This document shows positions 1-32,941 of a DNA stretch of 32,941 bases, piece after piece. The stretch is from an uncultured Myxococcales bacterium (GTDB taxonomy: Bacteria > Myxococcota_A > Polyangia > Fen-1088). Where the stretch lies: positions 1 through 32,941 of the forward strand of contig CALAOV010000227.1 in NCBI GenBank assembly GCA_937889515.1, in the 5' to 3' direction. The notes beneath the pieces were generated by a model. That model was not told where the DNA came from. It searched no databases and saw only the letters and a program-made list of their open reading frames with translations. A program made the translations under genes and the position numbers. The stretch's first letter is position 1, and the number at the start of each line of letters is the position of its first letter.

Positions 1-29
1 GCCCGCCCCGCCTGGGGCATCATCGCGGC

Positions 30-554
30 ATGTTCGATTTCGACGTGCTCAAGATCAGCGAGGCGAGCGAGGCCGACGACCACCGGGACGGCGCCGCGCT
101 CGGGCTCGATACCGTGCGACTCGACGTGCGGGTCACCGACATCCCGCGCGGGCCGGCGCTCACGCTATCGCCCGAGGCGGCGGTGACCACCGCGATCGAA
201 GCGATGCGTCGCCGCGCCCGCGGCGCCGCGGTGGTGGTTCAGAACCACCGGCCGGTCGGCGTGGTGACCGATCGGGACATCCTGGCCCAGGCCGGCGCCG
301 AGATCGACGACCTGCGCACCATCCCGATCGCGGACGTCATGTTGCCCTGCACCGAACCGCTGCACGAAGACGACACGGTGGGTACGGCGCTGCGGAGCAT
401 GTGCGCCCAGCGCCAGTGGCACCTGCCGATCGTCTGCAGCCGCGGCCTGTTTCTGGGGGCGCTCGACATCGCCGACATCTCGCTGTGGTTGCGCGATCGC
501 TTGACGTTGATCTCGGTCGACGCCGTATTCGCGGAGGCGCAGGCAACCACCTGA
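30..554 (+). CDS. Two-CBS-domain protein (174 aa)
   Basis: The protein is almost entirely a pair of CBS domains (about residues 34-92 and 100-158). The first carries GVVTDRDIL, the typical end of a CBS repeat; the second runs from IADVMLPC to LGALDIADIS. CBS pairs bind adenosine nucleotides or SAM and act as regulatory modules; no catalytic domain is attached, so the partner is unknown. No stop codon lies in frame between base 3 and the ATG, so the true start could be upstream of the contig edge. No clear ribosome binding site precedes the ATG. It is convergent with the receiver protein at 663-1283. Confidence 0.85.
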   Translation: MFDFDVLKISEASEADDHRDGAALGLDTVRLDVRVTDIPRGPALTLSPEAAVTTAIEAMRRRARGAAVVVQNHRPVGVVTDRDILAQAGAEIDDLRTIPIADVMLPCTEPLHEDDTVGTALRSMCAQRQWHLPIVCSRGLFLGALDIADISLWLRDRLTLISVDAVFAEAQATT

Positions 555-583
555 TCGCAGAAGAGCTCAGACAGTGGAGAACC

Positions 584-644
584 CGGGGGCGGCGCGCGCA
601 GGGTGCAGGCGAAATGGGGCGAGAACGGCGGCGCGTCGCTCCCG
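584..644. terminator. Imperfect inverted repeat between convergent genes
   Basis: CGGGGGCGGCGCG (584-596) pairs with CGCGTCGCTCCCG (632-644) at 11 of 13 positions across a 35-nt loop. It lies between the converging CBS gene and the receiver gene, where a terminator is expected. There is no T-tract, so intrinsic termination is doubtful. Nothing else is visible in 555-662. Confidence 0.22.
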
Positions 645-662
645 GGGGTTGTTGAGGCGGAA

Positions 663-1283
663 CTAACCGCGCTCTTGCCAGGCGCGCTGTTCGGGGACGT
701 CGCCCAGGTTCTCGGCGCAAACGGCCAGCCGCCGGTAGATGGTGGCGCGTTCGGCGGGGCTGAGCGCGCCCTCGCAGTTGTGCAGAATGCTGCGCGACAG
801 CTCGAGACAGTCGCGCCACTCGCCGCGCGCTTCGTGAATCTCGGCGTAGCTGTTCCAGACCCGAAACTGATCGCGCAGCCGCACCCAGCCGGGTGGGAGC
901 TGAAGCTCGACGGGCGTCGCACGCCGCAAGACCGCCCGGAGCCGCAGCACCAGCTCCTGCATGCTGAAAGGTTTGACGATGTAGTCGTCGGCGCCCAGCG
1001 CGAGACCGCCGATGCGGGCGGCCTCGCCTGCGCGGGCCGTCAAGAAGACCACCGGGATGCGTTTGGTGCGCGGGTCGGCCCGCAGGCGGCGGCAGATCTC
1101 GGCGCCGTCGATATCCGGCAGCATCTGATCGAGCAGAACCAGATCGGGGCAACAGCGATCCGTCTCCGCCAGTGCCGCCTCGCCCGTGAGCGCGCCAACG
1201 GGATCGAAGCCAGCCAGCTTCAGCCCCGCCCGCACCGACTCGTTGATGTCGGCGTCATCGTCCACCACCAGCACCCGGAACAT
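663..1283 (-). CDS. Response regulator receiver protein with TPR-like C-terminus (206 aa)
   Basis: Residues 1-118 form a complete CheY-like receiver: acidic DDD at 8-10, phosphoacceptor D52 in LLDQMLPD, T82 in FLTAR and K104 in VKPF. The remaining 85 residues contain no winged helix or other DNA-binding motif. They are helical and repeat-like (YAEIHEARGEW, YRRLAVCAENLGDV), resembling two tetratricopeptide units. Output is therefore probably through protein contact. The ATG start gives the usual receiver N-terminus directly. A perfect 7-4-7 direct repeat resembling a Pho box lies about 37 nt upstream, so the gene may respond to phosphate. No cognate kinase is adjacent. Confidence 0.85.
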   Translation of the reverse strand: MFRVLVVDDDADINESVRAGLKLAGFDPVGALTGEAALAETDRCCPDLVLLDQMLPDIDGAEICRRLRADPRTKRIPVVFLTARAGEAARIGGLALGADDYIVKPFSMQELVLRLRAVLRRATPVELQLPPGWVRLRDQFRVWNSYAEIHEARGEWRDCLELSRSILHNCEGALSPAERATIYRRLAVCAENLGDVPEQRAWQERG

Positions 1284-1320
1284 CGGCGCCGAAGCTTAGC
1301 GGCTCCGCGCAGCCCGGATC

Positions 1321-1338
1321 GTGACGGTTCTGTGACGG
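1321..1338 (-). promoter_or_regulatory. Pho-box-like direct repeat upstream of the receiver gene
   Basis: On the minus strand the sequence reads CCGTCAC-AGAA-CCGTCAC, two identical 7-mers spaced 4 nt apart (11-nt period). This is the architecture of a PhoB box (E. coli half-site CTGTCAT; 5 of 7 match in each half). It lies between the end of the MarR-type gene and the start codon at 1283. Confidence 0.5.
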
Positions 1339-1346
1339 CTGCGGAT

Positions 1347-1820
1347 TTACGATGCCGTGCGCCGCTTTGGCGCCGGGGTGCAACAAGCGGTCACGGTCGG
1401 GTCGGCCAACGCCTCGGTGAGCGTTTCGAGCGACGCCACGATCGACGCGCGCCGGTCGGCGGGAATCCGATCGTACAGCTCGGCGAACGTATCGCGCTCG
1501 TCGCAGGCCAGACTCGAAATCGCCGCCCGGCCCTTGCGCGTGAGCTCGATGACGACGGCGCGCGCATCGGCCTCGTCCCGGACCTTCGAGAGATACCCGT
1601 CGCGCTCGAGCCGCACCAGATTCCGACTGGCCGTCGATTGGTCGATGTGCAGCTCCGCGGCCAAGGATGAGAGCGAGACCTTGGACGCACCTGCGACCCT
1701 CCGCATCGTTTCAAACTGCTGAAACGTCAGATCGCCACAGCAGACCTCATCGCGCTCGATGCGAGAGACCACCCGCGCGAGCTGGACCAGCAGAGAACCG
1801 AACGTCGCTCTTTTTCCCAT
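1347..1820 (-). CDS. MarR-family regulator of the arsenic cluster, Cys-rich (157 aa)
   Basis: A MarR-type winged helix: the recognition region SSLAAELHIDQSTASRNLVRLERDGYLSKV (shown only as the span at about residues 51-80) is followed by a wing (VRDEADARAVVIELTRKG). The ORF track runs open to 2705, but the part above 1820 is shadow. ATG at 1820 starts MGKRATFG and leaves a normal MarR length. It is divergent from the aquaporin gene with a palindromic AT-rich region between them. Cysteines are unusually frequent: C27-C28, C106 and C146-C147, two vicinal pairs that could bind trivalent arsenic. By position it replaces the ArsR repressor usually found here. Metalloid sensing is inference. Confidence 0.8.
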   Translation of the reverse strand: MGKRATFGSLLVQLARVVSRIERDEVCCGDLTFQQFETMRRVAGASKVSLSSLAAELHIDQSTASRNLVRLERDGYLSKVRDEADARAVVIELTRKGRAAISSLACDERDTFAELYDRIPADRRASIVASLETLTEALADPTVTACCTPAPKRRTAS

Positions 1821-1824
1821 TTCG

Positions 1825-1840
1825 ATACTTGTATGTATAC
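1825..1840. promoter_or_regulatory. Operator-like palindromes in the marR/aqpS divergent region
   Basis: ATACTTGTATGTATAC holds two overlapping perfect inverted repeats, ATAC-TT-GTAT and GTAT-GT-ATAC. It is strikingly AT-rich for this contig and sits only 5 nt from the marR-type start codon. The stretch ATGTATACCGCATT (1832-1845) matches ATGTATACTGCATT at 3052-3065 in 13 of 14 bases, suggesting a shared regulator, most simply the divergent MarR protein. Confidence 0.55.
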
Positions 1841-1853
1841 CGCATTTATTCGT

Positions 1854-2633
1854 ATGGTGTCCACGCCCATGACGGTGACCTTGCGACCAACCATCGCCCG
1901 ACGCGCGCTGGCCGAGGGGCTCGGCACCGGCTTTCTGGTGGCCACCGTGATCGGCTCCGGGATCATGGGCGAGCGCCTCGCGGGCGGGAACGTCGCGATC
2001 GCGCTGCTCGCGAACACCCTCGCCACGGGGGCGGGGCTCACCGCGCTGATCCTCACCTTCGGCCCGATCTCGGGTGGACACTTCAACCCGGTGGTGACGC
2101 TCGCCGACGCAACGCAGGGCGGAATCCCCTGGCGCGACGTCCTGCCGTACCTCTTCGCCCAGGTGGGCGGCGCCTTCGCGGGAGCCGCGGCGGCCCACCT
2201 CATGTTTGGGGAGGCGGTCTTCTCCCTCTCGCAGCATGCGCGCGCCGGGCTGCCCCAGATCTGGAGCGAGTTCATCGCCACCTTCGGCCTGCTGTCGGTG
2301 ATTTGGGGCTGTAGCCGCGCGCGACCGCAGACCACGCCGTTCGCCGTCGCCGCCTACATCATGGCCGCCTACTGGTTCACGTCCTCGACCTCGTTCGCGA
2401 ATCCGGCGGTGACGCTGGCGCGCGCCGTGAGCGACACCTTCGCGGGGATCCGACCGATCGACGCGCCTGGGTTCATCGCCGCCCAGGTGTGCGGAGCCGC
2501 CGCGGCAACCTGCATTTTTCGCTGGCTCGTTCCCTCTCTTCCACAGGGTGCGGCTCGGGTCGTCGTTCAAACAGAGCTCTCGGAGAAACCAGATGAAGAC
2601 AGTGCTGTTCGCCTGCATCCACAACGCCGGTAG
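1854..2633 (+). CDS. aqpS: Aquaglyceroporin of an ars operon (AqpS-like arsenite channel)
   Basis: MIP-family channel with the two half-helix motifs: GGHFNPVVTLA (NPV variant of NPA) in the first half and SFANPAVTLAR in the second, within about six hydrophobic segments. The N-terminus (RALAEGLGTGFLVATVIGSGIMGE) is typical of ars-linked aquaporins. In rhizobial ars operons AqpS lets As(III) formed by ArsC leave the cell, replacing an active pump; no ArsB or Acr3 is present here. Three in-frame starts exist. ATG 1833 lies inside the operator, so 1854 is chosen; 1869 is also possible. No start has a strong ribosome binding site. The C-terminus overlaps arsC by 41 nt in another frame. Confidence 0.85.
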   Translation: MVSTPMTVTLRPTIARRALAEGLGTGFLVATVIGSGIMGERLAGGNVAIALLANTLATGAGLTALILTFGPISGGHFNPVVTLADATQGGIPWRDVLPYLFAQVGGAFAGAAAAHLMFGEAVFSLSQHARAGLPQIWSEFIATFGLLSVIWGCSRARPQTTPFAVAAYIMAAYWFTSSTSFANPAVTLARAVSDTFAGIRPIDAPGFIAAQVCGAAAATCIFRWLVPSLPQGAARVVVQTELSEKPDEDSAVRLHPQRR

Positions 2634-3003
2634 GTCCCAGATGGCCGCCGCTTGGTTCAACCGGCTGACGGACCGACGCCTCGCGCGGGCGATCTCCGCG
2701 GGCACGGCGCCCGGCTCTCGCGTGCATCCGGAGGTTCAGAGCGCCATGGAAGAGGTCGGAATCGACCTGTCGAGCGCGACCCCCACTCTTCTCACCAAAG
2801 ACCTGGCCGAGTCGGCGGCCCTGCTGGTCACGATGGGCTGCGGCGAGGCCTGCCCGGTGGTTCCGGGACTGCGGCGAATGGATTGGCCGCTCGACGATCC
2901 CAAGGGGAAACCGATCTCCGAGGTGCGCCGCATTCGCGAAGAGATCCGGGGTCGGGTCGAAGCGCTGATCGCGGACGAAGGGTGGAACAACCCGTCGGAT
3001 TGA
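2593..3003 (+). CDS. arsC: Arsenate reductase, thioredoxin-coupled LMW-phosphatase fold (136 aa)
   Basis: The P-loop CIHNAGRSQM (C8, R14) is the CX5R active site of low-molecular-weight phosphatase-type ArsC. C83 and C87 in MGCGEACP are the redox pair that passes electrons to thioredoxin, and DWPLDDP supplies the general-acid Asp region. The enzyme reduces As(V) to As(III). Length is normal. ATG 2593 is chosen because it starts directly at the first beta strand (MKTVLFA); the longer ORF from 2548 adds residues that overlap the aquaporin. It is translationally linked to the aquaporin, which would export its product. A paralogue lies at 4034-4486. Confidence 0.92.
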   Translation: MKTVLFACIHNAGRSQMAAAWFNRLTDRRLARAISAGTAPGSRVHPEVQSAMEEVGIDLSSATPTLLTKDLAESAALLVTMGCGEACPVVPGLRRMDWPLDDPKGKPISEVRRIREEIRGRVEALIADEGWNNPSD

Positions 3004-3051
3004 TCCGATCAGTCCGATCGTCCGGCGCCTGGTGGGCCGAGCTCGAATTAA

Positions 3052-3081
3052 ATGTATACTGCATTCTATGTGCTATACATA
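3052..3081 (+). promoter_or_regulatory. Second ars operator/promoter region
   Basis: This AT-rich patch contains ATGTATACTGCATT, matching the site at 1832-1845 in 13 of 14 bases, followed by a perfect inverted repeat TATGT-GCTAT-ACATA (3067-3081). It directly precedes the ATG at 3084. It probably starts a second transcription unit (small secreted protein, arsI, second arsC) under the same regulator. Confidence 0.55.
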
Positions 3082-3083
3082 TT

Positions 3084-3545
3084 ATGAGTTCGATGGCTCA
3101 CAGTTCCGCTCCACCCAGGGAGAACAGGTCGCCGCGTCCAGGGCGCCCAAACTGGCGCTCGGGAACGTGGGCTCTGGTCGTGCCGCTTTTATTTCCATCC
3201 GGATGCCGGCTGACCTCGGGCCCGGATCTCGTCGGGCAAGAGCGTCGCAATATCCAGACCTGGACGGTGCCGCCCGGCGCAGCCGTCGTCGACGCCTCCG
3301 AGGTCGATGGGCGCAGACTGACCGGCCGCACCGGGATCGAGATATCAACCAACCTGGGCTGGGATCAATATCTGCGCTGGGTCGACGCCTCGAGCAAACC
3401 CGGGTACGCCGGGAGAGCCTCCGGCAGCACGACGGCGACTTTCGTCCGAATACTTCCCGGCGATGAGCTTCGAGTCGATCTGCAGGTCATCGCTCCGGGT
3501 CCACCGCTGAGTGTACGAATCACCTTCACGGCGACCCCCGATTGA
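3084..3545 (+). CDS. Hypothetical small exported protein in the ars cluster (153 aa)
   Basis: I do not recognise this family. After a basic N-terminus (RENRSPRPGRPNWR) there is one hydrophobic stretch ending in a cysteine (LVVPLLFPSGC). It resembles a signal sequence, but the residue at -3 is Pro, so it is not a standard lipobox. The mature part is polar and looks beta-rich (GIEISTNLGWDQYLRWVDA, DELRVDLQVIAPG), with no metal-binding cysteines. Starts at 3084 or 3093 are possible; neither has a good ribosome binding site. It ends 13 nt before arsI and follows the second operator, so it is probably co-expressed with arsI and the second arsC. Its role in arsenic handling is unknown. Confidence 0.6.
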   Translation: MSSMAHSSAPPRENRSPRPGRPNWRSGTWALVVPLLFPSGCRLTSGPDLVGQERRNIQTWTVPPGAAVVDASEVDGRRLTGRTGIEISTNLGWDQYLRWVDASSKPGYAGRASGSTTATFVRILPGDELRVDLQVIAPGPPLSVRITFTATPD

Positions 3546-3558
3546 GAAAGGACACATC

Positions 3559-3993
3559 ATGAACAATGTCCACATTCATCTGCACGTAGCCGACCTCGAC
3601 GCGAGTCGCGCGTTCTACGAGCGCTTCCTCGGGACGACGCCGGTCAAGGTCAAGCCGGGGTACGCCAAGTTCCTGCCCGATTTCGCCCCCATCAACCTGG
3701 CACTTTCGTCGGGCCCGAGCGGCCCCGGCCGGACCATCGATCACCTGGGCTTCCAGGTCGAATCTCGACAGACCGTCGACAACCTCCTGGCACGTGCCAA
3801 GGCGGCCGGTCTTCCAGTCCGCGAGGAGATGAACGTGGACTGCTGCTACTCGAACCAGGACAAGTTCTGGGTCCGGGATCCCGACGGGGTCGAATGGGAG
3901 GTCTATCACCTGAACCACGATCTCGAAGACGAAACCTCGGCCGCCGCCAGCACGTGCTGCACGCCGCTCGCCAAGATTGGGCGGCGGCCTTAG
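3559..3993 (+). CDS. arsI: ArsI C-As lyase (glyoxalase/VOC fold, 144 aa)
   Basis: A single VOC/glyoxalase-fold protein with the ArsI/CadI signature: the vicinal pair C95-C96 in NVDCCYSNQDKFW, then DPDGVEWEVYHL. Candidate Fe(II) ligands are an N-terminal His (HIHLHV), H62 (DHLGFQV) and E114 (EWEVY). ArsI enzymes cleave the C-As bond of methylarsenite or aromatic arsenicals with O2. A second pair, C133-C134, lies near the C-terminus, as in other ArsI/CadI proteins. ATG 3559 follows a purine-rich site (AGAAAGGA) at good spacing; the ORF-track start at 3511 would overlap the preceding gene. Known activity comes from the family; substrate is inferred. Confidence 0.88.
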   Translation: MNNVHIHLHVADLDASRAFYERFLGTTPVKVKPGYAKFLPDFAPINLALSSGPSGPGRTIDHLGFQVESRQTVDNLLARAKAAGLPVREEMNVDCCYSNQDKFWVRDPDGVEWEVYHLNHDLEDETSAAASTCCTPLAKIGRRP

Positions 3994-4033
3994 CGCTATC
4001 GAGCAGGCATTCGCGGTCATAGGGGGAGCAGCC

Positions 4034-4486
4034 ATGCACAAGAAGCGAGTCCTCTTCATCTGCATTCACAATTCGGCGCGGAGCCAGATGGCCGCCGCCT
4101 GGCTGAGGTCACTGGCGGCCGATCGCTTCGAGGTCGAGAGCGCCGGTCTCGAGCCCGGTCGGCTCAATCCGCTGGCCGTCGAGGCTATGCGTCGAGCCGG
4201 TGTCGACATCGGCGGCGCCGGAACGCAGTCGGCCTTCGAGCTGTTCAAGTCGGGCCGGCGGTTTCACTACGTGATCAGCGTCTGCGACGAAGCCTCCGCC
4301 GAGCGCTGTCCGATCTTCCCGGGTGTCACCAAGCGTCTGAACTGGAGCTTTGGCGATCCGTCGAGCTTCGTTGGCACGGACGAGCAGCGCCTCGAACAGA
4401 CGATGCGCGTCCGCGACGAGATCCGAGACAAGGTTCGGCAGTTGATAGACGATGAGCAGATGTCGCCGACCTTCGGTAGGCGCTGA
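4034..4486 (+). CDS. arsC: Second arsenate reductase, thioredoxin-coupled type (150 aa)
   Basis: P-loop CIHNSARSQM (C10, R16) with redox cysteines C84 (SVCDE) and C92 (ERCPIFPG). The spacing is close to the staphylococcal C10/C82/C89 arrangement and differs from the first copy (C83/C87). It is also longer at the C-terminus. The two copies are therefore diverged paralogues, not a recent tandem duplication. ATG 4034 is preceded by AGGGGGAG (4021-4028), the best ribosome binding site in the cluster. It is the last gene of the arsI unit; 261 nt without a gene follow. Confidence 0.92.
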   Translation: MHKKRVLFICIHNSARSQMAAAWLRSLAADRFEVESAGLEPGRLNPLAVEAMRRAGVDIGGAGTQSAFELFKSGRRFHYVISVCDEASAERCPIFPGVTKRLNWSFGDPSSFVGTDEQRLEQTMRVRDEIRDKVRQLIDDEQMSPTFGRR

Positions 4487-4602
4487 GATCCCGCTCCAGA
4501 TCTGAGGCGTCCCGCGTCGCAACTCCGGACGCCGCGGAGCGGCGCGCACCCAGCGCGAGCCCTGCCGTCGTCGGCCCGACGTTGACCGTCCGGACTCGCA
4601 AG

Positions 4603-4620
4603 CAGTAACCAAATCGTCAC
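4603..4620 (+). promoter_or_regulatory. Pho-box-like repeat upstream of the PstS-like gene
   Basis: CAGTAAC-CAAA-TCGTCAC has two 7-nt half-sites 4 nt apart. It is nearly the same as CTGTAAC-GGGT-TCGTCAC before the PhoB-like gene (13 of 14 half-site bases). It lies 127 nt upstream of the start codon. Downstream, TTGACC (4678-4683) and GATACG (4700-4705), 16 nt apart, are a weak sigma-70-like pair. A short GC hairpin CGCCGC-GGA-GCGGCG (4530-4544) without a T-tract may end the ars unit. Confidence 0.55.
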
Positions 4621-4747
4621 AAGAGTGTCGATGTCGCCACGCCGTCGCAACACTTCGCCGGGAGGTCCGGGTTGCTGTTGACCGTGTTACCTGCGCTGGG
4701 ATACGGGTTCCAACGCGAGCAATGACATTTCAATTTTGGAGGCATCC

Positions 4748-5968
4748 ATGACCCGTCTTACACGCTTTGCTGCCTGCGGCGCCGCGGCCGCGGCATGCCT
4801 GCTGGCGGCCCGAATGGCCGACGCGCAGGTGATGTGCAACGACACGACAACGCTACCGAATCCCATCATCCTGACGGGTTCCAGCGCCTTCGAAGCCACG
4901 GTGAAGCAGTTCGCCGTCAAGCTCTCAGCAGAGACCACGCCCACCACCATCATCTACCAGGTCCCGGGCTCCTGCTCCGGTGTGGCCAACTTCTCCGCCG
5001 CCCTGACCGGAACGGCGCACTACTACACGCTCGACACCACGGTGACCCCAAATGCGGTGGTCACGAACAGCTGCACGTTTGGCACGGGCCAGATGGCCGA
5101 CGTCGCCATCTCGGACGTCTTCTATTCGTCTTGCGCGAACGTCCCCCAGCCTATTCCAAGCACCATGGTGGACATTCCCGGGCCGGTCCAGGCCATGCTC
5201 TTCGTCGTACCGAAGTCGAACACGACTACGCAATACCTCACCGCCGCCGAGGCTGCGGATATCTACGGCTGCGGCGCGTCCGCGAACGTGGCCACGTTTA
5301 CTCAAGCCGGCGGCATCTTCTGCCGCGACCCGAACTCGGGCACGCAGATCACCGTCGCCGTCAACATCGGGGTTCAGCCCTCGGTGATGGTCGCGCCGAT
5401 CTGCGTTCCGTCGACGAACGGCACTGCTGGCGTAATCTCCGGGGTCACGACCTACGCCACGTCGGGATCCGCGATCGGCTTCATCGGTGCAGACGCCTAC
5501 GATCCACAGCGTGCGAACCTGAACTCGCTGGCCTTCCAGGGGTTCGGTCAGACCGAGGCCTACTACTCCGATTCGAGCGCCGCGACCGCGGATCGCCGAA
5601 ACGTCCGGGATGGTCACTACCTGATCTGGGGATACGAGCACATGATCGCGATTGCGGACTCGACCGGCACCCCCACCAACCCGAAGGCCACCAACTTCAT
5701 CGGCTGGATCAACGGCACCAAGACCGACCCCAGCTTCGACTACGTTCAGGTCGAGGGCGCTGCCGGAACGATTCCGGTCTGTGCGATGAAGGTCAAGCGG
5801 TCGTCCGACGGGGGTTTGCTCGACCACTACACGCCGACGGACACCTGCTCGTGTGCCTTCGAAGCCGCCATCACCAAGACGACCCCCGCGAACTGTGCGG
5901 CGTGCACGGGAACCGGAACCAGCACCTGCACCGGTGGCACGGCTTGCCACCACGGCTTCTGCGAGTGA
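4748..5968 (+). CDS. PstS-like phosphate-type substrate-binding protein with Cys-rich tail (406 aa)
   Basis: A signal peptide (MTRLTRFAACGAAAAACLLAARMADA) is followed by ILTGSSAFEATVKQFA and YQVPGSCSGVANF. The T-G-S-S and G-S-C-S-G turns are where PstS-type proteins hold phosphate. The middle (AADIYGCGA, ITVAVNIGV, GSAIGFIGADAYDP) also follows the periplasmic binding protein plan. The last 40 residues contain seven cysteines (CSC, CAAC, CHHGFC), absent from classical PstS and suggesting a disulfide-bonded surface module. ATG 4748 is set by GGAGG 5 nt upstream; the TTG at 4736 is rejected. It begins the run leading to the porin and Ton system, and a Pho-box-like site lies upstream. Phosphate as ligand is inference. 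Confidence 0.72.
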   Translation: MTRLTRFAACGAAAAACLLAARMADAQVMCNDTTTLPNPIILTGSSAFEATVKQFAVKLSAETTPTTIIYQVPGSCSGVANFSAALTGTAHYYTLDTTVTPNAVVTNSCTFGTGQMADVAISDVFYSSCANVPQPIPSTMVDIPGPVQAMLFVVPKSNTTTQYLTAAEAADIYGCGASANVATFTQAGGIFCRDPNSGTQITVAVNIGVQPSVMVAPICVPSTNGTAGVISGVTTYATSGSAIGFIGADAYDPQRANLNSLAFQGFGQTEAYYSDSSAATADRRNVRDGHYLIWGYEHMIAIADSTGTPTNPKATNFIGWINGTKTDPSFDYVQVEGAAGTIPVCAMKVKRSSDGGLLDHYTPTDTCSCAFEAAITKTTPANCAACTGTGTSTCTGGTACHHGFCE

Positions 5969-5981
5969 AAGGGATTTGAAA

Positions 5982-6371
5982 ATGCGTAAATACATGACGA
6001 AGTATCTCTTGTTGATGGCGCTCGGTGGGGCGGGCGTGATGGCCTGTTCCTCGTCGAGCACCCCTGCTGGGGGCGGCGGTTCTGGCGGCCACACCGGTGG
6101 TGCTGGCGGTACGGCGGCAGGCGGCGCTGGCGGCTCCTCAGCCGCTGGAGCAGGCGGTTCCTCGGCTGCGGGCGCAGGTGGCTCCTCGGCTGCGGGCGCA
6201 GGTGGCTCCTCGGCTGCGGGCGCTGGCGGCTCCTCAGCCGGCGGCACTGGCGGCGGCGCCACCGGGGGAACCACGGGCGGCGCGGCGGCCGTCAACGCCG
6301 CCATCATCAACGCACCTACCTCGGGCGGCATCACGCCGACGCGAGCCGCGCCACCGACCACCTGCCCCTAG
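5982..6371 (+). CDS. Gly/Ser/Ala-repeat lipoprotein (129 aa)
   Basis: A basic start and hydrophobic stretch end in a lipobox (GVMAC^SSSST). Most of the mature chain is a low-complexity linker built on GGSSAAGA units, encoded by a 24-bp tandem repeat. Only about 30 residues follow (VNAAIINAPTSGGITPTRAAPPTTCP), too few for a folded domain. Similar Gly/Ser linkers in Myxococcota usually carry a globular domain, so this may be a shortened gene. ATG 5982 has AAAGGGA upstream; the ORF-track start at 5853 overlaps the binding-protein gene. It lies 13 nt after that gene and is likely co-transcribed. Confidence 0.72.
   Translation: MRKYMTKYLLLMALGGAGVMACSSSSTPAGGGGSGGHTGGAGGTAAGGAGGSSAAGAGGSSAAGAGGSSAAGAGGSSAAGAGGSSAGGTGGGATGGTTGGAAAVNAAIINAPTSGGITPTRAAPPTTCP
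6129..6248 (+). repeat. 24-bp in-frame tandem repeat
   Basis: Five consecutive 24-nt units begin GGYGGYTCCTCRGC at 6129, 6153, 6177, 6201 and 6225; the third and fourth are almost identical and the fifth diverges at its end. They encode GGSSAAGA in the lipoprotein. Such arrays change copy number by slippage, so unit number may differ between strains or be collapsed in a short-read assembly. Confidence 0.9.
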
Positions 6372-6389
6372 GCCCACCAACGCGCCGAT

Positions 6390-6417
6390 GCCCCTCTCCC
6401 GGTTGCGGGTGAGGGGC
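6390..6417. repeat. REP-like intergenic hairpin
   Basis: GCCCCTC-T-CCCG-GTTG-CGGG-T-GAGGGGC is an almost perfect 28-nt hairpin, followed by an echo of its right arm (GGGGGTGAGG, 6418-6427). CCCTCTCCC...GGTGAGGG elements of this form are dispersed in intergenic regions of many GC-rich proteobacteria. It lies between the Gly-rich lipoprotein and the porin. It may attenuate transcription between them, and the GGTGAGG echo could be the porin's ribosome binding site. Confidence 0.65.
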
Positions 6418-6436
6418 GGGGGTGAGGACCCTCTTC

Positions 6437-8032
6437 ATGTTTCCATCTCCGCATCTGGCAACGGACCGACACAAGGGCACGAGGGGTCGCAGCAACGCAT
6501 TCTTTGGCAGGTGGGGATGGTGGGTAGTGGCGGTTTGGCTCGCATCTGCAACGGCGGCGGCGCAAGAGGGATCGCCGAGGGCGGGGAGTGCCGGCGCAGA
6601 TACGGGCAAACCTCCGGGTGTCATCGCATTGCCAGACGCCGCGACTCCCGAGGCAGCCTCCGTTGCTGCGGCAGCGGCAGCCGCAACGGCTGAACGCGAA
6701 GCCAAGGAGGCCCGTGAGCGCGCGGCGCTGCGCGCGGATCTGGACGCGCTCCGCTCGGAGCTCGCGGTGGAGCGGGCCGCACGCGCGTCCGCCGAGACGG
6801 CGCTGGCCGCGCATCTAGATATGCTGTCGACGGAGGTCAGGCAGGAGCCTCCGGAAGTGCTCACCGCGCGCCTCGGGTTGAGCCTCACTGGCTACGTGCA
6901 GGCCGATTGGGTGGTCAAGAACCAACTGTCTCAGGATCAGCTCAATACCTCGGGCGTCCCCCTCAATCAGGACCAGATCATGATTCGGCGCGCTCGCTTG
7001 CGCGCCTCGTTAGACCGTTGGTGGGTAGCGGGGCTTCTCGAATTCGACGGCAACACGGTGAACGGTGCGCAAGCGCGCCTCATCGGTGCCGAAGCCTCGT
7101 TGAAGTGGCCGCCGGAACGAGGCAACCCATTGCCGATTCTCATGGCGACGGTCGGCCTTTTCAAGATCCCATTCGGATTCGAGGTCGGACAGAGCGATCG
7201 CGAACGGCTCTTTTTGGATCGCTCCACGGCGGAACATGGATTGTTCCCAGGTGAATACGACGCCGGCGTGCGTCTCATGGGTGGCTGGCGGTTCACCCGC
7301 TACGCGCTGGCAGTCATGGACGGCGAACCGATCGGCGAGAGGACCTTTCCGCTTCGCGATCCGAACAGCTCCAAGGATGTGGTCGGTCGGGTCGGAATCG
7401 AAACGCCCATTACGCCCGCGGTATGGGTAGCCGGTGGCTTCTCGGGCCTGAGCGGAAAGGGATTCCACGCCGGTACGCAGGCGACGAAATCGACCGTGCA
7501 ATGGAACGACCTGAATGGCAACGGCGTGCTCGACCCCGGCGAGACCGTGGTCATTCCGGGAGCCTCGGCGGTTGCGTCGCAGAATTTCTCCCGCTTCGGC
7601 TACGGGGGCGACCTGCGCATCGGCGTGAATGAGCCATCGCTGGGAGCCACGGTGCTCTACAGCGAGATCTATTGGGCCAAGAACCTCGACCGGGGCATCC
7701 TTCCGGCCGATCCGGTCAGCTTCGGCCGCGACTACCGCGAGCTCGGCCTCTACGTCGGCATCACGCAGGACGTGGGGCCGCATGCGCAGGCGGGCATTCG
7801 CTACGATTTCTATAATCCGGATGCCGATTCGGTCAATACCGTCATGGGCGCGACCACACCCGCCGCCCTCGCCTATCAGACGCTGGCGTTCGCCGCGGCG
7901 TTGCGCGCGACGTCGGGCCGGTTGATTGCCGAATTCGACCTCAATCGCAATCACAACGGTCGCGACCTTCAGGGAAACCCGACCAATCTGGCCGCGGACG
8001 CATTCATCATTCGCGGCGAGGTGAGCTTCTGA
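6437..8032 (+). CDS. OprO/OprP-like (phosphate-selective type) outer-membrane porin (531 aa)
   Basis: A signal sequence (WWVVAVWLASATAAAQ) is followed by an Ala/Glu-rich coiled coil (about residues 85-125, EREAKEARERAALRADLDAL), as in trimeric porins of this group. A beta-barrel follows, starting LSLTGYVQADW and RRARLRASLDRWW and ending FIIRGEVSF with the usual terminal Phe. The region VGLFKIPFGFEVGQSDRERLFLDRS matches the OprO/OprP family, whose members include pyrophosphate and phosphate channels. An internal ELNGNGVLDPGE-like loop (LNGNGVLDPGET) looks Ca-binding. ATG 6437 is used; GTG 6422 is possible. The stop overlaps the next start (TGATG). True phosphate selectivity cannot be judged from sequence. 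Confidence 0.78.
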   Translation: MFPSPHLATDRHKGTRGRSNAFFGRWGWWVVAVWLASATAAAQEGSPRAGSAGADTGKPPGVIALPDAATPEAASVAAAAAAATAEREAKEARERAALRADLDALRSELAVERAARASAETALAAHLDMLSTEVRQEPPEVLTARLGLSLTGYVQADWVVKNQLSQDQLNTSGVPLNQDQIMIRRARLRASLDRWWVAGLLEFDGNTVNGAQARLIGAEASLKWPPERGNPLPILMATVGLFKIPFGFEVGQSDRERLFLDRSTAEHGLFPGEYDAGVRLMGGWRFTRYALAVMDGEPIGERTFPLRDPNSSKDVVGRVGIETPITPAVWVAGGFSGLSGKGFHAGTQATKSTVQWNDLNGNGVLDPGETVVIPGASAVASQNFSRFGYGGDLRIGVNEPSLGATVLYSEIYWAKNLDRGILPADPVSFGRDYRELGLYVGITQDVGPHAQAGIRYDFYNPDADSVNTVMGATTPAALAYQTLAFAAALRATSGRLIAEFDLNRNHNGRDLQGNPTNLAADAFIIRGEVSF

Positions 8033-8976
8033 TGCGGCGCGCGGCGAGTCTCTTGGGGCTGGGCGCCATTGCCTTTGGTTGCGGCGGCGCCAGCTCGCAG
8101 TCGGGCGTTACGGCGTATCTGCAGCTCGCGAATGCGCAGTTCGTCCCGGGCGCCCTCGTCCCCGGGCCCGACGCCGGAGTCGACGCCGGCGCCACGGGGC
8201 CGGCCATCCACGGTGTGAATTTCTTGACCACCAAGATCTATCCGGGAGTCGAGAACCTTCCCCTGTCCGGCGACGTCCAGGAGGGTTCGAGCGTGCTGAT
8301 CGGCCTCGCGAACGATGCCGGCTACTGGATTGTCCCCACGCCCTTCCTCGATCCTCAGACCCCGAACAACTTCGCCTTTCAAACGAAGATGTCGTTTTCG
8401 CCTCTGACACCTATGGGGAATCAGATCCTCATCCTCCGGGGCGTCGACGCCGCCGGGAACATCGGACCGGCGCAGCAGTTTACCCTGGATGTCACGCCGC
8501 CGATCCCGACCGGCACGCTGGTCATAACGCTCGAGTGGGACACCGAGTCCGACATGGACCTGCACGTCGTCGTCCCAAACCCGAACGACGCGACCATGCC
8601 GATCGAGATCTGGTCGAAGGCGCCGGTCGGCCTGCCGCCCCGCGTACCGGGCAATGCGCCGCCGACCAAGGACGAGCTCGCCGCCGAAATCGCCGCCGCC
8701 GGTGCGCTCGACTTCGACTCCAACGCCGCCTGCGTCATCGACGGCCGCCGCCAGGAGAACGTGATCTACACGCAGCCGCCACCGTCGGGGACCTACACCG
8801 TGCGGGTCGACGCCTTTTCGCTCTGCGGCCAGGCCGACGCCCAGTGGCAAGCCGTGGCCACCACGCCGGACGGCCAGATCGTCTCGCCGGCGATCTGGGA
8901 AGCGACCGACGCGGACACCCGCGGCAACCACGGCGTGGGCGCCGGGCGGCTGGCCTTCGAATTTTCGATTCCGTGA
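8032..8976 (+). CDS. Lipoprotein with DUF2135/YfaP-like domain (314 aa)
   Basis: A short signal ends at a cysteine (GLGAIAFGC^GGAS), indicating a lipoprotein. The centre (about 75-160) looks like Ig-like beta sandwich (GNQILILRGVDAAGNIGPAQQF). The C-terminal half starts LEWDTESDMDLHVVVPNP and continues through GALDFDSNAACVIDG and PPPSGTYTVRVDAFS, the pattern of DUF2135/YfaP domains, in which an acidic DxDLH strand is conserved. Molecular function of this domain is unknown. It overlaps the porin by one base (TGATG) and sits 21 nt before exbB, so it is within the operon. It may be a surface or periplasmic partner of the porin or receptor. Confidence 0.75.
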   Translation: MRRAASLLGLGAIAFGCGGASSQSGVTAYLQLANAQFVPGALVPGPDAGVDAGATGPAIHGVNFLTTKIYPGVENLPLSGDVQEGSSVLIGLANDAGYWIVPTPFLDPQTPNNFAFQTKMSFSPLTPMGNQILILRGVDAAGNIGPAQQFTLDVTPPIPTGTLVITLEWDTESDMDLHVVVPNPNDATMPIEIWSKAPVGLPPRVPGNAPPTKDELAAEIAAAGALDFDSNAACVIDGRRQENVIYTQPPPSGTYTVRVDAFSLCGQADAQWQAVATTPDGQIVSPAIWEATDADTRGNHGVGAGRLAFEFSIP

Positions 8977-8997
8977 AACAAGCAGGAAGGGGAAAAA

Positions 8998-9774
8998 ATG
9001 GGTTCCAACATCTTGATGCAGAAGCTGGTGTTCGTGGCGCAGATCGCGAGCCAGGCGGTGCTCTACGTGCTGCTCGCCCTGTCGGTGCTCTCGATCGGCG
9101 TCATCATCGAGCGCTGGTGGTACTTCCGGCGGCGGCGCGACAACCTGGACATCCTGGCGGACCGGCTGCGCAAGGCCTTCGGGCGCGGCGATCTGGCGGC
9201 GGCGCGGCAGCTCCTGGGGAACAGCCCTTCGGTCGAGGCGCAGATCGTCCACGAGGCGCTCGACTGGTACGACGACGGGCCCGACGCCGTCGAGCAGATC
9301 CTCGCCAAGGCCACCCGCCTGCGGCGCAAGACGTTCGAGGGCGGCTTGTTGTTCCTCGGCACGCTCGGCAACAACGCCCCCTTCATCGGCCTCTTCGGAA
9401 CGGTGCTCGGCATCGTGACGGCGTTCCGCGAGCTCGGCAACAACTCGATGGGCGCCATGGGCAACGTCATGGGCGGTATCGCCGAGGCGCTCATCGCGAC
9501 CGCGGTCGGCATCCTCGTCGCGTTGCCGGCGGTCATTTTCTACAACGTCTTCCAGAAGAAGGGCGTCGACATCGAAGAACAGGCGGCGGCGCTGGGCAAC
9601 GTCGTGAGCGCGTCGATGCGTTCGCTGCCCCGCGGCGACACCAAACGGGCTGCGGCCGTCGATGGCCCGGCGGCCGCGACGGGCGCTTCTGCAGCGTCGG
9701 CGGCTTCGGCAGCTTCGGCAGCTTCGGATCGCAAGATCGAGCATGTCGCCCGCACCGTCGAGGTGGAGGCCTAG
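8998..9774 (+). CDS. exbB: ExbB/TolQ/MotA-family proton channel subunit (258 aa)
   Basis: Three membrane segments (about residues 16-38, 118-140, 160-185) with the family signature FLGTLGNNAPFIGLFGTV and GIAEALIATAVGILVALPAV. ExbB forms the inner-membrane pentamer that, with ExbD, uses the proton gradient to energise TonB. The last 50 residues are an added Ala/Ser-rich cytoplasmic tail (ASAASAASAASAASD) encoded by a short GCTTCGGCA repeat; this is not part of the core family. The start has a strong site (AGGAAGGGGA). ExbD starts at the base after the stop, so the two are translationally coupled. Confidence 0.93.
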   Translation: MGSNILMQKLVFVAQIASQAVLYVLLALSVLSIGVIIERWWYFRRRRDNLDILADRLRKAFGRGDLAAARQLLGNSPSVEAQIVHEALDWYDDGPDAVEQILAKATRLRRKTFEGGLLFLGTLGNNAPFIGLFGTVLGIVTAFRELGNNSMGAMGNVMGGIAEALIATAVGILVALPAVIFYNVFQKKGVDIEEQAAALGNVVSASMRSLPRGDTKRAAAVDGPAAATGASAASAASAASAASDRKIEHVARTVEVEA

Positions 9775-10194
9775 ATGGCCGGCACGATGGCGACCGGCCG
9801 GGGCCGGGCGCGAACGATCGCGCAGATCAACGTCACGCCGCTGGTCGACGTGGTGCTGGTGCTGCTGGTCATTCTGATGGTCGCCTCGACCTACATCGTC
9901 GCGCAGACGCTCAAGGTGCAGCTCCCGCGGGCCAAGTCGACCGATGGAACGGCCGACAAGCCGACCAAGGTCGAGATCCTCAAGAACGGCAGCTACCGCT
10001 GGAACGAAGAGCCGGTGGTCGAGTCGGCGCTGGCCGACAAGATGAAGGCCGCCGTGACGGCCGACTCCGAGATGAGCCTGGTGGTGAGCGCCGACAAGGA
10101 GGTCATGCACGGCAACGTGGTGCACATCCTCGACCTGGCCAAGATCGCCGGGATCACGAAGTTCGCCATCAACGTCCAGCAGAGCGGCGAGTAG
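9775..10194 (+). CDS. exbD: ExbD/TolR-family biopolymer transport protein (139 aa)
   Basis: One N-terminal membrane helix (VTPLVDVVLVLLVILMVAST) with the essential proton-carrying Asp at D25 in PLVDV, then a periplasmic domain of normal length ending AGITKFAINVQQSGE. It works with ExbB in a proton-driven motor. It begins directly after the exbB stop and is followed by tonB after 12 nt, forming the standard exbB-exbD-tonB order. The close match to family length and the intact Asp give high confidence. TolR is less likely given the adjacent TonB and receptor. Confidence 0.93.
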   Translation: MAGTMATGRGRARTIAQINVTPLVDVVLVLLVILMVASTYIVAQTLKVQLPRAKSTDGTADKPTKVEILKNGSYRWNEEPVVESALADKMKAAVTADSEMSLVVSADKEVMHGNVVHILDLAKIAGITKFAINVQQSGE

Positions 10195-10206
10195 AGGAGT
10201 CGTCGT

Positions 10207-10920
10207 TTGCGGTTAGGGACCGTCGTCCTTTCGGTCGGCTTGCACGTGGGGCTGGCGGTCGGCCTGGTGGCCGTCGCCCAGAAGCGCGAGCTGCGTCGCC
10301 GCGCCATCTCGGTTGCCGTCACCGAGGAGAAGAAGAAGGTCAAGCCGGCCAAGCCGCCCGCACCGCCCAAGCCGATCGCCCGCCCGGCCGCCGCGAAACC
10401 GGTCGCCGTGGCCAAGGCCGACGCGCCCGTCGCGGTCGCGCACGTCGCGGCGGCGCCCATGGTGACCAACCTCAGCATGTCGAACGCCGGTCTCGACATC
10501 GGACCGGGAATTGGCCTCGAAGGGCGGGCCGCCAAGCCGGCCGCCGCGGCGCCCGTCAAGGTGGCCTCCGCGCTCTCCGAGGCCCGCACGCGCCGCACGC
10601 AAGAAGAAGCCGGCGGCGCGGATGCGCCCTGCGAAGAGGAACCGACCAAGGCGGTCGCGATCGTCAAGACGCCCATCGACTACACGCTGTATCCGCAAGC
10701 CCAGGCCGACGGGATCGAAGGCAAGTTCAAGGCCCGCGTGATCGTCGACGTCAACGGCGAGGTCACTTCCGTCGAGGTCGTCTCGGGCGTGGATCCGGGC
10801 CTCGACGCCGCCATCGTTGCGGCGCTGCAGCGCTGGCGCTTCAAGCCCGCGATGGCCTGTGGCAAGGCGGTCGTTGGCGAGCCATTCGTCGTCACGAGAA
10901 CCTTCGAGCTCGGCGACTAG
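10207..10920 (+). CDS. tonB: TonB-family energy transducer (237 aa)
   Basis: An N-terminal membrane anchor (VVLSVGLHVGLAVGLVAVA) is followed by a Lys/Pro/Ala-rich spacer (KPAKPPAPPKPIARPAA, about 45-65) that spans the periplasm. A TonB C-terminal domain lies at about 155-235 (YPQAQADGIEGKFKARVIVDVNGEV, RWRFKPA). A TTG start is used; AGAGGAG lies upstream at good spacing and no ATG fits. Two cysteines (C at CEEEP and MACGK) flank the domain. It transmits energy from ExbBD to the receptor encoded immediately downstream. Confidence 0.9.
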   Translation: MRLGTVVLSVGLHVGLAVGLVAVAQKRELRRRAISVAVTEEKKKVKPAKPPAPPKPIARPAAAKPVAVAKADAPVAVAHVAAAPMVTNLSMSNAGLDIGPGIGLEGRAAKPAAAAPVKVASALSEARTRRTQEEAGGADAPCEEEPTKAVAIVKTPIDYTLYPQAQADGIEGKFKARVIVDVNGEVTSVEVVSGVDPGLDAAIVAALQRWRFKPAMACGKAVVGEPFVVTRTFELGD

Positions 10921-10926
10921 AGTGGA

Positions 10927-13623
10927 ATGAAGCGCGCCCTCGTCCTGTCGATGCTGTCGATCTGTCTGTCCGCCTGGCCCGCTCGCGCGCAGGAGAGCGG
11001 CGGCGACTCGGGTCCAGTCGTCACCAAGCCGCCCAAGCTGGTGAAGTTCGTTCCCGCGATCTACCCGCAGGACAAACACGACGCGGGCGTCACCGCCTCG
11101 GTCCTGCTTTCGATCGAGATCGGCGCGGACGGCGGCATCGGCGAGGTCCAGGTGGTCCAGAGCGCCGGGCCCGACTTCGACGCGGCGGCGGTGACCGCCT
11201 GCAAGCAGTTCATCTTCGAGCCGGCCGAGATCGACCACCAGCCCGCGCCGGTCAAGATCACCTACAAGTACGAGTTCACGATCGTCGAGCAAATGGTCAA
11301 GGCGGGGCCGCAGATCAACTTCGACGGGATGGTCCTGGAGCGCTTCAAGAAGCGACCCCTGCCCCGGGTCTCGATCACGCTGCTCGATCTAGGATCGCTC
11401 AGGGCAACCTCCGACGAGGACGGCCACTTCGCCTTTCTCGACGTGCCGCCGGGCAAGCACAAGATCGAGATCTCCAACCCCAGGCTGATGACCGTCACGA
11501 CGGAAGAAACAATCGCGGCGGGCAAGCGGCGCACGGTGAAGTACTACCTGGAGGAAAAGGAAGAGGGCGTCGACGACGCGGCCGTCGTGCGCGCGCCCCG
11601 CATCAAGAAGGAAGCCGTCGAGACCCGCATCCGGACCGAGGAGGCGCGGCGGGTCCCCGGGACCCAGGGCGACACGCTCAAGGTGGTGCAGAACCTCCCC
11701 GGCGTGGCCCGCTCGTCGTTCGGGTCGGGCGAGCTGATCGTGTGGGGGGCGGCGCCCAATGAAACCAAGGTCAACGTCGACGGGGTCGAGATCCCCGCGC
11801 TCTATCACGTGGGCGGCTTCCGCTCGACCATCAACTCGGATCTCGTGCGGTCGATCGATCTGTCGCCCGGATCCTACGGCGCCGAGTACGGCCGCGGCCT
11901 GGGTGGGTTGGTCCGGATTGACCTCGGGTCGCTCCCCAAGGACGGCACCCACGGCTACGTCGCCGCCGATGTCCTCGACACCTCGGCCCTGATCTCGACG
12001 ACGCTCACGCCCCGCCTCCGCCTGGCGATTGCCGGGCGCATCAGCTACCTCGATCGCGAGCTGCCGCTGGTGACCTCGGCCGACGTGGGCGACTTCGTCC
12101 CCATCCCCCGCTACGACGACTACCAGGCGCGCGCGACGCTGGCGCTGCGGCAGGACGAGGAGCTGGCGGTGACCTTCCTGGCGTCCGACGACCACTTGCG
12201 GCGCGCCATCCCCTCCGACGATCCGCTGGAGGTCCGCTCGGAGAACACCGACACCTCCTGGAAGCGCCTCATCGTCCACTACACGCGCCTGCTCCCGGAC
12301 GGTGCGTCGGTCGCCGTGACGCCGTCGATCGGATACGACTCGTCGAGCGACACGGAGCTGTTCGGGAGCACGCCCGTCGATCTCAGGTCCAGCGCCTGGC
12401 AGTACGGGCTGCGCGGGAGCTACCGCCGCAAGGTGGCCACGTCGACCACGCTGTCGTTCGGAGTCGACATGCAGGCGCGCGCCGCCACGCTCGATCGGGT
12501 CGGGTCGCTGACCTTGCCGGCTCGCGAGGGCGACATCACCGTCTTCGGTCTGCGTCCGCGCAACGACATCGCCGCCGACCACTGGAACGTCACCACCATC
12601 GACACGGCCCCCTACGCCAACGCCGAGATCGCGCTGGGGCGCTTCTCGCTGGTCCCGGGGCTGCGCTTCGAGCCGCTGCTCGTCGAGGGGAGCCCGTCGC
12701 TGCCGGCCGGCGGCGCCCCACCGCGCGGGTACGCCAGCTTCTCGCTCCCCGAGAACCCGGTCGACCAGCTGCCGGGCGATCCGGTGTCGCGCGCCGTGCG
12801 GGCGGCCCGGATCTTCGCCTGGCTCCCCAACCCCCGTCTCACCGCCTCCTTCCACGCCAGCAAACGCCTCACGCTGACCGCGGGCGGCGGGGTCTACGCC
12901 CAGCCACCCGATCCCCAGGACATGAGCCCGGTGTTCGGCAACCCGACGGTGTCGCTGTCGCGCGCGGTGCACCTGTCGGGTGGCTTCGGCTACAAGCTGC
13001 GCCCGACCTTGACCCTGGAGGTCATCGGCTTTTACAAGCGGATGTTCGACCTGGTCTCGCGCAACGAGAACCCGTCGCCGCCCGTGGCCGACTCCCTGAC
13101 CCAGGACGAGATCGGCCGGGCCTACGGCGGTCAGCTCTTGCTGCGCCAGGAGCTGCTGCGCGGCTTCTTCGGCTGGATCACCTATTCGCTGACCCGCAGC
13201 GAGCGGCGCGACCACCCCGACACCAACTGGCGGCTGTTCGATTTCGATCAGACGCAAGCGCTGGGGCTGGTGGCCAGCTATCAACTGGGGCACGGCTGGA
13301 CGTTCGGCTCGCGGTTCCGCTACACCACCGGCTTCCCGCGGACGCCGGTGGTCGGGACGTATACGGACGTCGCCAACGGGCAGACCGCTCCGCTTTTCGG
13401 CGCGCAAAACTCGATCCGGATCCCGGCCTTCTATCAGCTCGACGCGCGGGTCGAGCGCTCGATCGTCTACCGCCGCGTGAAGATCAACGTCTTTCTCGAC
13501 GTGCAGAACGTGACCGATCGACAGAACCCGGAGGAGATCATCTACACCTCCGATTTTTCTCGGCGTGCCTACATCACCGGCTTCCCGACGCTGGCGGTGG
13601 TCGGCGCACGATTGGAGTTCTGA
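10927..13623 (+). CDS. TonB-dependent receptor with an N-terminal TonB_C domain (898 aa)
   Basis: Domains in order: signal peptide (1-21, PARAQ); a TonB C-terminal-type domain (about 40-117, FVPAIYPQDK through QFIFEPAEIDHQPAPVKITYKYEF); a carboxypeptidase-regulatory-like beta domain (about 135-208, RATSDEDGHFAFLDVPPGKHKIEI); a plug (about 225-335, TLKVVQNLPGVARSSFGSGELIV and VNVDGVEIPALYHVGGFRS); and a long outer-membrane barrel ending VVGARLEF. The TonB-type domain is normally on a separate inner-membrane protein. Here it follows a cleavable signal, so it would be periplasmic and attached to the receptor. It starts 6 nt after tonB and overlaps the next gene by one base. The substrate is unknown; phosphate or an organophosphate is inferred from context. 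Confidence 0.88.
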   Translation: MKRALVLSMLSICLSAWPARAQESGGDSGPVVTKPPKLVKFVPAIYPQDKHDAGVTASVLLSIEIGADGGIGEVQVVQSAGPDFDAAAVTACKQFIFEPAEIDHQPAPVKITYKYEFTIVEQMVKAGPQINFDGMVLERFKKRPLPRVSITLLDLGSLRATSDEDGHFAFLDVPPGKHKIEISNPRLMTVTTEETIAAGKRRTVKYYLEEKEEGVDDAAVVRAPRIKKEAVETRIRTEEARRVPGTQGDTLKVVQNLPGVARSSFGSGELIVWGAAPNETKVNVDGVEIPALYHVGGFRSTINSDLVRSIDLSPGSYGAEYGRGLGGLVRIDLGSLPKDGTHGYVAADVLDTSALISTTLTPRLRLAIAGRISYLDRELPLVTSADVGDFVPIPRYDDYQARATLALRQDEELAVTFLASDDHLRRAIPSDDPLEVRSENTDTSWKRLIVHYTRLLPDGASVAVTPSIGYDSSSDTELFGSTPVDLRSSAWQYGLRGSYRRKVATSTTLSFGVDMQARAATLDRVGSLTLPAREGDITVFGLRPRNDIAADHWNVTTIDTAPYANAEIALGRFSLVPGLRFEPLLVEGSPSLPAGGAPPRGYASFSLPENPVDQLPGDPVSRAVRAARIFAWLPNPRLTASFHASKRLTLTAGGGVYAQPPDPQDMSPVFGNPTVSLSRAVHLSGGFGYKLRPTLTLEVIGFYKRMFDLVSRNENPSPPVADSLTQDEIGRAYGGQLLLRQELLRGFFGWITYSLTRSERRDHPDTNWRLFDFDQTQALGLVASYQLGHGWTFGSRFRYTTGFPRTPVVGTYTDVANGQTAPLFGAQNSIRIPAFYQLDARVERSIVYRRVKINVFLDVQNVTDRQNPEEIIYTSDFSRRAYITGFPTLAVVGARLEF

Positions 13624-14630
13624 TGAAGAGCCCCGGCAGCCACATTTCCGAATCGGCGACACCGTCGCTCGCGGTGGCATCGTTCCTGGTCGCCGCGGCG
13701 TTTGCCGCCACCGGGTGCAAGCCCGACCTCGGGGCGCCGACCTCGCTCGTCACCGGGCCGCGCTTGCTGGCGATCCGCGGAACGCCGCCCGAGGCCGCCG
13801 AGAGCGCCGGCGTCGTCTACGACGCGCTGGCCGTGACAGTCGACGGCACCGTCGCGGCGCCCGCGATCACCTGGGCGCAGTGCCTGGCGCCCAACCCGCC
13901 GGCCAACGGCAACGACGTGAGCAGCGCCTGCCTCACGATCCCCGACGACGCCGGACCGGCGCCAACGTTCATGGCCACCGTGCCGGCCAACGCCTGCATG
14001 CTGTTCGGCCCCGAGACGCCGCCGCCCCAGAAAGGCCAGCCGCCCACGCGGCCCGCCGACGCCGATACGACCGGCGGCTACTACCAGCCAATACGCGCTA
14101 CCTGGACCACCGATTCGGGCGACCCGCTGCTCTCGTTCGCGCTCGAGCGCGTCCTCTGCCGGCTCGCCAACGCGCCGGTCGACGTGGCGGGACAGTACGC
14201 CTCCGACTATCTCCCCAACAACAATCCCCAGCTGGCCGACCTCGTGCTCGATCCCGCGGGGATTGCGGCGCCGATCTTCACGGCGGGTCAGACCACGCCG
14301 CCGCCCCCCGGCTCGGTGGGCGCGGGACAGACGGTCCTCTTGCAGGCGGATTGGAGCCCCTCGTCGGCCGAGACCTTCCTGGTGTGGGACGTCGTCTCGC
14401 TGAGCCTGGTGATGCAGCAGGAATCGCTGCGTCTCTCCTGGTACGCCACCGCGGGCAGCTTCGAGCACGACGCGACCGGGCGCAGCGACACCGGGAGCGA
14501 CACCGAGCCCTTCACGCAGAACAGCTGGACCGCCCCCACCACCGCGGGTCCGGTGCACCTCTGGACGGTGCTACGCGACGACCGCGGCGGCATCGACTTC
14601 GCCGAAGCCGAAATCGACGTCACGCCGTAG
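13623..14630 (+). CDS. Hypothetical lipoprotein, partner of the receptor (335 aa)
   Basis: A long N-terminus precedes a hydrophobic stretch and lipobox (AFAATGC^KPDLG). The mature part has no family I recognise. It looks beta-rich with Pro/Gly loops (LLAIRGTPPEAAESAG, GQTVLLQADWSPSS) and several cysteines in the first half (WAQCLAPNPP, SSACLTIPDD, NACMLFGP). The end (TAGPVHLWTVLRDDRGGIDFAEAEI) reads like an Ig-like domain describing a substrate-binding or scaffold lipoprotein. Its start overlaps the receptor stop (TGATG), as SusD-like or other surface lipoproteins do with their receptors, but it does not resemble SusD. It is probably the last gene of the operon. Confidence 0.72.
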   Translation: MKSPGSHISESATPSLAVASFLVAAAFAATGCKPDLGAPTSLVTGPRLLAIRGTPPEAAESAGVVYDALAVTVDGTVAAPAITWAQCLAPNPPANGNDVSSACLTIPDDAGPAPTFMATVPANACMLFGPETPPPQKGQPPTRPADADTTGGYYQPIRATWTTDSGDPLLSFALERVLCRLANAPVDVAGQYASDYLPNNNPQLADLVLDPAGIAAPIFTAGQTTPPPPGSVGAGQTVLLQADWSPSSAETFLVWDVVSLSLVMQQESLRLSWYATAGSFEHDATGRSDTGSDTEPFTQNSWTAPTTAGPVHLWTVLRDDRGGIDFAEAEIDVTP

Positions 14631-14693
14631 CCCGACGCGGGCGCCCAAGCCGAATGCGGGCCGGTCGGGCGAGTTTGCCGGGGGTTTTCTGGA

Positions 14694-14711
14694 CTGTAAC
14701 GGGTTCGTCAC
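14694..14711 (+). promoter_or_regulatory. Pho-box-like repeat upstream of the PhoB-like gene
   Basis: CTGTAAC-GGGT-TCGTCAC gives two 7-nt half-sites 4 nt apart, with the first half matching the E. coli consensus CTGTCAT in 5 of 7 positions. It ends 25 nt before the start codon and would allow autoregulation, as is usual for phoB. Confidence 0.55.
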
Positions 14712-14736
14712 CCCGGTGGTCTACGCTGCCGCTCGT

Positions 14737-15477
14737 ATGAATCCGGAAACGAACCTCGACCGGCGCATCCTGGTCGTCGAGGACGAGCCCGACCTGAGGG
14801 AGCTGCTGACCTACAACCTGACGGCGGCGGGGTTCACCGTGCAGGCGACGGAGAACGGCGCCGATGGTCTCGATGCGGTGCAACGCTTCGATCCCGACGT
14901 CGTGCTTTTGGACCTCATGCTCCCCGACATTCCGGGCACGGAGGTCTGCCGGCGCATTCGCGGCGACCTCAACGCGCGCCAGCCGGCGGTCATGATGCTC
15001 ACCGCCAAGGGCGAGGAGATCGATCGCGTGGTCGGCTTCGAGCTCGGCGCCGACGACTACGTGGTCAAGCCGTTCAGCGTCCGCGAGCTGATCCTGCGGG
15101 TGGGCGCCATCCTGCGCGCGCGCCGGCCGGTACAATCGAACGCCCCCAACGCGCCCCAGCGCCGCCGCTACGTGGTCGGCCCGCTGGAGCTGGACGTCGA
15201 CGGCTACCACGTGTTCGTGGCCGGTGACGAGGTGCATGTCAGCACCCTCGAGATGCGCCTGCTGGTCTATCTGGTCGAGCACCGCGGGCGCGTCCGCTCG
15301 CGCGAGGATCTGCTGGAGGACGTCTGGGGCTACAAGCCCGGCGTCTCCACCCGGACCATCGACACGCACGTCAAGCGCCTGCGCGACAAGCTGGGCGAGG
15401 CGGGCGCGCTGGTCGAGACCGTGCGCGGCACCGGCTACCGCCTCTCGGCGGACCACCCGGTGGTCGTCAAAGATTAG
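14737..15477 (+). CDS. PhoB/OmpR-family response regulator (246 aa)
   Basis: A receiver (ILVVEDEPDL; phosphoacceptor in LLDLMLPD; T in MLTAKGEE; K in VVKPF) is joined to a C-terminal winged helix. The latter shows VSTLEMRLLVYLVEHRGRV, the DVWGY motif and TRTIDTHVKRLRDKLG, with the end VRGTGYRLS. This is the PhoB subclass in layout. ATG 14737 is preferred to GTG 14716; neither has a good ribosome binding site, and the leader may be very short. No PhoR-type kinase is adjacent. Position after the PstS-like/porin/Ton operon and a Pho-box-like site support a phosphate role, though OmpR-family regulators are hard to separate by sequence alone. Confidence 0.82.
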   Translation: MNPETNLDRRILVVEDEPDLRELLTYNLTAAGFTVQATENGADGLDAVQRFDPDVVLLDLMLPDIPGTEVCRRIRGDLNARQPAVMMLTAKGEEIDRVVGFELGADDYVVKPFSVRELILRVGAILRARRPVQSNAPNAPQRRRYVVGPLELDVDGYHVFVAGDEVHVSTLEMRLLVYLVEHRGRVRSREDLLEDVWGYKPGVSTRTIDTHVKRLRDKLGEAGALVETVRGTGYRLSADHPVVVKD

Positions 15478-15562
15478 CGTCGTCGTTGCGGCGACGTCGC
15501 GGCGTCGAAGCCGGAGCGTAACCGGCCCGGCCTAGCCTGAACCTCAGCAACGGGAGGTCATC

Positions 15563-16807
15563 ATGGCAGCGTCGTCGCACGTCGTCGCGCTCGCGCTCGC
15601 GGCCGCCGCACTGGTCGGTCTGGCCATCGGCTGGAGTCAACTGCTCGCGCTCGCGCGTCACCTTTGCGGGCCGCGCGCGGTGCCCGTCCGCCGTCCGCCG
15701 ATCTCGATCCTCAAGCCCCTGTGCGGCCTCGACGACGGGCTGGCCGTGAACCTCCGCACGTTCGCGGCGCTCCCCTACCCGGACTACGAGGTGCTCCTCG
15801 GCCTGCGGCACACCGGCGATCCCGCCTATCCCCTGGCGCGGGCCGCCGTTCGCCGCTGGCCCGGACGGTTCCGGGTAGTGCTGCAAGAGGGGAAAAGCGG
15901 GCTCAACCCCAAGGTCAACCAGCTCATGACGCTGGCCCGCCACGCGCACCACGATCTGCTGGTGATCAGCGATTCGAACACCCGTGTTCCGCCCGGCTAT
16001 CTCGACGAGATCGCCGCCGCCCTCGAGGATCCGGCGGTCGGCCTCGTCACCCATCCCCTGGTCGGAGACGGCGACAGGGGCGGCGACGGCGAGACGCGAT
16101 CGTCGGCGCGCCTCGGCTCCGTCGCCGACAATCTGCATCTGTCGGGGGTGATGACACCGTCGATCGTTGCGGCCAAGCTCTTCTGCGGCAAGGACTACGT
16201 CGTCGGAAAATCGATGGCCATGCGCCGCGCGGACATCGACGCGCTGGGCGGATTCGCCTCGGTCAAGGACGTGCTCGCCGAAGACTTCGTGCTCGGTCGC
16301 GCGGTCACCGAACGGCTCCACAAGCGGATCGTCCTCGGGCGCGCGCCTGTCACCTGCATCTCCGAACGCCGCTCGCTGGCCGGATTCGTCCGCCGCTACG
16401 CGCGCTGGAGCGTCATGCAGCATCAATGTGCGGGCCTACCGGCGTATTGCGGCCTGCTGCTGCTCAACCCGGTGCTGCTCGCCACCGCCGCGGCGCTGGC
16501 CGATCCGTCGCGCGTGACCGGGGCGATCTGGGCGGTGACAGCGGCCAGCCGCCTGGCGAGCGACGCCCTGGCCGGGCGGCTCCTGCGGGGGCGCGGGCGG
16601 GGATTCCCGCTGCGCGCCTTGCTGGTGGGACCGCTGGCCGACCTGCTGGCGGGGGCCGCCTGGACGCACGGCCTGCTCAGCCGATCGATCGAATGGCGAT
16701 CGAACCGTCTGACCGTGCTGCGGGGGAGTCGGCTGCGGGTTCGGCCAGCGCGGGGCAGCCATACGCATCCAAAATCCGATACAGGCCCTGCTTCGGCAGC
16801 CGCGTGA
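15563..16807 (+). CDS. GT21 glycosyltransferase (ceramide glucosyltransferase / HpnI-like, 414 aa)
   Basis: An N-terminal membrane helix (residues 6-28) anchors a GT-A domain starting PPISILKPLCGLDDGL. GT21 motifs are present in order: the D1/D2 region DSNTRVPPGYLD, the D3 motif DVLAEDFVLGR and the RRYARW version of (Q/R)xxRW. Hydrophobic C-terminal segments follow. Relatives add sugar to ceramide or hopanoid polyols. A clean GGAGG precedes the ATG. The final 23 residues (after TVLRGSRL) look like an extension, and the gene end overlaps the convergent glycosyltransferase by 131 nt. Close to a PhoB-like gene and another lipid-type glycosyltransferase, it could make non-phosphorus glycolipids; the acceptor is not known. 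Confidence 0.82.
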   Translation: MAASSHVVALALAAAALVGLAIGWSQLLALARHLCGPRAVPVRRPPISILKPLCGLDDGLAVNLRTFAALPYPDYEVLLGLRHTGDPAYPLARAAVRRWPGRFRVVLQEGKSGLNPKVNQLMTLARHAHHDLLVISDSNTRVPPGYLDEIAAALEDPAVGLVTHPLVGDGDRGGDGETRSSARLGSVADNLHLSGVMTPSIVAAKLFCGKDYVVGKSMAMRRADIDALGGFASVKDVLAEDFVLGRAVTERLHKRIVLGRAPVTCISERRSLAGFVRRYARWSVMQHQCAGLPAYCGLLLLNPVLLATAAALADPSRVTGAIWAVTAASRLASDALAGRLLRGRGRGFPLRALLVGPLADLLAGAAWTHGLLSRSIEWRSNRLTVLRGSRLRVRPARGSHTHPKSDTGPASAAA

Positions 16808-18038
16808 AGCCGCCGAAGGCCGCGCCGGCCAGCGTGCCGTCGCGCAGCCACTCCTCGATCCAGGCCGCAGCCAGGTGCGGCTCACGCTGGGCCAGGGCGG
16901 CGCCGTTCTCGATCGCCCAGCGCCGGTTGTAGCGCTCTTGCGCGCCCACCGACGGCGACAACAGCAGTGGCAGGCCCAGGGCGGCGAAGAAAGTCAGCTC
17001 GCTCGGTTTGGTCCAGAGGATGTCGGCCTCGGCGCACAGGGCGTTGAACGCGCGGAAGTAGCGATCGACGTCGGCCTCGACCAGGATCCGCACCGCCGGA
17101 TGATCGGCCAGGCCTTGTCTGCGTAACAGGCGCTCGAAGCGGCGCGCGACGTCGGGGCGGACGCCCGCGACCAGCGTCAAACGGAGCGAGCCTGCCTTGA
17201 TCGCGGAACGCAAGGCCGGGACGAACTTCGCCGGCAGATCGGCCTGCGCGCCCGCCCCGCCCACCGCGAAGACCAGCAGCGGCGGCCGATCCGCGACGGC
17301 GCGCAACACCTCCCCGCCCAGCGTCGCGGCGACCGCCGCGCCCGCGGCCTTCCGGAAGGCGCCCCCGCGGTCGAGACGGACCAGGCGCGCGGCCAGGTTT
17401 GCCCGGGCGGTCGGGGCGTCGGGCCCGCCGACCAGCTCGTGCGGCAGCGGAAAACCGGTCGTGTCGATCTGCGCCGCCGCGACGCCGTAGGCGCGGAGAC
17501 GACGCGCGGCGCGCTCCGTCGGCGCGAAGTAACGAATGCGACTGCCGCCCGGGCGGCGCGGAACCCAGGCGCGCGCCAGATCCGAGTCGGTCACCACGCA
17601 GGCGACCGGGCCCTTTCCAAAACGGTCCGCGACCAGGGCGGGGACGAAGAACGTCGTGAGCAGCGGCACTCCCGAGCGCTCCAGCGACGCCAGCAACCCG
17701 GCGCCCAGCCCCTGGCCCACCGCCCGCTCGAGACCCCGCGTGGTCAGCGATGGACGGGAGAGATCGCGCAGCGGATGAAAGGGCGGGATGCGGGTGATCG
17801 CCTCGAGCAGCAGGCGAAACGGCGTGCCCACCATCGGCAGCTGCGAGACGCGCGAGACCCGCTCGTAAAAGCGGCGGGTCCGCTGCCAGAGGCGCTGCTC
17901 CTCGGGTCCGGCCAGCGGCGCCCGGTCGGCATGGGCGATGGGCACACCGAAGCCGCGCGCCAGCGCGTCCGCCGCGCGCAGATGGCCGAGGCCCATCTCG
18001 ACGGCCGCCACCACGGGAAGGCCCGGTTGCTCGGTCAC
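16677..18038 (-). CDS. GT-B glycosyltransferase, MGDG-synthase-like (about 453 aa)
   Basis: Two Rossmann-like halves. The first starts VVAAVEMGLGHLRAADALARGF, like the acceptor-binding start of MGDG synthases. The second has LLVFAVGGAGAQADL and ends in the sugar-nucleotide region ILWTKPSELTFFAALGLPLLL with a following QERYN, as in GT28-type enzymes. No signal or clear transmembrane segment is visible. There is no ATG near the N-terminus; GTG 18038 is chosen because it begins just before the first strand and 6 nt after the metallophosphoesterase stop. The ORF open to 18359 is shadow. Diacylglycerol is a plausible acceptor given the preceding gene, but this is inference. Confidence 0.72.
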   Translation of the reverse strand: MTEQPGLPVVAAVEMGLGHLRAADALARGFGVPIAHADRAPLAGPEEQRLWQRTRRFYERVSRVSQLPMVGTPFRLLLEAITRIPPFHPLRDLSRPSLTTRGLERAVGQGLGAGLLASLERSGVPLLTTFFVPALVADRFGKGPVACVVTDSDLARAWVPRRPGGSRIRYFAPTERAARRLRAYGVAAAQIDTTGFPLPHELVGGPDAPTARANLAARLVRLDRGGAFRKAAGAAVAATLGGEVLRAVADRPPLLVFAVGGAGAQADLPAKFVPALRSAIKAGSLRLTLVAGVRPDVARRFERLLRRQGLADHPAVRILVEADVDRYFRAFNALCAEADILWTKPSELTFFAALGLPLLLSPSVGAQERYNRRWAIENGAALAQREPHLAAAWIEEWLRDGTLAGAAFGGFTRLPKQGLYRILDAYGCPALAEPAADSPAARSDGSIAIRSIG

Positions 18039-18043
18039 GATGC

Positions 18044-18880
18044 TCAGACGGCCAAGGGGGTGGGAAGACCGGCCTCCGCGCCGAACGCTTCGGCGACGGT
18101 GTCCCAGGGCGCCGGGACGTCCAGCCAGAGCGGCCCGCCCAGCAGCGCGCCGGCGCCGTCGTGGGCAAAGACCCGCACCCGCCCGAGCTCCGTCGAAGAG
18201 CCGGCGTTGAAGACGTACATGGGCCGCGGCGCGCAGAAGAGACGCGCCCCGCGCGGCACGTGGCGGTGGCCGTGCAGCACCAGGTCGCACCGCCCGCGGA
18301 CCCGCGTCAGCAGGTCGCGGCCGCGCGCCAGCTCGGAGGTGAACCCAAAACCCAGCCACGACGACAAGCGCTCCATCGCGTGCTCATCTGGCATCGGAAG
18401 CACGTGGTGGTGTAGCGCGATCACGACCAGGCAGCCGGCCGGCGCCGCGTCCAGCGCGGCGTCGATGGCGTCCAGATCGGCGTCGTCGAGACTGCCGTGA
18501 CCATTGATCCAGGATCGGTTGTGCGCGGCGGTCGAATCGACCCGCACGATGGTGACGCCCGGGCGCGTGGCGGTCTGCACCCGCGGGCCATCCATGAGAT
18601 CGCGCGAGACGTCGTCCCCCAGACAATCGTGGTTGCCGGGAATGACGATCAGGCGACCGGCCGAGAGCAGCGGCGCAAACGTCGACTGGAAGAGCGCCAG
18701 CTCGCGCCCCAGGCCGCGGTGGGTGATGTCGCCGGTCGCGACGATCGTTTCGACGCCAGATTCGATCAGGGCCGCGCACAGGCGGCCGGCGTTGGCGTTG
18801 GTTTCCGCGCTGCGCCCGAAATGCAAATCTGAGATGTGAGCGAGGCGCGCCGGAACGGCGGGTCTGCTGGGGTGCTTCAT
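18044..18880 (-). CDS. Calcineurin-like metallophosphoesterase, possible PlcP-type lipase (278 aa)
   Basis: All five dimetal motifs are present in order: ISDLHFG, ATGDITHRG, PGNHDC, HHHVLP and GHRHVP. There is no signal peptide, so it is cytosolic. Family members are 3',5'-cAMP phosphodiesterases (CpdA), related hydrolases, and PlcP, which splits phospholipid to diacylglycerol under phosphate limitation. Sequence alone does not choose between them. PlcP is favoured here because a lipid-type glycosyltransferase follows by 5 nt on the same strand, like the plcP-agt pair of other bacteria, and a Pho-box-like site lies 58 nt upstream. ATG 18880 is used; the ORF-track start at 18922 adds 14 residues with no homologous look. 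Confidence 0.85.
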   Translation of the reverse strand: MKHPSRPAVPARLAHISDLHFGRSAETNANAGRLCAALIESGVETIVATGDITHRGLGRELALFQSTFAPLLSAGRLIVIPGNHDCLGDDVSRDLMDGPRVQTATRPGVTIVRVDSTAAHNRSWINGHGSLDDADLDAIDAALDAAPAGCLVVIALHHHVLPMPDEHAMERLSSWLGFGFTSELARGRDLLTRVRGRCDLVLHGHRHVPRGARLFCAPRPMYVFNAGSSTELGRVRVFAHDGAGALLGGPLWLDVPAPWDTVAEAFGAEAGLPTPLAV

Positions 18881-18937
18881 GCCCCTAGACACTAAGGGGC
18901 GCGGGTGACTCTGCGGCGTCAAACCCGTGCCGGCGGT

Positions 18938-18955
18938 GTGACATTGGCGGGACGA
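18938..18955 (-). promoter_or_regulatory. Pho-box-like repeat upstream of the metallophosphoesterase operon
   Basis: On the minus strand: TCGTCCC-GCCA-ATGTCAC. The first half differs by one base from TCGTCAC of the two other boxes and the second shares TGTCA with the E. coli consensus. The spacing is again 7-4-7. It is the weakest of the four sites, but lies at a sensible promoter distance in the short gap before the operon. Confidence 0.42.
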
Positions 18956-18977
18956 GTCGATCCTGGGCCGCGGGCGT

Positions 18978-19166
18978 TCAGGGACCGGGCGTTTCGTAAA
19001 ACAGCGTGATCGTGAAGCAGTGGAACTCGGCGTCCGAGCTCTGGGTCACGATCTTGTCCACGATCTGAAGCTGGGGATGCTCGGCGAGCCAGCCGGTCAC
19101 GACTTCGCCCAGTCGCTCTCGATCCCGCGCCTTCGTCGCGGTGAAGACCTTCACGCCAAGACTCAT
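18978..19166 (-). CDS. Small hypothetical protein (62 aa)
   Basis: This is the extreme 3' end of a long minus-strand ORF (to 20519) whose upper part is shadow of the kinase gene. From ATG 19166 the translation is a plausible compact alpha/beta protein: MSLGVKVFTATKARDRERLG, an amphipathic helix, then VDKIVTQSSDAEFHCFTITLFYE. The pattern of a start beta strand, DRE helix and final FHCFTI strand looks like small conserved proteins of unknown function. The ribosome binding site is weak. It is divergent from the histidine kinase at 19359 and upstream of the metallophosphoesterase on the same strand. No function can be given. Confidence 0.55.
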   Translation of the reverse strand: MSLGVKVFTATKARDRERLGEVVTGWLAEHPQLQIVDKIVTQSSDAEFHCFTITLFYETPGP

Positions 19167-19358
19167 TGCCCAGAGCCGATCGGCTTTTCCATCGATGTCC
19201 TTGAGAGCAGCTCGAGATCGACGGTTTCCCGTCGGCGTCGGCGGCGGCCACCGTCGGAACACCGACGCCCAGCCCGGCGGCCGCTCGACGTTCCCAACCA
19301 TCCCGGGGTGTTGGGCCAGCCTCGCCGCTCGGCACCGTTCTCGCATTGCCCGACGGGT

Positions 19359-21230
19359 ATGGCCAAAAACGGCAAGCCAACGATCCCGGGGCAAGACCGT
19401 CTGGACGACATGCGAGCGGCGCTCACCTGGCGGTCCGACTTTCTGAACGACATGCTCAAGGTCACCGCCATCGCCGGCGTGCTCCTGACGGCCATGGTAA
19501 TCACGTTCCGGTCGCGGCCGCGGTTCGACCTTTCGACCTATCTGGTCATGTCGGCCGCCCTGCTGACCCTCGCCCTGCGCTTGCTGCCCCAATTGCCGTT
19601 TCGGCTGCGGGCCACCCTCACGATCGCGGCGATCTACTGCTCCGGGGTTCCGACGATCTTGCGCTCGGGGTTTGCGCTCACCAGCGCGGCCATTCTGATC
19701 TCGGCCATCGTTCTGGCCGTCATCTTGCTCGGGCGTGGCTCGGGTATCCTGCTCCTGGTCGTCACCGCGATCCTCCTGGGCGCGCTCGCCCTGGCGGCCA
19801 AGGGTGGGCATTTCGTCCCCCATCCCATCGAGTCGGATCCTCGAATTCCCCGCAACTGGGTGCGGATGGCGATCGGGTTCGATCTGGTGGCCGTGACCCT
19901 CATGACCGCCGTGCTGTATGCGGTTCGCTACATCGAAAGGAACTATGCGGAGATCTCCTCGGCGCTCGCGCTCCTGAACGGAGAACAGCGACGCCGGGCC
20001 GGTCTCGAGAGCGACCGGCGCCGCAAGGAGAACGACTGGCAGCGGTCCGCCCGCGAGCTGACCGCCCTCGCACAGAACCAAGAGGTGGAGGCCGGAAATG
20101 CCCGGGCGGCCTTCCGCGCGATCGTCGAGGCCGGCGCCCGGGGTCTGGGCGTCGAACGCTGTGGCGTCTGGCTCTTCGACGGGACCCGCAGCGAGATCCG
20201 TTGCCAGGATCTCTATGAAGCCACGCCGGACCGGCACTCGGGCGGCATCGCGCTCAAGGCTTCGGCGGCGCCCGCCTACTTCGCCGCGCTGGCATCGGAA
20301 CGTTCGATCGTCGCCGATCGCGCCCAGAGCGACCCCCGCACGCGCGAGCTCGGTGCCAGCTACCTCGCCTCCCAGCAGATCACCTCGCTGCTCGGTGCGC
20401 CGATCCGCCTGCAGAATCGCCTGGTCGGCGTGGTGTGCAACGAGCACATCGGCGTTCCGATGGCTTGGAGTGAGGCGCAGCAGAGCTTCGCGGGCTCCCT
20501 GGCCGATTTCGCGGCGCATGTCCTTTACGCGGCCGACCGGACCACCAAGGCGCTCGCCCTACACGCCTCCACCGAAGAGCTGGCCGAGATGCTCGACGCG
20601 CTCAAGGTCCGGCTCACCGGGATCCCCTCCGGCCTGGACCCGGCCGAAGATCCGCAGACGCTCGAGGTGGTCGACGGTCTCATCGACCGAGTCCGGCGGC
20701 TGACGGTCGCAGAGCGGCTGCCTTCGCTGGACGAGGTCGGTCTGGTCCCCGCCCTGCGGGCGTATCTCGACGCGCAGTCGGCGGCCTCCGGCGTGAAGAT
20801 GGAGCTGGACGCGACGAAGCTCGACGGGCACGCGGCGCCGGACACCGAGCTTGGCTGCTTCTGGATCGTCCAGGAGGCGGTGACCAACGTCCTCGGCCAT
20901 GGCGGCGCCCACGTCGTCTCGGTTCATCTGGAGCGGGAGAACGGTCAGCTCCGAATTGCCGTCGAGGACGACGGGCGCGGCCTGGCCGCAGCCGATGTCG
21001 CGGCGGCACCCTGGGGAGGGGGGCGCATGGTCCGCATCGGAGAGCGCGCCCGAGCTCTCGGTGGAGACTTCGCGATCGACGCTTGCGAGGGCGCGGGAAC
21101 GGTGGTCCGGGTCACCCTGCCGTCCCAGGTCGAGTCCCCGGACGAACACTGGGGCCGAGCGCTGCACAGCGAGATGGACGGCCTCTTCGCCGAAGGACGG
21201 GCCTCGGTTCAAATGGCGGTGGTGAACTAA
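19359..21230 (+). CDS. 6TM-GAF sensor histidine kinase, NarL-partner type with atypical DHp (623 aa)
   Basis: Six hydrophobic segments fill residues about 25-200 (for example ILISAIVLAVILLG and GILLLVVTAILLGALALAA), then a coiled coil, a GAF domain (about 255-410, GVERCGVWLFDGTRSEI to AAHVLYAADR) and a C-terminal ATPase. The ATPase has the N box QEAVTNVLGHGGA, the G1 box EDDGRGL and the G2 region GAGTVVRVTLP, as in NarX/DegS-type kinases. The expected phosphoacceptor motif (R-E-L/I-H-D) is not visible; only ALHASTEELAEML occupies that place. ATG 19359 begins MAKNGKPT; upstream translation is shadow. No NarL-type regulator is next to it. It may phosphorylate poorly, or use the ALH histidine. 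Confidence 0.78.
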   Translation: MAKNGKPTIPGQDRLDDMRAALTWRSDFLNDMLKVTAIAGVLLTAMVITFRSRPRFDLSTYLVMSAALLTLALRLLPQLPFRLRATLTIAAIYCSGVPTILRSGFALTSAAILISAIVLAVILLGRGSGILLLVVTAILLGALALAAKGGHFVPHPIESDPRIPRNWVRMAIGFDLVAVTLMTAVLYAVRYIERNYAEISSALALLNGEQRRRAGLESDRRRKENDWQRSARELTALAQNQEVEAGNARAAFRAIVEAGARGLGVERCGVWLFDGTRSEIRCQDLYEATPDRHSGGIALKASAAPAYFAALASERSIVADRAQSDPRTRELGASYLASQQITSLLGAPIRLQNRLVGVVCNEHIGVPMAWSEAQQSFAGSLADFAAHVLYAADRTTKALALHASTEELAEMLDALKVRLTGIPSGLDPAEDPQTLEVVDGLIDRVRRLTVAERLPSLDEVGLVPALRAYLDAQSAASGVKMELDATKLDGHAAPDTELGCFWIVQEAVTNVLGHGGAHVVSVHLERENGQLRIAVEDDGRGLAAADVAAAPWGGGRMVRIGERARALGGDFAIDACEGAGTVVRVTLPSQVESPDEHWGRALHSEMDGLFAEGRASVQMAVVN

Positions 21231-21259
21231 CTTCTCAAACGGGTGCGGCCAGCCTCGCC

Positions 21260-23263
21260 TCAGCCCAGTGGCTTCCCCCGATCGGGCAATTGAATTCTGG
21301 TCGAGACGTCGTCTCCATCGAGGACCTGCCGGACCTTCCGGGTGAGCAACGCGGGCGTGAGCGGCTTCTGGACGAACGCCACGCCCGTCTCCAGCACGCC
21401 GTGGCGGACGATGCTGTCGTCCGTATATCCCGACATGCAGAGGACCTTCATCTCGGGCCGGGTCTGGGCGAGACGCTTGGCCAACTCCGGACCGCTCATC
21501 TGGGGCATCACGACATCCGTGAGCAGCAGATCGATCCCTCCCGGATGCCGCTCGCAGATGAGGAGCGCCTCGCCCGCGTTCTGCGCGGGGATGACCTGAT
21601 ACCCCTGCCGCCGCAGAATATTCAGGGCGATCGTGCGGACCTGCTCCTCGTCCTCGACGAGCAGGATGGTCTCGGTCCCGCGAAGGCTGGTCGGGGCAGC
21701 CTGCGGCCGCAACACGTCCACCTCCTCATCCACCCTCGGTAAGTAGACCTTGAAGGTCGTTCCTTTGCCGAGCTCGCTGTAGACCCAGATGTTGCCGCAA
21801 CTCTGCTGGACGATCCCGAACACGGTCGACAGTCCCAGGCCGGTCCCCTTCCCCATCTCCTTGGTCGTGAAAAACGGCTCGAAGATGCGTTTCTGGGTCT
21901 CGCGGTCCATCCCGGTCCCGGTGTCGCTCACGGCCAGCATCACGTAGGGACCAGGTTTGGTGGGCAGATGGCTCATGGCGTAGGAGCCGTCGAGGACCAC
22001 GTTGGCGGTCTCGATGGTGAGCTGGCCGCCGGTCGGCATCGCATCGCGCGCGTTCACGACCAGATTCAAGATCACCTGCTCGATATGACTCGGGTCGACC
22101 TTGACCCTGCCCGACACTTTCGGTGGCAGGGACAGGAACGCCACATCTTCACCCAGAATGCGCTGGATCATCTTGTCCATGCCGGTCAACGCCTCGTGCA
22201 GATCGATCACCTTCGGTTCGAAGACCTGCTGTCGGCTGAACATCAGGAGCTGGCGGGTGAGCCCGGCGGCCCGCGTCGCGGCCTTGGAGATCTCCCCCAA
22301 ATCGCTGCACAGCGGATCGGAGGGCTTCAGGTCGGAGAGAATGAAGTCGGCGTAGCTCAAGATGACCGAGAGGACGTTGTTGAAGTCGTGCGCGACGCCG
22401 CCCGCCAACCGGCCGACCGCCTCCATCTTCTGCGCCTGACGGAGCTGCTCCTCGCTCTGCCGCAGGGCCTGCTCCGCCTGCCTCTGTCCGGCCTCCGCTT
22501 GCTTGCGTTTCGTGAGGTCGACAATGAACGCGATGGTCTTGGGATACTCCAGCATCGCGACCCCGACCAGGACCGGTACCCGGCTCCCGTCCTTGCGAAA
22601 CGTCTCCGTCTCCCAGGGGGGGGCGACGCCCGTCGCCTGCAGCTGTTCCACGGAGCGGGCCCCCAGGTCAGCAAGCTCGGGCGGCGTCAGGTCTGCCCAG
22701 CGCACGGCGCCCTGGACCAGCTCTTCGCGTGAGTATCCGACCATCTGCAGATAGGCGTCGTTCGCGTCGGAGATGTTGCCGTGAACGTCGGCGATCACGA
22801 TGCCGATGATTCCAGCCTGGCTGAGCCGGCTGAAGCGAACCTCGCTCGCCCGCAGGGCCTCCTCGGCCCGTCGATGGGCAAGCCGCTCCTTGGCTTCACG
22901 AACCTCGCGCTCGACCGCCGGGGTCAACCGACCGAGCTTGTCCTTGAGGACATAGTCGTGCGCTCCGGCACGCATCGCCTCGACCGCAGCCTCTTCACCG
23001 ATCGTTCCCGACACGATGATGAGGGGCAGGTCGAGCCGACTTTCTTCCAGAATAGCGAGCGCCGCGGGGACGCTGAATTTGGGCATCGACCAGTCCGAGG
23101 TGACCAGATCCCAAGGCTGGCGTTTCAGGGCCGCGCGCATCGCCTCAGGGGTCTCGACACGTTCGAATTCGACGGACCGACCTCCGCGCCGCAACTCTCC
23201 AACGATTAACTTGGCATCGGTCGCCGAATCCTCCGCCATCAGAACGCGCAAGACGGGGCTCAT
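21260..23263 (-). CDS. Hybrid sensor kinase: receiver-PAS-HisKA-HATPase-receiver (667 aa)
   Basis: An N-terminal receiver (about 5-120; D57 in TSDWSMP, K107 in VLKDK), a PAS domain (about 145-255, IADVHGNISDANDAYLQMVGYS), then a short coiled coil. A kinase core follows with H292 in GGVAHDFNNVLSV (the HDFNN subtype), N box LNLVVNARDAMP, and EPFFTTKEMGKGTGLGL. A C-terminal receiver (about 530-650) has TDVVMPQMSG and VQKPL. No membrane segment is present, so it is cytosolic, receiving and passing on phosphoryl groups. Its ATG overlaps the preceding CheY-like gene by 4 nt (ATGA). It is the last gene of the four-gene sensor operon. Confidence 0.92.
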   Translation of the reverse strand: MSPVLRVLMAEDSATDAKLIVGELRRGGRSVEFERVETPEAMRAALKRQPWDLVTSDWSMPKFSVPAALAILEESRLDLPLIIVSGTIGEEAAVEAMRAGAHDYVLKDKLGRLTPAVEREVREAKERLAHRRAEEALRASEVRFSRLSQAGIIGIVIADVHGNISDANDAYLQMVGYSREELVQGAVRWADLTPPELADLGARSVEQLQATGVAPPWETETFRKDGSRVPVLVGVAMLEYPKTIAFIVDLTKRKQAEAGQRQAEQALRQSEEQLRQAQKMEAVGRLAGGVAHDFNNVLSVILSYADFILSDLKPSDPLCSDLGEISKAATRAAGLTRQLLMFSRQQVFEPKVIDLHEALTGMDKMIQRILGEDVAFLSLPPKVSGRVKVDPSHIEQVILNLVVNARDAMPTGGQLTIETANVVLDGSYAMSHLPTKPGPYVMLAVSDTGTGMDRETQKRIFEPFFTTKEMGKGTGLGLSTVFGIVQQSCGNIWVYSELGKGTTFKVYLPRVDEEVDVLRPQAAPTSLRGTETILLVEDEEQVRTIALNILRRQGYQVIPAQNAGEALLICERHPGGIDLLLTDVVMPQMSGPELAKRLAQTRPEMKVLCMSGYTDDSIVRHGVLETGVAFVQKPLTPALLTRKVRQVLDGDDVSTRIQLPDRGKPLG

Positions 23264-23709
23264 GACACACCCGTACGGGTAGGTGGCGGCTCGTTCAAGA
23301 GCAGCCAGAAGAGACCGAGCGTCTTCGCCGCCTCGGCGAACTCGACAAAGTCTACGGGCTTTCGCACATAGGCATTCGCTCCCAGCGAATAGCCACGAAC
23401 GATATCTTCATGTTCCTTGGAGGCGGTCAGGATCACGACGGGAAGACACTTCGTCCGCTCGTCGGCCCGGATCCTTTTCAGGACCTCGAGGCCGTCAATT
23501 CGCGGCAGCTTCAAGTCGAGCAAGACGACGGCCGGCAGCACGGTCATGTCGCGCCCTTCGTACTTGCCCGTTGCGAAAAGGTAGTCGAGGGCCTCGGCAC
23601 CGTCGCGAACGACAACAATGTCGTTGGTGACACCCGACTTCTTGAAGGCCCGGATCGTCAGCTTCTCGTCTGTCGGGTTGTCTTCGACCAATAGTAAGAT
23701 CTTGTTCAC
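23260..23709 (-). CDS. CheY-like (Rcp1-type) single-domain response regulator (149 aa)
   Basis: A lone receiver with acidic ED at 9-10 (LLVEDNPTD), phosphoacceptor in LLDLKLPRIDG, T in ILTASKEH and K in VRKPVDF. The insert YLFATGKYEGRD is typical of the Rcp1-like regulators that partner bacteriophytochrome or multi-PAS kinases. There is no output domain, so it acts in a phosphorelay. GTG start at 23709, preceded by GGGAGGGTGA. Stop overlaps the hybrid kinase start by 4 nt; the likely donor is the large kinase two genes upstream. Confidence 0.92.
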   Translation of the reverse strand: MNKILLLVEDNPTDEKLTIRAFKKSGVTNDIVVVRDGAEALDYLFATGKYEGRDMTVLPAVVLLDLKLPRIDGLEVLKRIRADERTKCLPVVILTASKEHEDIVRGYSLGANAYVRKPVDFVEFAEAAKTLGLFWLLLNEPPPTRTGVS

Positions 23710-23710
23710 G

Positions 23711-23878
23711 TCACCCTCCCGTCCCCTGATGTGTGTGGTCGATCCAAACCGTATTTTCGACCAGGGCGTTCGTCGACCGGACGCCGAGGGCGAGAACGGT
23801 TCCCAGGATCCCCAGGACGGTCCATGGCCCGAGCAAATCCACGCGCCTCGCCAGAGCGTGCGCCCCGTCGCGCGTCAC
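23711..23878 (-). CDS. Small membrane ORF resembling the start of a CHASE3 sensor (55 aa)
   Basis: GTG 23878 overlaps the stop of the large kinase (GTGA, 4 nt), and its own stop lies one base before the next start. It reads as a basic start, one hydrophobic helix ([19 protein letters not shown]) and [17 protein letters not shown]. The latter looks like the beginning of a CHASE3 extracellular domain (typically ...W-x-x-HTH-x-V). It stops after QGTGG, where a CHASE3 domain would continue. The tight overlaps suggest that it is translated. It is either a remnant of a deleted sensor kinase gene or a small membrane protein derived from one. Confidence 0.5.
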
Positions 23879-26800
23879 GTCGCCCCCTGTGAGATGCCGG
23901 GCAGAACGAAATAGAAGACCGCGCCCTCGCCCACCTTCCCCTCGGCCCAGATCCGGCCGCCGTGGCGATTGACGACCCGTTGGACCGTCGCGAGGCCGAT
24001 GCCGGTACCCGGAAACTCCGCCACGGTGTGAAGTCTCTGGAAGGGGGCAAAGAGCTTGCCCGCGTGGGCCATATCGAACCCGGCGCCGTTGTCCTTCAGA
24101 AACAGGGTCGTCGCACCGTTCTTTTCGAGGGCCCCGAACTCGACGCGCGCGGCGGACGCATGCGCGGTGAACTTCCAGGCGTTGCCGATCAGGTTTTCGA
24201 AAAGAGCGCGCATCAGTTGGAGATCGGCCTCGGCCGAGAGGTGGTCTTGGACGACGATCTCGACTGCGCGCTCGGGTTCCCTCCCGGCACTCTCGGCGGC
24301 GACGGTGCGAACGAGCGCCGAGAGATCGATCCGCTGGGGTCTCCAGTCGCCTCTCGTCACCCGAGACAGAGACAGGAGGGCGTCGATGAGATTCCCCATC
24401 TTCCCAGCGTTCTCCTGAATCACCTGCAGACAATCCCGGCCCTCCGCATCGAGCTTGTCCGCGTAATCTTCGAGGAGGATTTGAGCGAACCCGTTCATTC
24501 CGCGCAGAGGCGCGCGCAGATCGTGGGCGACGGAGTAACTGAAGGCTTCGAGCTCTCGGTTCGCCGCCTCGGCGGCGTTCTTGGCGACCGCCAGCGTCTT
24601 TTCGGCCTGTCTCCGTTCGGTGATGTCCCGCACGACCTTCGAGATGCCAACGACGCGCCCGGAGGGATCCCGCACCGGCGAGATCGTCACGGAGACATCG
24701 ATGTCTCGCCCATCCTTCCGCCGCCGTATCGTATCGAGCTGCATTCCCTCCCCCTTGGCGAGAGTCTCGAGAATGGTCCATTCCTCTTCCTCGAATCCGG
24801 GTGGGACGATGACGGAAATGAGCTTTCCGACGATCTCGTCCGCCGCATATCCAAACATCCGCTCCGCGCCCGGGTTCCAGCTGGTGATGGCGCCCTGGAG
24901 CGTCTTACCGACGATCGCATCGTCGGACGAGTCCACAATGGCCGCCAGCCTGGCCCTTTGCCCTTCCGCCCTCTTGCGCTCCGTGATGTCTCGAATCGCG
25001 CCCGACACGAGCAGGCCGTCCTTGGTCTGGAGCGGGCTCAGGCTGATCTCGATCGGGAACTCGGTGCCGTCTTTGCGCCGCCCGTGGAGCTCCAGACCGG
25101 CCCCCATCGGTCGGATGGTCGGCGTCTGAAAATAACGGGTGCGGTGCGCCGGGTGGGCCTGCCGAAAGCGCTCGGGGATGAGGACCTCGATCGGCTTTCC
25201 GATGATTTCGGACCGAGCATACCCAAAAAGCGTTTCGACCTGCCCGTTCACCAGTGAAATGACGCCGTCGCCTCCGGCGATCACCACAGCGTCGGGGGCG
25301 GATTCGAGCAGGCCCCGGAACTTTGCGTCGGCCTCCCGTTCTTCACGCAATTTCTCGATGGCCGCCTGTGCCTGCTTGCGCGCGGTGAGATCGAGGACAA
25401 AGGAGATACAATCCTTGGCGTCGCCCTCCAGCATGGCCGAGCCGATCAGGACGGGGATCCGCGTCCCGTCCTTTCGGAGATACTCCTTCTCGCGAAGTCC
25501 ACCGATCCCCGTCGCCGTCAGTTGCGCCGTAGCTCGGGCGTCGACGCCCCGCCACTCGGGCGGTGTGAGCTCCCGCCAGACGACGGCTCCCGAAACGATC
25601 TCGTGACGCGAATAGCCCAGGAGATTGAGAAGAGCGTCGTTGACCTGCGAGACGTTTCCGGCAAGGTCGCTAGCGATAATGCCGATGATCCCCGAGTCTG
25701 AAAGGCGGGCGAATCGACCTTCCGCCCTTCGGAGGTCGTTCACCGCCTTCTCCGCGACGTCGCGGGCCGCCCGTTCGGCGGCGTACGAGCGGGCGTTGCC
25801 GATGGCCAGGGCCGCGTGGTCGGCGACGCGTTCGACCATTTGGAGATCGTCCTCGCTGAACGGATCGTCGGGATCGCTGCGCATGAGGTTCGCTATCCCG
25901 ACCACCTTGCCCCGGCAGAGCAGCGGCAGCGTGATCGAGCTGGTGACCGCGAGCCGTTCGAGGAAGGGTCGGTATTTCGGCTCGCTCGACGCAGCGAAGT
26001 CGGCCGGGTTGACCCGGGGCGTGAGGAGAGTCTTTCCCGTCGCGGCCACGCGCCCCGAGATTCCCTCGCCGACGCGCTGACGGCCCGACAACATCACCTC
26101 GCGGGTCGCCGCGAGCAGGTTTGGATCTCGGTGGTAGGTCGCTCCCGTCGACTCCAACCATTCCCCATCCTCGGTCACTGCCCGGATCACGCACATGTCA
26201 CCGAAGAGCTGGCCGAGGCGAGTTGCCACGACGTCCAGCAGTCGATTGTCGTCGTAGGTCGCCTCACTGAACTCGCGCGAGGCGTCGGCCAAGATCCGGA
26301 AGCGATCGGTGATTCGCTTGCGCTCGGCGGTCTCGCGCCGGGCGTCGGTGAGAAGACGCGCGTTCGATATGGCAAACGCCGCATAGCCCGCGAGGTTCTG
26401 CGCCAGGTCGAGATCGTGCTCGTCGAAAGCCGGACTGTCCGCGCGAAAACGGGCCAGCGTGAGCTGGCCGATGGATCGATCGTGGACCCGCAGCGGGACG
26501 ATCAACATGCTGTGCATTCCGATCCGCTGCATGAAGTCGAAGTACCGCGCCGTCGTCCGCGGCGGACGCAGCTGTTCGAGATCGAGCTTCGGCGCGAAGA
26601 ATGGTTCCCCCGTTTCGATGACCCGCCGGGTCACCGGGTGCGTTTCGAGGACAAATGGCTCCAGGAACGCATCGCGCACCTGGCGAAGGGCTTCGGGATC
26701 CGGGTCGTATGCGGCGACCGGTGTCAGGGTCCCGCCGTCATCGGACAGAAGCAAAACAATGCAGTAGTCCTTGACGACCTCGGCGACCCGTTGGGCAACG

Positions 26801-26922
26801 GTGTCGAGAAGAAGTTGCGAATCCTCCGTCGCCTCCGTGAAGGCGCGCATCGATTCAGACAGAACCCGGAGGCGCTCCTCGAGGCGGGCACGGGTCGCGT
26901 CGGCGCTCGCCGACGAGCTCAA
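23875..26922 (-). CDS. Multi-sensor histidine kinase: GAF-GAF-PAS-PAS-PAS-HisKA-HATPase (1015 aa)
   Basis: Starts with a short coiled coil, then two GAF domains (about 30-190 and 215-375; ISNARLL and AIGNARSY mark their ends). Three PAS domains follow (about 395-780; each ends in an ITERKRAE or LTARKQAQ type linker). The kinase core has [20 protein letters not shown] (H box), [13 protein letters not shown] (N box) and [12 protein letters not shown]. It has no membrane segments and is a soluble sensor, of the phytochrome-like kinase subclass. GAF ligands cannot be told. Only a TTG start is available before the coiled coil; no Shine-Dalgarno site is clear. It heads the operon with the small ORF, CheY-like protein and hybrid kinase. 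Confidence 0.9.
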
Positions 26923-27074
26923 CTGCGCACCCGACGCTGTCGTGCGGCCTGCTGAAGGACCCTCCCGTCCATCCCGCCTCCCGTGTCTCGTGGCAATGGG
27001 TCCGACTCACTCCGAGATCTCGACGACAGCCCACACAGCTAGATGCGCCGAAAATGATGGAACAGCGAATCATC

Positions 27075-27096
27075 ATCATAGACTCATCGAGGAGTC
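27075..27096 (-). promoter_or_regulatory. Possible promoter/operator of the sensor operon
   Basis: On the minus strand TATGAT (27080-27075) matches a -10 hexamer in 5 of 6 positions and directly follows the palindrome GACTC-CTCGAT-GAGTC (27096-27081). No convincing -35 is seen. The 26923-27191 gap is the most AT-rich part of this half of the window and has nothing else I recognise apart from ATGATG/CATCAT arms at 27055-27076. Confidence 0.3.
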
Positions 27097-27191
27097 ACGC
27101 TTTACTTTATTGACGGTTTGTCTCGCAGACGTCGCGGAGCTCCCGAGGCTCATCGACGCCTCCCTTCGGGCCTCACAACCGATTGCTCAGG

Positions 27192-27560
27192 CTACGGATT
27201 CCCGGCCAGCCGGCCCTCGGTCGCTTCGAGGGCAAGCCGGTGCATCTCCGACCGACGGGCAATCCCGACGGCCAGGTCGGCATCGGACTGCGCGCGCGCC
27301 AGGAGCAGCAGAGCCCGCGCGTCGCCCGAGCGGGCCAGCGTCTTGGCGACCTCGGCCTGGTCGATCGCCAGCTCCAGGTGCATCCGGGCGGTGGACATCC
27401 CGAAGGCACCGTGCTCGCCGGCGGCCGGCTCGGCGAACATCGCGATGGTCTTGGCGCTGCGGACCTTGGCTTCGAAATGCTCCACCTGATCGCGGGGAAG
27501 CTGTACCGACGCGCACCCGACCACCCCGAGAGCTGCGAGAGAGAAAATCAGCTGGTTCAT
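27192..27560 (-). CDS. DUF4398-like lipoprotein (122 aa)
   Basis: Signal and lipobox MNQLIFSLAALGVVGC^ASVQL. The mature part is helical: EHFEAKVRSAKTIAMFAEP, MHLELAIDQAEVAKTL and ARALLLLARAQSDADLAVGIAR. It resembles DUF4398 proteins, small helical lipoproteins of unknown function often near OmpA-like genes. The ORF-track entry to 28808 is shadow of the NtrC-type gene; ATG 27560 is where the signal begins. It lies alone between the sensor operon and the divergent NtrC-type regulator. 219 nt separate it from that gene, with nothing clear in them but a -10-like hexamer. Confidence 0.7.
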   Translation of the reverse strand: MNQLIFSLAALGVVGCASVQLPRDQVEHFEAKVRSAKTIAMFAEPAAGEHGAFGMSTARMHLELAIDQAEVAKTLARSGDARALLLLARAQSDADLAVGIARRSEMHRLALEATEGRLAGNP

Positions 27561-27767
27561 CACGGGGATTCTCAGGAGCAACGAACGGGCCAGCCGGGAC
27601 CGACGCCCAGATCCAGTAACTGCGCGGAGATCCGGGACGTCCGCCCGTCGCTTCTTCGTCGCGCCCGGCGACGCGGGTGTCGGCCCGCCGACACCCACCG
27701 GAAGCTCATCCAGCCGGTCGTATCCGCCGCGGCCTCCGCCGTCCGATTCGCCGGTAGGCCATAGGCG

Positions 27768-27773
27768 TACAAT
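27768..27773 (+). promoter_or_regulatory. -10-like hexamer giving a leaderless NtrC-type mRNA
   Basis: TACAAT (5 of 6 to consensus) ends 6 nt before the ATG at 27780, so transcription would start at or next to the start codon. No ribosome binding site precedes the gene, consistent with a leaderless message. No good -35 is visible. Confidence 0.4.
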
Positions 27774-27779
27774 GCCCCC

Positions 27780-29135
<1,356 letters not shown>

Positions 29136-29137
29136 CT

Positions 29138-30520
29138 TCAATCCCCGGCGGGTTCGGGCTCTCCCAGCCATTTGCGGAGGGTCTTGGGATCGACGCCCAG
29201 CCGCTCGGCCGCCTTGCCGCGATGACCGCCGGTCTGGCCCACCGCCCAGACGGCATAGCGCCGTTCCAGCTCGCGCATGGGAAGGATGTCGCCGTTGAAC
29301 TCGAGCGGCTCGGCGGTCTGGGTCCGTCCAATCCCGTCGGGGAGATCGGCGGCCAGCACCTCGACGTTCTGTCCCAAAAGGGCGATCTTCTCGACGGCGT
29401 GCGCCAGCTCGCGGACGTTGCCGGGCCAGCGGTAGCGGCGCAGGGTGGAAAACGCCTCCGCGGAGAAACGCCGGATCGGCGACTGGGGATACTTCGCGCG
29501 CACCTCCGCCACGAAGTGCTCCACCAGCTCGGGGATGTCTTCCGTGCGATCGCGGAGGGGGGGAATGACGATGCCGACGACGTCGAGCCGATAGAGGAGA
29601 TCCTCGCGAAACCTCTGGTCGCGCACGGCTTGCGCCAGATCGCGGTGGGTCGCGGCGATGATGCGAACGTCGACCTGCCGGACCTTGGTGCCGCCGACCG
29701 GGCGGATCGCGCCGCTCTCGAGGACGTGCAGCAGCTTGGCCTGCAGCCCCGGCGTCATCTCGGCGATCTCGTCGAGGAACAACGACCCTCCATCTGCCTC
29801 GGCGAAGAGCCCCCGTCGGTCGGCGACCGCGCCCGTGAACGCCCCCCGGACGTGTCCAAACAGCTCGCTCTCCAGCAGCGATTCGGGGAGCGCCGCGCAG
29901 TTGACCGAGACGAAAGGGCCCTCGCTGCGGCGGCTGTCGGCGTGCAGCGCGCGGGCGACCAACCCCTTGCCGGTTCCCGTCTCGCCCGTGATGATCGCCG
30001 GCGCGGGCGCGTCGGCCAGACGCTTCACACGCTCGCGGACCGCGCGGATGGCCGCGCTCCCGCCGATCAGGTTGGAGATGGAAAACCGGGTCCGCAGGGC
30101 GGTCTTGAGGATCGAAGCCTCACGCCGGACCCGCAGCTCCTCGAGCGCCCGCCCCAGGAAGATCGCCAGCTCCTCCTGCTTGAACGGCTTGGTCAGGTAG
30201 TGGTAGGCGCCCTGGCGGATCGACTCCACGGCGGTGTCGACGGCGCTGTAAGCCGTCATCACGATCACCGGTCGATCGGGATCCAGCCTGCGGGAGGCCG
30301 ACAGCAGCTCCAGCCCGTCGACGCCGGGCATCCGCAGATCGGTCACCATCGCATCGATGAAAGCCTCCGTGTTCAGGTGATCGAGCGCCTTTTGGCCCGA
30401 GCCGACGGCCACCGCGTCGTATCCCCGGTCGAAAAGCCCGTCCACGATCGTTCGTGCCATCTCGAGGTTGTCGTCGACAACCAGGATTCGGCGGCGTCGT
30501 TCAGGGATTGGGGATGGCAT
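29138..30520 (-). CDS. NtrC-family sigma-54-dependent response regulator (460 aa)
   Basis: A receiver (D61 in TDLRMPGVDG, K in LTKPF), an AAA+ domain with GETGTGKG, a perfect GAFTGA loop and LFLDEIAEM, and a short DNA-binding end (GHRGKAAERLGVDPKTLRKWL). ATG 30520 is chosen; the TTG start at 30586 would add 22 residues with no receiver similarity. It lies 72 nt after the lipoprotein gene, which has a strong sigma-54 promoter and a pair of enhancer-like sites. It probably binds these sites and controls its own operon. The kinase at 31275-32594 is the likely donor. Confidence 0.92.
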   Translation of the reverse strand: MPSPIPERRRRILVVDDNLEMARTIVDGLFDRGYDAVAVGSGQKALDHLNTEAFIDAMVTDLRMPGVDGLELLSASRRLDPDRPVIVMTAYSAVDTAVESIRQGAYHYLTKPFKQEELAIFLGRALEELRVRREASILKTALRTRFSISNLIGGSAAIRAVRERVKRLADAPAPAIITGETGTGKGLVARALHADSRRSEGPFVSVNCAALPESLLESELFGHVRGAFTGAVADRRGLFAEADGGSLFLDEIAEMTPGLQAKLLHVLESGAIRPVGGTKVRQVDVRIIAATHRDLAQAVRDQRFREDLLYRLDVVGIVIPPLRDRTEDIPELVEHFVAEVRAKYPQSPIRRFSAEAFSTLRRYRWPGNVRELAHAVEKIALLGQNVEVLAADLPDGIGRTQTAEPLEFNGDILPMRELERRYAVWAVGQTGGHRGKAAERLGVDPKTLRKWLGEPEPAGD

Positions 30521-30592
30521 CGACGCTGGCCGGTCGCCTGACCCGGAGTCTACCGCCAGACCCGGGCCAGGTCGCAGGAAGTGCAATCGGCC

Positions 30593-31105
30593 CTAGCTTG
30601 CCGATCGGCCATAGCCAGTCGGCGCGTGCGCCGGAACGACCTTGACGGCGCCGATCTGGACCGGCTCCGTTCCCCGGACGACCGCCGAGGGGGACTCGAG
30701 CGTCATCTCTCGATAGCAACTGAGACCGCCGCGGCTCATGAACCGGAGCTGAAAGGTCTGCGTCCGGCCGGGGTCGAGCGCCACGGCCTGGTTCGCGCCC
30801 CAGGTGGAAGTCCGGATCGCGCTTCCATCGGGCGCACCGAGCCGAAAGCCATCGCCGTGGACGGCAATCGGTGTCGACGCTCCGTTGCGAACCTCCACCT
30901 CGAGGGTGGTCTCGACCAGGTCGTTTCCGGGTTGTTCCGTTTCGACCGTCTGGCTACAGCTCTGGCGTAGCACCGCGACCTGGATCCCGTCCTTGACCGC
31001 GGCTCCGCCGTTTTGCACCGGTGGCTGGAGGCCACAGGCGAGCGCCAGCGTCGTGAAGCCGAACGTGGCGGAAAAAAACGTGGCACTCAGTCTCTGTTTG
31101 GTCAT
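30593..31105 (-). CDS. Hypothetical lipoprotein in the sigma-54 operon (170 aa)
   Basis: A signal with lipobox TTLALAC^GLQPP. The mature protein is a probable beta sandwich: NDLVETTLEVEVRNGASTPIAVHGDGFRLGAPDGS, then DPGRTQTFQLRFMSR (shown as spans at about 60-130). Such folds occur in small envelope proteins with conserved Asn/Gly turns; no family name can be given. Two cysteines (C50, C132 approx.) may pair. The ATG at 31105 has GGAGGG upstream and a sigma-54 promoter whose start would be about 14 nt away. It is the first gene of a unit with the NtrC-type regulator and may report envelope state to the kinase. Confidence 0.75.
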   Translation of the reverse strand: MTKQRLSATFFSATFGFTTLALACGLQPPVQNGGAAVKDGIQVAVLRQSCSQTVETEQPGNDLVETTLEVEVRNGASTPIAVHGDGFRLGAPDGSAIRTSTWGANQAVALDPGRTQTFQLRFMSRGGLSCYREMTLESPSAVVRGTEPVQIGAVKVVPAHAPTGYGRSAS

Positions 31106-31129
31106 CGAGAACCCTCCTGGGGCAGATGG

Positions 31130-31145
31130 AGCAGGCCGCGTGCCA
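31130..31145 (-). promoter_or_regulatory. Sigma-54 (-24/-12) promoter of the lipoprotein-regulator unit
   Basis: On the minus strand TGGCACG-CGGC-CTGCT matches TGGCACG-N4-TTGCW with one mismatch. GG (-24) and GC (-12) are separated by exactly 10 nt. Initiation would fall near 31119, just before the GGAGGG and ATG of the lipoprotein. Confidence 0.75.
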
Positions 31146-31197
31146 AGCCCACGACCGCCCTGGATGCGCGGTTCGCGCCTTGGCTCGGGCGACCCGA

Positions 31198-31231
31198 GGG
31201 AAATTCTCCCGAACGGGACGGAAATTCTCCC
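31198..31231 (-). promoter_or_regulatory. Paired enhancer-like sites, 21 nt apart
   Basis: GGAAATTCTCCC occurs at 31199-31210 and 31220-31231. Each has approximate dyad symmetry (minus strand GGGAGAATTTCC). The 21-nt period is two helical turns, and the pair lies about 80-110 nt upstream of the predicted sigma-54 start. This is the expected place of NtrC-type activator sites. Confidence 0.65.
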
Positions 31232-31262
31232 CCGTTGACCCGTTCGCCCGTTCGCCCGTTTG
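31231..31262. repeat. 8-bp tandem repeat CCCGTTNN
   Basis: Four consecutive octamers, CCCGTTGA, CCCGTTCG, CCCGTTCG and CCCGTTTG, directly follow the enhancer pair and precede the kinase gene stop by 12 nt. Simple-sequence repeats of this kind are common in GC-rich intergenic DNA. Confidence 0.75.
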
Positions 31263-31274
31263 CCGCTTTCGAGC

Positions 31275-32594
31275 TCAGGGCGGGTCGGCCGGTATCTCGA
31301 CGACGGCGCGCGTCCCGTGCGGGACCAGGGGCGTCAATTCCAAGGTACCCAGGTGGCTCTTGACGATCTCGTTGGCGATGGCGAGGCCGAGCCCGGTTCC
31401 TTCGCCGCTGGGTTTGGTCGTGAAGAAGGGCTCCAGCGCCTTTTGAGCGTGCTGCGGAGAGATTCCGGCGCCATCGTCCTCCACGGCGAAGCGGATCCGC
31501 CCGTCGTGTGCGTCGAGGGAGAAGCGGACCTTCCCGCCGTTCGCGCAGGCGTCGCACGCGTTGAGGAGCAGGTTGGCCAATGCGCTCTCGAGCAGGCGGG
31601 CGTCTCCGCTGAGGGTGGGAAGATCGCTTGCCACCTGCGCCGCGAGATCAACGCCGGCCTTGCTGAAACGATGCTCCACCAGAGCCAGCGCGCCCCGTGC
31701 GATCTGACCGGCCACGAGATGGTCGGCTGAAACGCGATCTCCCCGAGCCAATCCGAGTAGGCCGCGAATCACCTGGTTGATCCGCTGGGTCTGCTCGAGA
31801 ATCGCGTTCAGCGCCGCGGTTCCCTTGTCGTCGTCGCGTAGCTTCGGCAGCAGCAGCTCGGCTCGACCCGCGATCACGCCCAGCGGCGTCGAGACTTCGT
31901 GGGCGACGCCCATGGCGAGGGTACCGAGCGCGGCCGCCCGGGTGGCGACGGCCAGCCGATCGTTCTGTTCGCCACGCATCGCGGCGACGGCGAGCTCACG
32001 TTTGAGCTCCAGCTCCTTCTTCTGGTTCCGCAAGGCGAGGCCACCGAAGGCGAGCAACAACGTCGTCGCGGTGAGGACGCTAAGAATGAGCCGCTTTTGC
32101 GCCCAGCGTTCGCGATCCCGTTCCCGCAGGGCGCTGGCGACCACCGCGATCACCCAACCGGTGAGCGGCCCCCGGCCAACGTGCGCCAGACCAACCAACG
32201 CAGATCGCGCCGGCAATCCCAGGTCGGCCGCCTCGGGGCGCGAGAGGCGAACCACCTCGTCCCCTCGACGCGCCGCCGCGACCACCGGATCCGACGCGAC
32301 GAACCTGCCATCGCTGGCCACCAAGCGGGCGCCGTCGGGCGAAAGCAGGAACAGCTTCAGGCTGCCCTGCCGCTCCGCGGTCGCAAGCCCTTTGGGCGCT
32401 TGGTCGACAAACGCCCGCTGGACGCCTTCCGTCTGAGCGCCGAAGGCGGCCGCGACCCCGCGGGCGAGGTTCACCTGTTCACCGGCGAGGTCGTCCAGCG
32501 CGGCCCGCGATTCCAGCTCCTCATCCCAATAGGCGAGGCCAGCCACCAGACCAATCGCCAGGACCACCGCCAAGAGGAGCGCCGAGGTGCGCAT
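31275..32594 (-). CDS. Membrane sensor histidine kinase, NtrB-like (439 aa)
   Basis: Two membrane helices (residues 5-24 and about 170-190, LILSVLTATTLLLAFGGLAL) flank a periplasmic sensor domain (DEELESRAALDDLAGEQVNLARG to TGWVIAVVAS). The kinase has the H box ALGTLAMGVAHEVSTPLGVIAG, the N box LANLLLNACDACANGG and ALEPFFTTKPSGEGTGLGLA. This core is the class paired with NtrC-type regulators. ATG 32594 starts directly before the first helix; the longer ORF to 32717 adds residues unlike a signal. It is upstream of the lipoprotein and NtrC-type gene on the same strand, forming a probable two-component system. Confidence 0.92.
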   Translation of the reverse strand: MRTSALLLAVVLAIGLVAGLAYWDEELESRAALDDLAGEQVNLARGVAAAFGAQTEGVQRAFVDQAPKGLATAERQGSLKLFLLSPDGARLVASDGRFVASDPVVAAARRGDEVVRLSRPEAADLGLPARSALVGLAHVGRGPLTGWVIAVVASALRERDRERWAQKRLILSVLTATTLLLAFGGLALRNQKKELELKRELAVAAMRGEQNDRLAVATRAAALGTLAMGVAHEVSTPLGVIAGRAELLLPKLRDDDKGTAALNAILEQTQRINQVIRGLLGLARGDRVSADHLVAGQIARGALALVEHRFSKAGVDLAAQVASDLPTLSGDARLLESALANLLLNACDACANGGKVRFSLDAHDGRIRFAVEDDGAGISPQHAQKALEPFFTTKPSGEGTGLGLAIANEIVKSHLGTLELTPLVPHGTRAVVEIPADPP

Positions 32595-32696
32595 GCTCGC
32601 GTTCCTATCACCTCTCGCGATCTCTTGCTGCCGAGCTCCTAGAAGCTCCAGCGCGAGCAGATTGGCGGCCATGGGTGGTGTCCAATGTGAACGGTC

Positions 32697-32712
32697 AGCA
32701 AGGAGCGGGCCG
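32697..32712 (-). promoter_or_regulatory. Possible sigma-54 promoter of the kinase gene
   Basis: On the minus strand CGGCCCG-CTCC-TTGCT keeps the invariant GG and GC with 10 nt between them. It differs from TGGCACG-N4-TTGCT at two -24 positions. It lies about 90 nt upstream of the kinase start; an enhancer-like pair is 44-76 nt further upstream. Confidence 0.45.
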
Positions 32713-32755
32713 ACCATGACCCCCGCGAGGCCCGCGGTCCCATTTCAAGACAATC

Positions 32756-32788
32756 GGGAGGATTTCCGCCGGGGTGGGGAAAGATTCC
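32756..32788 (+). promoter_or_regulatory. Second enhancer-like pair, 21 nt apart
   Basis: GGGAGGATTTCC (32756-32767) and GGGAAAGATTCC (32777-32788) resemble GGGAGAATTTCC of the first pair in 11 and 9 of 12 positions, again 21 nt apart. They sit between two divergent sigma-54-type promoters. Confidence 0.55.
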
Positions 32789-32841
32789 GCGGGCGCCGCC
32801 GCGGGCGGAGCCGATCTCTACGTGGTGCAGGCCCCACCAGC

Positions 32842-32857
32842 GGGCACGGTCGTTGCT
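32842..32857 (+). promoter_or_regulatory. Sigma-54 promoter of a gene beyond the contig end
   Basis: GGGCACG-GTCG-TTGCT matches the consensus TGGCACG-N4-TTGCW with one mismatch, at the first base; GG and GC are 10 nt apart. Initiation would be near 32869. An ATG at 32874 opens a frame that runs into the adapter sequence, so no gene product can be named. Confidence 0.65.
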
Positions 32858-32900
32858 AGTTTTGCGCGCAACGATGCGCAGTGAGGTGCTCGGATCCGCG

Positions 32901-32941
32901 AGATCGGAAGAGCGTCGTGTAGGGAAAGAGTGTAGATCTCG
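32901..32941. other. Untrimmed Illumina adapter at the contig end
   Basis: From 32901 the sequence is AGATCGGAAGAGCGTCGTGT, then continues as the standard read-through adapter of Illumina TruSeq-type libraries to the last base. It is not genomic. Everything right of 32900 should be trimmed. Confidence 0.97.

Follow-up and report, generated by a model that had tools for sequence, protein, structure and literature searches.

Among the closest described systems is ZraPSR (HydHG) of E. coli, an autoregulated σ54 two-component system whose spacer lies between the divergent zraP and zraSR genes (PMC8249747). That article, citing Rome et al. 2018, links this envelope stress response to antibiotic tolerance. 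The likeness to the locus analyzed here lies in a membrane kinase and an NtrC-type regulator that appear to be autoregulated and to act in a divergent spacer; in ZraPSR the divergent gene, zraP, makes a periplasmic accessory protein. The NtrBC system shares with it the domain order of the regulator, the σ54 mechanism, and paired activator sites that precede promoters with the GG-N10-GC signature. In BaeSR-MdtABC, a local two-component system controls the adjacent TolC/MFP/RND operon, as we propose here. RND pumps with a local regulator are usually under an OmpR-type, TetR-family, or MarR-family protein that works with σ70; the activator at the present locus differs in its predicted dependence on σ54. 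No precedent for σ54 control of such an RND operon was found in the open-access papers searched; the control module is well conserved and appears to be undescribed.

The window, by which we mean the whole stretch of 32,941 nucleotides that was analyzed, carries on its minus strand the genes for a sensor histidine kinase (31275–32594, 439 aa, from the ATG at 32594), a lipoprotein of 170 aa (30593–31105), and an NtrC-type response regulator of 460 aa (29138–30520), transcribed in that order. It is highly probable, in our view, that these genes form an autoregulated, σ54-dependent two-component system with an RND-type efflux pump and an envelope lipoprotein under its control. The autoregulated σ54/NtrC-type system had been proposed in an earlier note made from this DNA, and it is supported at the level of sequence by conserved enhancer pairs, phased promoters, and the clade of the regulator. 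The rpoN gene was found in the same genome. The window differs from its relatives in that the lipoprotein gene, with its own enhancer pair and promoter, separates the kinase and regulator genes, which are adjacent elsewhere. The last 41 bases (AGATCGGAAGAGCGTCGTGTAGGGAAAGAGTGTAGATCTCG, 32901–32941) are nongenomic: they are an Illumina TruSeq adapter left in the assembly, so that the genomic sequence stops at 32900. Because the contig finishes in these bases, the mechanically called open reading frame at 32639–32941 begins with the contaminant peptide DLHSFPTRRSSDL.

The 460-aa regulator is composed of a receiver, an AAA+ domain with a GAFTGA motif that was read in the alignment, and a C-terminal Fis-type helix-turn-helix (GGHRGKAAERLGVDPKTLRKWL). 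The Pfam matches to Response_reg (86 bits), Sigma54_activat (225 bits), and HTH_8 (23 bits) were all above cut-off, and by its domains the protein is an NtrC-type, receiver-containing bacterial enhancer-binding protein, as the earlier note had read it. Activation of σ54 promoters from remote enhancers is predicted for it from the conserved pairs and promoters. It reached 406 bits against the NtrC cut-off of 558.6 (TIGR01818), and no nitrogen genes were recognized near the locus. Scores against the ZraPSR models were far below the cut-offs, at 360.8 versus 760 bits for the regulator (NF007689) and 141.8 versus 479 for the kinase (NF007688). Divergent σ54 promoters with regulator sites between them are present here, by sequence, as in ZraPSR; however, the enhancer is a pair of GGGA-N5-TCCC elements, an Ig-like lipoprotein, and not ZraP, would be the accessory protein, and the main divergent target is predicted to be an RND efflux operon. 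The divergent gene in relatives likewise belongs to a TolC-MFP-RND operon or encodes an Ig-like lipoprotein, rather than ZraP. With both proteins under the ZraR/ZraS cut-offs and another target, the locus is not a member of ZraPSR.

The kinase consists of a hydrophobic helix, a periplasmic-type domain of ~130 aa, a second hydrophobic helix, and the Pfam domains HisKA and HATPase_c. In the structural model, two long helices flank a mixed alpha-beta domain, for which the nearest solved folds were Cache/PAS-like (e.g., WalK and DctB); these matches were weak, and the fold search with the sensor domain gave no match below E = 0.001. No PAS domain was matched by Pfam in the kinase. NtrB is cytoplasmic and contains a PAS domain, whereas this kinase looks membrane-bound, with its helices placed around a periplasmic-type domain, and the description of it as NtrB-like is therefore not borne out.

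Three σ54-like 16-mers that retain GG-N10-GC had been reported for this region, and direct reading confirmed each of them: TGGCACGCGGCCTGCT (31130–31145, minus strand), CGGCCCGCTCCTTGCT (32697–32712, minus strand), and GGGCACGGTCGTTGCT (32842–32857, plus strand), with one, two, and one mismatches, respectively, to TGGCACG-N4-TTGCW. The first is predicted to drive the lipoprotein gene and probably also the regulator gene behind it; the Shine-Dalgarno-like sequence of the lipoprotein gene, identified by direct reading (31113–31118, minus strand), stands about where the start from this promoter is expected. The second is predicted to serve the kinase gene and has equivalents in orthologues. It overlaps the mechanically longest open reading frame, and the kinase must therefore start downstream of it. 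The third is predicted to serve a divergent target, and its position is matched by that of the TolC-operon promoters of two related genomes, G010 and G002.

Two motif pairs with a 21-nt period, also reported earlier, were found where expected at enhancer distance from these promoters. Pair A (31198–31231, minus strand) is made of two copies of GGGAGAATTTCC (31198–31210 and 31219–31231), agrees with GGGA-N5-TCCC at 15/16 positions, lies 52 bp from the 31130–31145 promoter, and is the top-scoring pair genome-wide. Pair B (32756–32789) is made of GGGAGGATTTCC and GGGAAAGATTCC (32756–32768 and 32777–32789), also with a period of 21 bp, and lies 43 bp from the 32697–32712 promoter. With 14/16 positions this kinase-side pair, which the two divergent promoters share, ranks among the weaker ones. 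Its score was never equalled in 200 shuffles of the region. The pairs and their period stood, while the shorter motif first used to describe them, which the second half-site of pair B fits weakly, is better written as the 13-bp palindrome GGGA-N5-TCCC.

Copies of this palindrome in orthologous loci are mostly 21 or 22 bp apart. In a collection of 23 pairs, columns 5–9 are strongly A/T, which gives GGGAAAWTTTCCC; these columns were unused in site finding, and selection inflates the rest of the matrix. Consensus sequences served to locate both promoters and enhancers. In the genome scan that had been suggested, the palindrome replaced the original strict pattern, which was too narrow and returned a single pair in the genome. 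With no more than one mismatch, the pattern matches of G010, G014, G016, and the genome of the window (G000) fall at kinase or lipoprotein loci. The other palindrome matches in the genome of the window are inside long open frames with no σ54-like site within 260 bp, and those examined there and in other genomes lie in open frames, nearly all of them lacking a σ54-like site nearby. The AT-centred matches in G187 and G215, two genomes of 12–13 Mb, are confined to the neighborhood of the RND locus; the remaining matches have GC-rich centres, many of them in one 21-bp repeat array. Low-mismatch matches elsewhere were rejected as further sites since they are mostly coding sequence or, in G187, part of the 21-bp repeat array.

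The kinase–regulator pair recurs in G001, G002, G007, G010, G014, and G016, with regulator identities of 63–88%. Enhancer pairs with σ54-like sites were found between divergent promoters at kinase genes or before lipoprotein genes in loci L015, L026–L029, and L033. Across the class, presumably Polyangia of the Myxococcota, the kinase is beside the pump in 16/19 further RND loci, and nearly all of these have the regulator as well. An enhancer pair with a σ54-like site directed toward the TolC-side gene is present in 17/20 kinase/TolC intergenic regions, the window included, and a second σ54-like site faces the kinase in 13 of those 17. Pair-bearing regions include those of genomes of 10–13 Mb. 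Two of the 17 (L221 and L231; shuffle P = 0.10 and 0.07) match at 12/16 positions only and were accepted on position. The pairs are thus conserved upstream of orthologues, the lack of which had been named in advance as grounds for abandoning the proposal. The pair is missing from L226, L230, and L095. In L237 and L238 the regulator, kinase, and TolC genes are all oriented alike, so that a divergent promoter would not be expected. The three pair-less regions (L226 8061–8220, L230 6951–7784, and L095 1501–1660) have TTGCAAG-like intergenic sequences in common, which are perhaps the enhancer of a sister regulator clade.

On the plus strand, the divergent gene begins at 32874 and is cut by the end of the real sequence at 32900. 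Its first codons, by direct reading, encode MRSEVLGSA, predicted to be the beginning of a TolC signal peptide. A divergent target lost at the contig end had been foreseen, and it could be traced through relatives. The divergent promoter of G010 lies 53 bp from its pair and is followed, on one contig, by the genes for TolC, the adaptor, and the RND permease. The kinase contig of G002 ends after 38 codons of the divergent gene; it shares an overlap of 94 nt, with 3 mismatches, with contig C123, which continues as TolC-MFP-RND. In the genome of the window, contig C222 opens inside a TolC gene, ~60 residues from where that gene should start, and the adaptor and permease genes follow. A probable continuation past 32900 was thus traced, and the join rests on synteny; the ends of the window and C222 do not overlap, and the gap between them is estimated at ~150 bp. 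By these comparisons the divergent target is very probably the TolC-MFP-RND efflux operon. Another member of the 170-aa lipoprotein family had been considered as the target from the arrangement in G007, G014, and G016, where the orthologous RND operon (75–76%) sits instead behind an enhancer-driven lipoprotein gene; this candidate was dropped as G010, G002, and C222 point to TolC-MFP-RND.

The channel, adaptor, and permease genes lie in one operon, as in tripartite RND systems. OEP and ACR_tran exceed their cut-offs in L029, the C222 adaptor scores 183 against a cut-off of 94.9 (TIGR01730), and the permease is 83% identical to that of L029. Every NCBIfam permease subfamily model remained below cut-off, the best being NF033617 (648 versus 1250). 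The VDDA signature of the permease presumably denotes a drug-type (HAE) and not a metal-type transporter.

Control by the two-component system might conceivably stop at its own genes and the lipoprotein, the RND operon being a neighbor under other control. The divergent gene is not visible in the window, which does not overlap C222, and at three of the 19 further class RND loci (L224, L225, and L228) neither kinase nor regulator is adjacent. However, the RND operon of G010 starts directly at the divergent σ54-like promoter, the kinase contig of G002 is joined to TolC-MFP-RND by sequence overlap, and at most further class loci a σ54-like site directed toward TolC is in phase with the pair. We regard separate control of the pump as unlikely and favor its inclusion in the regulon.

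The lipoprotein gene is itself a predicted member of the regulon, by its pair and promoter, and enhancer pairs with σ54-like sites precede lipoprotein genes in relatives too. In an alignment of 13 family members, the lipobox Cys24, Cys50, and Cys130 are invariant. The protein had no match in Pfam or NCBIfam. Its AlphaFold2 model (pLDDT 80) is a predicted Ig-like beta-sandwich, for which the best PDB matches were YcdA, a Listeria protein, ApaG, YjhA, and MPT63. Exceptions within the family are the lipoprotein genes of L031, L034, and L035, which have a full or partial pair with no recognizable σ54 site, and the second-lipoprotein promoter type of L027/L028, which has no local pair. Relatives of the lipoprotein adjoin Band 7 lipoproteins, and in G058 one is found directly behind an RND permease. 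Genes for Band 7 (SPFH) lipoproteins are divergent from enhancer-driven lipoprotein genes in L026 (8443–10157) and L029 (1075–1896) and are likely further targets. A paralogue of the 170-aa protein, ~60% identical, is encoded in the genome of the window on contig C378 (L016 9568–10035); it was rejected as a further target since there is no enhancer pair or σ54-like site there.

The assignment of the enhancer to the 460-aa regulator follows its phylogeny. In a tree of 69 regulators, the 18 orthologues from pump-carrying genomes form one fully supported clade (100/99), which is that of the regulators of the element-bearing loci. These orthologues are 54–88% identical overall. The regulators found by scanning named genomes were distant relatives only (≤49% identity) and served solely as background for the tree. 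A sister clade, which includes a Corallococcus protein, holds the pump-linked regulators of L226 and L230, two loci that lack the element. The pairs might instead bind a different protein, such as an unlinked activator or the second NtrC-type regulator of the window (27780–29135), which belongs to the same superfamily, and enhancer binding is not assignable by sequence alone. We judge this very improbable: the element tracks the clade of the 460-aa regulator across the class and is absent where that clade is replaced, and the recognition region conserved among its orthologues differs in the second regulator, which has a different recognition helix, a palindrome of its own (27675–27696), and its own σ54-like site (27577–27592). 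The 460-aa regulator is thus the preferred candidate.

The spacing between promoter 16-mer and pair edge clusters at ~42, 53, 63, and 75 bp, in steps of one helical turn. For 35 values the Rayleigh R was 0.70 (p ~4e-8), and for 13 less redundant family values it was 0.86 (p ~7e-5); the p-values are a guide only because the species are related, and the sites were picked within a set distance. Face-of-helix dependence with two NtrC sites is described for Klebsiella nifLA (Minchin et al. 1989, as cited in PMC7408454).

Promoter-like sites by themselves are not enriched in the window (35 observed versus 44.6 expected at ≤3 mismatches), and the original 12-mer is weakly so (3 versus 1.16 expected, with 16% of shuffles equally high). 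The combination of a pair with at least 14/16 positions and a σ54-like site 15–180 bp distant was found twice in the window versus 0 times in 120 first-order shuffles; 0.99 Mb of other natural DNA contained it once, with an out-of-range distance of 161 bp. An origin of the motifs by chance in GC-rich DNA has a negligible probability: each element alone occurs about as often as expected by chance, but the combination is absent from shuffles, and its conservation over the class with phased spacing refutes this reading as far as sequence can.

In the mechanism that we propose for the autoregulated system, the membrane kinase would sense a periplasmic or envelope signal and phosphorylate the NtrC-type regulator. 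Judging from sequence and conservation, two GGGA-N5-TCCC elements two helical turns apart would each be bound by a dimer of the regulator, the pair of dimers lying on the same face of the DNA. From the pair at 32756–32789 the regulator would activate two divergent σ54 promoters, that of the kinase gene, with positive feedback as the result, and that of the TolC-MFP-RND operon, which is interrupted near its start by the contig end and would continue on C222. From the pair at 31198–31231 it would activate the lipoprotein gene and, probably, the regulator gene that follows. More speculatively, the lipoprotein may be a periplasmic accessory of the system or provide feedback, in the manner of ZraP in ZraSR.

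Many σ54 activators of this group are uncharacterized, and for one of them the analysis provides the regulator, a predicted binding site, the promoter geometry, and a target set. It ties σ54 to the control of a class-conserved efflux pump, and the helically phased spacing makes the geometry of paired-enhancer activation testable over natural variants. A target cut by a contig end proved recoverable through synteny and contig overlap. As a tentative extension, the locus may represent a module for envelope defence throughout the class. In it, σ54 control through a dedicated kinase and a phased enhancer pair would govern an RND pump of a distinct subfamily, and Ig-like lipoproteins, joined in some genera by Band 7 lipoproteins, would be co-regulated as periplasmic accessories with feedback on the kinase.

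Additional regulatory elements were observed near these loci. In G002 (L015 11739–14784) a second kinase/regulator pair stands beside the first, its regulator being 50% identical to the 460-aa protein, and a third, orphan kinase (15382–16710) bears the divergent TolC promoter. In G187 (L234 1–1226) an extra enhancer pair with a σ54-like site precedes a second outer-membrane-factor-like gene at the opposite end of the RND locus. The window itself contains a fourth σ54-like site, TGGCCCGTTCGTTGCT (27577–27592, minus strand, one mismatch), which was missed by the earlier note and belongs to another gene, standing just before a small lipoprotein open reading frame (27198–27564). Divergent from this frame is the orphan NtrC-type regulator (27780–29135), which carries GSFTGA, and a perfect palindrome, GGGTGTCGGCCCGCCGACACCC, is found at 27675–27696. 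The region 27198–27780 is probably a second σ54 circuit.
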